Shown here piece after piece: positions 1 to 64,000 of a stretch of 64,000 nt of DNA. Source of the DNA: Acidobacteriaceae bacterium (GTDB lineage: Bacteria > Acidobacteriota > Terriglobia > Terriglobales > Acidobacteriaceae). Made by a program: the position numbers and the translations under genes. The notes under the pieces are model-generated. The model was not told the origin of the DNA. It ran no database searches and saw only the letters and a program-made list of their open reading frames with translations. The first letter of the stretch is position 1; the number at the start of each line of letters is the position of its first letter. The DNA lies in NCBI GenBank assembly GCA_035944135.1, contig DASZBM010000002.1, positions 806,001-870,000 of the forward strand, in the 5' to 3' direction.

Positions 1-548
1 TTTGTCCTGGCAGGCTCGAATGGCCTTACTGATCGCGAGTGGAACGAGCTCATCGGGATCAGCACACGCGTCCACTTGGCCGCCGCCACCTGATGCACAT
101 AATCGCCAAGCCGCACCTTTTCGCTGAATCCGTTGCCGGCATCGTGCAAACAGATCAGCGGCAGCTCAGGCCCCTGCAGCGTTTCTTTCGAATAGAGCCA
201 CAACGACAACGTGTCCCCTGTGAAGTTCACGTATCGATTCGGCCAGTTCTGCAGGCGCAGCTCAACATCCCACTCGCCTTCCGGAGCGCTGGTCCACGAG
301 AGGCGCAGAGAATTCGGAGCGCTGACGAAACTCGAGGTGTCTACGGGAAGTTTGCCGTCAATCAGTTCCAACGCGCTGGGAGCAGAAACATTCCCTTCGC
401 TATAGAAATGCGCATGCACGGACTCGCTGTTTTCGAAAAATTCCTTTTGCTGCCAGCTCTGCTGCGCGTTTGCAGAAGAGAACGCGAGTACACCGACAGC
501 GATTGCGCCAGCGAGCCCGCAGCGCGAAACGATCCTCAAAAAACTCAT
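1..548 (-). CDS. Secreted carbohydrate-binding-like protein, partial (C-terminus beyond window)
   Basis: The reading frame stays open from an ATG at 548 to the left edge, so about 182 residues are visible and the C-terminus is missing. It starts MSFLRIVSRCGLAGAIAVGV and has a Sec-type signal peptide ending near SANA-QQS. The rest reads like a beta-sandwich of the carbohydrate-binding type, with alternating hydrophobic strands (for example SLRLSW, WDVELRL, TLSLWLYS) and several aromatic residues. The ATG overlaps the stop of the upstream GH144-like gene by one base (TAATG), so the two are translationally coupled. It is the fourth gene of the receptor/GH79/GH144 operon. A role in binding or cleaving the same glycan is inferred from context; no catalytic motif is visible in the part present. 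Confidence 0.75.
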   Translation of the reverse strand, partial: MSFLRIVSRCGLAGAIAVGVLAFSSANAQQSWQQKEFFENSESVHAHFYSEGNVSAPSALELIDGKLPVDTSSFVSAPNSLRLSWTSAPEGEWDVELRLQNWPNRYVNFTGDTLSLWLYSKETLQGPELPLICLHDAGNGFSEKVRLGDYVHQVAAAKWTRVLIPMSSFHSRSVRPFEPART

Positions 549-1873
549 TAGACCTTCTCTATACCCGCGAGTTGCATTGCTCTCTGGGGCTCAGGGTTCG
601 CCATAAACCACGCCCATAGGTTGCCTGTGCGAATGTTTTCTGCACTCAACAGCATCATCCCGACATCCAGCCCGAGCGTGTCCGTCGACACCCAGTTCGT
701 CAGCGGATTGAATGCATCGGCCAATCCATACTTGCCCCATATCGTGGCGCCGTATTTCTTTTTCATCGCATACAGCGCGGGGATGCAGATGTCGGGATCG
801 AGCATCAGCGATCCTCCGGCAGCGCAGGGAACCACAGTGCCGTCAATCTTCGAGTGCTGCGGCGGCCCTCCCCAGGCTTTGTAGCCTTTGGGGCTCGATG
901 AGCTGGTGATCCCCCAGATGTCCTGCGTGTAGTCCGGGAACTGTTTCGCTAAATCGGTGTAACACCATTCGCGGTGCGCGCGCGTAGCAGTCTGTGAGTT
1001 CGCGAACCAATCTACCTTTGCCCCACGCGTCTCGCGTCGGCCGCGGAAATCAAACCACGCGAAGGGGTACTGATACGTCCAGAGCAGGGAAGTGCCGACG
1101 TAATGATATTGCCCGTATTGATTCGGGTTGCGTTCCCAGGCATACCAGGCGTCCGGCGGCAGGGGAAGCGTCGGCGATCCAATACCGAGCAGATACATGG
1201 CGGCCAACTGGCAATACTTGTCATAGCGCAGCGCAAGATGACCCTCCGGCTTCCATCCGTGCGACAGCAGCTTTCCATCGCCGTTCGTCATCCAGGGAAA
1301 GTCATACCGGCTGTACAGCAACGTGGCGAGATCAGCAATCTCATGATCCTCATGGAAGAACTGGCGGCAGGTCAGCGCGCCGGCAAGCAACCAGATCGAA
1401 TCGCTCGTCGACATCTCGACTTCCTTCCAGCGCTCACCCGTGTGCACATCGAGGAAGTGGTAAAACCAACCATGTTCGCATAGCACTTTCCCGTTGGTGT
1501 AGCTGCGCAAAGTACGTCGGACCACGTCCTTCGCCTTTGTACGCTCGATCCATTTGCGCTCCGCTCCAATACACATCGCGGTCAATGCAAACCCCGTCAC
1601 GCCGGTGCTTCCCCGGGTCTGGTCTCCCTTGCGTGTGTTGTCGTCAGGATTCCCGTGGATCAAATCCATGCAGATGCCGGTCTCCGGATCCATCGCATCT
1701 GCAAAGTACAAAAAGCAGCGGCGCGATAACTCATCCAGCAGATCATCGTCGTTGTGATGTTTGCTGTAGCTGAATCCGCGCGCCCATGCAGGCGCCAATG
1801 CTCCGGCCGCGACGATGCGCAAGGCATCACGCCGCGAAAAAGTCTTACCCAGTCCTTCATGATCCGGCGTCAT
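548..1873 (-). CDS. GH144-like glucanase (Glycoamylase/PF10091-type domain), Tat-exported
   Basis: This 441-residue protein has the all-helical (alpha/alpha)6 glycosidase character of the Glycoamylase domain family. Recognisable parts are RGSTGVTGFALTAMCIGAER near residues 90-110, an aromatic-rich middle (WTYQYPFAWFDFRGRR) and the late stretch GLDVGMMLLSAENIRTG. Characterised members placed in GH144 are endo-beta-1,2-glucanases, so activity on a beta-1,2-glucan is the best specific guess. Substrate cannot be read from sequence alone. The N-terminus carries a twin-arginine motif (SRRDALRIVAAGALAPA), pointing to Tat export. It starts one base after the GH79 stop (TAG-C-ATG) and overlaps the next gene by one base, so it belongs to a tight operon behind the TonB receptor. 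Confidence 0.82.
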   Translation of the reverse strand: MTPDHEGLGKTFSRRDALRIVAAGALAPAWARGFSYSKHHNDDDLLDELSRRCFLYFADAMDPETGICMDLIHGNPDDNTRKGDQTRGSTGVTGFALTAMCIGAERKWIERTKAKDVVRRTLRSYTNGKVLCEHGWFYHFLDVHTGERWKEVEMSTSDSIWLLAGALTCRQFFHEDHEIADLATLLYSRYDFPWMTNGDGKLLSHGWKPEGHLALRYDKYCQLAAMYLLGIGSPTLPLPPDAWYAWERNPNQYGQYHYVGTSLLWTYQYPFAWFDFRGRRETRGAKVDWFANSQTATRAHREWCYTDLAKQFPDYTQDIWGITSSSSPKGYKAWGGPPQHSKIDGTVVPCAAGGSLMLDPDICIPALYAMKKKYGATIWGKYGLADAFNPLTNWVSTDTLGLDVGMMLLSAENIRTGNLWAWFMANPEPQRAMQLAGIEKV

Positions 1874-1874
1874 G

Positions 1875-3350
1875 CTATGCCTCGATGTACGCAGCCGAAT
1901 ACGGCGGCATGTTCAGGGTCGCGACGCCATGCCGGAACGCAATGGTCTGCTGTGGCTTCGGCTGAAACTCGCCCGCGGACCCGACAGGCGACGCTCCAAA
2001 CGTCACGCCCTCCTTGCTGTCGATACGAGGCGCCTGCAGCCAGAAGATCTTTCCCCGATGCGCGGTTTTCACCCCGTCGAGCTTCACGGTAACTGCATCG
2101 GCCGCCTTGTTGAAAATAGCCAGCTTTACCCTTCCGTGATCCAGCGCCGAGAATGCCGTCACATTCTGCGCGTCCGTTTGCGCAGATGCGGATAGTGTTG
2201 TCCCCGTCATCGTCGCTCCCGCGAAGTTCTCTGCCAGCAACATTCCGTAATAAACCGGCCGCGCCGTGAACCCATTCTGAACAGTGCCCGCAATCGGTGT
2301 GTACAGTCCGTTGCCGCCGCCATGCAGATTCAGTCCGATGTATCCAGCCTCAGCCAGTTGCAGCCAGTAATCTCCACTCCACAACGCGGATGCAAAGCTG
2401 TCGCTGACCAGCGGCTTGCCACCGTGGAAGCAGCTGTTTCCTTCCGTCATGCGATACGGCCGGCCCAGAATCTTCGTCGCTTCGCGTACCACAGCGAACT
2501 CTTGCGTTGCCGGATTTCTGCCGCGATGCAGCAGGAACTCCAGCGTCATCCGCGGATCGGCCGGCGGCCCTTCAGCGTAGTAATGACCTGAGAGAAACAC
2601 CAGATCAGGCTTCTTCTCAGCCGTCTTGGTCAGCCAGTCATACTCTTTCGCTATGTCCGGTGCAGCAAACCTGGCATTCGGCACGGCGGCTTTTACTGCA
2701 TCCCGATGCACGGTCCAGCGATCCCAGTAATGATCGAATGTCCAGCGCTCCTTCGATCCTGCATCGTGATTCATGTCCGGCTCATTGCCGATCTGAAACG
2801 TAATCAGGCGGTCGCCGAGCGTGCTTGCGACGTACTTCGCCTCCGCAGCCGCATTCTCAGGCGTTCCATGCCGCAGGTTCAGCCCATAGATGATTCGCCA
2901 CCCAACCGCATCAATAAACTCGCGCAGATTACGAATCGCGAGCGGCGTGAGGATCGAGGCAGTCTTCGCAGCCGTTCCAGCATCAGGACCAATCGCGAGC
3001 GGCGTATTGTTCTTCTCCGCGTCCGTATCGTTGCTGCTCCACGTTGTGTACTCACCCGTGTTGCCGCCGATCCGCAGAACGCCTTGCTTGCCGAGCGCGC
3101 GAAACAGACCGATGAGCGCCTTATTTTGGGCGGAGAAGAACTCCGGATGTCCAAGCTGCGCCGACTCGTAACTCAGTCCGGTGAAATCCTCCGGAACAGT
3201 TGCGAGATGCTTCGATGAGTCAATGGAGACGGTCACAGCCGAACTACCGGTGGTCTGTGCCGCAAGGCGTGAAAGCGGATGTGTCGCTGCAGCGATTGCA
3301 GCTGACCCTGCCAGGAAGGATCTGCGTGTACTCAAAACACTCTCTCTCAT
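1875..3350 (-). CDS. GH79-family glycoside hydrolase (beta-glucuronidase-like), Tat-exported
   Basis: This is a TIM-barrel glycosidase of the heparanase/beta-glucuronidase family GH79, 491 residues from the ATG at 3350. The longer in-frame extension lacks signal character, whereas this start gives a twin-arginine signal (STRRSFLAGSAAIAAA). The proposed acid/base is E190 in FQIGNEPDMN and the nucleophile is E303 in YRMTEGNS. VLRIGGNTGEYT (residues 91-102) is the family's substrate-binding strand. The overall pattern matches the Acidobacterium capsulatum enzyme type, which removes terminal glucuronic or 4-O-methylglucuronic acid. A C-terminal beta-sandwich (about 390-491) is typical. It sits 46 bases after the TonB receptor and one base before the GH144-like gene, so it probably trims glucuronate from the imported glycan. 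Confidence 0.88.
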   Translation of the reverse strand: MRESVLSTRRSFLAGSAAIAAATHPLSRLAAQTTGSSAVTVSIDSSKHLATVPEDFTGLSYESAQLGHPEFFSAQNKALIGLFRALGKQGVLRIGGNTGEYTTWSSNDTDAEKNNTPLAIGPDAGTAAKTASILTPLAIRNLREFIDAVGWRIIYGLNLRHGTPENAAAEAKYVASTLGDRLITFQIGNEPDMNHDAGSKERWTFDHYWDRWTVHRDAVKAAVPNARFAAPDIAKEYDWLTKTAEKKPDLVFLSGHYYAEGPPADPRMTLEFLLHRGRNPATQEFAVVREATKILGRPYRMTEGNSCFHGGKPLVSDSFASALWSGDYWLQLAEAGYIGLNLHGGGNGLYTPIAGTVQNGFTARPVYYGMLLAENFAGATMTGTTLSASAQTDAQNVTAFSALDHGRVKLAIFNKAADAVTVKLDGVKTAHRGKIFWLQAPRIDSKEGVTFGASPVGSAGEFQPKPQQTIAFRHGVATLNMPPYSAAYIEA

Positions 3351-3396
3351 GGTGAATCGCAACCGGCCAGAGCCCCCTCCAGCCGGTTGCGAACAG

Positions 3397-6300
3397 TTAG
3401 AACGAGAACCGCGACTGCAGTTCGACAGTGCGGGAATCAAGTGCGCCTGTATTCTCGCCGAACGTTGTGGATGTAATGTTGGTGGTCGGAGTGCCCGCAA
3501 GCTCCTGGAAGTTGAACAGGTTGAACGCGTCTACGCGGAACTCTAGACTGGCGTGCTCTCCGATGACGCGCGCCGGCGGAATATTGAATCCTTTGGCCAA
3601 ACTGACGTTGACTCCCTGATACGACGGCCCGGTAAACGAATTGCGTTCCATCGCCGGCCCGGGAATCGCGTAGGGTGTTGTAAATGGTGCGCTGTTAGGC
3701 GCGGCTGTGTAGACCGGCGGCGTGAAATAATTCTCGCCCCCGGTGCCAGTCGGGAAGTTGACATTGTGACCATTGGGATTGCTGGTGGATGGCCCGGATT
3801 CAAACGCTGCAGTGCTGTGATTTATTCCACGGCCGGTATAAGCTGCTGGCCGAATGCTCGTATAGAGGCTGTTCTCGTAATAGAGATGAGCCGACGCCCC
3901 GCCCACCAGGCCGGTCGCCGTCACCGGGTAAGTCGGCGTCCACGGGAAGCCCGCATGGTACTCATACGTGCCACCGAGTGACCAGCCGTCAGCGAAGGCG
4001 TGCAGCCAGCCCTCATGGAAGAAAGTCGGCTGGTACAGACCAAAGGCGCGGAAATTATTCTGGAAGTTATAGTCCGAGCGACCGTACGCGTCGTGAATGC
4101 TGATCGGCGCGTATGGGTCCTCGTTGTAGGACGTCGATCCCTCATCCATGCTCTTGGACCATGTGTAATCGGTCTCCAGCTGGAAGCTGCGGCTGAAATT
4201 ATGCTTCAGGGTGGCCAGCATCGCGTTGTAATTCGAGTTGGCGCCATTCACGAAATCATTGATCTTGTTTATGTGGGGGTTCAATGCAAAGCCGCGAACC
4301 ACCGCATACGCGTTCAGGTCCATCTCGTAAAAAAGGTGGTGTCCGGAACTGCCCTGATAACCCAGCGCCGCCACGAAGTTGGCAGGCAATTGCATCTCGG
4401 TATCCAGCGAGTAGTGATAGACCGTCGCCGTCTTTGGATTGTTATCGAAGGCGTAGACCGATACGACGGCAGAGGTGGGAACGTTATTGGAGTCGAACGC
4501 GGAAATAGCGTTGGGATTTGCTGGATAGCCGAATGGAGAGTTGATGTTTGGCGCGGTGTTGTAAACAATCTGCGGGCTGAATGCCGTCGTAGGCCCGAAG
4601 CTCAGAGCGTTCGGCACGTTCGCGTCCCCGGAGCGGGTGATGGCAATCTGGTTTTCTTCGAAGTTGATACCGAAGCCCCCGCGGAGAACCACCTTGCTGC
4701 CGTACACAGCCGGGCTCCACGCGAAACCGAGTTGCGGCCCGAAGTTGCCCTTCTGGGCGAGTGCCAGGGAGCCGGTCTTAACCAGGCTGGCGCCCGTAAG
4801 CAATGCGGAACCCGGACCTGGAGTGAAAACGGACAGGTTGTTTTCCTTGTCGCTCATCGTGCCGAAGTAGTTCCAGCGCAGGCCCGCGTTAATCGTCAAC
4901 GTAGGACTGACCTTGAAGTCATCCTGCACAAAAACACCAGCAATATTCTGTCGATCGTCGTTCCGGATTAGCTCTGGAGTTCCGGTGACCGGGTTGAAGG
5001 TACCCGATTCAGTCACCGGCGCGTCATTGAGGAAATCCCAGAAGCTTTCGAACGTAAACGACGGGTGTGCGTTCGAGACCGGTTCATCCAGAAACTCGAC
5101 GCGACTCAGTTGGAATCCCGCCTTGAGGCTGTGGCGACCCAAGGCCTTGGTAGCAATGTCCTGATAGGTGTAGGTCCATTGGTTGAACACGCCCGGGATA
5201 CTCTCGCCAAACTGCGCGGGCTCGCTCGATCCCACCCCGGTAAAGGTGTCTGTAGGCAGGCCAAAGCTGCCTTGAGGATTCTGCGCGACCAGGTTATAGC
5301 GATATCCGACAGCACTGACGCGTGCCTCATTTAGCAGCGTCGGAGAAAAGGTGTGATTCCACAGCGCCGTGAAAGCATTGTTGATGTCGCTGGCGTATTC
5401 GAAGTTGGAGGGCCGCGCCGGACCGTTGTAGCTCGTCGTCGTATTCGGCGCCCAGTAGATGATGAAGCCCAACCGGTCTTTCTTTGTAACGTCGGCGTCC
5501 ATGCGGCCGTTGTATTGCGATCCGACGAAGGTGCTCGGGTTTACCGTAGCCACCTCTTCGAGATCGGGGATTCCGTCCAGGCCGCTTCCAACACCCGGCT
5601 TCTGGTTGCTTGTCCACGTTTTATCGTGAGTGCCGAGCGCCGTCTTCAGCGGCGACCCGATATCCATCATTCCATTTACGGTCTTGCAGTAAGGGCCATC
5701 CGGAATCCCAATTGACGAAGAGCAGCTGCTTTGGATAACGCCCGTCGCAGCCGGAGCACCGCCGGGCAGAGTCAGATACTTCGCTGCGATGCTGCCGGCT
5801 GGAGCAGAAGCATCGATGGAGGGAGTCTCAAACAATCCGGTACCTGTCGTAACGGAATCGTTGCGGAGCGTCTCATACGCGAAAAAGGCGAACAGCCTGT
5901 TGTGGAGAATGGGGCCGCCGACACTGCCGCCAAACTGGTTGAAACGCTGCGGGTCCCTGACGAGGCCGCGATTGGCGGGAGTTTTGCTCGCATTTGCGGG
6001 GTCAACTGAGTTGGCGCCGTTCCACCGTTGCCAGGCGTTCAAGCCCGGACGGTCCGCTTTGAAGAACAAGCTTCCGTGATAAGCGTTGGTGCCGGTGTTC
6101 GAAGTCACCTGGATGACCGCACCGCTGAAGCGTCCATACTCGGCGTCGTACGCGTTGGCCGTCACCTTCATGTACTGGACCGAGTCTTCCTGCGGAACGA
6201 TGACTGTCGATCCAGCCCAGCTCGCGCTGGCGGTCGGAATGCCGTCAATCAAATAGAGGCTGGTGTTGTTCTCGCCACCATTGCCCTCCACCTGCGGAGT

Positions 6301-6969
6301 CAGCTCACCCTTTGTGAAAATACCTTGGCTGGCCTGTTCTCCGCCGTTCTGCTCGGCTGGCAGGTTATTCTCGTTGCCATTCGAAGCCATCGAATTGTCG
6401 CCGAACATACCCGGAGCAAGCGACGCGAGCTGAAAGACGTCGCGGTTGAACGATGGCATGTGCTGAATCTGATCACTGGTAATCGTGCCGCTGATGTTCG
6501 CCGTCGTCGTATCGAGCGCCGGCACGCTACCGGCGTTGACCGCCACAGACTCGCTCGTCGTTCCGAGCGCCAGTTGAATATTAAGTGTGTTGGCCTGCTC
6601 AGGAATGATCGTTACGCCGGTCAACGTCTTGCTCGAAAAGCCCGGAGCGCTCGCAACCAGGTTGAAGGTGTCTGCCGGCAGCGCCTCGAGATAATAAATA
6701 CCTTCGCCGTTGCTCTTCGCGCTCTGCTTGTGGTTGTTCGTTGTGTCCGTCAGCACGATTTGAGCCCCGGGAATCGCCGCGCCTGACGGGTCGGTAACCG
6801 TGCCTTGAATCGACGCGCGGTATTGAGCGGACGCGCTGCGTGCCGGCATCAGCGCCAGCAGGGAAGCGCAGAGCACTGTGAGCATCCATGCATTGCGTGC
6901 GCCATGGAAATTCCGCATGAGCTTGCTCTTCGTGGAGAGCGCTTCTAACTTGGGCAATCGTTTGAGCAT
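3397..6969 (-). CDS. TonB-dependent receptor with carboxypeptidase-regulatory-like N-terminal domain
   Basis: A large outer-membrane receptor of about 1190 residues. After a signal peptide (LTVLCASLLALMPARSASA) comes a CarboxypepD_reg-like domain (QGTVTDPSGAAIPGAQIVLT, roughly residues 50-130). A plug and a long beta-barrel follow, ending in an aromatic residue (SRFSF) as expected for barrel insertion. This architecture is expanded in Acidobacteriota and usually imports oligosaccharides by energy from TonB-ExbBD. It is the first gene of the operon with GH79 and GH144-like enzymes, which suggests a glucuronate- or glucan-containing ligand. I chose ATG 6969; ATG 6918 directly before the signal core is an alternative. 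The frame extends to 7113, but that start would place the signal peptide too far in. The divergent ROK gene is the likely regulator. Confidence 0.9.
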   Translation of the reverse strand: MLKRLPKLEALSTKSKLMRNFHGARNAWMLTVLCASLLALMPARSASAQYRASIQGTVTDPSGAAIPGAQIVLTDTTNNHKQSAKSNGEGIYYLEALPADTFNLVASAPGFSSKTLTGVTIIPEQANTLNIQLALGTTSESVAVNAGSVPALDTTTANISGTITSDQIQHMPSFNRDVFQLASLAPGMFGDNSMASNGNENNLPAEQNGGEQASQGIFTKGELTPQVEGNGGENNTSLYLIDGIPTASASWAGSTVIVPQEDSVQYMKVTANAYDAEYGRFSGAVIQVTSNTGTNAYHGSLFFKADRPGLNAWQRWNGANSVDPANASKTPANRGLVRDPQRFNQFGGSVGGPILHNRLFAFFAYETLRNDSVTTGTGLFETPSIDASAPAGSIAAKYLTLPGGAPAATGVIQSSCSSSIGIPDGPYCKTVNGMMDIGSPLKTALGTHDKTWTSNQKPGVGSGLDGIPDLEEVATVNPSTFVGSQYNGRMDADVTKKDRLGFIIYWAPNTTTSYNGPARPSNFEYASDINNAFTALWNHTFSPTLLNEARVSAVGYRYNLVAQNPQGSFGLPTDTFTGVGSSEPAQFGESIPGVFNQWTYTYQDIATKALGRHSLKAGFQLSRVEFLDEPVSNAHPSFTFESFWDFLNDAPVTESGTFNPVTGTPELIRNDDRQNIAGVFVQDDFKVSPTLTINAGLRWNYFGTMSDKENNLSVFTPGPGSALLTGASLVKTGSLALAQKGNFGPQLGFAWSPAVYGSKVVLRGGFGINFEENQIAITRSGDANVPNALSFGPTTAFSPQIVYNTAPNINSPFGYPANPNAISAFDSNNVPTSAVVSVYAFDNNPKTATVYHYSLDTEMQLPANFVAALGYQGSSGHHLFYEMDLNAYAVVRGFALNPHINKINDFVNGANSNYNAMLATLKHNFSRSFQLETDYTWSKSMDEGSTSYNEDPYAPISIHDAYGRSDYNFQNNFRAFGLYQPTFFHEGWLHAFADGWSLGGTYEYHAGFPWTPTYPVTATGLVGGASAHLYYENSLYTSIRPAAYTGRGINHSTAAFESGPSTSNPNGHNVNFPTGTGGENYFTPPVYTAAPNSAPFTTPYAIPGPAMERNSFTGPSYQGVNVSLAKGFNIPPARVIGEHASLEFRVDAFNLFNFQELAGTPTTNITSTTFGENTGALDSRTVELQSRFSF

Positions 6970-7038
6970 TTTGGCCGTCCTACGGCGCCGCCGATCCTTC
7001 GGCAGCGGGCCGCTTTTTGAATGTCGCGTACCCTGCCA

Positions 7039-7067
7039 TTTAGCCGGTCTATGAACAAATCTGTCAA
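7039..7067 (-). promoter_or_regulatory. Candidate promoter of the TonB receptor operon
   Basis: On the minus strand a perfect TTGACA (7067-7062) is followed after 17 bases by GCTAAA (7044-7039), a weak -10 match. It lies in the 168-bp divergent gap between the receptor and the ROK regulator, about 70 bases upstream of the receptor start. The -35 is convincing and the -10 is not. Confidence 0.35.
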
Positions 7068-7137
7068 GAGATAATTTGAGCTTAGAAAAATCTGTGCGAG
7101 AATCAGGCTGCATGCGTCGAGTTTTCTAGGATTTCCA

Positions 7138-8301
7138 ATGGTGCCCCAAACTCATTCGACGTTCAGGACGGCCTCCAACAAGATGCCGCGCCGCGTCAAT
7201 ACCAGGCTGATCCTGGACGTTCTGCGCAAACACCAACCAGTCTCTCGAGTAGATCTGGCACGCCTCTCCGGCTTGCAGCCAAGCACCGTGTCGCTCATTG
7301 TCGAAGAGCTTGTCCGCGAGCACTGGCTCGAAGAAGGCGAGTTCGTGAAAGGGGCGATGGGTCGCCGCCCACGGCTGCTGTCTGTTTCGCACGACCGTTG
7401 CGTCATCGCCATCGACATCCATCCACGACAGACGACCCTTGCCGTCGTCGACATCACAGGAACAATCGTCTGGCAGGGGCAGGTCGAGTCATCGCCTGAC
7501 CCCGATCAGTCTGTCGAACGTCTGATCGCTGCTGTTCGCGACGTCCGGCACAAGCACGCCGATCGCACCTGCGCCGGCATCGGAATCTGCGTCCCGGGCC
7601 GCACCGATCCGGCCGCGGAGCATCTGATCTTCGCCCCCAATCTGCACTGGCCGATCCTTGCCCTGAAATCACGCATGCAGACTGCGACGGGACTGCCGGT
7701 TCATATGGATAACGTCGCGAACGCCTGCGCCTTGCTGGAGGTCTGGCAATCGCAAAACGCCGAACCACACGATCTCGTTGTCGTGGAAGTGTCTGAAGGT
7801 CTCGGAACCGGGCTCTATATCAACGGCGCCATCGCGCGTGGTCGCGGTGGAATGGCCGGCGAATTCGGCCACATTCCCATCGAAGAGAAGGGAATTCCGT
7901 GCAGTTGCGGCAATCGCGGCTGCTGGGAGACGGTTGCCGCTGAACCTGCCGCCATTCGCTACTACTGCGAAATTGTCGGCCGAAAACCCTCTCTGAGCTT
8001 TCCGGAACTTATCAACCTCGCTGCAACCGGCGACCGCGACTCCATCGCCGCGCTGCGCACGATGGCCAGGCAACTTGGCAAAGGCATGCAGATGATTGCA
8101 GCGGCACTCGCCCCGGCAGAGATCATTGTCGTTGGTGACTGCACAGCCGCATGGGACCGCATGGAACGCGCCATCGAGCAGGAGTTCCGAAAACACCCGC
8201 TCGCGCAAAAGGTGGTTCTGCGTCCAGGCATGGACGCCGCAACCGCGCGCCTTCGCAGCGCAGTTCCGCTCGTGCTCACGGAGACTCTTACTGGGCTCTG
8301 A
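7138..8301 (+). CDS. ROK-family transcriptional regulator (NagC/XylR type)
   Basis: This is a 387-residue ROK repressor. The N-terminal winged helix-turn-helix (about 20-80) contains VSRVDLARLSGLQPSTVSLI. The C-terminal sugar-kinase-like domain carries the ROK zinc motif CSCGNRGCWE starting at C255, with the upstream EFGHIPIEE and the GLGTGLYINGAIARG nucleotide-binding-like loop. Such proteins bind sugars or sugar phosphates and release operator DNA. The ATG at 7138 is preceded by AGGA at suitable spacing. It is transcribed divergently from the TonB receptor operon, so control of that operon is the natural inference. Its 3' end overlaps the convergent nickel/cobalt permease gene by 14 bases. 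Confidence 0.9.
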   Translation: MVPQTHSTFRTASNKMPRRVNTRLILDVLRKHQPVSRVDLARLSGLQPSTVSLIVEELVREHWLEEGEFVKGAMGRRPRLLSVSHDRCVIAIDIHPRQTTLAVVDITGTIVWQGQVESSPDPDQSVERLIAAVRDVRHKHADRTCAGIGICVPGRTDPAAEHLIFAPNLHWPILALKSRMQTATGLPVHMDNVANACALLEVWQSQNAEPHDLVVVEVSEGLGTGLYINGAIARGRGGMAGEFGHIPIEEKGIPCSCGNRGCWETVAAEPAAIRYYCEIVGRKPSLSFPELINLAATGDRDSIAALRTMARQLGKGMQMIAAALAPAEIIVVGDCTAAWDRMERAIEQEFRKHPLAQKVVLRPGMDAATARLRSAVPLVLTETLTGL

Positions 8302-9394
8302 TCTCGTCTTCTATTACTTGCTTAGCCTGCAGTGCATGATTATCGAGATTCATCCATTTGTACGCGGCGGCTGAGATCAGCCAACTGAGAACGAAGATGG
8401 CAATGATGCAGTAGCCGAGAAGCCCGAAGTGTTCATTCAGCCTCGCTACGAAGCCCCAGGTCCCCCCTGAAAAGTGAAACTGATCTTCGATCAAACCAAG
8501 CGCTTCGATGCCCCCAACCCCCAGAGCGACGACCACGGACACGAAGGTGATTGTGAGGTTGTAGTAGAGCTTGCGCACTGGTTTCACGAACGCCCATCCA
8601 TATGCCTTGAGCATCAGAATGTTGTCTGTTGTATCGACAAGCGTCATTCCGGCAGTAAAGAGCACGGGAAACACCAGAATTGACCAAAGCGACAAGCCCT
8701 TGGCAGCTTCTGTCGCGGATATGCCTAGCAGCCCGATCTCGGTCGCAGTATCGAAGCCAAGGCCGAACAACAGACCGAGGGGGTACATGTGCCAGCTGCG
8801 GCGGATTAGCGCGAACGCGGGTCTGAACAGGCGACCCAGAAATCCACGCTTTCCCAGCAGCAGATCAAAGTCCTCGGCAATGTACGGCTCGCCTTGTCTG
8901 ACCTGAACGAATGTCCGCCAGATCGAGACCAGAACAACCAAGTTCAGCGCGGCGATCACCAATAGGAAAAAAGCCGAAACTAAGGTCCCGACGACGGCTC
9001 CGGCGGATCTGAAGCTCTCGAATCGGTGCTGCAAAGCGACCGCTGTGGCAGCAATCGCGACGGAGCCCGCGACAACGACAGTCGAGTGCCCAAGGGAAAA
9101 CATCAACCCGACTGCCACCGGGCGCTTGCCCTCCTGCATCAGTTTTCGAGTGACATTGTCGATCGCCGCAATGTGGTCCGCGTCGACTGCATGGCGAAGG
9201 CCGAAACTGTAAGCGAGAAACGCGGTACCCACCAGAACAGGATGGTGGCGGAACGCAATCGCAGCCCACACCCAGGCGACAACATTGGCAGCTAAGAGCA
9301 CACCGTAGATCGCCGCGATCTTCGCTCTTACGCCCTCAGGTTGATCGTCAAGCAGACCTCGCAAAACGGGTTCCAGAAGGCGGTAGAAACTCAT
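8288..9394 (-). CDS. NiCoT-family nickel/cobalt permease (HoxN/NixA type)
   Basis: A 368-residue inner-membrane transporter with about eight hydrophobic segments. It carries both NiCoT signatures: RHAVDADHI at residues 67-75 in helix II, whose His and Asp residues bind the metal, and LGFDTATEIGLL in the middle of the protein. The family takes up Ni2+ or Co2+ using the proton-motive force. Charged cytoplasmic loops (VRQGEPYIAEDFDLLLGKR) separate the two halves as usual. It overlaps the convergent ROK gene by 14 bases. No nickel enzyme or cobalamin gene is next to it, so the choice of metal is open. Confidence 0.92.
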   Translation of the reverse strand: MSFYRLLEPVLRGLLDDQPEGVRAKIAAIYGVLLAANVVAWVWAAIAFRHHPVLVGTAFLAYSFGLRHAVDADHIAAIDNVTRKLMQEGKRPVAVGLMFSLGHSTVVVAGSVAIAATAVALQHRFESFRSAGAVVGTLVSAFFLLVIAALNLVVLVSIWRTFVQVRQGEPYIAEDFDLLLGKRGFLGRLFRPAFALIRRSWHMYPLGLLFGLGFDTATEIGLLGISATEAAKGLSLWSILVFPVLFTAGMTLVDTTDNILMLKAYGWAFVKPVRKLYYNLTITFVSVVVALGVGGIEALGLIEDQFHFSGGTWGFVARLNEHFGLLGYCIIAIFVLSWLISAAAYKWMNLDNHALQAKQVIEDEIRAQ

Positions 9395-9499
9395 TCGCTC
9401 AGCCTATATCAGGCAATCGTCACATTATTGCTACACCGCCCGAAATCAAAAGGGCCAACCGGAGAGGCTGACCCTTCAAGAATCGACGTCATTATTGAT

Positions 9500-9584
9500 T
9501 GGTGCGGAGGAGGGGACTTGAACCCCTATGCCTTGCGGCGCTAGCACCTCAAGCTAGTGCGTCTGCCAATTTCGCCACCTCCGC
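9500..9584 (-). tRNA. tRNA-Leu (anticodon GAG), CCA encoded
   Basis: On the minus strand the acceptor GCGGAGG (9584 down) pairs with CCTCCGC. The anticodon stem CTAGC/GCTAG holds the loop TTGAGGT, giving GAG, and there is a long variable arm as in class II tRNAs. The T-arm is GGGGTTCAAGTCCCC. Discriminator A and an encoded CCA follow at 9503-9500. It decodes CUC/CUU leucine codons. Confidence 0.96.
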
Positions 9585-9590
9585 ATGGGC

Positions 9591-9643
9591 CTGACACACA
9601 CGCGGGTGCGGCAGGGGTGACGGGTGTTTCGTGTGTCAGTATA
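9591..9643 (-). promoter_or_regulatory. Inverted repeat and -10-like box upstream of tRNA-Leu
   Basis: CTGACACAC (9591-9599) and GTGTGTCAG (9631-9639) form a perfect 9-bp inverted repeat with a 31-base loop. Read on the minus strand, TATACT (9643-9638) matches the -10 consensus in five of six bases and lies about 50 bases before the tRNA. No convincing -35 box was found. Confidence 0.35.
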
Positions 9644-9701
9644 GCATCGTTCGTCACAATCCTCGCAGCCGCCGGCAGCCCTGCATGGCAGAATAGGCTG
9701 C

Positions 9702-11783
9702 ATGACGATCCGCCAGTCTTTTCTGCTGCTTGCCCCGGCTCTTCTCTTGTCGTGCTTCACGATCCCGACAGCGGCACAACTTCCCGCCGCATCCGCGAAT
9801 CCAGATCCGCTGCATGCATGGATCGGAGCAAAATCCCCGGCCGACATCACCGCATGGATCAGCGATCGCCTCGCCGCAGAGCAGAAAGATGTAGCAGCCC
9901 TGACCGCCGTCACCGGCCCTCGCACCGTCGAGAACACTTTGCGCCCTTTTGACGATGCCCAGAATGAGCTCGCGATCGCCGGCGATCAGGCATATCTGCT
10001 CTACTCACTCGCGGACGCAGCCGACATGCGCGACAAAGCTCAGGCTGAGCTCAATCGCATCTCGTCAGCTGGCACCGATCTCAGCCTGAACCAGGCCGTC
10101 TATCGCGCGCTCGCCGCAGTTCCGCTGCCAACTGGATCCACCAAAGACGACCTCGCCACGAAACACTACATCGAGCGCTCGCTGCTCGAGTACAGGCTCT
10201 CGGGAGTCGATAAGGATGACGCGACGCGCGCCAGAATTCACGCCTTGCAAGACAAGATCACCTCTCTCTCGCTCGACTTCGGCCACAACGTCGCGAACGA
10301 CGTGAAGAAGGTGGCCGCCACAAAGCAGGAACTCGATGGACTTCCGGCGGATTACATCAGCCGTCACAAGCCCAACCCCGACGGAAGCTACACCCTGACC
10401 ACCGATTCGCCGGACATGACTCCGGTCGAGGTCTTTTCCACCAACCCCGAACTTCGCCGCCGCATGTACATCGCGTATCACTCGCGCGCCTATCCCGCGA
10501 ACGAGCCCGTCCTCCGGGATCTGCTCGAGACCCGTGAACAGCTCGCGCACACGCTTGGCTACCCAACCTGGGCCGATCTCGCCACCGCAGATCAAATGAT
10601 CGGCTCCGCAGCCAATATGAAGACGTTCCTCGACCAGGTGGACGCGGCAACCAAGGAAACATCCGCCCGCGAGTACAAGCAACTGCTCGCCTTCGCGCAG
10701 AAGCGTCAGCCCGGCCTCACTGAAATCTCAGACTCCGACGCAGGTTACTGGACCGAGCAATATCGCAGGGCAACCTACGATTTCGATGCCCAGTCTGTCC
10801 GTCCCTACTTCCCATACGCGCAGGTCGAAGCCGGAATTCTCGCGACCGCCTCAAAGCTCTTCCACGTAAGCTTCACCCGCGTCCCCGACGCAATCGTTTG
10901 GGACAAATCCGTAACCACCTACGACGTCATGGATAGCGGCAAGCGCATCGGCCGTATCTATCTCGACATGCACCCGAGAGAAGGGAAGGACAAGTGGTTC
11001 TCGTCCGGTCCCGTCCTTCCCGGCATTCGCGGCCGCCAAACCCCTGAGGGCATGTTGATCTGCAACTTCTCCGGCGGTGTTGCCGGCGACCCCGGACTAA
11101 TGGAGTACAGCGAAGTCGTCACCTTCTTCCATGAGTTCGGCCACCTGATGCACCACATTCTCGGCAGCCAGAACGAGTGGTCGCAGCAGGGCGGCTTCAA
11201 CGTAGAAGGCGATTTCGTCGAAGCTCCATCGCAGATGCTCGAAGAGATGTTCCGCAGTTATGCCGTGCTCGCTCCTTTCGCAAAGAACTACAAGACCGGC
11301 GAGACCATCCCCGAGTCCCTCGTCGCAAAGATGAACGCCGCCGGAGCCTACGGTCGCGGCAACTGGGTGCAGTCGCAGCTTTTCTACTCAACCTATTCGC
11401 TGCAGATGCATGACCAGCCTGCCGCGCAGTTGAAGTTCGACGACATCTGGCGCGAGGATCACGACCGCTTCCTCCACACCACCTTTGTCCCCGGAAGTCA
11501 TGACTTCGCCGCATTCACGCATCTGGTCGGCTACACCTCGAACTACTACACCTACGTGCTCGATAAAGTCATTGCAGTAGACTTCTTCTCGCAGTTCGAT
11601 CGCCGCGATCTCCTGAACGGCCCGACAGCCATGCGCTACCGCAAGACCGTGCTCGAACCCGGCGCCACGAAACCTGCCGCGCAGCTTGTCAAAGACTTCC
11701 TCGGCCGGCCGCAAAGCCTTGACGCGCTGAAGACCTGGGCTAACGTAGAGTTCCAACAGCCGCAAAGCAAGGAAGGGAAGTAG
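9702..11783 (+). CDS. M3-family zinc metallopeptidase, exported
   Basis: A 693-residue oligopeptidase of the thimet oligopeptidase/dipeptidyl carboxypeptidase family M3. The zinc site is HEFGH at 477-481, with E507 in FVEAPSQMLEE as the third ligand, the usual spacing. The helical N-terminal half and the late tyrosine-rich SNYYTYV segment, which contributes substrate-binding residues, are present. The N-terminus (MTIRQSFLLLAPALLLSCFT...) is a signal peptide ending near TAAQ, possibly a lipoprotein because of LLSC. It would cut short peptides in the periplasm. The isoaspartyl peptidase gene follows three bases after the stop, so the two form a peptide-catabolism operon. Confidence 0.92.
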   Translation: MTIRQSFLLLAPALLLSCFTIPTAAQLPAASANPDPLHAWIGAKSPADITAWISDRLAAEQKDVAALTAVTGPRTVENTLRPFDDAQNELAIAGDQAYLLYSLADAADMRDKAQAELNRISSAGTDLSLNQAVYRALAAVPLPTGSTKDDLATKHYIERSLLEYRLSGVDKDDATRARIHALQDKITSLSLDFGHNVANDVKKVAATKQELDGLPADYISRHKPNPDGSYTLTTDSPDMTPVEVFSTNPELRRRMYIAYHSRAYPANEPVLRDLLETREQLAHTLGYPTWADLATADQMIGSAANMKTFLDQVDAATKETSAREYKQLLAFAQKRQPGLTEISDSDAGYWTEQYRRATYDFDAQSVRPYFPYAQVEAGILATASKLFHVSFTRVPDAIVWDKSVTTYDVMDSGKRIGRIYLDMHPREGKDKWFSSGPVLPGIRGRQTPEGMLICNFSGGVAGDPGLMEYSEVVTFFHEFGHLMHHILGSQNEWSQQGGFNVEGDFVEAPSQMLEEMFRSYAVLAPFAKNYKTGETIPESLVAKMNAAGAYGRGNWVQSQLFYSTYSLQMHDQPAAQLKFDDIWREDHDRFLHTTFVPGSHDFAAFTHLVGYTSNYYTYVLDKVIAVDFFSQFDRRDLLNGPTAMRYRKTVLEPGATKPAAQLVKDFLGRPQSLDALKTWANVEFQQPQSKEGK

Positions 11784-11786
11784 CCG

Positions 11787-12911
11787 ATGCAAAGCAGGCG
11801 CCTGGTGCAGGTCGCTGTTGCAGGAATCCTGCTCGGAACCGCGTTCGCCTGTCTCGCTCAGTCAAACGAGCGCGCTCCGCTCGTGACACAAGCGCCTCCC
11901 GGCAAGTGGGCGATCGTCCTGCACGGCGGAGCCGGCGTCATTCAGCGCAGCTCCATGACGCCCGAGCGCGACAAAGCCTATCGCGCCGGCATGGACGTAG
12001 CAGTGCGCGCGGCCGCGAAGGTGCTCGACGCGAATGGCTCCGCGGTCGACACCGTCGAGGCCGCGCTCATCAAGCTCGAGGACAATCCGCTCTTCAATGC
12101 AGGCAAAGGCGCCGTCTTCACCGCCGATGGCAAGAATGAGCTCGACGCCGCCATCATGGACGGCAAGACCATGGAGGCCGGCGCCGTCGCCGAAGTTACG
12201 CGCACAAAGAACCCCATCTCGCTCGCCAAAGCCGTCATGCTCAAGAGTCCTCACGTGATGCTCGTCGGCGCCGGTGCCGATCAGTTCGCCGCCAGCGTCG
12301 GGCTCACCCAGGTCGACCCCAGCTACTTCTTCACCGAACAGCGCTGGCAAGGTCTGGTTCGTCAGCTCAAAAAAGAAGGACGGCCGATTCCTCCTCGTCC
12401 CGCAGGCGCGCCGCCCGAACCAACCAAACCCATCGCCCAGCTTGAAACTCCCGACACCCACAAGTGGGGAACAACCGGAATCGTAGTTCGCGATCGCCAG
12501 GGCAACATCGCCGCCGGCACAACCACCGGTGGCGTGCAGGGCAAGCGCTGGGGTCGCGTCGGCGACTCACCCATCATCGGCGCAGGAACCTACGCCTCCA
12601 ATCAATCCTGCGGCGTCTCCGCTACCGGCACCGGCGAATACTTCATCCGCCTCACCGTCGCGCGCACCATCTGCGCCCTCGTTCAGTACAAAGGCATGCG
12701 CCTGCAGGATGCCGCCGACGAGGTCATCCAGAAGCAGCTATCACCTCTACAAAACAACCGGCAGGGAGATGCAGAAGGCGGCGTCATCGCCATGACACCC
12801 GACGGAGCTACAACTCACCCGGCATGTTCCGCGCACGCCTCGTCGAAGGCGGCGAAATCCAGATGGGCATTTACAAAGACGAACCCTAGAAATATTCCAG
12901 CAACTCGCTGA
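11787..12911 (+). CDS. Isoaspartyl peptidase/L-asparaginase, frameshifted near its 3' end
   Basis: This is an N-terminal-nucleophile hydrolase that self-cleaves before a threonine, here T229 in KWGTTGIVV. The alpha part begins with the characteristic WAIVLHGGAG and includes NPLFNAGKGAVFT; the beta part has GTGEYFIR. A signal peptide ends near CLAQS. The start lies three bases after the M3 peptidase stop. The last part is abnormal: after GGVIAMTPDG (about base 12807) the frame reads nonsense (ATTHPACSAHASSK) to 12911. The next frame instead gives the expected SYNSPGMFRARL...GEIQMGIYKDEP and stops at 12889. A single-base loss at about 12807-12812 explains this. The family motif SPGM, near the active site, is therefore absent from the encoded protein. 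Sequencing error is possible. Confidence 0.82.
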   Translation: MQSRRLVQVAVAGILLGTAFACLAQSNERAPLVTQAPPGKWAIVLHGGAGVIQRSSMTPERDKAYRAGMDVAVRAAAKVLDANGSAVDTVEAALIKLEDNPLFNAGKGAVFTADGKNELDAAIMDGKTMEAGAVAEVTRTKNPISLAKAVMLKSPHVMLVGAGADQFAASVGLTQVDPSYFFTEQRWQGLVRQLKKEGRPIPPRPAGAPPEPTKPIAQLETPDTHKWGTTGIVVRDRQGNIAAGTTTGGVQGKRWGRVGDSPIIGAGTYASNQSCGVSATGTGEYFIRLTVARTICALVQYKGMRLQDAADEVIQKQLSPLQNNRQGDAEGGVIAMTPDGATTHPACSAHASSKAAKSRWAFTKTNPRNIPATR

Positions 12912-13638
12912 AGCTCTTAAGCTCCAGCAGCTTTTCCGCATCCGCCGGAGCCTCCACCACCTCGTGTTCCAGCACCCACGTAAAGTCATGCGGGATAAAC
13001 ACCGCACCCAACCCTGCAGCCAGCGCCGGATTGATGTCGGAGCGCGGCGAGTTGCCAATCATCCACGTATTCGCCGGATCGCAGTCGTGCCGAACCGCCA
13101 GCTCGCTGTACATCGCCGCCGTCTTCTCATGCGGCACTTCAACCGCCGCAAACGAATCCCGCAGCCCGGAGCGGTCCACCTTATCGTGCTGCTCGTCCGG
13201 ATTCCCCTTCGTCACCAGGATCAGCCGATGCCGCGCGCCTAGTTCGCGCAGCGTCTCCTCGACCCCCGCAAGCAGTTCAATCTCCTGCGACGCGATCGCG
13301 TTCGTGAACGAGACAATGCGCTCATGTTTCTCCGCCGTAACCGGCCCATCCGATAGCTGCTCGAAGCACTCGATGAGAGAACGCCGAAAGCTCTTCAGTC
13401 CGTATCCATGCTTCGCGATCGTGACTCGCTCACACATATTCAGGCGCTCCCGCACCTCCTCCGGACTATGCACACGGTGGTCCAGGTACGAGATGAACGA
13501 CGTGATCGCCTGTTCGAAATAGATATTGTTCTCCCAGAGCGTGTCATCCGCATCGATCAGCAGCGTCTGCCGCGCAGCCTTTCGTGCCGGCGCAGAGCGT
13601 CTGGACTGCACCAGGGTTGAGTCCCTTCTCGAATCCAT
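12886..13638 (-). CDS. HAD-superfamily hydrolase
   Basis: A 250-residue haloacid-dehalogenase-type phosphatase. Motif I is DADDTLW (near residue 29), with the first Asp as nucleophile and the second as acid/base. Motif II is LVTKG, motif III the lysine in EKT, and motif IV GNSPRSD, which binds Mg2+. A helical cap lies between motif I and the rest. The physiological phosphate ester cannot be named. The N-terminal 20 residues are basic and without signal character, so it is cytoplasmic. The stop overlaps the convergent isoaspartyl peptidase gene. Confidence 0.85.
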   Translation of the reverse strand: MDSRRDSTLVQSRRSAPARKAARQTLLIDADDTLWENNIYFEQAITSFISYLDHRVHSPEEVRERLNMCERVTIAKHGYGLKSFRRSLIECFEQLSDGPVTAEKHERIVSFTNAIASQEIELLAGVEETLRELGARHRLILVTKGNPDEQHDKVDRSGLRDSFAAVEVPHEKTAAMYSELAVRHDCDPANTWMIGNSPRSDINPALAAGLGAVFIPHDFTWVLEHEVVEAPADAEKLLELKSFSELLEYF

Positions 13639-13751
13639 CGCCTGATTTTAGCGGGATTCTCGGTCCGCCTGAGAAACGCCCCCTAGGGAATCGCCTAGTT
13701 CCAATGGTCACCATCCCTGCGTAGGCTTCGGTGTACTCGAGCTTCCAAAAG

Positions 13752-13789
13752 AGGCCTTCAGTTCCCATCGCGCAGAGCGAAGGCCTTTT
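13752..13789. repeat. Hairpin AGGCCTTC/GAAGGCCT with T-tract
   Basis: AGGCCTTC (13752-13759) and GAAGGCCT (13779-13786) form an 8-bp stem with a 19-base loop followed by TTT. It resembles an intrinsic terminator. However, it lies between two divergently transcribed genes (HAD on the left, receiver-like on the right), so it is more likely a leader structure or attenuator for the gene at 13817. Confidence 0.3.
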
Positions 13790-13816
13790 ACTCGACGGCT
13801 CCCGAGGGGCCCACGG

Positions 13817-14320
13817 ATGTCGTATCTTCCCCAAGCGCGAGATTCTCACCCAGCGATGAATTTCCCTGTCGAGAGCCTCTCGACCGGGCCGGCAACATCC
13901 GACAACAGCGCCCGAGAGCAGACCGGCCAAGCCACGCCGTCACGCGACCGCTCCAAAATTCTTTGTATCGGCGACGATCCGTTACTCCTGTTTTCGCGTC
14001 GTCTTGTGCTCGAAAGGAACGGATATCTCGTCGTGACTTTGCGAAGTGACGAGCTTCCGGATGAGGAGCAACTCCGCAGCTTCGATCTCATCGTGCTCTG
14101 CCACTCAATCCCGGATAAGGTCGCCGGTCACATCCTGGAAGTCCTTTGGCGCGTGACACCCGAGACCCCCGTGCTGCTCGTCTCCCGGTTCGATCTATAC
14201 GCTCCTGCCGGCCCCCATCACATCGGAGTTCCGCCTCATCCGGAAGCCTTGCTGGGCACTGTCGCGGAACAACTTGCGGCTCACAATAAATCTGGAACTC
14301 GCCAGCAGAGCGCGGGATAG
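13817..14320 (+). CDS. Degenerate CheY-like receiver protein
   Basis: A 167-residue protein whose residues 45-150 look like a response-regulator receiver fold. KILCIGDDPLLLFSRRLVLERNGY matches strand beta1, the acidic pair (D53, D54) and helix alpha1, and FDLIVLCHSIPD matches beta3. The position normally holding the phosphorylated Asp is C95, so it cannot be phosphorylated in the usual way. The first 45 residues are unlike the family and may be partly untranslated; ATG 13856 is an alternative start. Such orphan pseudo-receivers recur in Acidobacteriota with no known role. tRNA-Ser lies 80 bases downstream on the same strand. Confidence 0.65.
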   Translation: MSYLPQARDSHPAMNFPVESLSTGPATSDNSAREQTGQATPSRDRSKILCIGDDPLLLFSRRLVLERNGYLVVTLRSDELPDEEQLRSFDLIVLCHSIPDKVAGHILEVLWRVTPETPVLLVSRFDLYAPAGPHHIGVPPHPEALLGTVAEQLAAHNKSGTRQQSAG

Positions 14321-14402
14321 CCCCTTAGCCCCGGTCACACGCACCCGCCCCCCAAACCCGCCACACACTGCTGTGTTAGATTCAAAGGGTCGGTCACCGA
14401 CC

Positions 14403-14490
14403 GGAGAGATGGCCGAGTGGCTTAAGGCGCACGCTTGGAAAGCGTGTATACCGCAAGGTATCCAGGGTTCGAATCCCTGTCTCTCCGCCA
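14403..14490 (+). tRNA. tRNA-Ser (anticodon GGA), CCA encoded
   Basis: Acceptor GGAGAGA (14403-14409) pairs with TCTCTCC. The anticodon stem CACGC/GCGTG holds TTGGAAA, giving GGA. A long variable arm (TATACCGCAAGGTA) marks a class II tRNA, and the T-arm is AGGGTTCGAATCCCT. Discriminator G and CCA end at 14490. A short hairpin, GGTCGG-TCA-CCGACC at 14388-14402, abuts the 5' end and is probably part of the precursor leader. Confidence 0.97.
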
Positions 14491-15858
14491 CTAACCCTCC
14501 GACTTAGCCCACGCCAGAAGCATCTCGATCGCTTGTCCCAGCACCCCAGCCGACCCCCTGAATTGTGCTGACCCGCGCGGCTGGTTGTCCCGCGTCCACC
14601 ACTCGTGGAAGTCGCCCACGCGCTGCACCCGATCTACCATCGGCCGGACATTGCGGTAAGCCTCTTCTATCAGCCCATACCGAACAAGCTGCTGAATCAT
14701 CCGCCCGCCGAACCACGTCCAGTCGCCGCCGTTCTGATACGTGTACGGCGCAGTCAGCTGTGGATTCTTGAAAAATCCCAACGGATACGGCGGATAGATC
14801 GTTAGCCCGATCGACCCGGCTCCCGCCTTGCGCACATCGTCCTCCATCCGCGCACACGCCGCCGCGACCTCCCGCCGCGACAGCAGATCGGCCTCAATCG
14901 CGACCGCCGTTCCGCCGTGGTAATAGATCGCATTCTCATCAAAATCAGCAGGGAAGGGCGACCCCGCGAGATACACATGCGGAATAAACTTCTGCCGCTG
15001 TTTGTCCCACAGGTGCTTCCGTATCGCCGCGTGCACATCCTTCCGGACCTTGCCCCAATGCGCCCGCTCGGCCGCATCCTCCAGCATCCCGACGTAGTCC
15101 GCAATCGCAATCAGCAGCATCGCATTTGCATAAATCGAACAGGACCGGTGAGAGCTCGCGTCCAGCACAACACCGCGCACGCCCTCCGGCTGCACGTCGC
15201 CCCAATCGATCGTCGTTCCGCCCCACACCAGCCCACGCTCCGCATCAAACCGTTCCGTCATCACATACTGGATCGCCTGGCCCATCCGTTCGCGAACCGT
15301 CGATCCTCCCACTTGCTCATCCAGAAAACGACGGTCGCCCGTGAACGCGATGTACTTCGATATCGCCTGAATCAGCGACGACTCCTGGTCCGTCTCAACC
15401 GAGTTCTTGCTCCCCACGTACCCCGGGGCCAGCGCAGAAGTCCTGTCGTTCACCGCCAGCCTCGACGTATCGCGCTTGATATAGCAATCGATGATGTCGC
15501 CCTTGGGCCCCTGAAACTTGAAGAACATCAGCAGCGCTTCGCGGAAAGGTTCCGGCGGCGTAACTTGAATCGCGACGCTGATAAACGTGTTCATGTCGCG
15601 TATCCACGTCGTCGGATATCCCTTGCCGGCATTCAGTCCACCCTTCAGCAGCGCCAGGGCCTTCGCATGCACATCCCGCAGCGAGTCATCCTGCAAAATC
15701 TGCTGCGCAAGCTGCTTCCGCGCCGGTGTATGCGCATCAGGGAAGGAACCCAACCCGCTCCCAAACATCCGCCGCGCCGCAACCGCTCCTGCCGCGAACG
15801 TGCCCATCCGTAAAGCTTCTCGACGATCGAACATGCTGAGCAAACTCTCCCTTGCCAT
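14491..15858 (-). CDS. Exported six-hairpin glycosidase-like protein
   Basis: A 455-residue protein with the (alpha/alpha)6-barrel look of GH15/GH63/GH133-type glycosidases. Features are YPTTWIRDMNTFI (about 90-102), the acidic-aromatic ETDQESSLIQAISKYI, WGGTTIDWGD, and the late QNGGDWTWFGGRMIQQL and DFHEWW, which probably line the active site. The N-terminus (FDRREALRMGTFAAGAVAARR) looks like a Tat signal. I cannot assign a family with certainty or name the catalytic pair; cleavage of an alpha-linked glucoside is only one possibility. Its stop directly abuts the CCA end of tRNA-Ser on the other strand. Confidence 0.7.
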   Translation of the reverse strand: MARESLLSMFDRREALRMGTFAAGAVAARRMFGSGLGSFPDAHTPARKQLAQQILQDDSLRDVHAKALALLKGGLNAGKGYPTTWIRDMNTFISVAIQVTPPEPFREALLMFFKFQGPKGDIIDCYIKRDTSRLAVNDRTSALAPGYVGSKNSVETDQESSLIQAISKYIAFTGDRRFLDEQVGGSTVRERMGQAIQYVMTERFDAERGLVWGGTTIDWGDVQPEGVRGVVLDASSHRSCSIYANAMLLIAIADYVGMLEDAAERAHWGKVRKDVHAAIRKHLWDKQRQKFIPHVYLAGSPFPADFDENAIYYHGGTAVAIEADLLSRREVAAACARMEDDVRKAGAGSIGLTIYPPYPLGFFKNPQLTAPYTYQNGGDWTWFGGRMIQQLVRYGLIEEAYRNVRPMVDRVQRVGDFHEWWTRDNQPRGSAQFRGSAGVLGQAIEMLLAWAKSEG

Positions 15859-15998
15859 TCCTTTATTTGTGCCGGTGCGTGAACTGCCACGTCCTACGCA
15901 GTCTATCGACTACCGTCACAATTGGGAAACCGGTCTCTGAAAAACCCAGCGAAACCTCGCCGCTCATCGGACTTCACACCCTGAGGCGGCAGTAATCG

Positions 15999-17513
15999 TC
16001 AATTCATCGAAAGCAACGCCGCCATGGTTTCTACTCCATCCCACAGGTTCTGCAGGCGCAGGTTCTCGTTTGCCGCATGCTGGTTGTCGTCGTAATTCGC
16101 GATCGGAACAGTAATGGTGCGAGTGCGGGCGGCACGCTCAATTGCTCCCAATGGCACACTGCCGCCCATCGTGGGCCACAGGACCGCTTCGCCACGAGCC
16201 TCGCGCACAGCTGCGATAACCGTTTGAGCAATGGGCAAATCCATGGGAGTGCGGACAGCGTTGTAGCCGGAACCATCGCGGACGACCATGGCGACGCGCG
16301 GATGGCTGGTCAGGATCTCCTGCGTTGGTTCGCGATCGACAACGAAATATCCGCGCGACCGGATGTAATCAATCACTCGTTGCTGCTGTTGGTTCCGGTC
16401 GATACCGACAACCAGCCTGAGATCAAGATCGGCGGTAGCAGTGCTGGGAATAACGTTGGCAGCCTGGGCTCCGGTCGCACCTGAAGCAAAGCCATCAATA
16501 TTGAGGGAGGGTTCGTTGAGAAGCTTGAGGAGATGGCGCGGAGAGTTGTCGCTACGCCCCAGCCAGAACGCCGTCATGAGCATGCTGTCGTTCACGGGTG
16601 CGCGAGCAAGAGCCGCTTGCTCAACAGGGCCGAGCGGAACGATTCCATCATAGAAATGCGGAATCAGGACGTGCCCGTTCTCATCCTTCATCCCGGCAAG
16701 AAGCTGAGCGAGCATCATCGCAGGATTAGGCGCCCAATTGCCATAGTGGCCGCTGTGAAGGGGATGGTGAGGGCCGTAAACCGTGACCGCCAGATGCGTT
16801 TCGCCGCGTGCTCCGAAGACGACCGACTGTCGACCCGATTGGTCCACCGGCCCATCACAGATCAGCCACACGTCACCGTGGATCAGGTCGGAGTTGGCGG
16901 TGAGGATCTGTTCAAGGTGCGGGGAACCAGCCTCCTCCTCACCCTCCCAGACGAACCGGATGTTAGCCCGTAGCGGCAGGTGAGCCGAGCGCAGAGCATC
17001 AAGCGCAGTAAGCTGGGCGAAGATAGCGGCTTTGTCATCGCCGGCCCCGCGCGCATAAATGCGCTTCTCGCCGTTGACGGTGCGCACCGTCGGGGTGAAG
17101 GGTGTTGGAATGTCCCAATCGGCTGGGGTGACCGGTTGGCCATCATAATGGGCGTAAAAGACAATGGTGTGCGCCGCACCTGGTGTGTCGATACGCCCAT
17201 AGACGACGCCGGGCGTATTGGCGTCGCCAGGCATCGTTAGGAGTTGCGCGTCGATACCGCGAGTGCGGAGTTGCTCGAGAAGGAAATTCGCATTCCGGCG
17301 AAGATCCTCGGGGCTGGCCGCGACATCGGGAATACTCAGGAACGCCGAAAACTTTCGAACAAGCTCGTCCGTGTGCACGGTCGTCCAGGATCGTGCAGCC
17401 GCAACGGGAGAAGAAGGGAGGTTCGACGTCTGGGCGCCGGCTGCTGCAACGAACAGTCCAGCGATCACACCCGAAACCAGAAAACCAAGTCGAGTTGAGC
17501 CGATCCGGGCCAT
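15999..17513 (-). CDS. M20-family metallopeptidase, exported
   Basis: A 504-residue zinc aminoacylase/carboxypeptidase-type enzyme. Metal-binding motifs are FYAHYDGQPV (the first His/Asp), ARGAGDDKA (bridging Asp) and EGEEEAGS (catalytic Glu pair), with a dimerisation domain inserted after about residue 230 and a final zinc His near the C-terminus. The signal peptide (FLVSGVIAGLFVAAAGAQ) places it in the periplasm. It would release amino acids from dipeptides or acyl-amino acids. It is monocistronic as far as can be seen. Confidence 0.9.
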   Translation of the reverse strand: MARIGSTRLGFLVSGVIAGLFVAAAGAQTSNLPSSPVAAARSWTTVHTDELVRKFSAFLSIPDVAASPEDLRRNANFLLEQLRTRGIDAQLLTMPGDANTPGVVYGRIDTPGAAHTIVFYAHYDGQPVTPADWDIPTPFTPTVRTVNGEKRIYARGAGDDKAAIFAQLTALDALRSAHLPLRANIRFVWEGEEEAGSPHLEQILTANSDLIHGDVWLICDGPVDQSGRQSVVFGARGETHLAVTVYGPHHPLHSGHYGNWAPNPAMMLAQLLAGMKDENGHVLIPHFYDGIVPLGPVEQAALARAPVNDSMLMTAFWLGRSDNSPRHLLKLLNEPSLNIDGFASGATGAQAANVIPSTATADLDLRLVVGIDRNQQQQRVIDYIRSRGYFVVDREPTQEILTSHPRVAMVVRDGSGYNAVRTPMDLPIAQTVIAAVREARGEAVLWPTMGGSVPLGAIERAARTRTITVPIANYDDNQHAANENLRLQNLWDGVETMAALLSMN

Positions 17514-17611
17514 CGGCCAAGACTATAACGAAGGGCATCGCTTCACCCGCTTAACCTTCGCCTCATGACGTTATGTCCGATAACACATATTCTGTATCGC
17601 GAGCGAATACC

Positions 17612-19627
17612 CTAGCGCCCATGGTCTAAAGAACGTGCCGATCGCCCTCCGGACCGGTCCACCGCCTGCTGCACCATCCACCGCGTCAACTGCTGCCCCG
17701 CCGCAAAATTCTGTTCCTCCAGCGGGTTCTTCCGCCCATCCGTGTACTCGTTGTAGACCCACGGATCGACGTTCGCGTACACCACGCCGCGGCCCATGTG
17801 CGTCAGCGTCATCAGCGTCTCGCCCTCCGCATCCGTACCATGCGCCGTCAGGATCACCTTCGCCGGCGTTGAAGCCGTAATCGTACAAACCTGCTTCATC
17901 AACCCCTTAAAGCTTTGGTTGAAGATCCCACCCGTACCCGCCGGCACCGGCACGATCGTATTCACATAGCTGTTGTTCAGCTCGTCCTGCTTCATCACCG
18001 GATTGAAGTGCACTCCAAACCGATCGCTCAGCAGATCGAAATGCACCTGGTCCGCCCGCTCGACATCGTTCTCCATCAGCACCAGCACGCCGCCGGCATT
18101 CACCCAGTCCACAATCGCGTCCGCGCTCTCCTGGTCCATGAAGTGTGCATTCGGGTTTAGCGCCAAATTATCCGGCGCGGCCATCACATACACTCCGACA
18201 CCCTTCAGGTCCGCCGCGCGCGGCGCATGTTCCAGCATCTCCGTCCGCATCCCATACTGCCGGAACATCTCCCCCCACGCCGAGTACCCGCTGTTTGCCT
18301 GGTCGGTCCACTTGTAGTGCCACAGCTGCTCATTACCCGCCGGCGTCTTCCTCCTCTGCGAGTTGAACCACGCATCCAGCAGCACAATCTTGCCCCGCGC
18401 CGCCCCAAAAAGCGATCCCGCACGCTGGTGCTGTACCATCTCGCTCTCCGCCAGCAGATACGCTCCCACACCCTTCGCGTCGTTATCACCCACCGGCTCG
18501 CCAATGTAGTACTCGTACGTTCCGCTGCGATACGGTTTCCCGCCCAGCCCGGCGACCTTTACGGTTCCACTCAACGTGCCGTCCTGCTTCACAAACCGGC
18601 GCTGAATCCCCGTCCACCCCCGCTCCGCGGCATACTCATCGCTCAGCGGCAGCACTCCCAGCCGCACCGCCTTGGCAATCGAGTACACAAACATGCAGCT
18701 CGCCGAGGCCTCCAGATAATTGCCCCTCTGGCCGCCTTTCTCCATCACCTGCCACCACAACCCCGAGACCGGATCCTGGACCTTAATCACCGCCGCCAGC
18801 GTCTGCCGCGCGTCCTCCTCCAACTGCGCACGCTTCGGATCATCCGTCGGCATCTGCTCCAGCACATCCACCAGCGCCATCGAGTACCACCCCATCGCGC
18901 GGCCCCACACCTCCAGACTTAACCCCGTCTGCCTGTCCACCCAACCCATCTGCTTCGACTCATCCCATCCATGCCGCAGCAACCCTGTTCCAGGCTCACG
19001 CATGTGCTCGCTCATTATCAGAAGTTGCTCGGCGGCCGCATCCGCACCACCCTCAACCCCAAACTCCTGCGCATACCCCGCCATAAACGGCTCCGCCATA
19101 TACGCGCCATCGAGCCACATCTGGTTCGGATAGATCTGCTTGTGCCAGTACCCTCCGCTCGCCGTCCTTGGCTGTTGCGCCATCTGCTCATCCAGAAACG
19201 CCGCCGCCTTGTAATACCTCGGCTGCAGCAGCACCTGGTACAGCACCAGCACGCTCCGCCCCATCTCGACGTTATCCAGCGAATGCGCATCCACCGGAAA
19301 CGCCCCGCCGTTCGCCATGTGGATCGCTCCACCCGCATCCACCGAGCGATCCACCGCCGCCTTCACATAGCTGAACAGCCTTCCATCGCCCGTCACCCGC
19401 CACAGCGCCGTCACACCATCCAGCAACACACCTTCTTCGTACGCCCACTCGCCAGGATTCTTCACCGTATCGATGCGCCCATCGGGCCACTGGCTCAGCA
19501 CCCGATCCAGCACCGGATCACTCACCGGAAGCCCAGTCTTCTCTGCCGTCGCAGCTCCCTGCTGTGCACCCGCCAAACCGCTCACACACCCGGCGATCAC
19601 CATCGCTGCAACGCAAAGACGCATCAT
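17612..19627 (-). CDS. GH105-type unsaturated glucuronyl/rhamnogalacturonyl hydrolase with extra C-terminal domain
   Basis: Residues about 30-400 form the (alpha/alpha)6 barrel of GH88/GH105. The probable catalytic aspartate is D173 in NQMWLDGAYMAEPF; other family marks are LEVWGRAMGWY and GNYLEASASCMFVY. These enzymes remove unsaturated uronic acids left by polysaccharide lyases. A second domain of about 250 residues follows (from GKIVLLDAWFNSQ; later VGVYVMAAPD and WVNAGGVLVLMEND). It resembles the class-I-glutaminase-like/DUF4350 fold without a catalytic triad I can identify. A signal peptide ends near LAGAQQ. GAGAGGT lies before the ATG. No lyase gene is nearby, so the substrate probably comes from elsewhere. 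Confidence 0.85.
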   Translation of the reverse strand: MMRLCVAAMVIAGCVSGLAGAQQGAATAEKTGLPVSDPVLDRVLSQWPDGRIDTVKNPGEWAYEEGVLLDGVTALWRVTGDGRLFSYVKAAVDRSVDAGGAIHMANGGAFPVDAHSLDNVEMGRSVLVLYQVLLQPRYYKAAAFLDEQMAQQPRTASGGYWHKQIYPNQMWLDGAYMAEPFMAGYAQEFGVEGGADAAAEQLLIMSEHMREPGTGLLRHGWDESKQMGWVDRQTGLSLEVWGRAMGWYSMALVDVLEQMPTDDPKRAQLEEDARQTLAAVIKVQDPVSGLWWQVMEKGGQRGNYLEASASCMFVYSIAKAVRLGVLPLSDEYAAERGWTGIQRRFVKQDGTLSGTVKVAGLGGKPYRSGTYEYYIGEPVGDNDAKGVGAYLLAESEMVQHQRAGSLFGAARGKIVLLDAWFNSQRRKTPAGNEQLWHYKWTDQANSGYSAWGEMFRQYGMRTEMLEHAPRAADLKGVGVYVMAAPDNLALNPNAHFMDQESADAIVDWVNAGGVLVLMENDVERADQVHFDLLSDRFGVHFNPVMKQDELNNSYVNTIVPVPAGTGGIFNQSFKGLMKQVCTITASTPAKVILTAHGTDAEGETLMTLTHMGRGVVYANVDPWVYNEYTDGRKNPLEEQNFAAGQQLTRWMVQQAVDRSGGRSARSLDHGR

Positions 19628-19800
19628 TCTTACCTCTCAGAATGTGAGCATACCCATCCCGAGCATCCCTTGCACATCCTGCGATTCGCTCGCTCTTGCT
19701 TCCTCCAATCGCAGGGTTTTGAAGCTATCCATTCTCCCCGTGATCTGTCTGGTTGTAGATTTATGCACAACATTCATTCTTTGTTCGGAGAGGAGCAGCG

Positions 19801-20589
19801 ATGAACGCAGTCAAATGGGTTCTCATCGACTCAACGCAAGGCGCCACCACGCAGGACGGCTCGAAGCTCTCCCCTGCCGTTCTGAATCACATCGCGGAGG
19901 CAGTTCAGGACCAGGTCAACCAGGAGTTCGCCGCGGAGTGGGGTGCGAAAACAACGATACGGGTGGGCACCAAGAACGACATTCAGCCCGGCGAATGGGC
20001 CTATGACTTCTTAGCGAAACTGCCAGACGCTCCAAAAGATAGTGCGTACCATGACATCAATGGCAACGGTGTTCCCTTTGCCTTATGTGCCGTTACAACC
20101 TGCGGGAGTCTCCTCGGCCCCACCGGCGTAAGCGTCGATGCCTCTCACGAGATTCTCGAAACAGCAGGCGACGAGGGAGCAAACCAGTTCGCAAACGACA
20201 ACAAAGGTTTGCTGCATGCCGTCGAGATGTGCGATGCCGTCGAGATGCAGACCTACCCCAAGAAGTGCAAGGACGGCACCGTCGTTCAAGTCTCAAATTG
20301 GCTGCTTCGTTCCTGGTTCGCTCCCGGAGCGGCCGCCCCGTATGACTACATGACCTCTGCAAAGATCAAGGGCGCAGTATCACCTCCCGGCCCACTCCAA
20401 ACTGCGCCCGGGCACGGTGGTAATTACCAGATCATCAGCAAATGGGGTGGCGACAAGCAAGCCTTCGCTGCCGCAAACCACATCGTGGGCACACGTCGCA
20501 AAGGGAACGACCCTAACTGGAGTTCGCGCGCCGGCCGCCGCCTGAAGGAAATCCAGCGCCTGGACCAACTCGCGCGCCTGCGCTATTGA
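19801..20589 (+). CDS. Uncharacterised protein with zincin-like SHEILE motif
   Basis: A 262-residue protein with no recognised family name. The start at 19801 has a good AGGAG ribosome site. The first 120 residues have mixed alpha/beta pattern (VKWVLIDSTQGATTQ, TTIRVGTKNDIQPGEWAYDF). The central motif GVSVDASHEILETAGD resembles the HExxE/HExxH helix of some secreted-like metalloproteases, with downstream acidic and Cys residues (AVEMCDAVEMQTYPKKCKDG) that could complete a metal site. No signal peptide is visible. The C-terminus is basic (TRRKGNDPNWSSRAGRRLKEIQRL). A metallopeptidase role is inference only. It begins a run of small poorly known genes (19.8-22 kb). Confidence 0.7.
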   Translation: MNAVKWVLIDSTQGATTQDGSKLSPAVLNHIAEAVQDQVNQEFAAEWGAKTTIRVGTKNDIQPGEWAYDFLAKLPDAPKDSAYHDINGNGVPFALCAVTTCGSLLGPTGVSVDASHEILETAGDEGANQFANDNKGLLHAVEMCDAVEMQTYPKKCKDGTVVQVSNWLLRSWFAPGAAAPYDYMTSAKIKGAVSPPGPLQTAPGHGGNYQIISKWGGDKQAFAAANHIVGTRRKGNDPNWSSRAGRRLKEIQRLDQLARLRY

Positions 20590-20743
20590 TCACAGTGGTG
20601 TCGATACCGCTCGGATGCCGGGTGCCCTACATCAAAGCTTGGCAGTGTGTAGCCATCTGCTTTGACGCGTTAACGCGGACTTGCGGAGGGTCAACCTGGA
20701 CCTGAATGGGCACGGATTCGCGAAGCGCGTTTATTAGAACGAT

Positions 20744-21010
20744 TTACTTCAACGCGAGCGGGTGTTCGGATTCGACTCCGCTGAACTTGCCAACCGGAAA
20801 TCTGCAGCCGGAGTGACTTTGCAGGTGTTCGATGTGAGCCCGGGCGCCGGTGCTGGATTCTTTCAACGCTTGCACCGGACCGTGACAATATTTGCAGCGC
20901 ATGAGTTCGTCGCGCTCGGTGAGGGCTTCATACAGAGTGCACGGCAGCCAACGCCCGCGAACCTTGACCTCGCACTCCGTCATCACCGGCGGTTTCTTCT
21001 TGGTAGCCAT
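20744..21010 (-). CDS. Small zinc-finger protein
   Basis: An 88-residue basic protein. CKYCHGPVQAL (near residues 39-49) followed by HIEHLQSHSGC gives a CxxC...HxxH...C pattern that could bind one zinc ion. It resembles the zinc module that precedes the nuclease domain of CoiA-like proteins, but no nuclease domain is present. The lysine-rich start (MATKKKPP) fits nucleic-acid binding. It is divergent from the greB-like gene. The function is unknown. Confidence 0.6.
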   Translation of the reverse strand: MATKKKPPVMTECEVKVRGRWLPCTLYEALTERDELMRCKYCHGPVQALKESSTGARAHIEHLQSHSGCRFPVGKFSGVESEHPLALK

Positions 21011-21074
21011 CGATTGGTGAGATGCTCCTGAGCGCTATCAATATGACTGAGAAAATAGGGTTAGGCCGCAATTA

Positions 21075-21102
21075 GCGCGCATAGCTAAGCGCGCATAGCT
21101 AA
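21075..21102. repeat. Two perfect 14-bp direct repeats upstream of greB
   Basis: GCGCGCATAGCTAA occurs twice in tandem (21075-21088, 21089-21102). Together with the preceding TTA the units also make TTAGC...GCTAA inverted repeats. The block ends 25 bases before the greB-like start, where an operator could sit, or it could be a replication-slippage duplication. Confidence 0.6.
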
Positions 21103-21127
21103 ATTCGAGGCAAAGGACCGCTGCGGA

Positions 21128-21721
21128 ATGCGAAAAGGCTTTACGAGAAGACCGAAAATAGAGGAGCCCGCGGCGAACCACGGCAGAAACTACATCACTC
21201 CGGGCGGGCTCGAGCGCCTGAAAGCTGAGCGTCAATATTTGGCCACCAAGGATCGCCCCGCTGTGGTCGAGGTCGTGGCGTGGGCTGCGGGCAATGGCGA
21301 TCGCAGTGAAAACGCTGACTACCAGTACGGCAAGCGACGACTGCGGCAGATCGACGGACGAATTCGCTTCCTGACCAAGCGAATTGAAGCCGCGGAAGTA
21401 GTCGATCCGGAAGCTCCGAGAACGGGCCACCGGGCCACGAGGGCGTTCTTCGGAGCCACCGTTCGCTATGCGAATGCCGCGGGGGCAGAGCGAGTGGTGA
21501 GCATCGTCGGCACAGACGAAGTCGATCTCGACCGCAACCATATCAGTTGGGCCTCACCGCTGGGGCGCGCATTAATGAAAGCGGCAGAGGATGACGAAGT
21601 TGCTCTTCATACGCCGGCCGGCACCGAAAGCCTGACCGTGCTGGAAGTGCGCTACGAGCGCATTTCTGTAGAACCTTTCCGCGAACCACCTGCGGCCGAA
21701 GCCTCGAACAAAGAGACTTGA
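21128..21721 (+). CDS. greB: GreB-like transcription elongation factor
   Basis: A 197-residue Gre factor that stimulates RNA polymerase to cleave backtracked transcripts. The N-terminal coiled coil (about 20-95) includes YITPGGLERLKAERQYL and the tip sequence NGDRSENADYQYGKRRLRQI. The acidic tip residues after GDRSE enter the secondary channel, and the basic patch points to the GreB rather than GreA branch. The C-terminal FKBP-like domain runs from FFGATVRYA to VEPF. The Shine-Dalgarno sequence is weak (GCGGA). It has an unusually long tail (EPPAAEASNKET). Confidence 0.9.
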   Translation: MRKGFTRRPKIEEPAANHGRNYITPGGLERLKAERQYLATKDRPAVVEVVAWAAGNGDRSENADYQYGKRRLRQIDGRIRFLTKRIEAAEVVDPEAPRTGHRATRAFFGATVRYANAAGAERVVSIVGTDEVDLDRNHISWASPLGRALMKAAEDDEVALHTPAGTESLTVLEVRYERISVEPFREPPAAEASNKET

Positions 21722-21827
21722 TCACTGATATCAGCGATGCCGATTGGCGCAGTCACCCGTGAGCCGGTCTTTGTTCTTACGATCCTGTCTACCTCAAGGC
21801 CGCATCTCATTCGGTCAGGAGGCAACA

Positions 21828-22034
21828 ATGGCAAAACTCACGACGGCGAAGAAAAATGCTGAACCGAAGAGCGATTTTGGACTTCCGGGGGAACGCAAAT
21901 ATCCCATGCCGGACGCCGCTCACGCCCGCAATGCAAAGGCCCGGGCGTCGCAAGCGGAGAATGCAGGCAAGCTAAGTGCGGCCGACAAGAAAAAGGTCGA
22001 CAGCAAGGCCGACAAGGTTCTCAAAGAGAAGTGA
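21828..22034 (+). CDS. Small basic protein (DUF6582-like)
   Basis: A 68-residue lysine- and alanine-rich protein preceded by a strong AGGAGG site (21818-21823). The core FGLPGERKYPMPDAAHARNA recalls a short motif seen in phage and bacterial proteins of the DUF6582 type, where R-x-Y-P and H-A-R-N are conserved. The C-terminus is a charged helix (DKKKVDSKADKVLKEK). It may be co-transcribed with greB. The function is unknown. Confidence 0.65.
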   Translation: MAKLTTAKKNAEPKSDFGLPGERKYPMPDAAHARNAKARASQAENAGKLSAADKKKVDSKADKVLKEK

Positions 22035-22116
22035 AAGAACTCAGGACTGAAATCGCCTACGTTCTCATCGCGTCCTGAACACTTGCTTCGAGTCACTGGC
22101 CGCTGGCACGCAGGGC

Positions 22117-22138
22117 CGTTGAGAGTCGACTCTCAACG
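22117..22138. repeat. 22-bp perfect palindrome
   Basis: CGTTGAGAGTC followed directly by its exact complement makes an uninterrupted 22-bp palindrome with a SalI-like GTCGAC centre. It lies between the convergent small basic protein gene and the Thr-rich protein gene, 60 bases from the latter's stop. There is no T-tract, so it may be a protein-binding site or a terminator of a non-classical kind. Confidence 0.6.
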
Positions 22139-22198
22139 CCGCTCGCCGGGTGTCCCAAATCCGCTTTTGAGATGTGGGTGCGGAACTCGTGCGCCGCT

Positions 22199-24448
22199 CT
22201 AATTTTTCCCTCCGAAGTAGCTGAATAGATTTGAATTGAAAGCAATTCCGAACCCGAAGGAGGGTATCAGAGCAGAAGTCGTCGGGACGGTCGTCCCTGA
22301 AAGCATCGTTGCCGTGGAACTACTGCATCCCGTCGTGGTGACGACTTGGACCTGCGTCGTAACACTGGCGCCATTAGAGGACGTCGTGACAGGGCCATAG
22401 GGCGTAGTGGTGGAGCTCGATGTTCCAAGCGATGGACAGAGCGAGATGTTCTGCGCCAGCGACGTCCGATTGGTAAGCGTCAAGCCGCCGAACAGGCTTA
22501 CCCCGGGTGCAATGTCCCACTCGGGAGCTATAACAAAGACGCCCGCAGTGTTGACGGCCGTGCCTACCAACAGGCCCGGAGCCAGGTTTTGCGCAAAGCT
22601 GTGACGATCGTAGACATCAGTAGCGGGGCGTCTCTCCCCAAAGATCAGGCTCCGCCGATTGCGCGAGAAGGAATCTCGTCCAAGTGGATACCAGTTCACT
22701 CCGAGGATGCCGAACGTCTGAACAGGCTGCCGCTCGCTTTGGAAGGCGAAGGTCGCGGTGCTGTAAGTGGGAACGATCGTCTGAGTGATGGTTGTCACTG
22801 TAGAGCCCGTGGTGGTCGATGTGGTGGTCGTCGTTGTCGGACCGGTAGTCGAAGTCGTGGTGGCGGTTGAACCGGTCGTAGATGTAGCACCGGGAGCTAT
22901 GCTGGTGGTGGTCGTGGTGGTGACAACCGTCTCCGGGGTGCTCTCGATGGAGTATGCATTTGCAGTCGCGCGAGCGGCTAGAAATCCTCCGACAGCGGCA
23001 AAATGGACGATCCGATGAAACGGGACGATGAAGGTCGCGGTATACGTTATGTTCTGCTTTTCGTCGATCTTTGTGGTGACTTGGACGGGATTGCCGGTTA
23101 TGGTGGACGCCGTCTTCTGACTGCCGGGCGAGGCAGCCGCGGTTGGACTCGGGGCCTGTGTAGCCGGACAGCAGCAGCAACAGTTCTTCGGGCACGGTGA
23201 GCCGGTTTTCTTTCCAGAAGTGTCGTCCGGTTTCTTGGCGATGATTGGCGTCAGATTATCGGTGACGGTAAGAGTGAAATATTGCAGGCTATTACTGGTG
23301 ACAGCAGGTACAGGCAGCACGATAAATCTCGGGGAGTTCGTGTAAACCGCATTGAGATACGGCACGACCTTGGTGGCCTGAGCTATATCGTTCGTGATTT
23401 TCTTTTCTCTGTTCTCGAGCGATGAGGGAGGTTTCAGGTTGTAGATGCCCGGAAATGCGGGCTGCCTCTCTCTGACCTGAGCATCGGCGGCCTGCACCAC
23501 TTCCGTCGTGTACCAGGGCGACTCCGCATCCTCTGCAAGACGTATGTATAGCGAGTTTGCATCGGACTGGAGCGAGTCAATTCCGGCTTCGCTGTAGGCC
23601 TTTGAAAGCTTTATGGCCGGATCCTGCAATTGGGTGGCGTTCGCCACGGCATCATCGAAGAGCTTAGCGTCTAAAGCGGAATCATCATTAGGTGCTCCGC
23701 TGTTATGACTGAGGATTGTTGTGGTATCCGCAGAGATCGCACTTAAGAGAGGCGGCAAATCCCGATCCTTTCTCTCAAGTGGGGCAAGCCTCGCTTCAAT
23801 TGCGGAATAGGTCTCGTAGTACGCGAGGGTATCCGAGGCCACTTTATTGGCCCACCTCTTGATTTCCTCTGGGCTCTGTCCAACGAATCCCGGACCCTTA
23901 GGGGCGGGAAGGGATGCGGCAGGTGCTTCCACATGTGCTGCGCCCGGTGGTCCGGCCACGGCAGGAATCGCCGCTCCTGCAGCGACCTCTACGCTCGCCT
24001 CTGGGACAGCAATGGAGAGAGGATTGAGGCTCGCGCTCGTCTTCAGGTGGGAATTGCACACAACGATCAGCAGTTTCTCTTTCGTGTATGCGGCAGGCAG
24101 GAAGGCGGCAGATGCCGGCATAAGCACAAGTTGGGTGCCCGGAGTGCGGAGGTTGTCGTACCAGTACAGCCGGCCGGTGCTCTCGTTGAACACGACGGCA
24201 AGAAAGTCACGATCCCCGCGACTACTCATATGGATACGTCTGAGGGGGAGAGGAGGCGGAGCGGGAGGAGGAGGGATAGATGGAATTGGGTCCGACAAGA
24301 AGAGAGTCTGGAGTCCCTCCTCGGTACAGTTCGTGGCCTGAGGAGGAAGTGCGTCGAAAGTTTGTGCCGCAGCGAAGGCACTAGAGGCGATCATGAAGGC
24401 GACCGCAAGGACATTAGATGAGCGAGGGAAGGAAACACAGAGAGGCAT
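22199..24448 (-). CDS. Large exported Thr/Pro-rich protein with possible C-terminal beta-barrel
   Basis: A 749-residue protein with a signal peptide (VLAVAFMIASSAFAAAQ). After it comes a proline run (IPPPPAPPPLPL), then an alpha/beta region to about 400 with helical segments (KRWANKVASDTLAYYETYSAI). A striking CPKNCCCCCPA cluster lies near residue 430. A threonine-rich linker follows (about 500-560, largely TTTTTT/STTTGST blocks). The last 180 residues alternate hydrophobic and polar residues with aromatic turns (FGILGVNWYPLG, VSLFGGLTLTN, FGFGIAFNSNLFSYFGG) and could form an outer-membrane barrel or an autotransporter-like anchor. No enzyme motif is recognised. Low-complexity codon repeats are visible in the DNA at 22790-22920. 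Confidence 0.7.
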   Translation of the reverse strand: MPLCVSFPRSSNVLAVAFMIASSAFAAAQTFDALPPQATNCTEEGLQTLFLSDPIPSIPPPPAPPPLPLRRIHMSSRGDRDFLAVVFNESTGRLYWYDNLRTPGTQLVLMPASAAFLPAAYTKEKLLIVVCNSHLKTSASLNPLSIAVPEASVEVAAGAAIPAVAGPPGAAHVEAPAASLPAPKGPGFVGQSPEEIKRWANKVASDTLAYYETYSAIEARLAPLERKDRDLPPLLSAISADTTTILSHNSGAPNDDSALDAKLFDDAVANATQLQDPAIKLSKAYSEAGIDSLQSDANSLYIRLAEDAESPWYTTEVVQAADAQVRERQPAFPGIYNLKPPSSLENREKKITNDIAQATKVVPYLNAVYTNSPRFIVLPVPAVTSNSLQYFTLTVTDNLTPIIAKKPDDTSGKKTGSPCPKNCCCCCPATQAPSPTAAASPGSQKTASTITGNPVQVTTKIDEKQNITYTATFIVPFHRIVHFAAVGGFLAARATANAYSIESTPETVVTTTTTTSIAPGATSTTGSTATTTSTTGPTTTTTTSTTTGSTVTTITQTIVPTYSTATFAFQSERQPVQTFGILGVNWYPLGRDSFSRNRRSLIFGERRPATDVYDRHSFAQNLAPGLLVGTAVNTAGVFVIAPEWDIAPGVSLFGGLTLTNRTSLAQNISLCPSLGTSSSTTTPYGPVTTSSNGASVTTQVQVVTTTGCSSSTATMLSGTTVPTTSALIPSFGFGIAFNSNLFSYFGGKN

Positions 24449-24597
24449 ATCGTCAGCTCCAATATTGCTCAGGATGAGCGTACGGGCCGAAGAACCACTT
24501 CTGGAGAATCGCGATCAAGAGTAACAACGGGGCAGCCGTAGTCAAGGGAAATCATTCCCCCTCTTGCTAAACTCACCGAGAGCCCACCGCCGAACCA

Positions 24598-25800
24598 ATG
24601 CAGATCGTCCAAACCGTCTTCGGCGTCTTCCATCACTTTGAACTCGCCCGCGAACTCGATCGCCGCGGCCACCTCCGCCGCGTCTATTCCACCTGGCCGT
24701 GGGCGCGCCTCAAGCGCGAAGGCCTCCCGCACAACAAGGTCGAAACCTTCCCCTGGCTTCACGTGCCTGAGTACCTGGCCAGCCGCGCCCCGGTAGACCT
24801 CACATGGCTCCGGGACCCGCTCGGCTATGCCAATGCCCTCGCCTTCGACCGCTGGACCGAACGCCGCCTCAAGCCCAGCCTCCGCCGCGAAGGCCCAATC
24901 GACGCCCTCATCGGCATCTCCGGCTCCAGCCTCCGCACCGGCGCTCTCGTCCAGCGCTCCGGCGGCGTCTTCATCTGCGACCGCGGTTCCACCCACCAGC
25001 GCTATCAGGAACAAATCCTCGCCGACGAGTTCCGCCGCTGGGGCGTCAACACCCCGCCCTCCGATCCCCGCGACACCCGCCGCGAGGAAGCCATCTACCA
25101 CCAGGCCGACGCCATCACCGTCCCCTCAACCATGGCGGCGCGCTCCTTCGTCGAGATGGGCGTCCCTGCCGAAAAGCTCCACGTGATCCCCTACGGCGTC
25201 CGCCTCGAAAGCTTCCACCCCGTCGCCGACCCAGATCCAGCCACCTTCGATGTCCTCTTCGCCGGCGCCGTCGGCCTGCGCAAAGGCGTCCCCTACCTGC
25301 TCGACGCCTTCGCGCGCCTGCGTCACCCACACAAACGCCTGCGCATCGTCGGCGCAATTCAGGAAGACATCCGCTCCGTCCTCCCGCGCCTCCCCATGGA
25401 GAATGTCGAATTCCTCGGCACAGTTCCGCAGTCCGATCTCGCCCGCCTCATGAGCCAGAGCCACGTCCTCGTTCTGCCCAGCATCGAGGAAGGCCTCGCG
25501 CTCGTCCAGGCTCAGGCGATGGCCTGCGGCTGTCCTGTCCTCTGCTCCGCCAACACCGGCGGGGAGGATCTCTTCACCGATGGCGTCGAAGGTTTCATCG
25601 TCCCCATTCGCGACCCTGCCGCCCTCGCCGACCGCATGCAGCGCCTCGCCGACGACCCTGACCTTCAGCGCTCCATGCGCGCCGCCGCCCTCCAGCGCGT
25701 CCACACCATCGGCGGCTGGCAAGAGTACGGCGACCGCTGGGAGACCCTTCTCGCCACCCTGAAAGCGAGCACACCCCGTGTCCAAACCAGCGTCCTTTAG
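24598..25800 (+). CDS. GT4-family glycosyltransferase
   Basis: A 400-residue GT-B glycosyltransferase that transfers a sugar from a nucleotide donor, probably to a surface polysaccharide or glycolipid. The C-terminal donor-binding half shows FAGAVGLRKGVPYLLDAF, VEFLGTVPQSDLARLM and the GT4 motif PSIEEGLALVQAQAMACGCP. The first Glu of the EX7E motif is E298, while the second position is Gln (Q306), a known variation. The N-terminal half begins MQIVQTVFGVFHHFELAREL. No signal or transmembrane segment is seen. It is isolated: the upstream gene is divergent and the downstream thiS is convergent, so the polymer it builds is unknown. Confidence 0.88.
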   Translation: MQIVQTVFGVFHHFELARELDRRGHLRRVYSTWPWARLKREGLPHNKVETFPWLHVPEYLASRAPVDLTWLRDPLGYANALAFDRWTERRLKPSLRREGPIDALIGISGSSLRTGALVQRSGGVFICDRGSTHQRYQEQILADEFRRWGVNTPPSDPRDTRREEAIYHQADAITVPSTMAARSFVEMGVPAEKLHVIPYGVRLESFHPVADPDPATFDVLFAGAVGLRKGVPYLLDAFARLRHPHKRLRIVGAIQEDIRSVLPRLPMENVEFLGTVPQSDLARLMSQSHVLVLPSIEEGLALVQAQAMACGCPVLCSANTGGEDLFTDGVEGFIVPIRDPAALADRMQRLADDPDLQRSMRAAALQRVHTIGGWQEYGDRWETLLATLKASTPRVQTSVL

Positions 25801-25883
25801 AATCAAGACTTTGCAAATTAAAGTCCAAGCCTAAAGTATCTCGAATCAAGACTTTGCACAAATTCAGGGGGAGGGGGGGTATT
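25800..25883. repeat. Intergenic repeat, copy A, with internal 16-bp direct repeat
   Basis: GAATCAAGACTTTGCA occurs twice (25800-25815 and 25843-25858). The larger unit from CCTAAAGTAT (25830) to GGGGGGGTA (about 25882) matches, with scattered changes, 46837-46889 some 21 kb away. Just beyond it GGGGGAGGG (25867-25875) and CCCTCCCCC (25888-25896) form a perfect 9-bp stem that includes the end of thiS. It sits between convergent genes. Confidence 0.7.
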
Positions 25884-25884
25884 A

Positions 25885-26106
25885 TCACCCTCCCCCAACA
25901 AAATGCACAACCTCGATGCGGTCGCTGTCTGCGACGGTCAGCTCGGCCCACTTCGTTCGCGGCGCAATCTCACCATTCAACTCAACGGCAATCCGGTCCG
26001 CGCGCAGCTCGAGCCGCTCCAGAACTGACGCTAGCGGCGCCGGTGAATCCATCCCATCCAGTGTGCGAGGCTGACCGTTCACCACCAGCCGAAGAGCCGA
26101 TTCCAT
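25885..26106 (-). CDS. thiS: ThiS sulfur-carrier protein
   Basis: A 73-residue ubiquitin-like protein that carries sulfur as a C-terminal thiocarboxylate for thiazole synthesis in thiamine biosynthesis. It begins LRLVVNGQPRTL and has the family's short beta-grasp pattern (VAVELNGEIAPRTKWAEL, DRIEVVHFV). It ends in the required Gly-Gly (VGGG). ATG 26106 gives the normal length; the longer open frame to 26175 runs into thiD. It follows thiD by ten bases, so the two are co-transcribed. No thiG or thiF is nearby. The 3' end forms half of a GC-rich hairpin. Confidence 0.9.
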   Translation of the reverse strand: MESALRLVVNGQPRTLDGMDSPAPLASVLERLELRADRIAVELNGEIAPRTKWAELTVADSDRIEVVHFVGGG

Positions 26107-26116
26107 AGCATTCAGC

Positions 26117-27004
26117 CTAGCAGTTGCGCCGCCCCGCTCGCAGCGGCCACAGCAGGTCCAGCGGTCCGCGCCCATGTCCCAACCCCGGAGCCGACCTCAG
26201 CGCCTCCGCCACATAGGCCTTCGCCCGGCTGACCGCGACCGCCGGAGCATCGCCCAGGATCAGCCGCGACAGCAGCGCCGACGAGAAGGCGCACCCGGTC
26301 CCGTGAGTCGAGGTCGTCTCCACATGCTCGCCCGGAAATGCCTGCACCGCCCCGCCCGGCACCCTCAGCAGGTCCACCGGTTCCCTTTGATCCCCTCCCG
26401 TCGCCACGATATGCAACCGCGGGTGCCGCTTCCCCAGCACGTCGGCCGCCTCTCTGGCCTGCTCGATCGTCCTGACCGGCCTGCCGGCCAGGATGGAAAG
26501 CTCGGCCCAGTTGGGCGTAATCCACCCGGCGAGCGGCAGAAGCTCAGTGTGGATCCGCCGCTCCCCCTGCGACTCGAGAAGCTGGTGCCCAGAGCTCGAA
26601 CGCAAGACCGGGTCGATCACCACAGGCACCTGATACGGGGCCGCCCGCAGGAAGGAGGAAACCACCTGCACGATTGCATCCGAAGCCAGCATCCCGATCT
26701 TTACGCCGGCTGCGGGCAGGTCCGCCGAAATGTGCTCCAGCGTTCGGAGAAGCCACTCCGGGTCGACTGCCCGAACCGCCGCTACTCCCATCGTGGACTG
26801 CACCGTCATCGCGCTGATCGCCGAGGTGCCGAAAATTCCGTGCGCCGCAAACACCGCCAGGTCAGCCGTCACCCCCGCGCCGCTCGACGGGTCGAAACCG
26901 GCAATCGACAGCGCCACGGCGGCAGGCCGATAGTGATTTGCCGGTTCGGAGTTCGCAGAGGGACGCAATCCTGACCTCGAGTCTGGGACTGTTTTTCCTA
27001 GCAT
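26117..27004 (-). CDS. thiD: Hydroxymethylpyrimidine/phosphomethylpyrimidine kinase
   Basis: A 295-residue ribokinase-fold enzyme that phosphorylates HMP and HMP-phosphate for thiamine synthesis. It has the ThiD opening ALSIAGFDPSSGAGVTADLAVF, the family segment ISAMTVQSTMGV and the C-terminal anion-hole motif THGTGCAFSSAL. I selected ATG 27004; the frame is open further upstream (to 27250), but that part overlaps the divergent rlpA-like gene and lacks family similarity. Even so the start has no clear ribosome site and a later one is possible. It forms an operon with thiS. Confidence 0.92.
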   Translation of the reverse strand: MLGKTVPDSRSGLRPSANSEPANHYRPAAVALSIAGFDPSSGAGVTADLAVFAAHGIFGTSAISAMTVQSTMGVAAVRAVDPEWLLRTLEHISADLPAAGVKIGMLASDAIVQVVSSFLRAAPYQVPVVIDPVLRSSSGHQLLESQGERRIHTELLPLAGWITPNWAELSILAGRPVRTIEQAREAADVLGKRHPRLHIVATGGDQREPVDLLRVPGGAVQAFPGEHVETTSTHGTGCAFSSALLSRLILGDAPAVAVSRAKAYVAEALRSAPGLGHGRGPLDLLWPLRAGRRNC

Positions 27005-27057
27005 ACAAGCGGGGCGAGCGCAAGGTACGAAGGTAATGGAAAGTGGCTTTAGCTTGT

Positions 27058-27086
27058 TTGACTTAGGTGGGAGGAACCTAGACAAT
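27058..27086 (+). promoter_or_regulatory. Candidate promoter of the rlpA-like gene
   Basis: TTGACT (27058-27063) and GACAAT (27081-27086) are separated by 17 bases. The predicted transcription start falls at or next to the ATG at 27093, which would make the message leaderless; otherwise the ATG at 27141 would be used. Experimental mapping is needed to decide. Confidence 0.35.
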
Positions 27087-27092
27087 ATATGT

Positions 27093-27617
27093 ATGAACGA
27101 TACCTCGAGAAGTTCCAGGCGAGGGATTCGGTCGAAGTGGATGCGTCGGCCTTTGCAAGCCGGCCTCCTGGCCGCAACCCTGGGTGTGACGGCAAGCATT
27201 ATCGCCGCTCCCGCCAAAGACAACGGTCCAGTGCCGACCAACACGGTCAAGCAGCATCACTGGTATCAAATCGGCGAAGCTTCGTGGTACGGCTCTCATT
27301 TTCAGGGCCGTAAGACGGCAGACGGTGAAAAGTACGACATGAACGCCTTCACCTGTGCCCACCGCACACTCCCCCTGGGGACGTGGCTGCGCGTGACGAA
27401 CCTTCGCAATCACAGATCGGCCTTTGTCCGCGTCAACGACCGCGGTCCGGTCCCAACCAGCCGTATTTTGGATCTCTCGTATGCGGCTGCCCACAAGATC
27501 GGCCTCTCTGGCCTGGCTCAGGTAAAGATTGAACGGGTCACACCGAACGATCCTGCCCTCGCCGACCAGCTAGTCGCCGAACTGGAAAAACCGGCGAACC
27601 CGATTACCGTCAGGTGA
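27093..27617 (+). CDS. RlpA-like septal ring lytic transglycosylase (double-psi beta-barrel)
   Basis: About 174 residues. The DPBB domain (about 60-150) includes GEASWYGSHFQGRKTADGE, AHRTLPLGTWLRV and FVRVNDRGPV, where the conserved Asp and aromatic residues act on naked glycan strands of peptidoglycan. There is no SPOR domain, unlike Escherichia coli RlpA. A membrane or signal segment (LQAGLLAATLGVTASIIAA) precedes it. The start is uncertain: ATG 27036, 27093 and 27141 are all in frame; 27093 is preferred because the candidate promoter leads to it. It is divergent from thiD. Confidence 0.85.
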   Translation: MNDTSRSSRRGIRSKWMRRPLQAGLLAATLGVTASIIAAPAKDNGPVPTNTVKQHHWYQIGEASWYGSHFQGRKTADGEKYDMNAFTCAHRTLPLGTWLRVTNLRNHRSAFVRVNDRGPVPTSRILDLSYAAAHKIGLSGLAQVKIERVTPNDPALADQLVAELEKPANPITVR

Positions 27618-27690
27618 GTCGATAAAGGCAAGCTCAGACAGTAGAGTAACTTGGTCTGCTGCACTTAAAGTACTTCTATATCGTCTGAAC

Positions 27691-27723
27691 GAAAAATAGG
27701 CCCCGCTCGGTGAAGAGCGGGGC
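27691..27723 (-). terminator. Intrinsic terminator, probably bidirectional
   Basis: GCCCCGCTC (27700-27708) and GAGCGGGGC (27715-27723) form a perfect 9-bp stem with a 6-base loop. On the minus strand it is followed by CTATTTTTC. It ends the arginine-deiminase-like gene and may also stop the rlpA-like transcript arriving on the plus strand. Confidence 0.85.
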
Positions 27724-27751
27724 TTCCCTCTTTGGACAAACCTTTAGAAAC

Positions 27752-28660
27752 TCAGGCGGCTCGAACCGTCCGCACCACCCCGTGCGTGACCGGCAGATCG
27801 CTCAGGCGAAGTGCCAGCGCGCCCGCGCCACCGCCGCCCTTGATAAACTCGCTGAGTTCCAGTTGAACGACGTCGAAGTTCAGGTCGAAGAGCGTCTTCG
27901 CCAGCTCCGGGCTGACTTCGCCAGTAAACACAGTGCGGCCGATGTTCAGCGCGCAGCAGGCCATGCGAGTCGCGTCTGCTTCCGAGACGGCGATCCTGCG
28001 GTCCGCCGGATAGACCTTTTCGATTTCGGCGCGTGAAGCTGCGTCGAATGCTCCCGGGTAGTAGAGGAGAAAGCCTCCGTGCAGCGGCGTGAAGCAGGTA
28101 TCCAGGTGATAGAACCGGGGATCGGTCAGGTGGAGCGAGTGCACCGGGACATGCCAGGCATCGGCGACGTGGGCGTGCGCGGCGCGGCATGTACGGACGC
28201 CATGGGCGGCCCAGAGCATCTTGCCTTCGTCGTCGAAGGCGCTGTCGCCCTGGCCCTCATAGGCGGTCTCGCGCGGCGTCTCCCAGAGCAGGAAGCCCTG
28301 GTTGATGAGCCATTGCTTCAGGAAGACGGTCTCGGCCCGGCGCTGTGTCGGGCTGAAGCTGGACACGGCGGCAACGCCATGATGAATCAGGGCGCCGTGG
28401 CCCAGGAACGTCATGTCCGGGCAGCCAGGCTCGGGATGAAGGAGTCTTACGTCGGCCACGCTGTGGAGGACGTTGTAGAGGCTTTTCCACTGGGCGAAGG
28501 CGAGATCGCGCGACGACCGGTTCACGTTTCCGGCCATCCATGGATTCAAAACGTAATCCACCCCGTACCATTCCGGCGGGCACATCAAAAAAGTTGGGCG
28601 GGTATAGTGAGGCGTTGAATCGAGGCTTTCCTGCTGTACTACCGTGCTGCTTGTGGCCAT
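27752..28660 (-). CDS. Arginine deiminase/dimethylargininase-like protein lacking the expected nucleophilic Cys
   Basis: A 302-residue protein with the guanidino-modifying (pentein) fold. It opens RPTFLMCPPEWYGVDYVLNPW. The acidic active-site region is YEGQGDSAFD (E135 to D142) and the catalytic His is H185 in RFYHLDTCFTPL. Relatives end the active site with SEFxK-GGG-xx-C-L, where the Cys attacks the guanidinium carbon. Here the aligned stretch is SEFIKGGGGAGALALRL and the Cys position is A281. It may therefore be a pseudoenzyme or use different chemistry. ATG 28660 fits the family start; the frame open to 28783 is not family-like. A strong terminator follows. Confidence 0.8.
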   Translation of the reverse strand: MATSSTVVQQESLDSTPHYTRPTFLMCPPEWYGVDYVLNPWMAGNVNRSSRDLAFAQWKSLYNVLHSVADVRLLHPEPGCPDMTFLGHGALIHHGVAAVSSFSPTQRRAETVFLKQWLINQGFLLWETPRETAYEGQGDSAFDDEGKMLWAAHGVRTCRAAHAHVADAWHVPVHSLHLTDPRFYHLDTCFTPLHGGFLLYYPGAFDAASRAEIEKVYPADRRIAVSEADATRMACCALNIGRTVFTGEVSPELAKTLFDLNFDVVQLELSEFIKGGGGAGALALRLSDLPVTHGVVRTVRAA

Positions 28661-28785
28661 ATGTACTGATTCCCTACTTTCCGTCAGGGAGTCTGCCTCC
28701 GGCCAACAACCTTCGTCAAGTGGCTCTCTGCGGAAGTGGGTGCCTCTTTTGGGGACACCCCTCCCACTTTTGATGCAAACCAATG

Positions 28786-28811
28786 AAAAGGGCCGCCTTA
28801 GCGGCGGACCC
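28786..28811 (-). terminator. Intrinsic terminator of the zinc-ribbon gene
   Basis: On the minus strand GGGTCCGCC (28811-28803) pairs with GGCGGCCC (28797-28790) with one bulged base, followed by TTTT (28789-28786). It lies 55 bases beyond the stop of the zinc-ribbon gene. Confidence 0.7.
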
Positions 28812-28865
28812 TCTTGTGCAAATCGATGAGCGGTTTTCGAACGATTTACAGGTTCTGGTAGAAAT

Positions 28866-29045
28866 TTACAGCTTCTCGTAGAAGTCGCAGGCCGAGCAGG
28901 AGATGTAAACTCCGCCTGGAACGCCGCGCTCGCGGTCCTTCACGCGCTTCACAATGCGCGTCGGCTTCGAACACTTCGGACAGTCGGTGCTCTTCTGTGT
29001 ATCCATGACCTTCTTGCGGTCACCGGTCTTGGCAATCTTCGCCAT
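28866..29045 (-). CDS. Small zinc-ribbon protein
   Basis: A 59-residue protein with a ribosome site AGGAGAG before ATG 29045. CPKCSKPT and the later CSACDFYEKL give two CxxC knuckles that would bind one zinc ion. The basic middle (RIVKRVKDRERGVPGG) suggests RNA or DNA contact. Similar short proteins are widespread and unnamed. It has its own terminator (28786-28811). Confidence 0.75.
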   Translation of the reverse strand: MAKIAKTGDRKKVMDTQKSTDCPKCSKPTRIVKRVKDRERGVPGGVYISCSACDFYEKL

Positions 29046-29212
29046 GTCTCTCTCCTGCAAAACTCAAAATCTGGCGTACCCCGGACGCGTCGTGCGCCTG
29101 AGCGCACTCACTCTCTGCGGGCGATTGGGATTGCCGAACAGGAGGGATATGGAAGCAGACGCCGGGTACTGCTCCTCACCCAGAATACACGAGTTTTCCG
29201 CGCTCTCCAAAG

Positions 29213-30427
29213 CTAGCGCGTCGACGCCAACTGCTGTGTCTTAGAGGGATCCTGCGGCGATGCAGGCGCAGGCTGCGCCGGGGTGCTCTGCGGCTGAGCT
29301 GATGTTTGTGCAGGCTGCGCTGAAGTCTGTTGGCTCGGCGTCTGTGCTGGTGCCTGATCGACCGGCATCTTGACTTTCCCCATGCCGGGCACATTCTGCG
29401 CCGTGTCCAGAACCTCGCCGGGCTTACGCAGAGTCGGCGCTGCAGCGCCGTTTCGGTCTCCGTCCGCAGTGATCTGGGGATCGCCATTGACGATGGTCCG
29501 GGCCTGGAGTGTTGGTTCAGGTTCGCCGCCGATCTCGTTCTTATCGTGGACCTCTATCGGTTTGCCGATGGCAGCAATTTCGAGCCGCACCACCTTGCCG
29601 TTCTTGAACCGCACAAACTGAGTCGGCCGCGGAGGATCACCGTAGATCCACTCTTCGTAGATCGGGCTGTCTGGATCGTCAGTTGACGTATGCTCGCGCT
29701 CCTTGGTCTTCGGCTCGCCCATCGAGGCCAAAACCATGCGGTGGTTCATGCCGACAAGAATCTCGTGCGCCGCCACGGCCTCGCGTACTTTGGGCGGCAG
29801 CGTATCGGCGTATGCCTCCGCGCTGGACTTCGCGCGGAAGTCGACCACCGGATCGAGCAGCGCCTTTACCTCCGCCGCCGTCACCTCCGGAACGCCGCCC
29901 TCGAAGATCAGGGTGACGCGGCAGCCGGTGGCGAGCGGGCCCTGCTGCGCCAATGGCATATTGTTGAGGGAAATGTGACTGAGGAAGCGGTGCTTCGCGT
30001 ATGGCCCGCCATTGAAGTCGATGATGATGCGGTCGCCGCGGAACTCCAGGTTGGTGATTTCGACACGGTCGCCGGCCGCCGCCGACTGCCCTTTCTCGTA
30101 CAGCATGCGCTTGTACTCTTCGTCGCTGGGGCTCATCTTGCCGTTGGCAATGAGCTGCATGCCTGCGCCCAGCGGCAGCTCGCGATGCGCGAAGCCCTGT
30201 TCCGCTTCGAGATCGCGAATCAACTCCTGGCGGCCCTTCACGTCGAGCGGTCCGGTCGGCAGTTCAACGCGAGTCGGATGAAATTCGGTAGTGACGTCGG
30301 CGGTTGCGGTCTTCATTCCCACCGTGAAGACCTGCGCGAAAAGTGCTGGCGTTGCGCAGAAAGTAACGCCGCACAGGAGTGCCCCGGCGAGCGGCGAAAT
30401 CTGCGATCTGCGTGCGCATGGGCCCAT
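29213..30427 (-). CDS. Exported protein of unknown function with Pro/Gln-rich tail
   Basis: 404 residues from ATG 30427, chosen because AGGTGA lies five bases upstream; ATG 30448 and 30478 are further in-frame options. A signal peptide (LAGALLCGVTFCATPALFAQ) is followed by a region from about 25 to 310 with no recognised fold. Its elements include ELIRDLEAEQGFAHRELPLG, VEITNLEFRGDRIIIDFNGG and VLASMGEPKTKERE; the last recalls a lipoprotein SmpA-like turn. The last 70 residues are a low-complexity tail of Gln, Ala, Pro, Thr and Ser. It is probably periplasmic. It precedes, and may share a transcript with, no identifiable partner. Confidence 0.75.
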   Translation of the reverse strand: MGPCARRSQISPLAGALLCGVTFCATPALFAQVFTVGMKTATADVTTEFHPTRVELPTGPLDVKGRQELIRDLEAEQGFAHRELPLGAGMQLIANGKMSPSDEEYKRMLYEKGQSAAAGDRVEITNLEFRGDRIIIDFNGGPYAKHRFLSHISLNNMPLAQQGPLATGCRVTLIFEGGVPEVTAAEVKALLDPVVDFRAKSSAEAYADTLPPKVREAVAAHEILVGMNHRMVLASMGEPKTKEREHTSTDDPDSPIYEEWIYGDPPRPTQFVRFKNGKVVRLEIAAIGKPIEVHDKNEIGGEPEPTLQARTIVNGDPQITADGDRNGAAAPTLRKPGEVLDTAQNVPGMGKVKMPVDQAPAQTPSQQTSAQPAQTSAQPQSTPAQPAPASPQDPSKTQQLASTR

Positions 30428-30507
30428 GCAGTCACCTGCGAACACCATGATTGTGCGCTTACATCTGCCGTCGCGCAAGTGCGGCTTATGGACAGCTCAG
30501 ATGCGGT

Positions 30508-31551
30508 CTAGAGGTGATGCGTGGGTTCGGATGACGCGGGTCTTTCAGAGCCGTTGATGCTCGGCGCAGGGGCAATCTGTACCAGCGGAGGAGCGCTGGC
30601 CGCGGCAGTCTGCTCCATGGCCGCGTGGGCTGCGGGTGGCGGCACGTCCATCGGATAGCCGGCGGGCACGAGCAGCGGGTGCGTGTAATTCCACGCGTAT
30701 GTGCGTGTCACCCGATAGACGACGACCATGACCACCACCAGGACGATCGCCGTAAACAGCGCGCCGTCCGGCCCGTAGACGCCGCCGGTGAGCCAGGCCG
30801 GGCTGCTGGTGTCTGTCTGGACGATGCTGGTGTAACTTGCCACCCCGCCAACGGGAAGCCCGAAGATAACCGCGATGGCGGCAGCCCAGGCGAAGTGCAA
30901 TCCCCATCCCAGCCAGAGCGCGTGCGTGCGCAGGTAGGCGAGCGAAAGCAGCACGCCGCCGATGATCATGATGATGAAGCTGAGCCCGGTGGCGTTGGGC
31001 GACATGCCGCCGATCAACGCATAAATTCCTGCCAGCAGAAGAGTTGCGGAGGTCGGGCCGACGGCGTCGATCAGCCTGCGGAACAGAAATCCGCGGAACG
31101 CGACCTCGCTGGCCAGCGCGGCGATGGCGAGCGTGAGGATCGAAAGCAGCGTTCCGCCCCATGCCGATGCCGTCCAGGAGAACTCCGGATGCAGGGCGCC
31201 GGCGATCACCATCGGGATGACGGCGATAACCGCCGCGGCCCAGCCGATGAGCACGCCGCGCGTCCACTCCTCGCCGGTGGTCGCCCGCAGCGGCAGCGCA
31301 TTCGCCTGCCGGACGCTACCCTGCCGTGTGCCGACCCAGTTAAGGCAGGTGAAGCCCACCAGCAGCAGAAACAACAGCACCAGATTGACTAGAAGATCCT
31401 GCGCTCCGGCGCTCCAGGCGAACCGACCGGCAAGCCCCTGGCCGGTGCGGAAAGCGATGGCGTGCGCGGCGAGCAGCCACAGCACACCCGTGACGAACAG
31501 CGCCAGATGCATGGATCTGGGGACCGGAGCTGGAATTGCGGTCGAAGACAA
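30508..31551 (-). CDS. CPBP-family intramembrane glutamic endopeptidase
   Basis: A 347-residue membrane protein with about eight hydrophobic segments. The CPBP (Abi/Rce1-like) signature appears as ASEVAFRGFLFRRL, in which the usual EExxR pair reads SE; further conserved positions are FHFAWAAA-like segments with His (LHFAWAAAIAVIFGL). These proteases cleave within or near the membrane; bacterial roles range from bacteriocin immunity to maturation of prenylated peptides. The C-terminal 45 residues are hydrophilic and proline-rich. It lies 52 bases from accA on the same strand and may be in its transcript. Confidence 0.82.
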   Translation of the reverse strand: MSSTAIPAPVPRSMHLALFVTGVLWLLAAHAIAFRTGQGLAGRFAWSAGAQDLLVNLVLLFLLLVGFTCLNWVGTRQGSVRQANALPLRATTGEEWTRGVLIGWAAAVIAVIPMVIAGALHPEFSWTASAWGGTLLSILTLAIAALASEVAFRGFLFRRLIDAVGPTSATLLLAGIYALIGGMSPNATGLSFIIMIIGGVLLSLAYLRTHALWLGWGLHFAWAAAIAVIFGLPVGGVASYTSIVQTDTSSPAWLTGGVYGPDGALFTAIVLVVVMVVVYRVTRTYAWNYTHPLLVPAGYPMDVPPPAAHAAMEQTAAASAPPLVQIAPAPSINGSERPASSEPTHHL

Positions 31552-31603
31552 CGGTGCTCAAACTCCTTCTGCGCTGGGCCCGTCGTCGACCGTCCGTTCG
31601 CGC

Positions 31604-32455
31604 TCAGACTGCCGTGTAAAACTGCGCGATATTGCGGAACTTGGCGTAGCGCGCCTCCAGCATCTGCTCGATTGGGAGTGACCGCAGTTCGCTGAGGTGC
31701 TGTTGCAGGCGTTCGTCGAGAAGCTGAGCCGCGCGCTCCGGATCATTCTGCGTCCCACCATCAGGCTCCACGATCACGTCGTCCACGCAGCCTAGCATTT
31801 TGACGTCCTCTGCCGTGTATCGGAGAGCGGCGGCTGCCTGCTGCTTCTTGGCCGCGTCCTTCCACATGATGGACGCGCAACCCTCCGGCGAGATGACCGA
31901 ATAGATCGCGTTCTCCAGCATCAGCACGCGGTCCGCGACAGCCAGCGCCAGCGCTCCGCCAGATCCGCCCTCCCCGGTGATGGTGGCAATGGTCGGCACA
32001 CGCAACCGCGACATCTCCAGCAGATTGCGGGCGATCGCCTCGCCCTGTCCACGCTCCTCGGCGCCGAGGCCGGGGTTTGCGCCGGCAAGGTCGATGAAAG
32101 TAAAGACCGGCCGATTGAACTTTTCCGCGATCTTCATGGCACGCAGCGCCTTGCGATAGCCTTCAGGGTCCGGCGAGCCGAACTTGCGCGCGATCCGCTC
32201 CTTCACGCTGCGACCCTTCAGGTTTCCGATAACCAGCACCGGCTCGCCATGGAATCTCGCCATGCCAGCCGCCATCGCACCGTCGTCCGCAAACTGGCGG
32301 TCGCCGTGAATTTCGCTGAAATCCGTAAAGATCGTCTGGATGTAATCCATGGGGTACGGACGTTGCGGGTGACGCGCCAGCTCGGTTTTCTGCCAAGCGT
32401 CTGGAACGGCTGCTTCGGTCGGGTGCGGCTGTTTGGGCTGCGGGTTCTCGGCCAT
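31604..32455 (-). CDS. accA: Acetyl-CoA carboxylase carboxyltransferase subunit alpha
   Basis: A 283-residue AccA, somewhat shorter than the roughly 319-residue E. coli protein because the N-terminal helix is reduced. With AccD it moves carboxyl from biotin to acetyl-CoA, giving malonyl-CoA for fatty-acid synthesis. Family marks are HPQRPYPMDYIQTIF, GDRQFADDGAM, FIDLAGANPGLGAEERGQGE and the oxyanion segment ITGEGGSGGALALAVAD. ATG 32455 (MAENPQPK) is preferred; the open frame continues to 32716 but overlaps the DoxX gene. No accD is in the window. Confidence 0.95.
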   Translation of the reverse strand: MAENPQPKQPHPTEAAVPDAWQKTELARHPQRPYPMDYIQTIFTDFSEIHGDRQFADDGAMAAGMARFHGEPVLVIGNLKGRSVKERIARKFGSPDPEGYRKALRAMKIAEKFNRPVFTFIDLAGANPGLGAEERGQGEAIARNLLEMSRLRVPTIATITGEGGSGGALALAVADRVLMLENAIYSVISPEGCASIMWKDAAKKQQAAAALRYTAEDVKMLGCVDDVIVEPDGGTQNDPERAAQLLDERLQQHLSELRSLPIEQMLEARYAKFRNIAQFYTAV

Positions 32456-32490
32456 CGAATGTACCAAAGCGATTGTAAGCGATATCGGGG

Positions 32491-32955
32491 TCACCGCCGG
32501 TGCAACAACCCAGACCAACTCACGTCCAGCCGCTCGCGGCCGAACAACAGTACTGCCAGGACGAGACTGTAGAGCAACTGCTGCCCTGCCACCGTCCAGT
32601 CCTGTTTCATCGTGATCCCGAACATGAGCAGCAACATCAGCAGCAGAGCTGTGACCAGCGCAAACCGCACGCCCACGCCGAAAAGCAGCATGAGCCCCAC
32701 CGCCAGCTCCACCCACGGAACTACATATCCTATTACCAGCACGAGACTGGCCGGCAGCGGCGCTTTCGCCATGTCCCCAACCATCCAGTGCGCAAAGCCG
32801 CCAAGGTGTGTGCCTGTGAATATCCGGGCGAACCCATGGCCGAAGAAGTCCATGCCAGCGATGACCCGCAGCAGCAAATACGCAATGCGCTGGTCTATAG
32901 GGATCGAAACAGCAGAGATCGGAACAGCCGAAATCGAAACAGTCGAATTCTCCAT
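32491..32955 (-). CDS. DoxX-family membrane protein
   Basis: A 154-residue protein with four membrane segments typical of the DoxX/DoxD family, including AYLLLRVIAGMDFFGHGFARI, WMVGDMAKAPLP and VVPWVELAVGLMLLFG. The N-terminal 20 residues are a low-complexity repeat (STVSISAVPISAVSIP), mirrored by imperfect tandem repeats in the DNA. The family is implicated in thiosulfate or redox reactions at the membrane, but no role can be assigned here. ATG 32955 is 34 bases from the preceding lipoprotein gene. Confidence 0.85.
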   Translation of the reverse strand: MENSTVSISAVPISAVSIPIDQRIAYLLLRVIAGMDFFGHGFARIFTGTHLGGFAHWMVGDMAKAPLPASLVLVIGYVVPWVELAVGLMLLFGVGVRFALVTALLLMLLLMFGITMKQDWTVAGQQLLYSLVLAVLLFGRERLDVSWSGLLHRR

Positions 32956-32989
32956 GCCGGATTCGATGCTGTTCACGGCTCCCCGACGG

Positions 32990-33694
32990 TTACTGTGCCG
33001 GCAAAACGATCCGCAAAACATGGGCCGGCGACGTGCCGAGCGCCTTCACGCCTGCTCCTTTGCCAGCCGGCAGCCACAACGTCGACGACTCCTCCGGAAA
33101 TGCCTGCCTTCGCCGCCCTTCTTTCAACTCCGATGGTGAAAACGCCACCAGGACCGACGGTGCGCTCTCTTCGGGCAGCGGACACCAACTGCCTAAATCG
33201 CACACCACGCGCTCGATCCTCAATGCCGGATCCTCAAACTCCACCTTCGTTCCCTGCACCAGCGGCTCCGGTGCGTTGCCGCGAAACTCCCGCTTCAATG
33301 TTCCCAGCGGCACCTTCTTCAGCTCGACGCGCAGATAATCCGACGGTTTATCGCTCAAATTAGCCAGGCTGTGACGCTCTCTTCTTCCCGGGCTTACGCG
33401 ATACGATCCCGTGTGCGTCGGCGGCCGCGTGAGAATCACATTCTCAGGCTCGTGCACAAACCGCACCGGGCCCGAATCATTCAGATAGACGTAGATTGTC
33501 GGATGTTCTGAATGGTCGTGCACCGGAACCTGCTCATGCGGTCCATAGTGCACTCGCAGAACAACAACCTCAGGATTGTCCAGCACCTTGCGATAGTTGT
33601 TCGGCAGCGTGACGGTCGGATCCTGTGCCACTGCCTGAGGGCCGCACGATGCAAGCATTGCCACGAGAACGATCAGCAGCAGAACCCTTCTCAA
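32990..33694 (-). CDS. Cupin-like lipoprotein
   Basis: A 234-residue protein with a lipobox at LASC (MLASCGPQA, Cys near 17), so it is probably anchored by lipid in the outer or inner membrane. Two beta-rich halves follow. The first holds VHYGPHEQVPVHDHSEHPTIYVYL, a cupin-type metal-site pattern with several His residues. The second has VWLPAGKGAGVKAL-like strands (STLWLPAGKGAGV). It may be a bicupin dioxygenase-like or sugar-binding protein. It lies in one direction with dnaE, DoxX and accA. Confidence 0.75.
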   Translation of the reverse strand: MRRVLLLIVLVAMLASCGPQAVAQDPTVTLPNNYRKVLDNPEVVVLRVHYGPHEQVPVHDHSEHPTIYVYLNDSGPVRFVHEPENVILTRPPTHTGSYRVSPGRRERHSLANLSDKPSDYLRVELKKVPLGTLKREFRGNAPEPLVQGTKVEFEDPALRIERVVCDLGSWCPLPEESAPSVLVAFSPSELKEGRRRQAFPEESSTLWLPAGKGAGVKALGTSPAHVLRIVLPAQ

Positions 33695-33742
33695 CCGATG
33701 CCTCCGCTACAGAGAAAGCTTACGCTTGTGGGCCCGCCTGCT

Positions 33743-36700
33743 CTAGATCACCTGCACTGCTCCACGCCCTACCAGCGCCTCCACGCGCTCGATGAACTGC
33801 ACATCTGCCGCGACGGAAAATCCCTGCGGCTCCAGCACCGCGCAGAACGCTCCCGGCTCCTCCAGGTTCAGCAGCAGCTTCCCATTGCCCGGCGCATCTT
33901 TGAAAACCTTCTCCAGCTTTTCCAGCAGCTCCGCATCCGGACTGTGCAGCGGCACGCGAATGCGCAGCGCATCCGGCAGCTTGATCTTCACATCTTCAAG
34001 CGCCGTAATCTGCGAGATCGACAGCTTCGGCGCCGAATCCTCTTCGCCCCTCAGCGATCCACGCACCAGCACCGGCACATCGATCTTCAATTTCTCCGCC
34101 AGCTTCTCGTAGTTCTGCGGGAACGCGATCAGCTCGATCTTCCCAACCGTGTCTTCCAGCGACGCCTGCGCGTACATCTCGCCCGAGCGCTTTGACTTCG
34201 CGACCTTGAGTCCCGTAATCACTCCCGCAATCTGAATTTCGTTCTGTGGCTCCATCTTCCCGCGCACAAACACCGCCGGTTCCGGCTTCATCTCGCATGC
34301 CGTCGCCGTATCGTAGACCTTCAGGTTGCGCAGTTTCTCGCGATATCGATCCATCGGATGCCCGGAGACAAAGAACCCGAGCACGTCTTTCTCGTTCGCC
34401 AGCCGTGTATGCTCGTCCCACTCCGGCGCGGGCGGCAATGCGTCTTCCTTCTCTGAAGCGTGTGCATTCGGCTCATCGCTGAACATCCCGAACAGCCCAT
34501 GCTGTCCTGCTGCCGCATCGCGCTGCGTCTTCTGCGCGCGCTCAATCGCCTTGTCGATCGCCGCCATCACCTGCGACCGCTTGCCAAAGGAATCCAGCGC
34601 ACCGGCCTTGCACAGGCTCTCGAGCACGCGCTTGTTCATCAGCCGCAGATCGACCTTCTCGCAGAACTCCCACAGCGTGCTGAACCCAGCCTTGCCTTCA
34701 GCGCGCAGCGCTTCCCTCGCCTGCACAATCGACTCAATCGCATTTCCGCCGACGTTCTTGATGGCCTCCAGCCCAAACCGAATCGCATCGCCCGCCGGCG
34801 TAAACGTCGCGGCTGAGATCTGCACATCCGGCGGCAACACCGTGATGTTGATCTCGCGGCACTCGCCGATGTACTTCACCACGTTTTCCGGCTTCGACGT
34901 TTCGCTCGTCAGCAGCGCCGCCATGAACTCCACCGGATAGTGCGTCTTCAGCCACGCCGTGTGATACGCCAGCAACGCATACGCCGCCGAGTGCGACTTG
35001 TTGAAGCCGTACCCCGCGAACTGCTCCATCAGATCGAACAGCGCACCGGCCTTGGTCTTGTCGAACTTCTTCGCCGCGGCCCCGGCCATGAAGATGTCGC
35101 GCTGCTTGGCCATCTCCGCCGGATCTTTCTTACCCATTGCGCGCCGCAGCAGATCGGCTCCGCCCAGCGAATACCCGCCAATCGCCGAGCTGATCTGCAT
35201 CACCTGCTCCTGATACACGATCACGCCCAGCGTCTCGCGCAGGATTGGCTCGAGTTCGTCGAACATGTACTCCACCGCGCGCCGTCCCCACTTGCGCTCG
35301 ATGAAGTCATCGATCATCCCGCCCTGGATCGGCCCCGGCCTGTACAACGCATTCAGCGCGGTCAGATCTTCTACGGTCGTCGGCTTGTAGCGCCGCAACA
35401 CATCGCGCATCCCGCCGGACTCAAACTGAAACACGCCGCTCGTCAAGGCCTTGTGGAACACCTGCTCATAGGTCCGCTGATCATCCAGCGGCACCGTCGC
35501 CATCTCGACATCTTCCCCGCGATTCGCCTTGATCAGTTTCAGGCAATCGTCGATCACCGTCAGCGTCGTCAGCCCGAGGAAGTCCATCTTCAGCAGGCCC
35601 ATCTTCTCGACGGCCTTCATGTCATAGCTGGTGACGACCGCCTCGTCCTTCGTGCGCGTCACCGGTACCAGCTCCGTCAGCGGCTCAGGCGCAATCACGA
35701 CTCCGGCCGCGTGCACGCCCGCACCACGCACCAGACCCTCAAGCCGAAGCGCGGTATCAATCAGCTCCTTGATCTTCCCATCCGTGTTGTACGCCTGCGC
35801 CAGCGGCGGCGAGTCCTTCAGCGCCTGCTCAATCGTGATGCCGATCGTTGGCGGAATCAGCTTCGCAATGCGGTCGACCTCGCCATACGGCATGTCCATC
35901 GCGCGGCCAACGTCCTTGATCGCGGCCTTCGCCGCCATCGTGTTGAACGTGATAATCTGCGCGACCTGATCATTGCCGTATTTCTGCCGAACGTATTCAA
36001 TCACTTCGCCGCGGCGGTTCATGCAGAAGTCGATATCGATATCCGGCATCGACACACGCTCCGGATTCAGGAAGCGCTCGAAGAGCAGCTCATTCTGCAG
36101 CGGATCGATATCCGTGATCTCCATCACGTAGGCGACGAGCGATCCCGCGGCCGATCCACGCCCCGGTCCCACCGGAATGTTGTGCTCCTTTGCATAACGG
36201 ATAAAGTCCCACACGATCATGAAATAGCCGGGAAACTTCATCTGCTTGATGCAGTCAATCTCGCGCTGCAGACGCGCTTCATATTCCGCAATCGTCTTGC
36301 GCAGAATCCCGCGCGACTCCAGGTGCGCGACGGCAGTATCGCGCCGCTTCCTCCACCCCGCGCGGCACACCTGCTCAAAGTAGCTGTCGACCGTCTCGCC
36401 TTCCGGCACGTCAAACCGCGGAAACGGATTCTTCACCTTCGAGAGTTCGAGCGAGCACCGCTCCGCAAACTGCATCGTGCGCGTGCAGACCTCAGGTGCG
36501 TCTTTAAAGAGGCGCTGCATCTCCTCCGCACTCTTGATGTAAAACTCCTGCGTGTCGAACTTGAACCGCTTCGGATTATTCATCGAGTCCGCGGTCTGCA
36601 CGCACAGCAGCACCTCGTGCGAGCGCGCGTCCTGGTCCTCGATGTAATGCGAATCGTTCGTCGCAATCAGCGGAATGTTCAGGTCCTTCTCCAGCCGGAA

Positions 36701-37273
36701 CATCGCCTCGACAACCTTCTTGTCCGGCTCCAGCCCGTGATCCTGAACCTCGAGGAAGTAGTTCCCTCGCCCGAACATCTCCTCATAAAATCCCGCGCTC
36801 TTCTTCGCCGCCTCATAGTCCCCGGCCATGATGTGCTGCGAGACCTCACCCGCCAGGCACCCCGAGAATCCGATCAGCCCCTCCGCATGCTCCGCGAGAA
36901 ACCTCTTCGACACACGCGGCTTCCGATAAAACCCATGCAGTGCCGCCTCGCTCGTCAGCCGGACAAGGTTTTTATAGCCCGCCTCGTTCTCCGCGAGCAC
37001 CAGCATGTGGTTGTATTTCGACTCCGGATCAGGCTTCCCGCGATGATCCTCTTCCTTGCACACATACAGCTCGCACCCGAGAATCGGCTTCAGGTTGCGC
37101 TTCTTCATCGCATCGAAGAAGTGCACCGCGCCAAAGATATTCCCGTGGTCCGTAATGGCCGCGGCCTTCTGCCCGATCTTCTCCAGATGCTTCGCCAGCT
37201 TGTCGACATCGCAAGCCCCATCCAGCAGCGAGTAATCCGTATGAAGATGAAGATGAGTAAACTCGGCAGCCAT
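33743..37273 (-). CDS. dnaE: DNA polymerase III subunit alpha
   Basis: The replicative DNA polymerase catalytic subunit, 1176 residues. The PHP domain opens THLHLHTDYSLLDGACDV. The catalytic triad starts with D411 and D413 in PDIDIDF, and the third carboxylate is in LKMDFLGLTTL; the fingers have GPGRGSAAGSLVAYV. The C-terminal part contains the beta-clamp-binding region, an OB fold (IQIAGVITGLKVAKSKRSGEM) and the tau-binding end. Gly-rich and Arg-rich motifs all look intact. It starts MAAEFTHL, which is the normal family start. Confidence 0.98.
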   Translation of the reverse strand: MAAEFTHLHLHTDYSLLDGACDVDKLAKHLEKIGQKAAAITDHGNIFGAVHFFDAMKKRNLKPILGCELYVCKEEDHRGKPDPESKYNHMLVLAENEAGYKNLVRLTSEAALHGFYRKPRVSKRFLAEHAEGLIGFSGCLAGEVSQHIMAGDYEAAKKSAGFYEEMFGRGNYFLEVQDHGLEPDKKVVEAMFRLEKDLNIPLIATNDSHYIEDQDARSHEVLLCVQTADSMNNPKRFKFDTQEFYIKSAEEMQRLFKDAPEVCTRTMQFAERCSLELSKVKNPFPRFDVPEGETVDSYFEQVCRAGWRKRRDTAVAHLESRGILRKTIAEYEARLQREIDCIKQMKFPGYFMIVWDFIRYAKEHNIPVGPGRGSAAGSLVAYVMEITDIDPLQNELLFERFLNPERVSMPDIDIDFCMNRRGEVIEYVRQKYGNDQVAQIITFNTMAAKAAIKDVGRAMDMPYGEVDRIAKLIPPTIGITIEQALKDSPPLAQAYNTDGKIKELIDTALRLEGLVRGAGVHAAGVVIAPEPLTELVPVTRTKDEAVVTSYDMKAVEKMGLLKMDFLGLTTLTVIDDCLKLIKANRGEDVEMATVPLDDQRTYEQVFHKALTSGVFQFESGGMRDVLRRYKPTTVEDLTALNALYRPGPIQGGMIDDFIERKWGRRAVEYMFDELEPILRETLGVIVYQEQVMQISSAIGGYSLGGADLLRRAMGKKDPAEMAKQRDIFMAGAAAKKFDKTKAGALFDLMEQFAGYGFNKSHSAAYALLAYHTAWLKTHYPVEFMAALLTSETSKPENVVKYIGECREINITVLPPDVQISAATFTPAGDAIRFGLEAIKNVGGNAIESIVQAREALRAEGKAGFSTLWEFCEKVDLRLMNKRVLESLCKAGALDSFGKRSQVMAAIDKAIERAQKTQRDAAAGQHGLFGMFSDEPNAHASEKEDALPPAPEWDEHTRLANEKDVLGFFVSGHPMDRYREKLRNLKVYDTATACEMKPEPAVFVRGKMEPQNEIQIAGVITGLKVAKSKRSGEMYAQASLEDTVGKIELIAFPQNYEKLAEKLKIDVPVLVRGSLRGEEDSAPKLSISQITALEDVKIKLPDALRIRVPLHSPDAELLEKLEKVFKDAPGNGKLLLNLEEPGAFCAVLEPQGFSVAADVQFIERVEALVGRGAVQVI

Positions 37274-37358
37274 AGTCTAAGTTTACTTCTCCGTCACAAG
37301 CGCACCCGCAGAGGAAAAGCGGTACGAAACCAGGGAGATTCCGCCTCGAATTGTGCCG

Positions 37359-37970
37359 TCAACTGCCCGGCAGCCACCGGTTGTGCGGAAACCCCTGGTG
37401 CGTCAGCCGCCAGCATCCCTTCATCTCTCCGGCATAATGCTGCGCGATCTGCTCGCTCGTATACTCCCGCGGCCACTGCGCCGCATGCGTCCGCCATGCA
37501 AACGCATCTCTGCCTTTGTAGTGCTCAAGAATCAACGCCGTCCGCGGCAGATGCGACGGCGAGCTGACCACTTCCGCGGATCGCCACCCATGGGCATCCA
37601 TAATCTGCTTGCTGAACCAGATGTTCTGAATCGTGTCCTGCGCCTGATTCTCCTCGATCACAGCATCCGCCGGCACGCCCTCTTCCACAGCAAGATGCTT
37701 CATGCAGTCCGCCTCGACAAACTTGTTATGCGCCGCGCCTCCGGTCACAATCATGTGCTTCGCGACACCGGCGCGAAACTCGCGCACACCCTCCAGCACG
37801 CGCTCCCGCTGCTCCGGTGAAGACGTTCCCTCCGTCGTGCACGGTGTCCCCAGAACGATCAGCGTATCGAAGTGCGTCAGCTTCGTATTCGCCGTCGGGA
37901 TCGCATCGTAGTTCGCCAACACCATCCCTACGACAACCGCCGCCTTCAGAATCGCAACTTTCGCCACCAT
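37359..37970 (-). CDS. DUF218/YdcF-like protein
   Basis: A 203-residue protein with the DUF218 fold: DTLIVLGTPCTTEG, HMIVTGGAAHNKFVEADCM, EENQAQDTIQN and VVSSPSHLPRTALIL. YdcF-like proteins bind nucleotides or SAM and SanA-like relatives affect envelope integrity; the actual reaction is unknown. A short hydrophobic N-terminus (VAILKAAVVVGMVL) may be a signal anchor. It is divergent from the DUF3592-like gene. Confidence 0.85.
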   Translation of the reverse strand: MVAKVAILKAAVVVGMVLANYDAIPTANTKLTHFDTLIVLGTPCTTEGTSSPEQRERVLEGVREFRAGVAKHMIVTGGAAHNKFVEADCMKHLAVEEGVPADAVIEENQAQDTIQNIWFSKQIMDAHGWRSAEVVSSPSHLPRTALILEHYKGRDAFAWRTHAAQWPREYTSEQIAQHYAGEMKGCWRLTHQGFPHNRWLPGS

Positions 37971-38011
37971 CGTCTCCGCATGCGCTCCTTAGCTGGATTA
38001 AAATCCCCACC

Positions 38012-38419
38012 ATGCCGGGCGTCCCTTTCATTAACGCCATCAGTCGCGCACTTCACAAGCGCCATCGCGAGCGCGATCTTGCCGCAGCCGCTTCCTGGCC
38101 GATCGTTGAAGCCCACACGCTAAAGCCGGCAATCGTCGCCAAAGACGAGCTCGCCGAAGGCACTGCCGCGCAGGACTCGCAACTCGAAATCCCCTTCTAT
38201 TTCACGCTGCCCGAGACCACGCCGAACCAACCCTCGGGCTACTTCGGCGGCCATCTCCGCACTGTCGCGCTCTCGCACTCCGAAGCCTCGCGCCTCATCC
38301 CGCGCATCCCTGAAGGCACACTCATCCGCGTCCGCTACAACCCGCAGAACCCAGACCAGAGCCACACGCTTGCGCCTGACAACGAAGGCCTCATCCCTGT
38401 TGCCGTCTGGCCGAGTTAG
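38012..38419 (+). CDS. DUF3592-like protein
   Basis: A 135-residue protein. I chose ATG 38012 (MPGVPFINAIS); the longer open frame from 37817 is antisense to the DUF218 gene. Residues from ASWPIVEAHTL to VAVWPS show the alternating strands of DUF3592 domains, with the family-like RVRYNPQNPDQSH. No transmembrane helix is evident, unlike many relatives, so it would be cytoplasmic. The stop lies six bases from that of the convergent TIGR03435 gene. Confidence 0.7.
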   Translation: MPGVPFINAISRALHKRHRERDLAAAASWPIVEAHTLKPAIVAKDELAEGTAAQDSQLEIPFYFTLPETTPNQPSGYFGGHLRTVALSHSEASRLIPRIPEGTLIRVRYNPQNPDQSHTLAPDNEGLIPVAVWPS

Positions 38420-38425
38420 AGCGAC

Positions 38426-39307
38426 TCAGTTCGGTGTAGGCCGCTCGATGTGATCCACCACCCAGAACGTAACTGGCCCCTTTGTAGCCTTCAACTCGAG
38501 CCCCAGCTGGTCACGCACCGCATTTCTGAGCGGAGGATATCGATCCTCAGAAGGGCCGCCTTCCGGCAACTGCGACGGCCACCACATCAGGTGGAACGCA
38601 TACATGCCGGTCATCCCCGTACGGTCGAGAACGTCCGTGCCCAGGTTCTGCATCAGTGTGTCGAAGAAGATGTGAAATGGACACCCTTTCGAGTCCACCT
38701 CCGCACCCTTGAGCTTGGAGAAATGTGGAACGCAGGTGTTTATAGTCTTCCCCATGTCACCTTGCACCGGCGTCATCAACTTCGCTGTCCGGTCCGTCGT
38801 GATCAGCTCGTAAGTGTTACTCGTCCTCGTCTCCGAATGAATTTGCAGATGAAAGCGCTCCGCAAGCAGCGCCTGAACCATGTGGCGCTTTTCGGCCAGC
38901 GCATCACTGTCGCTCAGCTTCTCCAAAGTCTCATCCGTCGCCGGGTCGGACTTCGCGTCGATTGTGTACGTGGTGTCAAACGCCCAATGGGGCAGGTTCT
39001 CCAGCTGCTCAACGTAGCGCAGGTCATAGGCACTCAGTACGATTCCCCACAGCCCAACCTTTTCGGCATGAAAATAGCTATTGTGCGGCATGTTGTCGTA
39101 ATAACTCATGTCGCCTTTACGTAGGTCAGTGGCCTCGCGAATCGAAGCCACGTCGAAAACCAAATGAGGGTGATAAGTCGAAGCGCCCGACTCAGGTGTC
39201 GCGGGCCCGCCCACGGACGCGCTCTGGCAGAACGATAGCGATACGCCAAAGAGGATTGCGATCAAAGCCGCCAGCTCAGCAAGCCCAGACCTCACAATTC
39301 TGAACAT
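38426..39307 (-). CDS. TIGR03435-family exported protein
   Basis: A 293-residue protein of a family found almost only in Acidobacteriota, often in many copies per genome. Marks are FDVASIREATD after the signal peptide, LLAERFHLQIHSETRTSNTYELI and the late DVLDRTGMTGMYAFHL. The signal peptide is AELAALIAILFGVSLSFCQ. The function is unknown. Two ATG codons are close; 39307 is eight bases from GGGAG and is better placed than 39313. Confidence 0.88.
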   Translation of the reverse strand: MFRIVRSGLAELAALIAILFGVSLSFCQSASVGGPATPESGASTYHPHLVFDVASIREATDLRKGDMSYYDNMPHNSYFHAEKVGLWGIVLSAYDLRYVEQLENLPHWAFDTTYTIDAKSDPATDETLEKLSDSDALAEKRHMVQALLAERFHLQIHSETRTSNTYELITTDRTAKLMTPVQGDMGKTINTCVPHFSKLKGAEVDSKGCPFHIFFDTLMQNLGTDVLDRTGMTGMYAFHLMWWPSQLPEGGPSEDRYPPLRNAVRDQLGLELKATKGPVTFWVVDHIERPTPN

Positions 39308-39456
39308 GTGCATTTGCTCCCGATAAAATCACGCAAACTCTACCCGTTCCCGCGCGAAAAAACCACATCGCCCTACGCTCACCAAAAATTCACGAATCCA
39401 CTCGCAGCCGCACTCATCCAAACTCCGTCCAACTCGCAGACAGGAGCACACACAGC

Positions 39457-40239
39457 ATGAACCCCACAGGCAACACCATCCTCATCACCGGCGGCGGCTC
39501 GGGCATCGGCCGCGGTCTCGCCGAAGCCTTTCACAAGCAGGGGAACCAGGTCATCATCGCCGGCCGCCGCCAATCCGTACTTGATGCCGCCACCGCCGCC
39601 AACCCCGGCATGAAATCCTACATCCTCGACATCGAAGACCCCACCGACATCGAATCCTTCGCCACGCGCGTCTCCGACGACTTCCCCTCCCTCAACGCCC
39701 TTATCAACAACGCCGGCGTCATGCGCACCGAAGACTTCACCTCTGACCCCATCGACCTCTCTGCCGCGGAGTCCACCATCACCACCAATCTCCTCGGCCC
39801 CATCCGCCTCACCGCCGCTCTCCTGCCCACGCTCAAGCAGCAACAGCGCGCAACAATCGCCACTGTCAGCTCAGGCCTGGCCTTTCTTCCCCTGACCATC
39901 ACTCCCACCTACTGCGCCACCAAAGCCGCAATCCACTCCTGGACCCAGTCGCTTCGCTACCAACTCCGGGACACCCATATCGAAGTCCTCGAGATTGCTC
40001 CGCCCTACGTCCAGACCGAGCTCATGGGCGCGCAGCAAGCCGCCGACCCGCGCGCCATGCCGCTCGCCGACTACATCGCCGAAACCATCTCGCTCCTCGA
40101 AAACCCGCCAGCCTCCGGCGAAATCCTCGTCGAGCGCGTCCTCCCGCTCCGCTGGGCCGAGAAGAACGGCAGCTTCGACCAGATATTCCAAAACCTCAAC
40201 AGCAGCTTTCACGAAGAACTCACGGGAAGCCGTAGCTGA
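39457..40239 (+). CDS. Short-chain dehydrogenase/reductase
   Basis: A 260-residue classical SDR (DltE-like branch). TGGGSGIGRGLAEAF at about 11-25 binds the dinucleotide and the following RR (GRRQ) favours NADP. NNAG lies near 87-90; the catalytic set is S in VSSG, and Y and K in YCATKAA. A cytoplasmic oxidoreductase of unknown substrate. It stands alone, 64 bases before the exporter gene. Confidence 0.9.
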   Translation: MNPTGNTILITGGGSGIGRGLAEAFHKQGNQVIIAGRRQSVLDAATAANPGMKSYILDIEDPTDIESFATRVSDDFPSLNALINNAGVMRTEDFTSDPIDLSAAESTITTNLLGPIRLTAALLPTLKQQQRATIATVSSGLAFLPLTITPTYCATKAAIHSWTQSLRYQLRDTHIEVLEIAPPYVQTELMGAQQAADPRAMPLADYIAETISLLENPPASGEILVERVLPLRWAEKNGSFDQIFQNLNSSFHEELTGSRS

Positions 40240-40302
40240 CCGCTCCGTACATCGTCCGCATCCTGCTCCCACATCCATCTATGAGAGCATCGAACGCGGA
40301 AC

Positions 40303-41139
40303 ATGAATTCGCTCGAACTCTCTCTTGTCCTCGGCGTCTGCTCCATGGCCGCCGGTCTTCTTGGCGCGCTCACCGGGCTCGGCGGCGGGGTGGTCATCGT
40401 CCCGCTGCTCACGCTTGCCTTTCATGTGGACATTCACTACGCCATCGGCGCCTCGCTGATGTCGGTCATTGCGACGTCCTCAGGCTCCGCCTCCGCCTAT
40501 GTGCGCGAGGGCTTCTCCAACGTCCGCATCGGTATGTTTCTGGAGGTCGCCACAACCCTCGGCGCGCTTCTTGGCGCATGGCTCGCGACCATCACGCCCA
40601 CCACGGGCATTGCTATCGTCTTTGGCTGCATCCTCATCTTCTCTGCCTTCATGTCGAACCGTCGCCGTCCCGCGCCAGACCCCAACTCTCCTGTCGATCC
40701 CCTCGCAGTGACGCTCCGCCTCAACAGCACCTATCCGGTCGCCGGTGTTAAGCAGCCTTACAACGTGCGGCGCGTGCCGCTCGGCTTCGGCATGATGCTC
40801 GGCGCGGGCACACTCTCCGGCCTGCTTGGCATCGGTTCCGGCGCCGTCAAGGTCCTCGCGATGGATGAGGTCATGCAGATGCCCTTCAAGGTGTCCACGA
40901 CCACCAGCAACTTCATGATCGGCGTCACGGCTGCGGCCAGCGCCGGCATCTATCTCAGCCGCGGCTATATCGATCCATCGCTCGTCATGCCCGTAACGCT
41001 TGGCGTGCTCGCCGGCTCACTCATCGGCGCGAAGCTCCTCGTTCGTACCCATCCAACAAGGCTCCGCATCATCTTCGGCTTCGTCATCGCAGCGCTCGGT
41101 GCCGAGATGATCTACAGCGGCATCACAGGAAAGCTCTAA
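40303..41139 (+). CDS. TauE/SafE-family (TSUP) membrane exporter
   Basis: A 278-residue inner-membrane protein with about eight hydrophobic segments. It has the internal duplication of the TSUP family: LTGLGGGVVIVPLLTLAF in the first half and LSGLLGIGSGAVKVLAM in the second. The family exports or imports sulfite, sulfoacetate or related organosulfur anions. The stop overlaps the next gene's start (TAATG), a partnership commonly seen with DUF1634 proteins. Confidence 0.88.
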   Translation: MNSLELSLVLGVCSMAAGLLGALTGLGGGVVIVPLLTLAFHVDIHYAIGASLMSVIATSSGSASAYVREGFSNVRIGMFLEVATTLGALLGAWLATITPTTGIAIVFGCILIFSAFMSNRRRPAPDPNSPVDPLAVTLRLNSTYPVAGVKQPYNVRRVPLGFGMMLGAGTLSGLLGIGSGAVKVLAMDEVMQMPFKVSTTTSNFMIGVTAAASAGIYLSRGYIDPSLVMPVTLGVLAGSLIGAKLLVRTHPTRLRIIFGFVIAALGAEMIYSGITGKL

Positions 41140-41528
41140 TGGCCCATCAGCCCTTTGTGCCCTCTGAGGACGACACCGCGCTCGATGCGCACATCGGTAA
41201 TCTGCTTCGCGCAGGAACTCTCTCCTCCGCGTTCGTCATTCTCCTCGGCGGTGTCCTTTACCTCGCGCGCCACAGCCAGGATCATCCCGACTACCACACC
41301 TTCCACGGCGTCTCTCCGCAGCTGCATACGCTCTCCGGCATCTTCATCGGAGCCGCGCACGGCCACAGCCTCGCCATCATTCAGCTCGGCCTGCTCATGC
41401 TCATCGCCACACCGATCGCACGGGTCATCCTCTCGGTCTTCGCCTTTCTCACCCAACGCGATTTCCTCTACGTTGTGATCTCAGGCATCGTGCTGCTCGT
41501 TCTGCTCTACAGCCTCTTCTGGCACTGA
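41139..41528 (+). CDS. DUF1634 membrane protein
   Basis: A 129-residue protein with three membrane segments (LSSAFVILLGGVLYL, LAIIQLGLLMLIATPIARVILSVFAF and YVVISGIVLLVLLYSLFW). It overlaps the TauE-like gene by one base and is therefore co-translated. DUF1634 proteins are regularly found beside TSUP transporters and may be an accessory subunit. The last codons and stop are copied in tandem just downstream. Confidence 0.85.
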   Translation: MAHQPFVPSEDDTALDAHIGNLLRAGTLSSAFVILLGGVLYLARHSQDHPDYHTFHGVSPQLHTLSGIFIGAAHGHSLAIIQLGLLMLIATPIARVILSVFAFLTQRDFLYVVISGIVLLVLLYSLFWH

Positions 41529-41561
41529 GCCCTCAGCTTCTTCTGGCAATTAGCCCTCAGC
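41514..41561. repeat. 24-bp tandem duplication across the end of the DUF1634 gene
   Basis: Two 24-base units (41514-41537, 41538-41561) differ at three positions. The shared core is TTCTGGCA...AGCCCTCAGC. Copy 1 contains the DUF1634 stop codon; copy 2 reaches the stop codon of the convergent M20 gene. Confidence 0.65.
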
Positions 41562-42600
41562 GCTGGCGCACCAGCTGCCGCGCGAGCTTCACATAAAGCT
41601 CCACAGCCTCCAGCAGCTCACGCTTCGCAATCCGCTCATCCGGCGTATGCGCCACGAGAATGCTTCCCGGCCCGAGTAGAAACGGCTCGCCCCAGTTCGT
41701 CAGGCTCGGCACATCCGTCGTGAACTTCGCGACCATCGTCTCGAACCCATCCAGCGCCCTCATCTGCACGAACGGCAGCTCCAGCGAGAAGCTCACCTCG
41801 CACCGCCCATCCACCGCATTCACAATTGCGTTGCGGATCCCTTCTGCCGGCCCCACCAGCCGCACCAGGATGTGCGCCTCCGCCTTATCCGCGATCACAT
41901 TCGGCGCGCGCCCGCCGGAGATCAACCCCACGTTCAGCGTCGTTTCGCCAATCCCTTCCACCACCGGCAGCTTCAACGCTTGAACATCATGCAACGCCGC
42001 CAGCAGCTTGTCGATCGCCGAATCCCCCAGCTCCGGATACGCCGAGTGCGCCATCTTCCCCGTCGCGTACAGCTCCACGCGCAGACATCCCTTGCTCGCC
42101 AGTGCCAGCCGGTTCTCCGTCGGCTCCCCGTTGATCAAAAATCTTGATCCGCGCGCATTCTCGTTCGCCACCTTCGCGCCCGCCGAGTCCCGCTCCTCGC
42201 CCACGACGAAGAGCATCCCCACGCGCACGCCTTCATCGCGCAGTCTTTCCGCCGCCGTCACCTGCGCCGCCAGAATCCCCTTCGCATCGCACACGCCGCG
42301 GCCGTACAAGTAAGTTTCATCCTCTCTGCACGGCCCCAGAAACGGCGGCACGGTATCGAAGTGCGTCGAGAACACCACATCCGGCGTCACACCAGGCATC
42401 GCCGCATACAAATTGAACCGAGGCCCATCGCCTCCGCCCGGTGTCCGGGCAGGCTCCGGCTGCTCCACCGGCTGCCGCTCTACATCCCATCCGCCCGCCC
42501 GCAGGTACTCCGCCAGAAACTCCCCACAAGCACCCTCGTGATACGTCGTCGACTCAATATCGACCAGCTGCTTGGTCAGCGCGATTGGATTCGATGCCAT
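41557..42600 (-). CDS. M20-family peptidase/deacylase (ArgE/DapE-like)
   Basis: A 347-residue cytoplasmic zinc hydrolase. Motifs are VVFSTHFDTVPPF (metal His/Asp), YGRGVCDAKGILAAQ (bridging Asp) and VGEERDSAGAKVA (catalytic Glu). A dimerisation domain begins near residue 170 and the final zinc His lies in LVAHTPDERI. ArgE, DapE and acetyl-lysine or succinyl-diaminopimelate deacylases share this pattern. ATG 42600 is chosen; the frame open to 42675 is not family-like. It is divergent from the aldehyde oxidoreductase genes. Confidence 0.88.
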   Translation of the reverse strand: MASNPIALTKQLVDIESTTYHEGACGEFLAEYLRAGGWDVERQPVEQPEPARTPGGGDGPRFNLYAAMPGVTPDVVFSTHFDTVPPFLGPCREDETYLYGRGVCDAKGILAAQVTAAERLRDEGVRVGMLFVVGEERDSAGAKVANENARGSRFLINGEPTENRLALASKGCLRVELYATGKMAHSAYPELGDSAIDKLLAALHDVQALKLPVVEGIGETTLNVGLISGGRAPNVIADKAEAHILVRLVGPAEGIRNAIVNAVDGRCEVSFSLELPFVQMRALDGFETMVAKFTTDVPSLTNWGEPFLLGPGSILVAHTPDERIAKRELLEAVELYVKLARQLVRQR

Positions 42601-42687
42601 GAACCTCCAGCATACCTGTTGTACCTTTCTCATCGGCTTTCTAGCATCCAAGCTCACGTGCAGGTATACCTTCACGCCGAGGCGCCC

Positions 42688-43398
42688 GTGACTCTATGCA
42701 CTGAACTCGAACCACCGGAACAAAATCCTCCGCAACCGCAAGACCTCGAACTCACCCGTCGCCAGTTCCTCGCCGCGTCGAGCGTCGTCTCGGCCGGCCT
42801 CGCGATCGGCGTCTCTCCCGCTGCCGCACAGCACGCGGGCAATCCCGCATCCGCACAGGCCAACATGGTTCCCATCACCCTCACCATCAACAAGCAGCAG
42901 CGCACCCTCACCATCGACACGCGCACCTCCCTGCTCGACCTCCTCCGCGAGCACCTCGACCTCACCGGCAGCAAGAAAGGCTGCGACCACGGCCAGTGCG
43001 GCGCCTGCACCGTCCTCATGGACGGCCGCCGTGTCAACTCCTGCCTCACCCTCGCCGTCGCGGCGCAGGGCGCCGAGATCACCACCATCGAAGGCCTCGG
43101 CACACCCGACAACCTCAGCCCCGCGCAATCCGCCTTCCTCTCGCACGACGGCTTCCAGTGCGGCTACTGCACTCCGGGCCAGATATGCTCCGCGACCGCG
43201 CTGACCGAAGAATCCCACCGCGGCGACCTCTCGCTCGTCAGCTTCGAAACCGGCCACACCGAACACCCTGAGCTCACCGACGACGAGATCCGCGAGCGCA
43301 TGTCCGGCAACATCTGCCGCTGCGGTGCCTACCCCAACATCGTCGCCGCCGTCCGCCAGCTCGCTCGCACCGTATCTCAATCAGGAGGTGTCGCGTGA
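42688..43398 (+). CDS. PaoA/YagT-like [2Fe-2S] subunit of a periplasmic aldehyde oxidoreductase
   Basis: A 236-residue protein starting at GTG 42688 with GAGG five bases upstream; no ATG precedes the Tat signal (LTRRQFLAASSVVSAGLAIG). The plant-ferredoxin-like cluster is bound by C99, C104, C107 and C119, and the second cluster by C158, C161, C210 and C212 (CGYCTPGQIC, CRCG). As the small subunit of a xanthine-dehydrogenase-family enzyme it passes electrons between molybdopterin and FAD. The Tat signal would carry the folded complex out as in E. coli PaoABC. It overlaps the next gene by four bases (GTGA). Confidence 0.9.
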   Translation: MTLCTELEPPEQNPPQPQDLELTRRQFLAASSVVSAGLAIGVSPAAAQHAGNPASAQANMVPITLTINKQQRTLTIDTRTSLLDLLREHLDLTGSKKGCDHGQCGACTVLMDGRRVNSCLTLAVAAQGAEITTIEGLGTPDNLSPAQSAFLSHDGFQCGYCTPGQICSATALTEESHRGDLSLVSFETGHTEHPELTDDEIRERMSGNICRCGAYPNIVAAVRQLARTVSQSGGVA

Positions 43399-44408
43399 AT
43401 CCCTTCACTTACACTCGCGCCGACGCCCCCGAAACCGCCATCCACGCCCTCACCTCCGCCGGGACAAAATGCCTTGGCGGCGGCACCAATCTCGTCGACC
43501 TCATGAAGGACGGCGTCGAGCACCCCACGCACCTCATCGACGTAAACCACATCGGTCTCGACAAAATCGATGCCTCCGCCTCCGGCGCACGCATCGGAGC
43601 CTCCGCCCGCAACTCTGACCTCGCCAACCACCGCGGCATCGTCGCCAACTATCCACTGCTCTCCTTTGCGCTTCTCTCCGGAGCCAGTCCGCAGCTTCGC
43701 AACATGGCCACCACCGCCGGCAACCTCATGCAGCGCACCCGCTGCTACTACTTCATGGACACCTCCTTCCCCGCCTGCAACAAGCGCGCGCCCGGCAGCG
43801 GCTGCGGCGCGCTCACCGGTATCAATCGCTACCACGCCATACTCGGCCAGACCGACGACGGCCCGCACTCGCCGCACTCCTGCATTGCCACGCATCCCTC
43901 CGACATGTGCGTCGCGCTCTACGCGCTCGACGCGCAGGTCGAAGTCCTCGGCCCTCACGGCAAGCGCACAATCCCGGTGTCAGACTTTCATCGCCTTCCC
44001 GGCAACGACCCCGCGCTCGACACCGAGCTCAAGCCCGACGAACTCATCACCGCCGTCACTTTGCCCGCCGCAAAATTCGCCAAGAACTCCTGGTACCTCA
44101 AAGCGCGCGACCGCCAGAGCTACGCCTTCGCGCTGGTCTCCGTCGCCGCCGGCCTTGAGCTCGACGGCAACAACATCCGCTCCGCGGGCCTCGCACTCGG
44201 CGGCGTCGCGCACAAGCCTTGGCGCTCGCATGAAGCCGAAGCCGCTCTCACAAACCAACCCGCCACTCCCGAAACCTTTCGCCACGCGGCCGAGATCGCC
44301 CTCCGCGGTGCGCACGGCTACAAGTACAACGCCTTCAAAATCGAGCTCGCGAAGCAGTGCATCGTGCGCGCCCTTAGTAACGCCGCCAAAGGAGTTCAGC
44401 AGGCATGA
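43395..44408 (+). CDS. PaoB-like FAD-binding subunit
   Basis: A 337-residue FAD subunit of the molybdenum hydroxylase family. It uses a GTG start overlapping the upstream stop (GTGA) with AGGAGG six bases before. The FAD-binding loop KCLGGGTNLVDLM and the segment TTAGNLMQRTRC are present. C117, C128 and C137 lie in an insertion that carries the extra [4Fe-4S] cluster seen in PaoB. The C-terminal CO-dehydrogenase-like domain follows. It overlaps the next gene by four bases. Confidence 0.9.
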   Translation: MNPFTYTRADAPETAIHALTSAGTKCLGGGTNLVDLMKDGVEHPTHLIDVNHIGLDKIDASASGARIGASARNSDLANHRGIVANYPLLSFALLSGASPQLRNMATTAGNLMQRTRCYYFMDTSFPACNKRAPGSGCGALTGINRYHAILGQTDDGPHSPHSCIATHPSDMCVALYALDAQVEVLGPHGKRTIPVSDFHRLPGNDPALDTELKPDELITAVTLPAAKFAKNSWYLKARDRQSYAFALVSVAAGLELDGNNIRSAGLALGGVAHKPWRSHEAEAALTNQPATPETFRHAAEIALRGAHGYKYNAFKIELAKQCIVRALSNAAKGVQQA

Positions 44409-46666
44409 GCCCCGATCCCCAGCAGCAACAGGAACAGCAGCCCAAGCCCCTTCCGCAGCCTCCGCACCGTTACGACGGCATCGCCAAGGTCACCGGCACC
44501 GCCAAGTACGCCGCCGAATTCCGAGAGCCGTTCCCGCGCAAAGATCTTGCCTACGCCTTCATCGTGCAGGCCACCATCCCCAGCGGCAGCGTGAAAGCGA
44601 TCGACACTCACGCCGCCGAACGCGCCTCCGGCGTCATCGCCGTGCTCACACCGTTCAACGCGCCCAAGCTCCCCGTCGGCCCACCCAAACCTCCCGGCAA
44701 ACGCAACCTCACTGTCCTCCAGGACAACGTCATCCACTACAACGGCCAGCCCATCGCTGTTGTCGTCGCACGCACCCATGTTGATGCCATGGCCGCCGCA
44801 CGTCTGCTCAAAATTTCTTACGACGAGCAGCCCGCCAAGCTCGACTTCCTCGGTCGCCTCAACGAAGCCCGTCCTCCAAAATCCACCGGCCGCGACCCCA
44901 ACAAAAAAGTCCGCGGCGATCTCAACGCCGCCGCCTCCGCAGGCACCGTAACCGTCGAGAACACCTACATCACGCCCATTCAGAACCACAACCCCATGGA
45001 GCCGCACGCCACACTCGCCTGGTGGGACGGTGAAAAGCTCTCCGTCTACGACGCCACGCAGTACATCTCCGGCGACCGCACGACTCTCGCCAACATCTTC
45101 TCGCTCCCGCTCGAAAACGTGCACGTCATGGACCCCTACGTCGGCGGCGGCTTCGGCTGCAAAGGGTCTACCTGGTCGCACGTAATCCTCTGCGCCATGG
45201 CCGCCAAGATCGTCCAGAAGCCCGTCCAGCTCGCGCTCGAACGCCCCCAGATGTTCGGCCCTGTAGGCTACCGCCCCGCCACCGTCAACAGGATCAAGCT
45301 CGCCGCCACCCCAGACGGCAAGCTCACGCTCATCCAGCACGACGCCACGCTCACCGCTTCCACCATGGAGGACTTCGTCGAGCCGATCGTCCTTCCCGCG
45401 CGCATGCTCTATAACTCGGACGCCAACGAGACCTCAACCTCCATGGTCGACATGAACCTCGGCGTCGCCACCTTCATGCGCGCGCCCGGCGAATCCTGCG
45501 GCACCGCCGTCTTCGAAATCGCCATGGACGAGCTCGCCGAAAAACTCTCCATCGACCCCGTCCAGCTCCGCATCATCAATCATGCCGACCAGAACCCAGA
45601 CGAGCACAAGCCCTGGAGTTCCAAACACCTTCGCGAGTGCTACACGCAGGCCGCCGAACGCTTCAACTGGACTGAAGCCCGCCAGCGCGCCGCAAAACCC
45701 GGTCAGATCATCGAAGGCAACAACCTCATCGGCTACGGCATGGCCACCGCCACCTACCCCGCCAATCGCTCCGCCGCCATGGCCATCGTGCGCCTCCTTC
45801 CCAATGGCCGCGTCTTCGTCGGCTCCGGCACGCAGGACCTCGGCACCGGCATGTACACCATCATGGCCCAGACCGCCGCGCAGGAGCTCGGCCTCGATGT
45901 CGCACTCTTCGACGTCAAACTCGGCGACTCCACCCTCCCCAAAGCTCCCGTGTCTGGTGGGTCACAGTCGGCTGCCTCCGTCTGCCCCGCCGTGCAGGAC
46001 GCCTGCAAGCAGGCCAAACTCGCCGCCGGTGCTCTCGCCGTCGGCGACGCCCAATCCCCCGTCCACGGCGTCCTGGCCGCCGAGGTCGACGTCCACGCCG
46101 GCCGCGTCTTCCTGAAGAAAGATCCCTCCAAGTCAGAAGAGATCACCACCCTCATCGCCCGCAACGGCTCGAAGCCCGTTGAAGCCCAGGGCTCCGCCGA
46201 GCCCGGGGAGGACAAGACCGCCACCACCGCCCAATCCTTCGGCGCAGTCTTCGCCGAAGTCGCCGTCGATCGCGACACCCGTATGGTCCAGGTCCGCCGC
46301 ATCGTCGCGACTTACGACATCGGCACACTCATGAATAAGCAGACCGGCATCAACCAGCTCGAGGGCGGCATCGTCTGGGGCGTCAGCTTCGCCCTGCACG
46401 AAGAAGCCCACATCGACCCCGTCACCGGCCGCACCGTGAACGAAAACCTAGCCGACTACCACGTCCCCGTCAACCGCGACATCGGCACCCTTGACGTCAC
46501 CGTTCTCAACATTCCCGACACCAAGTTCAACCCGCTCGGCGCGCGCGGCATCGGCGAGATCGGCATCACCGGCACCGCCGCGGCCATCGCCAACGCCATC
46601 TACAACGCCACTGGCATCCGCGTCCGCGACTACCCCATCACCCCCGACAAACTCCTCCGCACCTAA
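44405..46666 (+). CDS. PaoC-like molybdopterin-binding subunit
   Basis: A 753-residue large subunit of the xanthine dehydrogenase family, overlapping the FAD-subunit gene by four bases (ATGA). Regions are KVTGTAKYAAEF at the start, NPMEPHATLAWW, DPYVGGGFGCKGS (binds the molybdenum cofactor), MRAPGE near 360 and the final GARGIGEIGITG segment with the catalytic Glu. It probably oxidises aromatic or aliphatic aldehydes in the periplasm with water. No PaoD-type insertion chaperone is adjacent. A 16-base piece holding the stop codon is repeated just downstream. Confidence 0.92.
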   Translation: MSPDPQQQQEQQPKPLPQPPHRYDGIAKVTGTAKYAAEFREPFPRKDLAYAFIVQATIPSGSVKAIDTHAAERASGVIAVLTPFNAPKLPVGPPKPPGKRNLTVLQDNVIHYNGQPIAVVVARTHVDAMAAARLLKISYDEQPAKLDFLGRLNEARPPKSTGRDPNKKVRGDLNAAASAGTVTVENTYITPIQNHNPMEPHATLAWWDGEKLSVYDATQYISGDRTTLANIFSLPLENVHVMDPYVGGGFGCKGSTWSHVILCAMAAKIVQKPVQLALERPQMFGPVGYRPATVNRIKLAATPDGKLTLIQHDATLTASTMEDFVEPIVLPARMLYNSDANETSTSMVDMNLGVATFMRAPGESCGTAVFEIAMDELAEKLSIDPVQLRIINHADQNPDEHKPWSSKHLRECYTQAAERFNWTEARQRAAKPGQIIEGNNLIGYGMATATYPANRSAAMAIVRLLPNGRVFVGSGTQDLGTGMYTIMAQTAAQELGLDVALFDVKLGDSTLPKAPVSGGSQSAASVCPAVQDACKQAKLAAGALAVGDAQSPVHGVLAAEVDVHAGRVFLKKDPSKSEEITTLIARNGSKPVEAQGSAEPGEDKTATTAQSFGAVFAEVAVDRDTRMVQVRRIVATYDIGTLMNKQTGINQLEGGIVWGVSFALHEEAHIDPVTGRTVNENLADYHVPVNRDIGTLDVTVLNIPDTKFNPLGARGIGEIGITGTAAAIANAIYNATGIRVRDYPITPDKLLRT

Positions 46667-46954
46667 GTTCGCTCCTCCGCACGTAAGCTTCTCTTCCGCC
46701 GTCATCCTGAGGCGTAGCCGAAGGATCTCCGTATTTCTGCGCGGACCACCACGGAATCCAACCCCGCTTGACAAACCCTCACCCCAGAGACCCACCCCAT
46801 TCGAACCAACAAATTCCCAAAACGGGAAGGTCCACCCCTAAAGTATTTCGTTCGAAGACTTTGCGCAAAAACAGGGAGGAGGGGGGGTACCCCGCATCCA
46901 CCCCGATTCCCCCAGTTTTGCACCGCCGCCAACATGCGACCATAGCCCCAGCGC
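46667..46954. other. Repeat-rich intergenic region between paoC-like and recQ
   Basis: 288 bases without a gene. Three features stand out. CTCCTCCGCAC-TAAG occurs at 46652-46667 and again at 46672-46687, copying the end of the upstream gene. An imperfect hairpin element at 46701-46729 starts GTCATCCTGAGGCG and ends AGGATCTC; it resembles repeats scattered through acidobacterial genomes. Copy B of the approximately 54-bp repeat is at 46837-46889. A promoter for recQ was not identified. Confidence 0.6.
46837..46889. repeat. Intergenic repeat, copy B
   Basis: The stretch runs from CCTAAAGTATTTCG to GGGGGGGTA and matches 25830-25883 over nearly its whole length. The shared blocks are CCTAAAGTAT, AAGACTTTGC, CAAA and CAGGG followed by the G-run. 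The match breaks off after GGGGGTA. It lies 65 bases before recQ. Confidence 0.65.
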
Positions 46955-49120
46955 ATGCCCTCAGGCCCTGAAAATCTCCCCGAACTCCTGCACCGCATCT
47001 TCGGCCACCGCGAATTCCGCGCCCACCAGCGCGAGGTCTGCGAAGCCGCCGCGTGCGGCCGCGATGTCCTGCTTGTCATGCCCACAGGAGCCGGCAAGAG
47101 CCTCTGCTACCAGCTCCCCGCACTCGCCCGCCGCGCCTCTGGACAGCAAGCCACAGCCCTCGTCATCTCACCCCTGATCGCCCTCATGGACGACCAGGCG
47201 AGCAAGCTCGCAGCCCTCAACCTCCGCGTCGCCCGCATCCACTCCGGCCTGGATCGCGAAGCCTCCCGCCAAGCCTGCCGCGACTACCTGACAGGCGAAC
47301 TCGACTTCCTCTTCATCGGTCCTGAGCGCCTCCGCGTCCCCGGCTTCCCCGAGATGCTCGCGCGCCGCAAACCTGCGCTGATCGCGGTCGACGAAGCCCA
47401 CTGCATCTCCCAATGGGGCCACGACTTCCGCCCGGACTACCGCACACTGGGTCAGCACCTCGCCCAACTTCGCCCCAGCCCCATCATCGCCGTCACCGCT
47501 ACCGCCACCCCCGCCGTGCAGCGCGACATCGTCCGCCAACTCGCCCTACCGGACCCCGCCATCTTCATCACCGGCTTCCGCCGCTCCAACCTCGCCGTCG
47601 AGGTCCTCGAGCTCTCGAAACCCCAGCGCCCCGAGTTCACCGAAAAGCTCTTGAGCGAACCGACAGCGCGCCCGGCGATTGTCTATGCTACCTCGCGCAA
47701 AGCCGCCGAAGAGCTCGCCACGCGCCTCAACGCGAAGTTCCGCTCCGCTGCGTACCACGCAGGCCTCGAATCTGCCACACGCGACCGCGTCCAGCGCGAC
47801 TTCCTCGCCGGCAAGCTCGACGTCATCGTGGCGACCGTCGCCTTTGGTATGGGCATCGACAAGGCCGACATCCGAACCGTCGTGCACATCGCTCTGCCCG
47901 GCTCTGTCGAGGCCTTCTACCAGGAGATCGGCCGCGCCGGACGTGACGGCAACGCCTCGCGATCGGTCCTGCTCTACAGCTTCGCCGACCGCAAGATGCA
48001 GGAGTTCCTCCTCGAGCGCAACTACCCTCCCGCAACCGACCTGCAACGGGTGTTACGGGCGCTATCTGCCGAGTTCGTCTCGCCTGATTACCTGCAGCGC
48101 AAGCTCAAGCTCGATCAGGAGACGCTCGAACGCTCGCTCGAAAAGCTCATCACGCACGGCGCTGCGACGGCCGACTTCAATGGCAACGTCCGCATCGCCG
48201 ACGAACCTGCGAACAACAACCAACCCGATTGGCAGGACGGCTATGACGCCCAGGTCACCGCGCGCCGCCGCCAGATCGACGCCATGATGGCCTTCGCCGA
48301 AGGAGCCACCTGCCGCATGACCGCGCTCGTGGACCACTTCGGCGACCGCAGCGATCCGGTCCGGTCCTGCGGCCAATGCGACATCTGCCACCCCGCCAGC
48401 GCTACCGGCTCCAACATGCGCGAGCCCACTGCCAGCGAGCGCGAAGATCTCCGCGCCATCCTCTCCGCGGTCGCTGCGCGCGGCACCTCTACCGGCAAGC
48501 TCTTCACCGATCTTGCCCTCACTAGAGACCGTAAGCACTTTGACGCGTTGCTCGACGGCCTTGCGCGCGCCGCTCTCGTCACCCTGACCAACGACACCTT
48601 CCGCACGCCTGAAGGCCGCGACGTCACGTACCGGAAGATCGCCATCACGCACGAAGGCCGCACGCCTGACGACGAAACTCTCTCCACCGTCTGGCTCCGC
48701 GATACGGGCGCAACCAAGGAGAAGCGTTCGTCAAAGCGCGATGAAAAACGCAGCTCAAGGCGCCGCAGTGCATCGACTCACTTAGAGCCACGACGCACGC
48801 GCGCGTCTCAACCCAACCTCCCACGGCGCGAACCCGCCGCGCCAAAGCCACTGCAGACACCCCAACCCAAGGCACCTGCAGCAGTCGAATTCAACGCCAC
48901 GCAATCCGCTCTCGACGCACGCATTCGTGACTGGCGCAAGGAACAAGCCCACAGCATCGGCCTCCCCTCTTTCTTCATCTTCAGCGACACCGTGCTGCGC
49001 GACATCGTCCTCGCCTCACCGACATCGCTCAACGAGCTCCGCGGCATCCGCGGCCTCGGCCCGGACAAGCTCGACCGGTTCGGTCCCGCGGTCCTCGAGC
49101 TCTGCCGCACCGCAATGTAA
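46955..49120 (+). CDS. recQ: RecQ-family ATP-dependent DNA helicase
   Basis: A 721-residue 3'-5' helicase for recombination and fork repair. Walker A is PTGAGKS (43-49), DEAH is at 146-149 followed by CISQWGHDFRPDY, and motif VI is YQEIGRAGRDG. The RQC zinc site is CRMTALVDHFGD...CGQCDICHPA. A basic Ser/Arg-rich linker (about 590-640) leads to an HRDC domain (ISSL-like region RDWRKEQAHSIGLPSFFIF to the end) with ELRGIRGLGPDKLDRFG. The start at 46955 (MPSGPENLPELL) suits the family. Confidence 0.95.
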   Translation: MPSGPENLPELLHRIFGHREFRAHQREVCEAAACGRDVLLVMPTGAGKSLCYQLPALARRASGQQATALVISPLIALMDDQASKLAALNLRVARIHSGLDREASRQACRDYLTGELDFLFIGPERLRVPGFPEMLARRKPALIAVDEAHCISQWGHDFRPDYRTLGQHLAQLRPSPIIAVTATATPAVQRDIVRQLALPDPAIFITGFRRSNLAVEVLELSKPQRPEFTEKLLSEPTARPAIVYATSRKAAEELATRLNAKFRSAAYHAGLESATRDRVQRDFLAGKLDVIVATVAFGMGIDKADIRTVVHIALPGSVEAFYQEIGRAGRDGNASRSVLLYSFADRKMQEFLLERNYPPATDLQRVLRALSAEFVSPDYLQRKLKLDQETLERSLEKLITHGAATADFNGNVRIADEPANNNQPDWQDGYDAQVTARRRQIDAMMAFAEGATCRMTALVDHFGDRSDPVRSCGQCDICHPASATGSNMREPTASEREDLRAILSAVAARGTSTGKLFTDLALTRDRKHFDALLDGLARAALVTLTNDTFRTPEGRDVTYRKIAITHEGRTPDDETLSTVWLRDTGATKEKRSSKRDEKRSSRRRSASTHLEPRRTRASQPNLPRREPAAPKPLQTPQPKAPAAVEFNATQSALDARIRDWRKEQAHSIGLPSFFIFSDTVLRDIVLASPTSLNELRGIRGLGPDKLDRFGPAVLELCRTAM

Positions 49121-49167
49121 TACCTGTTCCCTAATCCCTGCTCTCTCCGTGAGAGGATTAATCCCGT

Positions 49168-50580
49168 ATGAATACAAGCAACTTCGGCGTTGTCATCATG
49201 GCCGCCGGCAAAGGTACTCGTCTCAAGTCTCGCCGTCCCAAGGTTCTTCACGAGATCGGCGGACGTGCTCTTCTCGCTCACGTCATTGACGCTGCGAAGA
49301 CCGTTGTCTCGGCGGATCACATCTACTGCGTCATTGGTCACGAGGCTGAGCGCGTCCGCTCTGCGGTCGAGCACACCGGCGTCGGCTTCGTCCTCCAAGC
49401 CGAACAGCGCGGCACCGGCCACGCCCTCCAGATGGTCAAAGCCGAGTTCGAGCTCAGCGGCATTACACCGCCCGCAAATCTGCTCGTGCTCTCCGGAGAC
49501 GTTCCACTCATCAAGTCCGAAACCATCCGCGCCCTGATGGAGTTCCACCACAGCGAGCGCGCCGCGATGACCATCCTCACCGCGATTCCCTCTGACCCCA
49601 CCGGTTACGGTCGCGTCCTCCGCAAAGATGCTCAAGCAACCGAGGTTCGCGCAATCGTAGAGCAGAAGGACCTCAAGCCGAGTGATGACTCCGACGAGAT
49701 CAACTCCGGAATCTACTGCTTCGAAACGGCCGCGCTCTTCTCGAATCTCGAACGTCTCAACGACCAGAACGCCAGCGGCGAGTTCTACCTCACCGATGTC
49801 GCCGCTCTGCTCGTTTCGGAAGGCAAGCGCGTGGTCGCTAACGTCGCGCCCCACATCGACGAGGTCCTCGGAGCCAACACCATCGCCGAGATGATGCACC
49901 TTGATGCAGCGATGCGCTCCGCCGCAGCACGCCGTCTCATGGCATCCGGCGTGACGATCTTCCGGCCCGAAACCTGCGTCATCGACGCTACAGTCGAGAT
50001 CGCGCCCGACACCGTCATCGAGCCCTTCGTGCAGATCCTCGGCAACACACGCATCGGTTCCGACTGCCGCATTCGGTCGTATTCGGTCATCCAGAACTCC
50101 AACATTGGCGACGGGGTCCTGGTCCGCAACGGCTGCATCCTCGACGATGTCACGGTTGGCGACGGAGCGCTCCTCGGCCCCTACGCGCACATGCGCGCCG
50201 GCAGCGACATCGGAGCTGGCGCCCATATCGGCAACTTCGTCGAGACCAAGAAGGTGCGCCTTGGCCGCGGGTCCAAGGCCAACCACCTCACCTATCTCGG
50301 CGACGCCATCATCGGCGCAGGCACCAACATCGGAGCCGGCACCATCACCTGTAACTACGACGGGGTGCACAAGCACACGACGACGATCGGAGACAACGTG
50401 TTCATCGGCTCCGATTCCACCCTCGTCGCACCGATTACTGTCGGCGACGCCGCCTATGTCGCCGCGGGCTCCTGCATCACAGAAGATGTACCGCCCGACG
50501 CCCTCGCCCTCGGCCGCAGCCGCCAGGTCACGAAGGAAGGGTGGGTCGCCGCGCGTAAGGCGCGCAAAGCATCCTCCTGA
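49168..50580 (+). CDS. glmU: Bifunctional GlmU (GlcNAc-1-P uridyltransferase / GlcN-1-P acetyltransferase)
   Basis: A 470-residue enzyme making UDP-GlcNAc for peptidoglycan and lipopolysaccharide. The N-terminal uridyltransferase has MAAGKGTRLKSRRPKVLHEI, with later GDVPLI and GYGRVLR. The C-terminal left-handed beta-helix (about 255-455) shows repeating hexapeptides (IGSDCRIRSYSVI, IGDGVLVRNGCIL) and the acetyl-CoA/sugar site segments FVETKKVRLGRGSKANHLTYLGDA and GTITCNYDG. The C-terminus is basic. The next gene follows after 22 bases. Confidence 0.97.
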   Translation: MNTSNFGVVIMAAGKGTRLKSRRPKVLHEIGGRALLAHVIDAAKTVVSADHIYCVIGHEAERVRSAVEHTGVGFVLQAEQRGTGHALQMVKAEFELSGITPPANLLVLSGDVPLIKSETIRALMEFHHSERAAMTILTAIPSDPTGYGRVLRKDAQATEVRAIVEQKDLKPSDDSDEINSGIYCFETAALFSNLERLNDQNASGEFYLTDVAALLVSEGKRVVANVAPHIDEVLGANTIAEMMHLDAAMRSAAARRLMASGVTIFRPETCVIDATVEIAPDTVIEPFVQILGNTRIGSDCRIRSYSVIQNSNIGDGVLVRNGCILDDVTVGDGALLGPYAHMRAGSDIGAGAHIGNFVETKKVRLGRGSKANHLTYLGDAIIGAGTNIGAGTITCNYDGVHKHTTTIGDNVFIGSDSTLVAPITVGDAAYVAAGSCITEDVPPDALALGRSRQVTKEGWVAARKARKASS

Positions 50581-50602
50581 ACGCCTTCAAAAAGGAGACC
50601 TC

Positions 50603-50884
50603 ATGCAGAAGCTGTCCGATCAACAAGTGCAGCAAGCGCTGACAACGCTGCCCAGCTGGACCCTCCAAAACGGTGAAATTGTCCAGCAACGTACGTTCAA
50701 GGACTTCGTCACGGCGATGGCCTTTGTGAACGACGTCGCCCAGCTTGCCGAGGCCGCCGGGCACCATCCCGACATCGATATTCGGTACAACCGGGTCCGC
50801 CTGGCCCTCGTCACACATGATGCCGGGGGAATCACCCAGAACGACACCCAGCTTGCACGGAAAATCAACAACTTGGCGCATTGA
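50603..50884 (+). CDS. phhB: Pterin-4a-carbinolamine dehydratase
   Basis: A 93-residue protein with the family's signature AEAAGHHPDIDIRYNRVRL, in which the paired His residues act in dehydration of 4a-hydroxytetrahydropterin. Its length is typical. A ribosome site AAAGGAG lies eight bases before ATG 50603. No aromatic amino-acid hydroxylase is nearby, so it may recycle pterin for another enzyme or serve as a DCoH-like factor. It is probably co-transcribed with glmU. Confidence 0.92.
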   Translation: MQKLSDQQVQQALTTLPSWTLQNGEIVQQRTFKDFVTAMAFVNDVAQLAEAAGHHPDIDIRYNRVRLALVTHDAGGITQNDTQLARKINNLAH

Positions 50885-51030
50885 TGTAAATTCTTCGATC
50901 CCGCCAGAAATGATTGCTTGAGTCTCCACCCGAGCCTGTGCTACGCTGAAGCCCTGCTAAGGGGAAATCCCTACGGCAAACGTTTTCCTGAGCGCTCTAC
51001 GGCTCAGAGCAAGTTGCGTCACTGGCCTCC
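50885..51030 (+). other. Non-coding stretch with short hairpins after the pterin dehydratase
   Basis: No ORF is supported here. GGG-AAAT-CCC sits inside an outer GCC...GGC pair (about 50951-50977), and CTGAGC (50988-50993) pairs with GCTCAG (51002-51007). The stretch leads directly into a strong terminator, so it may be a short RNA or a 3' UTR. I could not match it to a known riboswitch, 6S RNA or SRP RNA. From 51071 to 51209 only the tmRNA promoter is seen. Confidence 0.35.
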
Positions 51031-51070
51031 CGGCACGAATCAGAACACCGTTTCGTGCCGCCTTTTTTTT
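51031..51070 (+). terminator. Strong intrinsic terminator
   Basis: CGGCACGAA (51031-51039) and TTCGTGCCG (51052-51060) make a perfect 9-bp stem with a 12-base loop. CC and then eight T residues (51063-51070) follow. It ends the glmU-pterin dehydratase transcript ahead of tmRNA. Confidence 0.92.
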
Positions 51071-51152
51071 CTAAAATGGGCCGGCAGCGTGAATTGAGCC
51101 CGACCGGGCGAATTCGAGGACGCACCTGAGCCTCCCCGGTGGCTCGCGCATC

Positions 51153-51158
51153 TATAAT
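51153..51158 (+). promoter_or_regulatory. -10 box of the tmRNA promoter
   Basis: A perfect TATAAT lies 51 bases before the mature tmRNA 5' end. The -35 position (GCCTCC at 51130-51135) does not match consensus. A short 5' precursor would be removed by RNase P. Confidence 0.6.
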
Positions 51159-51209
51159 CAAGACAGTTCTTTGCAGCGCCACAATGCAATGTTGCGGTCA
51201 GCTCCAAAT

Positions 51210-51563
51210 GGGGGCGTCACGGCTTCGACGGGATTGCTTGCGGCAGAGAGGCATGCCGGGGTGTGTGCACCCGTAATCGCTCACAAAACCATAAGTGCCA
51301 ACAATAATCTGGCTCTTGCTGCTTAATTAACTAAGTAGCCGATCGCTCCCGCTTTGCCTATGGGCGGGTACCGATCGTCGCACAGTAGGCTGGTCCGCGG
51401 GGTTCCGCCTGTACGCCAAGGACGAGATCAATCAGGCTGGTGGCCGGCGCATCTTCGCCCGTTCTAAGCGCCGGCTACGAGACAAAGCAGAACTGGGAAA
51501 AGCATGAAGGCTCTCTGTTGTCAGCTTTTTCGGACGCGGGTTCGACTCCCGCCGCCTCCACCA
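51210..51563 (+). ncRNA. ssrA: tmRNA (SsrA)
   Basis: One-piece tmRNA of 354 bases that rescues stalled ribosomes and tags the nascent peptide. The 5' end GGGGGCG pairs with CGCCTCC at the 3' end, which is followed by ACCA (CCA encoded). The conserved 5' GGCTTCGACGGG and the T-arm GGGTTCGACTCCC are present. The resume codon GCC at 51297 opens the tag frame; it reads ANNNLALAA with stop TAA at 51324-51326. The tag has the typical LAA end recognised by ClpXP. No integrase or attachment duplication is seen at its 3' end. Confidence 0.97.
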
Positions 51564-51645
51564 TACTTATCACCTTGAAAAATTCAATTCAGGATCTCTG
51601 ATCGTAGTTTCCTTGCATGCGGTGGTGCCTGGCGCGCTGACTTGA

Positions 51646-52224
51646 TCAGTTGGCGCTTCCCACTACGCCTTCCGAAGCCCGCATCCATTGTCCGAATGCT
51701 CGAAACATCTTCTTTGCGCCCATGATCGCCTTGTCTGAATCACAGTCATCGATCTCAGTCCGCAGTACCTCTAAGAACTCCCTCCACCGCTCGCCGGTCA
51801 TCGCGCCGGATCCGCTGAAGAAAGAGCAGCCGCGAGGGATATCCAGGCGAAGCGTCTTACCGACATGTCTAGCGATCAGTTGCCCACCCAGACGCGACCC
51901 TTACATCACGTACATGGCTCCAAGGAGTTCGGCGTTGCCATCGAAGATCGGGAGCTGTGGCTGAGCACTTTGATCCGGAGCGGCACCGAAAAACTGAAGA
52001 TCATCTCTGAGAAGAGGCAGTCTCCGGCGTCTTTGCGCCACCTCTCGTAATGAGTCGGCGAAACGTTTCTCTGCCAAGGTTTCCCACGCGGCGACGAGCC
52101 CGTACAGGCGTTTCAGCACAGCGACGTACTCGTCGCGTTTTAGGTCAGACCGCATGAGCGGCAGGCAATCTTCGACAGCCCGATGTTCTTCCAACGTTGA
52201 CGCCTTCAGCCGCGAGACATCCAT
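51646..52224 (-). pseudogene. bphO: Heme oxygenase (BphO-like) interrupted by an in-frame TAA
   Basis: The 5' part encodes a heme oxygenase start: KASTLEEHRAVEDCLPLMRS, whose His15 would be the proximal heme ligand. The frame meets TAA at 51903-51901 (codon 108), directly after LLGAMYVM. Reading through, the same frame continues GSRLGGQLIARHVGKTLRLD, the distal-helix motif GSxLGG, to a natural end WMRASEGVVGSAN and TGA at 51648-51646. The expected codon at the stop is GAA (GAMYVME-GS), one base from TAA. The complete protein would be about 192 residues. It overlaps the upstream sensor kinase gene by 19 bases and would supply biliverdin for the phytochrome. A sequencing error or true loss are both possible. 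Confidence 0.88.
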
Positions 52225-53714
52225 CCGCTCGCCTCCAAATGTTCGTGAGCTTTGGAGCTTCCGCTGGCGGGAAGAATCACTGTCACCTTTGTGCCGACAA
52301 GAGGTTCGGAATGTATATGCAGTTCGCCATCGTGCCGATCAATGATGCCTTTGGACACATACAAACCGAGCCCGTTTCCGAGATTCCCCTTCGTAGTCTG
52401 AAATGGGCGGAAGAGGCTCTCCATCTGTGCCGGATCAATTCCCTTGCCGTTGTCTTCGATAGTGAGGCGAACGTCAGATGAATCTTCCTCTTGCTCGAGA
52501 AGCACAGAAATCACGCCGTCCATCTGAACAGCATCGATCGCATTGCTCACTACATTAGCGAGTACCTGGCAAATTTCTCCCGGCACAACTCGCACCGTTA
52601 TCGATGAATCCAGCCGCTTGCTCATGCGAATATTCTTGTTCCGAATTTTGCCCGTGAACAGCTTCAGCGTCTCATCCACCAAGTCGCTCAGCGACGTTTC
52701 CAGCAGATTCCCTTCTTGCCGAGACCACGCCAAGGTTTGCTTGGTGATTGCGGAGATGCGGACAAGCTCATGTTGCGCGTCATTCAGGTAGGCGGCTGCC
52801 TCTTCTGGAGACGTCGCATCCGATCGCACGAGATAGAGAATATTTGTCAGCGCCTCCAGGGGATTATTGATTTCATGGGCGATGACAGATGCCAGGCGGC
52901 CTGTAAGCGCAAGACGTTCTGCAGTCTTTAATTCCTCGTCGCGAATGCGTTGCTGTTCAATATCGGTGCAGGTACCGACCCATTCGATGGGGCCATCCTC
53001 CCCTGCCAGCGGAAGTGCCCGCACGATGTGCCAATGAAAGCGGCCATGGGGCAGCATCTTGAATCGACAATCGAGTTCAAATGGATTGCCGGTACTTTGC
53101 GCTTCCTGCCACGCACTCTGACACATGATCACGTCCGAGGGATGAAGAATGCGTGCATCAAACCATGTCTCCGTGTCAGCGACACGGCGTTTCCACTGGG
53201 AGTTCGCGAAGGTGAGCCGGCCATGGCTGTCAGAGGTCCACACCATAGCAGGCAAACTGTTGGTCAATCTCTCGAAACGCTCTTCGATTTTGCGAAGATT
53301 TTGTTCAGCTTTCTCTCGTGATTGATAGTCGGCATGCTCAGAAAGCGCGCGCTTCACCGCCGGAACCAATCGATCAAGCTTCTGTTTGAGGACGTAATCT
53401 GTCGCTCCCCGCAGAAGCGTTTCGACAGCAACATCCTCACCCAGGACGCCGGAAACAAAGATATACGGCAGCCGTCGGTCCTTCGATCGAACGATATCCA
53501 GGCCAGTAAGACCGTCAAAGTCAGGCAAAGAATAGTCTGCCAAAATTAGGTCGAACTGATGTTTCGCAAATTCTGATTCGAAGCCTGCACGAGTATCGAC
53601 AACGGTCGCATCGAAAACGAACCCGGCGGACCGCAGCCGCTGTTGCGCCAGTTCTGCGTCCAGCGGGTTGTCTTCAATCATCAGGATTGAGTAATGGTCA
53701 ACGTGCGAACTCAT
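52206..53714 (-). CDS. REC-PAS-histidine kinase
   Basis: A 502-residue hybrid kinase with an N-terminal receiver: acidic pair E14/D15, phospho-acceptor D60 in ILADYSLPD and K110 in YVLKQK. A PAS domain (about 145-250) has FERLTNSLPAMVWTSDSHGRL and WVGTCTDIEQQ. The HisKA domain has H280 in VIAHEINNPLEAL. The HATPase domain follows with NAIDAV, DNGKGID and GNGLGLYVSKGII. No transmembrane segment is present, so it is cytosolic. Its start abuts the stop of the response regulator gene (TAG-ATG). Receiver-first kinases often accept phosphate from an upstream kinase, here plausibly the phytochrome. Confidence 0.92.
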   Translation of the reverse strand: MSSHVDHYSILMIEDNPLDAELAQQRLRSAGFVFDATVVDTRAGFESEFAKHQFDLILADYSLPDFDGLTGLDIVRSKDRRLPYIFVSGVLGEDVAVETLLRGATDYVLKQKLDRLVPAVKRALSEHADYQSREKAEQNLRKIEERFERLTNSLPAMVWTSDSHGRLTFANSQWKRRVADTETWFDARILHPSDVIMCQSAWQEAQSTGNPFELDCRFKMLPHGRFHWHIVRALPLAGEDGPIEWVGTCTDIEQQRIRDEELKTAERLALTGRLASVIAHEINNPLEALTNILYLVRSDATSPEEAAAYLNDAQHELVRISAITKQTLAWSRQEGNLLETSLSDLVDETLKLFTGKIRNKNIRMSKRLDSSITVRVVPGEICQVLANVVSNAIDAVQMDGVISVLLEQEEDSSDVRLTIEDNGKGIDPAQMESLFRPFQTTKGNLGNGLGLYVSKGIIDRHDGELHIHSEPLVGTKVTVILPASGSSKAHEHLEASGWMSRG

Positions 53715-54158
53715 CTATCTCTTTCCAGGTGGTGGCTCGTTTAAGACAGCCCAGAATATGCCTAGATCTTGAATCGCTTTGAAGAACTCATTGAATGCAA
53801 CAGGTTTCACGACATATGCATTGCTCCCGAGTTCATAGCCAGCGGCAACATCTTTTTCTTCTCGCGATGACGTAAGAATGACGACAGGGAGCTTCGCCGT
53901 TTCGGCGGTGTTGCGGATCATGCCAAGCAACTCCAGTCCATCGATCTTGGGAAGTTTCAGATCGAGAAGAACCACCGTAGGCAAGCCTGGCGCTCGATCC
54001 GCATATTCTCCCTTGCGAAACAGGTAATCTCGAGCCTCGGCGCCGTCGCGCGTCACCACCACTTCATTGGCGAAGCCAGTATTTGAGAGCGCTGTGAGGG
54101 TGAGTTCGAGATCGTTTGGATTATCTTCAACCAAAAGAATTGGCTTCAGTGTAGGCAT
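53715..54158 (-). CDS. Single-domain response regulator (Rcp1-like)
   Basis: A 147-residue receiver with no output domain. LLVEDNPNDLEL gives acidic residues E11/D12, the phosphoacceptor is D66 in VVLLDLKLPK, the switch Thr/Ser is in ILTSS, and the lysine is K118 in AYVVKPV. The pattern of an extra C-terminal helix (FFKAIQDLGIFWAVLNEPP) is that of Rcp1-type regulators encoded with phytochromes. It lies 24 bases after the phytochrome stop and abuts the next kinase. Confidence 0.93.
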   Translation of the reverse strand: MPTLKPILLVEDNPNDLELTLTALSNTGFANEVVVTRDGAEARDYLFRKGEYADRAPGLPTVVLLDLKLPKIDGLELLGMIRNTAETAKLPVVILTSSREEKDVAAGYELGSNAYVVKPVAFNEFFKAIQDLGIFWAVLNEPPPGKR

Positions 54159-54182
54159 AGGCGAATTGTTTACGAGCCTCCA

Positions 54183-56522
54183 TTACAGGTTTTGGGATAC
54201 CGGCAGTTGAGCTGGCTTTGTGATTGTTTTCGATGGAAGACTGAAAAAGAACGTGGCGCCTATGTCCGGCTGTCCTTCAGCCCACGTTCGGCCGCCCATT
54301 CTTGTGATGATCCGACGTACATTTGCGAGCCCAATTCCGGTGCCTTCAAAGTCCTCCATCCGATGGAGCCGCTGAAAAACTCCGAAGAGCTTATGTGCGT
54401 ACTGATTTTCGAAGCCGACTCCATTGTCTGCGACCGAAAAAACGACTTCGGCCGGCGTGAAGCTTGCCTTAACAAAGACGGAAGGGTTCTCTCGTTTGCG
54501 GGTATATTTCGCTGCATTAGAGAGTAGATTTCGCCACACCTGGCGCATCAAGTTGATATCAGTTGTAACGGTCGGCAACTCGTCGATGTTGAATGAAACC
54601 ACTCTGCCCTTCAGCTCTTGCTTCACGACGTCGTTCCACACATCTTCGGCGAGCATGGTCATCGGCAACGGACGCAGATCGAGAGGCGTTCGTGAGAGCC
54701 GGGAGAAGTTGAGAAGGCTGTCGACCAGCAAACCGGCGAACTGTGCAGATTCCGCAATGGTAGTGAGGTACTTGCGACCCCTCTCACTTAATCCTGCGGC
54801 TTCTTCTTCGATAAGCAGTTCAGCGAACCCGGAGATGTGTCGGAATGGAGCCCTCAGATCATGAGACACGGAATAAGAGAACGCTTCGAGTTCACGATTT
54901 GTGACCTCGAGCTCCAGCGCTATATCAGCCAGCTCTTCCGCCTTTCTTAGGACAATCTCCAACACCGCCTTGCGAAACTCTCGCGCCGACTCAATTTCCA
55001 CCGCGCTCCATGCGTCCGACTTGTCGCGCACAATCTCTTTCCAGGAAGAAAACGAGTGCCGCGGATGAATCTGGAGTACACCTTCAATTACTTTGTGGCC
55101 CTTTTCAGGTTCGCCTGCCCAGTTGACTGTCTGAACGACCTCAGGTCGGAACCACACAATCTGCATTCGATGAACCTGCGACATGGAGATGGCAAGGACG
55201 CCGCTTGCTCTAGGTGATAGAGGCCTGAATTCCTCGCTTTCGGCACTCAGTTCACTGGTTGCGTAAACATCATCCTTCAGCCGTTCTGACAGGTATACCG
55301 AGAGGCGTAAGACGTCTGCCTCGGACGGCGCTTCTCCGAGGCAAATGCACCGGTCGTCCACAACAATCGCGGCCCCCTGTGATCCTGTCAAAGCGCAAAG
55401 TTCAACCGGGTGTCGCGCAAGCCCATCGATGTAGCTCTCCCCTGCAGCCATATAGGTAAGCAGTTGGGTATGTATCGACTTCAGGCGGATCGCATGCGCC
55501 ATCTCTGAAGCCTGCTGCAACGCCAGCAGCTGAGCACTCATAATTCGAGTTAATACATCGCAGGCCGATCGAGTAAGGTAAGGAACGCTCTTCGGTTCGT
55601 GATGATGGGCAGAAATAAGACCCCAAAGTTTGCCCTGAGATACGATCGAGATCGACATCGACGAGATCGTGCCCATGTTGCGCATATAGTCGCGGTGAAT
55701 GGGCGATACGCTGCGTAGAACAGAGAGTGAAAGGTCGAGCGATGTAGGCTCGATTCGACCCTCTGCAGCTATAAGCGGCGATGGAAGATACTCAACATCG
55801 GGGATGATGCGAACTCGATTAAGTAAGTAAAGCTCGCGCGCCTGCCGTGGAATATCGCTCGCGGGGAAACGAAGCCCGAGGTAGGAAGGCAGGCGGTCGT
55901 TGCGATCCTCGGCGAGTACAGTGCCGTGTCCTTCTTCATCGAATTGATAGAGCATGACTCGATCGAAGCCGGTAAGTTGACGTATTTGCACCGTGATGGA
56001 TTCGCAAAGATCAGAGGCGGATTGAGGTTGTTCAAGTGTCGATGCGAAACGCGCAATGACGGTGTTCAGTTCAGCCTGGCTGATCGATCCATTGGCCCGC
56101 TCAAACTCAAGCACCTGCATCCCGCTTGCCCCATAGCCGACGACTTCAAATTCATCCTCGGAATTCGCATCACCGGGTAGACAAACGGTGCCTAAGAATT
56201 GAGCTGAACCGGGATTAGCCGCCTGGCGCAGTGTCCGACCGTCGAACAATGAACTACTTTTTGACGGGAGGAGTTCCTCAAGCCGCGCACCCAAGATTTG
56301 AGAAATGGGTCGATGCAAGAAGGCAGAAGCGTTCTCACTGGCAACAATGACTTGCGGAGGATGATCGTCGACGAGCGTCAAGCCAAGCAGGAAGCCGTGG
56401 GCCTGGATGCTTCCGGGAACCCTGATTGGCTCGCGATCACAGTTTGTGAGATCAACCAGCGGGGACGAGTATCCCTCGCCTCGTTGATTCAGATTGCCTC
56501 GCATCCCCGACAAAACAACCAC
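54183..56522 (-). CDS. bphP: Bacteriophytochrome histidine kinase
   Basis: A 779-residue red/far-red photoreceptor kinase. PAS domain: biliverdin-binding Cys C28 in LTNCDREPIRVPGSIQ. GAF domain: LRFPASDIPRQARELY with the key Asp D223 (PRxSDIP-like), and HRDYMRNMG at H276. PHY domain: tongue motif WFRPEVVQTVNWAGEP. HisKA: H554 in SYSVSHDLRAPFRHI. HATPase: NLLSNAAKYT, DNGVGFE and GTGIGLANVRRII. It has no attached receiver; the next gene supplies one. A GTG at 56522 with GGGAAG upstream is the annotated start; ATG 56504 is an alternative. The chromophore Cys lies close to the N-terminus, as in BphPs that bind biliverdin. Confidence 0.96.
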   Translation of the reverse strand: MVVLSGMRGNLNQRGEGYSSPLVDLTNCDREPIRVPGSIQAHGFLLGLTLVDDHPPQVIVASENASAFLHRPISQILGARLEELLPSKSSSLFDGRTLRQAANPGSAQFLGTVCLPGDANSEDEFEVVGYGASGMQVLEFERANGSISQAELNTVIARFASTLEQPQSASDLCESITVQIRQLTGFDRVMLYQFDEEGHGTVLAEDRNDRLPSYLGLRFPASDIPRQARELYLLNRVRIIPDVEYLPSPLIAAEGRIEPTSLDLSLSVLRSVSPIHRDYMRNMGTISSMSISIVSQGKLWGLISAHHHEPKSVPYLTRSACDVLTRIMSAQLLALQQASEMAHAIRLKSIHTQLLTYMAAGESYIDGLARHPVELCALTGSQGAAIVVDDRCICLGEAPSEADVLRLSVYLSERLKDDVYATSELSAESEEFRPLSPRASGVLAISMSQVHRMQIVWFRPEVVQTVNWAGEPEKGHKVIEGVLQIHPRHSFSSWKEIVRDKSDAWSAVEIESAREFRKAVLEIVLRKAEELADIALELEVTNRELEAFSYSVSHDLRAPFRHISGFAELLIEEEAAGLSERGRKYLTTIAESAQFAGLLVDSLLNFSRLSRTPLDLRPLPMTMLAEDVWNDVVKQELKGRVVSFNIDELPTVTTDINLMRQVWRNLLSNAAKYTRKRENPSVFVKASFTPAEVVFSVADNGVGFENQYAHKLFGVFQRLHRMEDFEGTGIGLANVRRIITRMGGRTWAEGQPDIGATFFFSLPSKTITKPAQLPVSQNL

Positions 56523-56745
56523 CCGTATACTTCCCGCGACACCTCGGATGCGGGGTATTTTTTATCTAAACACACGATTACCTACGTCTGAGACGTGGAT
56601 TTTGCTGGTTTAGGTTGCCTCCGATCTCTAGTGGCTGTGCAGAGCTGCCAGTGGCCGATCCTCCAGGATGTGACGCATGGAATGTACAGGAATTCGGGTC
56701 CGCGGTTAATTGCTGTCATTCCGCGCGTTGAGCGCAGCGAAACAT

Positions 56746-56765
56746 AGGCAGTTCCGGTTCTGCCT
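56746..56765 (-). terminator. Hairpin at the araA stop
   Basis: AGGCAG (56746-56751) and CTGCCT (56760-56765) make a 6-bp stem overlapping the araA stop codon. No T-run follows on the minus strand, so termination is weakly supported. A degenerate copy of the GTCATT...GCGCAGCGA element lies next to it at 56715-56742. Confidence 0.35.
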
Positions 56766-58254
56766 AATGCAAAATTTTGTAAGCCGCATCGTTCCAGGTG
56801 AGTTCACGGCGGAACTGTGGGATGCGAGTGTCTGCGTCGATGGTGACGAACTCTATGCCGGCAATTTCGCTGAAGTCACGAAGGTGTTCAGTGGTGAGGG
56901 CCTGCGAAAAGCTGGTGTGATGAGCGCCGCCGGCGTAGATCCAGGCTCCAGCCGCAACCTTTAGATTGGGTTTCGGCAACCAAACGGTGCGAGCTACAGG
57001 CAGTTTGGGGAAGTCCTGCTCTGGGACAATGACATCGATTTCGTTCACAATCATGCGGAAGCGATTCCCCATATCGACGATCGACGCGACGACCGCAGAA
57101 CCCGCAGGCGAGGTGAAGACAAGACGGACAGGATCGCCCTTGCCGCCGATACCAAGCGGATGCACTTCGAGACTCGGCTTACTGGCCGCAATGCTCGGGC
57201 AAATTTCGAGCATATGCGAACCCAGAATCTTGCTGTCGGATAGGCCAGCGAGATCGTACGTATAGTCCTCCATAAAGCTCGTGCCACCTGGCAGGCCCTG
57301 GGCCATCACCTTCATGATGCGGACCAGGGCTGCGGTTTTCCAATCGCCTTCACCGCCGAAGCCGAACCCCGACGCCATGAGTCGCTGGGTCGCGATCCCT
57401 GGCAACTGACCCATTCCGTGGAGATCCTCAAAGGTGTCGGTGAAGGCGCCGAAGCCGCCCTCGGTGAGAAAGGCGCGAAGGCCAAGCTCGATTCGAGCTG
57501 CAACCCTGAAGGCATCCGGTTTTTCGTGCTGCTGCGCGATGGTGTACTGCTCGCGGTATTCCTGGATGAGCTTGTCGACCTCGGCATCGGAGAACTGCGC
57601 CATTCGGTCGGTGAGATCGCCAATGCCGTAACCATTCACCTGAAAACCAAAGACGCGCTGGGCCTCGACCTTATCGCCTTCTGTGACGGCGACATTGCGC
57701 ATGTTGTCACCGAAGCGAGCAACCTTTAGGTTCTGCGACTCGTGCCAACCCAGAGCAGCGCGGATCCATGCAGCAACCTCGGCGACTGTATCGGGGTCTT
57801 TCCAATAGCCGACCACTACTTTGCGGGCAAGTCGAAGGCGCGCGGTGATGAAGCCGAACTCCCGGTCGCCGTGCGCGGCCTGGTTCAGATTCATGAAATC
57901 CATGTCGATGGTTGCGTACGGGAGCGTGTCGTTGGCTTGGGTGTGGAGATGGAGGAAAGGTTTGCGCAACGCGGTAAGGCCCGCGATCCACATTTTGGCC
58001 GGCGAGAAGGTGTGCATCCAGAGGACGAGACCGATGCAGGCCTGCATATTGTTGGCCTCGCGGGTCAGCGCTGAAATCTCATCGGCCGTCTTAACCACGG
58101 GCTTCCAGACAACTCGGACTGGAATGCTCTGTTCAGCGTTGAACGATGCGGCAATCTCACGCGAGTTAGTGGCGACCTGCTGGAGGGTTTCGGGACCGTA
58201 CAGATGCTGGCTGCCAGTGACGAACCAGATCTCATGGGTAGCCTGGATGCTCAT
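56764..58254 (-). CDS. araA: L-arabinose isomerase
   Basis: A 496-residue cytoplasmic enzyme turning L-arabinose into L-ribulose with Mn2+. It has the family opening [34 protein letters not shown] in the middle, and the metal/substrate motifs around [18 protein letters not shown] and FMEDYTYDL. The late segment [10 protein letters not shown] supplies a further metal His. Six bases separate it from the upstream epimerase gene, so it is the second gene of that pair. araB and araD are not in the window. Confidence 0.96.
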
Positions 58255-58260
58255 GCGAAC

Positions 58261-59388
58261 TTATTTCTCCACGCCGAACGTAAGCACCGTCTCCGAGTGC
58301 CAAGTCTGGCCCGGCTTTAGCTCCGTCGAAGGAAATTTCGGCTCATTCGGCGAATCCGGAAAGTGCTGTGTCTCCAGCGCGAAGCCAGCATGCTTCACAT
58401 ACTTGACACCGGAGATACCGGTCAGCGTGCCATCCAGAAAGTTTCCCGAATAAAACTGCACGCCCGGCTCTGTCGTGGTGATCGTCAGCGTGCGTCCGCT
58501 CTTTGGGTCGACTACCTTTGCCGCGAGATGCATCGTCCCCGGCGTACCGTTCAGTACAAAGTTCTGGTCATATCCGCCGGCAAGCTTCAACTGCTGATTG
58601 TTCTGATTGATCCGCGCCCCAATCGCAGTCGGCTTGCGAAAGTCATAGGGCGTTCCGCTGACCGAAGGCAGGTCGCCGGTTGGGATCAGCACCGCATCGA
58701 TGGGCGTATATCTGTCGCCATTGATCATCAATTGTTGATCCAAGATGGTTCCGCTTCCCTCACCCGATAAATTGAAGTAGCTGTGATTCGTCAGGTTCAC
58801 CACGGTTGGCTTGGTGGTGGTTGCGCTGTAATCGATTCGTAGTGATTTGCCGATCAGCGTGTACCGCACATGCGCGGTCAATTGGCCTGGAAATCCCATG
58901 TCTCCATCCGGACTCACCAGCGTCATCTCCACGCCGTTCGGAATCTCGCGCGCGGTCCACGCCTTCTGGTCGAACCCGACCGGGCCGCCATGCAAGGCCT
59001 GGCCGTTGTTGTTCACCGGAACGTGATATGTCTGTCCATCCAACGCAAACGTGCCCTTGGCGATGCGGTTCCCATATCGCCCAACTATCGCGCCGAAATA
59101 GGTTCCCTTGTCCTTCTCGTAGCCCGCGAGGTCCTTGTACCCAAGCACCACATCTGCCTTCACACCGTTCCGATCCGGTGCATCGAGGCTCACAATTCTT
59201 GCTCCGAACGTAGTGATCTTCACCGTCAAATCGGAGTCGGTCAGCGTGTAGATTGAAACCGGACGCCCCTGCGCTGTAGCTCCCCAGGACGCTTCCTTAA
59301 CCGCCGTCTGCGCCGAGGCGCAAGAAGGCACGGTCAATGCCCCCGCAATCACCACCAGTGCTGCCTTTGTCGACCAGTCTCGCGTCAC
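58261..59388 (-). CDS. Aldose 1-epimerase (GalM-like), exported
   Basis: A 375-residue beta-sandwich mutarotase. GTG 59388 is chosen since GAGGAG lies six to seven bases before; GTG 59409 is further upstream. The signal peptide (AALVVIAGALTVPSCASAQ) puts it in the periplasm. Family marks are GRYGNRIAKGTFALDG, NGQALHGGPVGFDQKAW, LTNHSYFNLSGEG (general-acid His) and the later GYDQNFVL, with the catalytic Glu near the C-terminal GVQFYSGNFLDG region. It interconverts sugar anomers before uptake or isomerisation. It is transcribed ahead of araA. Confidence 0.93.
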   Translation of the reverse strand: MTRDWSTKAALVVIAGALTVPSCASAQTAVKEASWGATAQGRPVSIYTLTDSDLTVKITTFGARIVSLDAPDRNGVKADVVLGYKDLAGYEKDKGTYFGAIVGRYGNRIAKGTFALDGQTYHVPVNNNGQALHGGPVGFDQKAWTAREIPNGVEMTLVSPDGDMGFPGQLTAHVRYTLIGKSLRIDYSATTTKPTVVNLTNHSYFNLSGEGSGTILDQQLMINGDRYTPIDAVLIPTGDLPSVSGTPYDFRKPTAIGARINQNNQQLKLAGGYDQNFVLNGTPGTMHLAAKVVDPKSGRTLTITTTEPGVQFYSGNFLDGTLTGISGVKYVKHAGFALETQHFPDSPNEPKFPSTELKPGQTWHSETVLTFGVEK

Positions 59389-59428
59389 GCTTTGCTCCTC
59401 GAAGATCACTAACTAACGGCGAAAGGGC

Positions 59429-59446
59429 CATGAAACCGCTTTCATG
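59429..59446. promoter_or_regulatory. LacI-family-type operator upstream of the epimerase-araA genes
   Basis: CATGAAACCGCTTTCATG is an almost perfect palindrome (one mismatched pair) with a central CG step, the usual layout of LacI/GalR-family sites. It lies 41-58 bases before the epimerase start, where a repressor would cover the promoter. A partial match, ACCGCTTTCA, occurs at 61534-61543 upstream of the GH43 gene. No LacI-family gene is in the window. Confidence 0.55.
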
Positions 59447-59573
59447 CCCTGCCCGAAGACTAGGGGTTCAACCTCACCCCAGTCAACCTTTTCCTTCCAC
59501 CCAATGGATTCGTTTTTCGGCCCGTCACCACCGCCTCGAACAGCAGCCTCTCGCGTGACTGGACGAACTTCAT

Positions 59574-61454
59574 TCAATACTTCATTGGGACGATGCCCTT
59601 ACCTTCGGTAATTACGTAGAACCGATCCAGGTCCGGCGGCGGCGGAATCTGTTGCACCTTGCCGCTAGGCCAGTGCACCTCAATTTTGTCGATTTTGTTT
59701 GCGATACCCAATCCGAAGTGCGGGCGCTGATCCGAACTCGAGGCGAAACTGCCACCCGCAAGCACGTCCTGGCGCTGTGAGAAACCATCTGCAGTCACAA
59801 AGACAGAGGCACCGACCGCATCCCGCGGACTTCCACGCTTGCCCTGCTCGGTCGCCGGAGCCCCGATCAGTTTGAACGAGATCCAGTGGTTATCGTTTTT
59901 CACCACGTTGCGGAACAACGACGGCGGCCCGTCCAGATTGTTCACGACGACATCTATGTGCCCATCATTGAACAAATCCCCATAAGCCATCCCACGTGAC
60001 GTCGCAAGTTTGGCAAGTCCAGTTCCCTCGACCGCCGGCACCAGCGTGAGCTTGCCTTTATCACTGTGGAAGAGCAATGGCCTTTGCTGCCAGGTTGTGC
60101 CCCAGTTCTGCGCATCCACTTGCGGATACACGTGCCCATTCACGAGGAAAAGGTCTAACCAGCCGTCGTTGTCGTAATCAAAGAACCCCGTTCCCCACCC
60201 GAGAAATGGAACCGTTGGCTCTGCGATGCCATCCTGATAGGCCGTATCCGTAAAGTTCCCGGAGCCGTCGTTTCTGTAGAGCGGGTTGTAATCATCCGAA
60301 AAGGTTGTGTTGTAAAGATCGACGGTTCCTCGATGCATGAGATCGCCTGCGGCAATTCCCATCGAGGCAGTCTCGCGGCCACTCTCATTGAGCGCGTAGC
60401 CGCTTGCAAAGCTGTCGTCCTCGAAGGTGCCGTCGCCTTTGTTGATGTAGAGATAGTTTGGCGTCGAATCGTCCGCCACTAGCAGATCCGGTTTGCCGTC
60501 ACCGTTCACATCGACAAACAACGAAGCCAGTCCGTAGTAGCGGTTCGCGTCCGCAACTCCAGCGTGTTCGCTGACATCCGTAAAGGTTCCGTCGCCGTTA
60601 TTGTGAAACAGATGATCGGGTTCGCCGTGCAGTCCCCTCGGTCCGCACATCACCTTGACGCCACGGAACTGACAAAAGCTGAACGACTTGGGCTGATTTT
60701 GCATGTCGTAGTGCACATATCCGGGCACGAAGAGATCCAGCAGCCCGTCGCCGTCATAGTCACCCCATGTGGCGCCGGTAGACCAGTTGCCCAGATCCAC
60801 CCCGGCCTTCTCAGCTACGTCAGTAAATGTCCCGTCGTGGTTGTTATGGTAGAGCCGGTTCTTACCGAAGTTCGTGACATAGATATCCGGCCATCCATCG
60901 TTATCGAAATCGCCGACAACCGCGCCTATGCCCCACCGATCATTCGCGACGCCTGCTTTCTCAGTCACGTCAGTAAACGTGCCGTCGTGGTTGTTGTGGA
61001 AGAGCGCAGCGTGTGGTGGCGTTGCTTTGCCTGTCATCGCGTCATAGGTCGAGCCGTTCACCAGGTAGATATCAAGCCATCCATCGTTGTCATAATCAAG
61101 CAGCGCAACTCCCGAGCCCACGGTCTCGATGATGTAGTTCTTCTCCGGTGCTCCCATGCGATGGGTCCAGGTTGTCAGCCCTGCAGCCTTGGCAACATCC
61201 ATAAAGATCACCGGGCCTGACTTGACGAAGCCTCCGGCCGTGATCGGCCGATGCTGAGCGTCCAGAACCACCGTATGCGCTCCGCCCGTTGATACTCCGC
61301 CGCTTGCCGCAGGCTGAGATCCTTCCACCGGCTTCTGCGCCTCGTGCTCGAGAGGAGTCGGGTTCTGCGCAATGCACAGCCCCTGAATTAGAAAGGAGAG
61401 CCCGCATGCCAATAAGACACGGTTAAACCGTTGCACAATTTCACGGCATTTCAT
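59574..61454 (-). CDS. CRTAC1-family exported protein with FG-GAP repeats and ASPIC/UnbV domain
   Basis: A 626-residue protein with a signal peptide (SFLIQGLCIAQ). It is built of repeated FG-GAP/VCBS blades of a beta-propeller, each with a Ca2+-binding loop such as LLDYDNDGWLDIYLVN, VGDFDNDGWPDIYVTN and WGDYDGDGLLDLFVPG. A C-terminal ASPIC/UnbV domain (VGASVFVTADGFSQRQDVLAGG, FGLGIANKIDKIEVHWPSG) completes it. Such proteins are surface or periplasmic and are very common in Acidobacteriota, often next to TPR genes; binding of glycans or proteins is the usual guess. It is divergent from the GH43 gene. Confidence 0.9.
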   Translation of the reverse strand: MKCREIVQRFNRVLLACGLSFLIQGLCIAQNPTPLEHEAQKPVEGSQPAASGGVSTGGAHTVVLDAQHRPITAGGFVKSGPVIFMDVAKAAGLTTWTHRMGAPEKNYIIETVGSGVALLDYDNDGWLDIYLVNGSTYDAMTGKATPPHAALFHNNHDGTFTDVTEKAGVANDRWGIGAVVGDFDNDGWPDIYVTNFGKNRLYHNNHDGTFTDVAEKAGVDLGNWSTGATWGDYDGDGLLDLFVPGYVHYDMQNQPKSFSFCQFRGVKVMCGPRGLHGEPDHLFHNNGDGTFTDVSEHAGVADANRYYGLASLFVDVNGDGKPDLLVADDSTPNYLYINKGDGTFEDDSFASGYALNESGRETASMGIAAGDLMHRGTVDLYNTTFSDDYNPLYRNDGSGNFTDTAYQDGIAEPTVPFLGWGTGFFDYDNDGWLDLFLVNGHVYPQVDAQNWGTTWQQRPLLFHSDKGKLTLVPAVEGTGLAKLATSRGMAYGDLFNDGHIDVVVNNLDGPPSLFRNVVKNDNHWISFKLIGAPATEQGKRGSPRDAVGASVFVTADGFSQRQDVLAGGSFASSSDQRPHFGLGIANKIDKIEVHWPSGKVQQIPPPPDLDRFYVITEGKGIVPMKY

Positions 61455-61558
61455 TGGAAGCCATCATCATAGAAATCCCTTTTCCCTGTAAAGGGCGTGA
61501 ACAATGGCGGGCTATCATTAACAGCCATGAGCGACCGCTTTCACGTCGAGCCGATATT

Positions 61559-63088
61559 GTGAAATATCTCTCCTCTGCCATCGCATCGTGCCTCCTTTTG
61601 ATGGGCCTCTTCGGCATCCTGCCTGGCGTTGCCGCGCACGCTCAAACAACGTCAAGCAACCCGATCATCCCCGGTGATCACCCTGACCCAACAATCATTC
61701 GCGTTGGAAGTACCTACTGGACAGCCAGCACCTCGGGTGACTGGGCTCCCGAATTTCCGCTGTTTCACTCCAGCGATCTCCATCACTGGACGGCCTCCGG
61801 CGCGATCTTCCCTGAGCCACCCGCCTGGGCCGGCGGCAGCTTCTGGGCACCAGAGCTTGTAAACGACCGCGGTCACATCCTGGTTTACTACGTCGGCCGT
61901 AAACGCGGCGGCCCTCTTTGTGTAGGCGTGTCAACAGCTCCCCGTCCGGATGGGCCCTACACCGATCGTGGTCCGCTTGTCTGCCAATCGGACGGCTCTC
62001 TCGATCCGGCCATGACGCGGGACGAACAGGGTCGCCCCTTCCTTATCTGGAAGGAAGATGGAAATTCCATCGGAAAACCCACTCCCATCTGGGCCCAACC
62101 GCTCACGGATGACCTCATTCACCTCACCGGAATCCCAACGCAGCTTATCGTCAACGATCGCTCAACCTGGGAGGGGGGCGTTGTAGAAGCGCCCTACATC
62201 CTGCGGCGTGGGAAATACTTCTATCTCTTCTATGCCGGCAACGCTTGCTGCGGAACCGCATGCCGTTATGCTGAAGGCGTTGCGCGTGCCGAGCATCTGC
62301 TCGGGCCGTGGACGAAAGATCCTGCGAATCCGATTATTCGTCCCAACGCCAACTGGAAATGCCCGGGTCATGGAACGGCTGTTGAAACACCATCAGGCCA
62401 GGACTATTTCATTTATCACGCCTATCCTGCTGCAGGGACGGTGTATCTCGGGCGCGAATCGGTGCTTGACCGGATCGCATGGTCCAGCGATGGATGGCCC
62501 ATCATCAACGGCGGCGCCGGGCCAAGCGGGGGAGGCGCTGACGCCAGCACGAAACAGCCAGCATTCACGGATAACTTCAGCAAGCCCCGTCTGGACGCAG
62601 GCTGGCAATGGCCGGTTCGCAGGATCCCGCAATGGCAGCTTAGTCACGGCTCGCTCACGCTTGAACCATCAGGTGACAGCACGCCGGTCTTCATCGCCCG
62701 TTCGCTTGTGGCTCCCATCTATACCGCCGTGGCCGGTGTCAGAGATGCGGGAGGTCTGGGAGTTATCGGCGGCTCACACAACCAGATCGTGTTGAATCGG
62801 CAAGGAGATCATCTCGAACTCTGGGAGCTGCGCGATCAAGGCCGCCAGGTGCTTTGGAAGTCCGAAATTCCGAGTTCAGCGGCAGTCTGGTTTCGCTCCG
62901 CTTCGGCCGGTCTATCGAATACGAGCTTTAGTTACAGCCTCGACCATAAGCACTGGATAGCGGCAGGTCCTGTGTTGAGCGTCACCGAACTGTTGCCGTG
63001 GGACCAGGGTTTGCGAGTCGGACTTGTGAACGCTGGGGCGTCGCCGGCTCACTTCACGGAGTTCTCGCTAACCGCCGGAACTCCGTAG
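61559..63088 (+). CDS. GH43-family glycosidase with C-terminal beta-sandwich, exported
   Basis: A 509-residue protein from GTG 61559, whose N-terminus KYLSSAIASCLLLMGLFGIL forms the signal peptide; the frame open from 61454 adds no family sequence. The five-bladed propeller has the base D43 in HPDPTIIR, the pKa-modulating D149 in GSLDPAM and the acid E210 in GGVVEAPYI. GH43 enzymes release arabinose or xylose from arabinan and arabinoxylan. From about 350 a beta-sandwich of the GH43-associated C2 type (FTDNFSKPRLDAGWQWPVR) follows. The nearby araA makes L-arabinose the likely product. A short upstream ORF overlaps its start. Confidence 0.9.
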   Translation: MKYLSSAIASCLLLMGLFGILPGVAAHAQTTSSNPIIPGDHPDPTIIRVGSTYWTASTSGDWAPEFPLFHSSDLHHWTASGAIFPEPPAWAGGSFWAPELVNDRGHILVYYVGRKRGGPLCVGVSTAPRPDGPYTDRGPLVCQSDGSLDPAMTRDEQGRPFLIWKEDGNSIGKPTPIWAQPLTDDLIHLTGIPTQLIVNDRSTWEGGVVEAPYILRRGKYFYLFYAGNACCGTACRYAEGVARAEHLLGPWTKDPANPIIRPNANWKCPGHGTAVETPSGQDYFIYHAYPAAGTVYLGRESVLDRIAWSSDGWPIINGGAGPSGGGADASTKQPAFTDNFSKPRLDAGWQWPVRRIPQWQLSHGSLTLEPSGDSTPVFIARSLVAPIYTAVAGVRDAGGLGVIGGSHNQIVLNRQGDHLELWELRDQGRQVLWKSEIPSSAAVWFRSASAGLSNTSFSYSLDHKHWIAAGPVLSVTELLPWDQGLRVGLVNAGASPAHFTEFSLTAGTP

Positions 63089-63089
63089 G

Positions 63090-64000
63090 CTATCTCGGAG
63101 GTGCATCTTTCTTCCCGTTTTCTGAAACTCCATTCAGAGCGCCGGGCGCACCCTGCTGCTCACGGTCCATCGCAGCGGCGGTTTGCAGTTCACGCTGCGA
63201 CTCATCCTTCTGTCCGAGCCGGGCCAACGCCAATCCGCGATAGTAGTGCGCCGGCTGGTAGTTTGGGGCGGCCTTCTCCGCGTGGGCAAGATATTGATCA
63301 GCCTGCGCGTAGTTCTTGCCGCGAAAAGCGATGATCCCCATCCCGGTCAATGCGCCTCCGTGGTCAGCATCGCGTGCGAGCACCTTCTCGAAGAGCGGCG
63401 CGGCCTGCGCATCATGCTGTACTTCGAGCTCAATCTGTCCCAGCTCGTAGTAAGACTCCGTCTGCGCCGGCTGGAGTTGAATCGAGCGCTCGAACTCCGC
63501 TTTTGCCTCCGCAGTTCGTTGGCCTGCCTCCATCACCTTTCCCAGACCGAAGTGCGCCGACGCATCCTCGGGACGCTTCGCGAGATAGGCACGAAGATCT
63601 GTCTCGGCAGCCTGCAGATGCTGCTCCTGCATCTCCAGGCGGCCGAGTGCATACACGATGTCCGGGTCACTCGGATCCAGCTTTCGGGCGGCTTGTAACG
63701 AGTCGGATGCCTCGGGCAGCAAGCCCATCTCTGTCGCCTGAATACCGAGATCAAGCAGCAGCTTTGGGTCGTCCGGGAGTTTGCTGCGTGCGTGTTCCAA
63801 CACCTTCAGCGCAGCATCTTGATGGTTGTCCCGTCTTGCAGACATCGCGAGCTCTGTGGCCGCAGACAACTCACCCTGCCGCGCCTCTCTGTCTCTCAAA
63901 TCGATGTCCAGCACTGTCTCGAACCGATCCATCGCCTCAGGATCGCGATGTTGTTCGAGCATCAGCTTGCCGAGCGTAATATTCGCAGCGGGAGAATTGG
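63090..64000 (-). CDS. Tetratricopeptide-repeat protein, partial (N-terminus beyond window)
   Basis: The frame remains open past the first internal Met to the right edge (upstream residues NSPAANITLGKL), so the true start is outside the window. At least 303 residues are visible. They form about seven to eight TPR units with the usual A-A-L-Y-P pattern, such as LGIQATEMGLLPEASDSLQA, AYLAKRPEDASAHFGLGKVM and YELGQIELEVQHDAQAAPLF. The tail is polar (NGVSENGKKDAPPR). It probably scaffolds protein complexes. It is convergent with the GH43 gene, one base apart, and TPR genes commonly accompany CRTAC1 proteins. Confidence 0.88.
   Translation of the reverse strand, partial: NSPAANITLGKLMLEQHRDPEAMDRFETVLDIDLRDREARQGELSAATELAMSARRDNHQDAALKVLEHARSKLPDDPKLLLDLGIQATEMGLLPEASDSLQAARKLDPSDPDIVYALGRLEMQEQHLQAAETDLRAYLAKRPEDASAHFGLGKVMEAGQRTAEAKAEFERSIQLQPAQTESYYELGQIELEVQHDAQAAPLFEKVLARDADHGGALTGMGIIAFRGKNYAQADQYLAHAEKAAPNYQPAHYYRGLALARLGQKDESQRELQTAAAMDREQQGAPGALNGVSENGKKDAPPR

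Follow-up and report, generated by a model that had tools for sequence, protein, structure and literature searches.

The phytochrome operon and its surroundings

Four genes lie head to tail on the minus strand of the window, i.e. the whole stretch of 64,000 nucleotides analysed here, and run from position 56522 to 51646; they encode a phytochrome, a response regulator, a combined regulator-PAS-kinase protein and a heme oxygenase. The first gene (54183..56522) is intact and specifies 779 amino acids with the domain order PAS2-GAF-PHY-HisKA-HATPase. All five Pfam domains score over their cut-offs, residues 23-762 match the solved phytochrome 8uph (E 1.9e-127), and the motifs CDREPI, PASDIP, SPIH and HPRHSF as well as the kinase motif HDLRAP are present (the motifs of the N-terminal Cys, PASDIP, the PRxSF-type HPRHSF and the kinase His start at residues 28, 220, 486 and 551, respectively). 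The best NCBIfam match is NF041576 (BphP), with 314.3 bits against a curated cut-off of 1040 that it fails to reach. Judged by these domains and motifs the protein is a bacteriophytochrome that falls outside the narrow NF041576 equivalog, and it is the only PHY-domain protein that was found in the genome. In the case of the second and third genes, Pfam and the orthologs identify an intact single-domain response regulator of 147 amino acids (53715..54158, minus strand) and an intact response-regulator/PAS/histidine-kinase protein of 502 amino acids (52206..53714, minus strand). The last gene is a bphO-like heme oxygenase frame (52224-51646, minus strand). It begins within the kinase gene, with an overlap of 19 bases between its ATG and the kinase stop, an arrangement as would be found in a translationally coupled operon.

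At the 3' end of the operon, and convergent with it, lies the tmRNA gene ssrA (51210..51563, plus strand). The operon was found beside the tmRNA in none of 19 other loci of the genus with a full tmRNA, within 1.5 kb or the shorter flank that was available, and it is possibly an acquired islet at this position. No second tmRNA 3' end, the mark of an integration site, turned up in the window when as many as 3 mismatches were allowed. In those same 19 loci the gene upstream of the tmRNA, which we take to be pterin-dehydratase-like, is kept in 10. Another genome (G008; L163, tmRNA at 1501-1855) does have a repeat of this kind: the 23 bases at 2681-2703, some 830 bases further downstream, duplicate the 3' end of the tmRNA gene, a pattern that integration of an element there would be expected to leave. 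With respect to composition, the G+C content per kb is 0.52-0.55 at 52000-56999 and 0.60 for the window; the GC3 of the three signalling genes amounts to 0.51-0.58, that of the two halves of the oxygenase frame to 0.62 and 0.65, and the araA side of the operon is also lowish (0.57-0.59 G+C).

A heme oxygenase frame interrupted by a single TAA

The heme oxygenase frame holds a single in-frame TAA at codon 108 (51903-51901 on the minus strand). Translation yields 107 open residues before it (51901..52224, TAA included) and 84 after it, from the GSRLGG motif up to the natural stop (51646..51900), in agreement with the first-pass annotation, which had described the frame as intact on both sides of the stop. 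If the stop is written as X, the frame can be aligned with heme oxygenases over its full length. A search that reads through the stop gives the whole frame 41.1 bits with PF01126 (cut-off 23), and it obtains 254.7 bits with alignment A1, the 8 rows of which include the row of the window itself. When the halves are searched separately with Pfam, the C-terminal piece stays just below the cut-off of 23 with 22.6 bits and the N-terminal piece has no match; at NCBIfam there is no match for the window frame, nor for the intact oxygenase of AB60, its nearest homolog. His14, G109-S110 and L112-G113 are invariant in alignment A1. His14, in the N-terminal part, corresponds in the alignment to the N-terminal His of HemO and pa-HO; the roles of His14 and of the residues of the Gly-rich motif are presumably those generally ascribed to them in heme oxygenases. 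Since the TAA at codon 108 breaks the reading frame, which should be continuous in a PF01126/BphO enzyme, the gene as read here is a remnant of the PF01126 family and no working member of it.

The residue replaced by the stop is strongly conserved. In the alignment of the genus all seven homologs carry Glu at the position of the TAA, and the same holds for 64 of 64 distinct homologs in a wider set, with GAA in 42 and GAG in 22. The wider set was derived from 83 loci, 4 of which were dropped, leaving 79 with a match and a frame of 150 to 240 residues, and part of it was found with peptide patterns that flank the Glu residue yet exclude it. A single base thus separates the TAA from GAA, the commonest codon among the homologs. 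In the nearest of these (Acidobacteria bacterium AB60, L085) the sequence VMEGSRLGGQ stands where the window has VM*GSRLGGQ. That relatives have Glu at this point, as the first-pass annotation had claimed, is borne out; its description of the motif behind it as GSRLGG holds for the window, AB60 and G455, whereas most relatives have GSTLGG (80% of the other rows show Thr). With this Glu begins the EGS-x-LGG stretch, which also aligns with solved heme oxygenases and which we take to be the distal heme helix.

The open and conserved frame on both sides would also be compatible with a stop that is read through or reassigned, or with two separately started halves that work together as one protein. 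The plain Glu codon in 64 of 64 homologs gives no sign of a recoding shared by the family, and the TAAG context makes for an efficient stop. There is no in-frame ATG, GTG or TTG after the stop until codon 142, so that no ordinarily started half would begin with the GSRLGG motif. The suggestion of readthrough made on first reading therefore finds no support, and we consider any such rescue extremely improbable. Of the oxygenase matches in 43 of the 398 genomes of the family (E up to 1e-8), that of the window is the only one with an internal stop. A second oxygenase copy in G733, which lies beside a second phytochrome (L183, 4387-4930), is split by frame changes, its homology being spread over three frames, and looks like a frameshifted remnant; an intact copy is present elsewhere in the same genome.

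The frame behind the stop is not clearly decayed

If the stop were old, the part of the frame behind it should have drifted. At the columns whose residue is shared by 85% or more of the other 64 rows the window deviates at 0 of 12 in the N-terminal and 0 of 14 in the C-terminal part, and at the C-terminal columns conserved in at least 70% it deviates at 1 of 22, where AB60 has the same residue. In a simple simulation of drift with 0.05 changes per site, 7.5% of the runs preserved all 21 kept C-terminal columns and acquired no new stop; with 0.08 changes this share was 1.5%. It is accordingly unlikely that the stop goes back more than about 0.06 neutral changes per site. When the tree of 32 family rows is held fixed, the branch of the window accounts for 3.4% of the tree in the N-terminal half and 4.3% in the C-terminal half; the C-terminal half is thus slightly longer, and the ratio between the two (rank 11 of 32) is not outstanding. 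Divergence from the two operon orthologs described below does not stand out either: the oxygenase frame is 38.3% and 40.0% identical to theirs, which are 39.4% identical to each other, and the phytochrome, regulator and kinase of the window show no excess divergence.

A weak hint of relaxed constraint may be seen in a closer set of 29 rows, in which the window deviates at 7 of 35 C-terminal columns (the second highest of the 29) versus 2 of 34 N-terminal columns at the 70% level, and at 3 of 28 versus 2 of 25 at the 85% level. In a tree of 65 rows its end branch measures 0.67 versus a median of 0.43 (that of G455 measures 1.33). These C-terminal deviations and the long end branch may reflect ordinary divergence or an early relaxation. 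The nearest oxygenase, that of AB60, shares no more than 50% identity with the window frame, a distance at which silent sites would be saturated. Three indirect tests (conserved columns, branch lengths and identity to the operon orthologs) agree in pointing to a frame that is not clearly decayed. Given that it still looks much like a constrained gene, the change should either be young or an error in the base. The view that the change was very recent, put forward on first reading, is supported to that extent, though a base error would look the same.

Such an error, or a mutation of one laboratory culture, would mean that the natural gene is intact. It would leave this picture, i.e. a frame without clear decay and a stop one base removed from the commonest codon of the homologs. 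The quality of the assembly argues against it (4,430,068 bases in 10 contigs, 99.85% complete), and so does a mechanical layout of the longest frames, in which no gap exceeds 501 bases except for the tmRNA stretch; the latter is a weak check that was not made gene by gene, and the layout even picked a frame antisense to glmU. Genuine nonsense mutations of recent origin are, moreover, probably more frequent in assemblies of this kind than substitution errors. We therefore regard an artefact as unlikely, albeit as an explanation that has to be reckoned with.

No second source of biliverdin recognised in the genome

The first-pass annotation had called this the only heme oxygenase in the window, and had named a second intact copy as the finding that would speak against its reading. 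The copy in the window is the sole one found in the whole genome as well. Searches with PF01126, at the protein level and with a profile of the 8-row alignment did not recover a second heme oxygenase: PF01126 has one match in the genome, namely the copy that carries the stop, and the profile matches only the locus in the window at E values up to 1. As PF01126 on its own missed the oxygenase of G006, a copy that the protein search did find, the Pfam result was not used alone. HugZ-type proteins (DUF2470) are absent from the genome, and IsdG-type enzymes are not known to make ordinary biliverdin. Among the families searched (PF01126, PF14518 and DUF2470) the cell thus has no recognised biliverdin enzyme of its own.

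A search with PF14518 matched one protein in the genome (L149, 1453-2157). This candidate was rejected as a second oxygenase, for it is a CADD protein (it reaches 215.8 bits with TIGR04305, where 200 are required), a family that NCBIfam places in a folate-related context; the Pfam name 'Haem_oxygenas_2' is misleading here.

Phytochromes and oxygenases in related genomes

Within the 398 family genomes a PHY domain occurs in 42 and an oxygenase in 43. Both are present in 38, PHY only in 4 and an oxygenase only in 5, so that an own oxygenase supply is the rule among genomes with a phytochrome (38/42). The four in which the protein search found no oxygenase (G478, G528, G559 and G762) comprise three with weaker PHY matches and one with a fragment at a contig end. 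The two genes lie on one contig in 35 genomes; the oxygenase comes first in 32 of these and the phytochrome in 3 (the window, G455 and G542), a count that leaves out G025, G664 and G730, where the genes are on different contigs. G455 (L180) and G542 (L181) share the order phytochrome, response regulator, kinase, oxygenase with the window, at identities of 62-63% for the phytochrome, 78-84% for the regulator and 55-61% for the kinase, but in contrast to the window their oxygenase frame is intact. Acidipila rosea (L095) has the three signalling genes as in the window, yet there the oxygenase comes first.

The loss in AB60 appears to be the opposite of that in the window, the oxygenase being intact and the phytochrome broken. 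Its oxygenase lies beside the remnants of a similar operon: the region at 6463-7558 of L085 matches phytochrome residues 23-130 up to a stop, continues without a change of frame in a match to kinase residues 434-482, and ends with the intact oxygenase. Apparently, a large internal part of the photoreceptor was lost while the oxygenase was kept. A PHY domain was not found in G601 (locus L182), which we take to be AB60.

A light sensor probably deprived of its chromophore

We consider a real and young nonsense mutation that removed the biliverdin supply to be the probable explanation. The stop itself, the intact partner frames and the lack both of another recognised heme oxygenase and of clear decay behind the stop were observed directly, whereas the reality of the base, the loss of function of the truncated protein and the starvation of the sensor for chromophore are inferred. 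According to this explanation, a four-gene operon for red/far-red light signalling would recently have had its last gene disabled by one nonsense change. The translated product would comprise 107 residues and stop short of the EGS-x-LGG motif and all that lies behind it; lacking these parts, it should not be a working oxygenase, which would leave the cell with no recognised biliverdin enzyme, while the phytochrome and its partners would still be encoded as intact proteins. The biliverdin produced by heme oxygenase becomes part of bacteriophytochromes (PMC4053972); it is therefore expected that the phytochrome is made but is blind to light. Without biliverdin from outside it would stay an apoprotein, the kinase of which would not respond to light. 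The sensor of this soil bacterium is thus probably blind, unless there is an external source of the pigment or the base call is wrong.

The same mutation would leave the sensor working if biliverdin were supplied by neighbours, or by an enzyme outside the searched families. This variant is nested within the preferred explanation, and its probability overlaps with that of the latter. The phytochrome, regulator and kinase are intact and stand at ordinary distances from their orthologs, and the 4 of 42 PHY genomes in which no oxygenase was found suggest that such a phytochrome may not be idle. Against this stands the rule of an own supply in the other 38, and the photoreceptor may be intact simply because too little time has passed since the stop arose. 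We hold a working sensor to be distinctly doubtful. Highly unlikely in our view is the more far-reaching idea of a chromophore auxotroph, i.e. a selected and working phytochrome cascade that relies on the biliverdin of neighbours, so that light sensing would report both light and company; if it were true, AB60, with the oxygenase kept and the sensor lost, could be the supplier side of the same division.

The preferred reading of a recent inactivation makes the locus a clear, if unremarkable, example of an operon in early decay, which is a known and common kind of event. If real, it would show a photoreceptor operon just as decay sets in, when the enzyme for the chromophore is gone but the sensor is still whole, and would provide a natural test of the kinase action of an apo-phytochrome in a cell that lacks the pigment. 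Taken together, the window and AB60 would then suggest that either partner can go first.

Comparison with known heme oxygenases and bph operons

In the open-licence literature that was searched, as far as its accessible text extends, we found no phytochrome operon with a nonsense-mutated oxygenase. The purified phytochrome of P. syringae is reported to autophosphorylate in a biliverdin-dependent manner in red light (PMC5654926). The combination of bphO with bphP in one operon, as seen in the window, is known from Deinococcus, Pseudomonas, the myxobacteria and Ca. Symbiobacter. The respective reports mention the order bphO-bphP-bphR in nine of 13 operons of Deinococcus (PMC8363230), three-gene bph operons in myxobacteria (PMC6126659) and a sole oxygenase beside a phytochrome (PMC4053972). 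The operon in the window differs from these in that the oxygenase comes last and that a regulator and a second kinase lie between it and the phytochrome. At the protein level, both HemO (1j77, E 2.3e-7) and pa-HO (1sk7, E 2.1e-4) align with the whole window frame, including the N-terminal His and the EGS-x-LG motif; in contrast to these two, however, the window has a stop in place of the Glu of the motif, and its predicted product ends before the motif begins.
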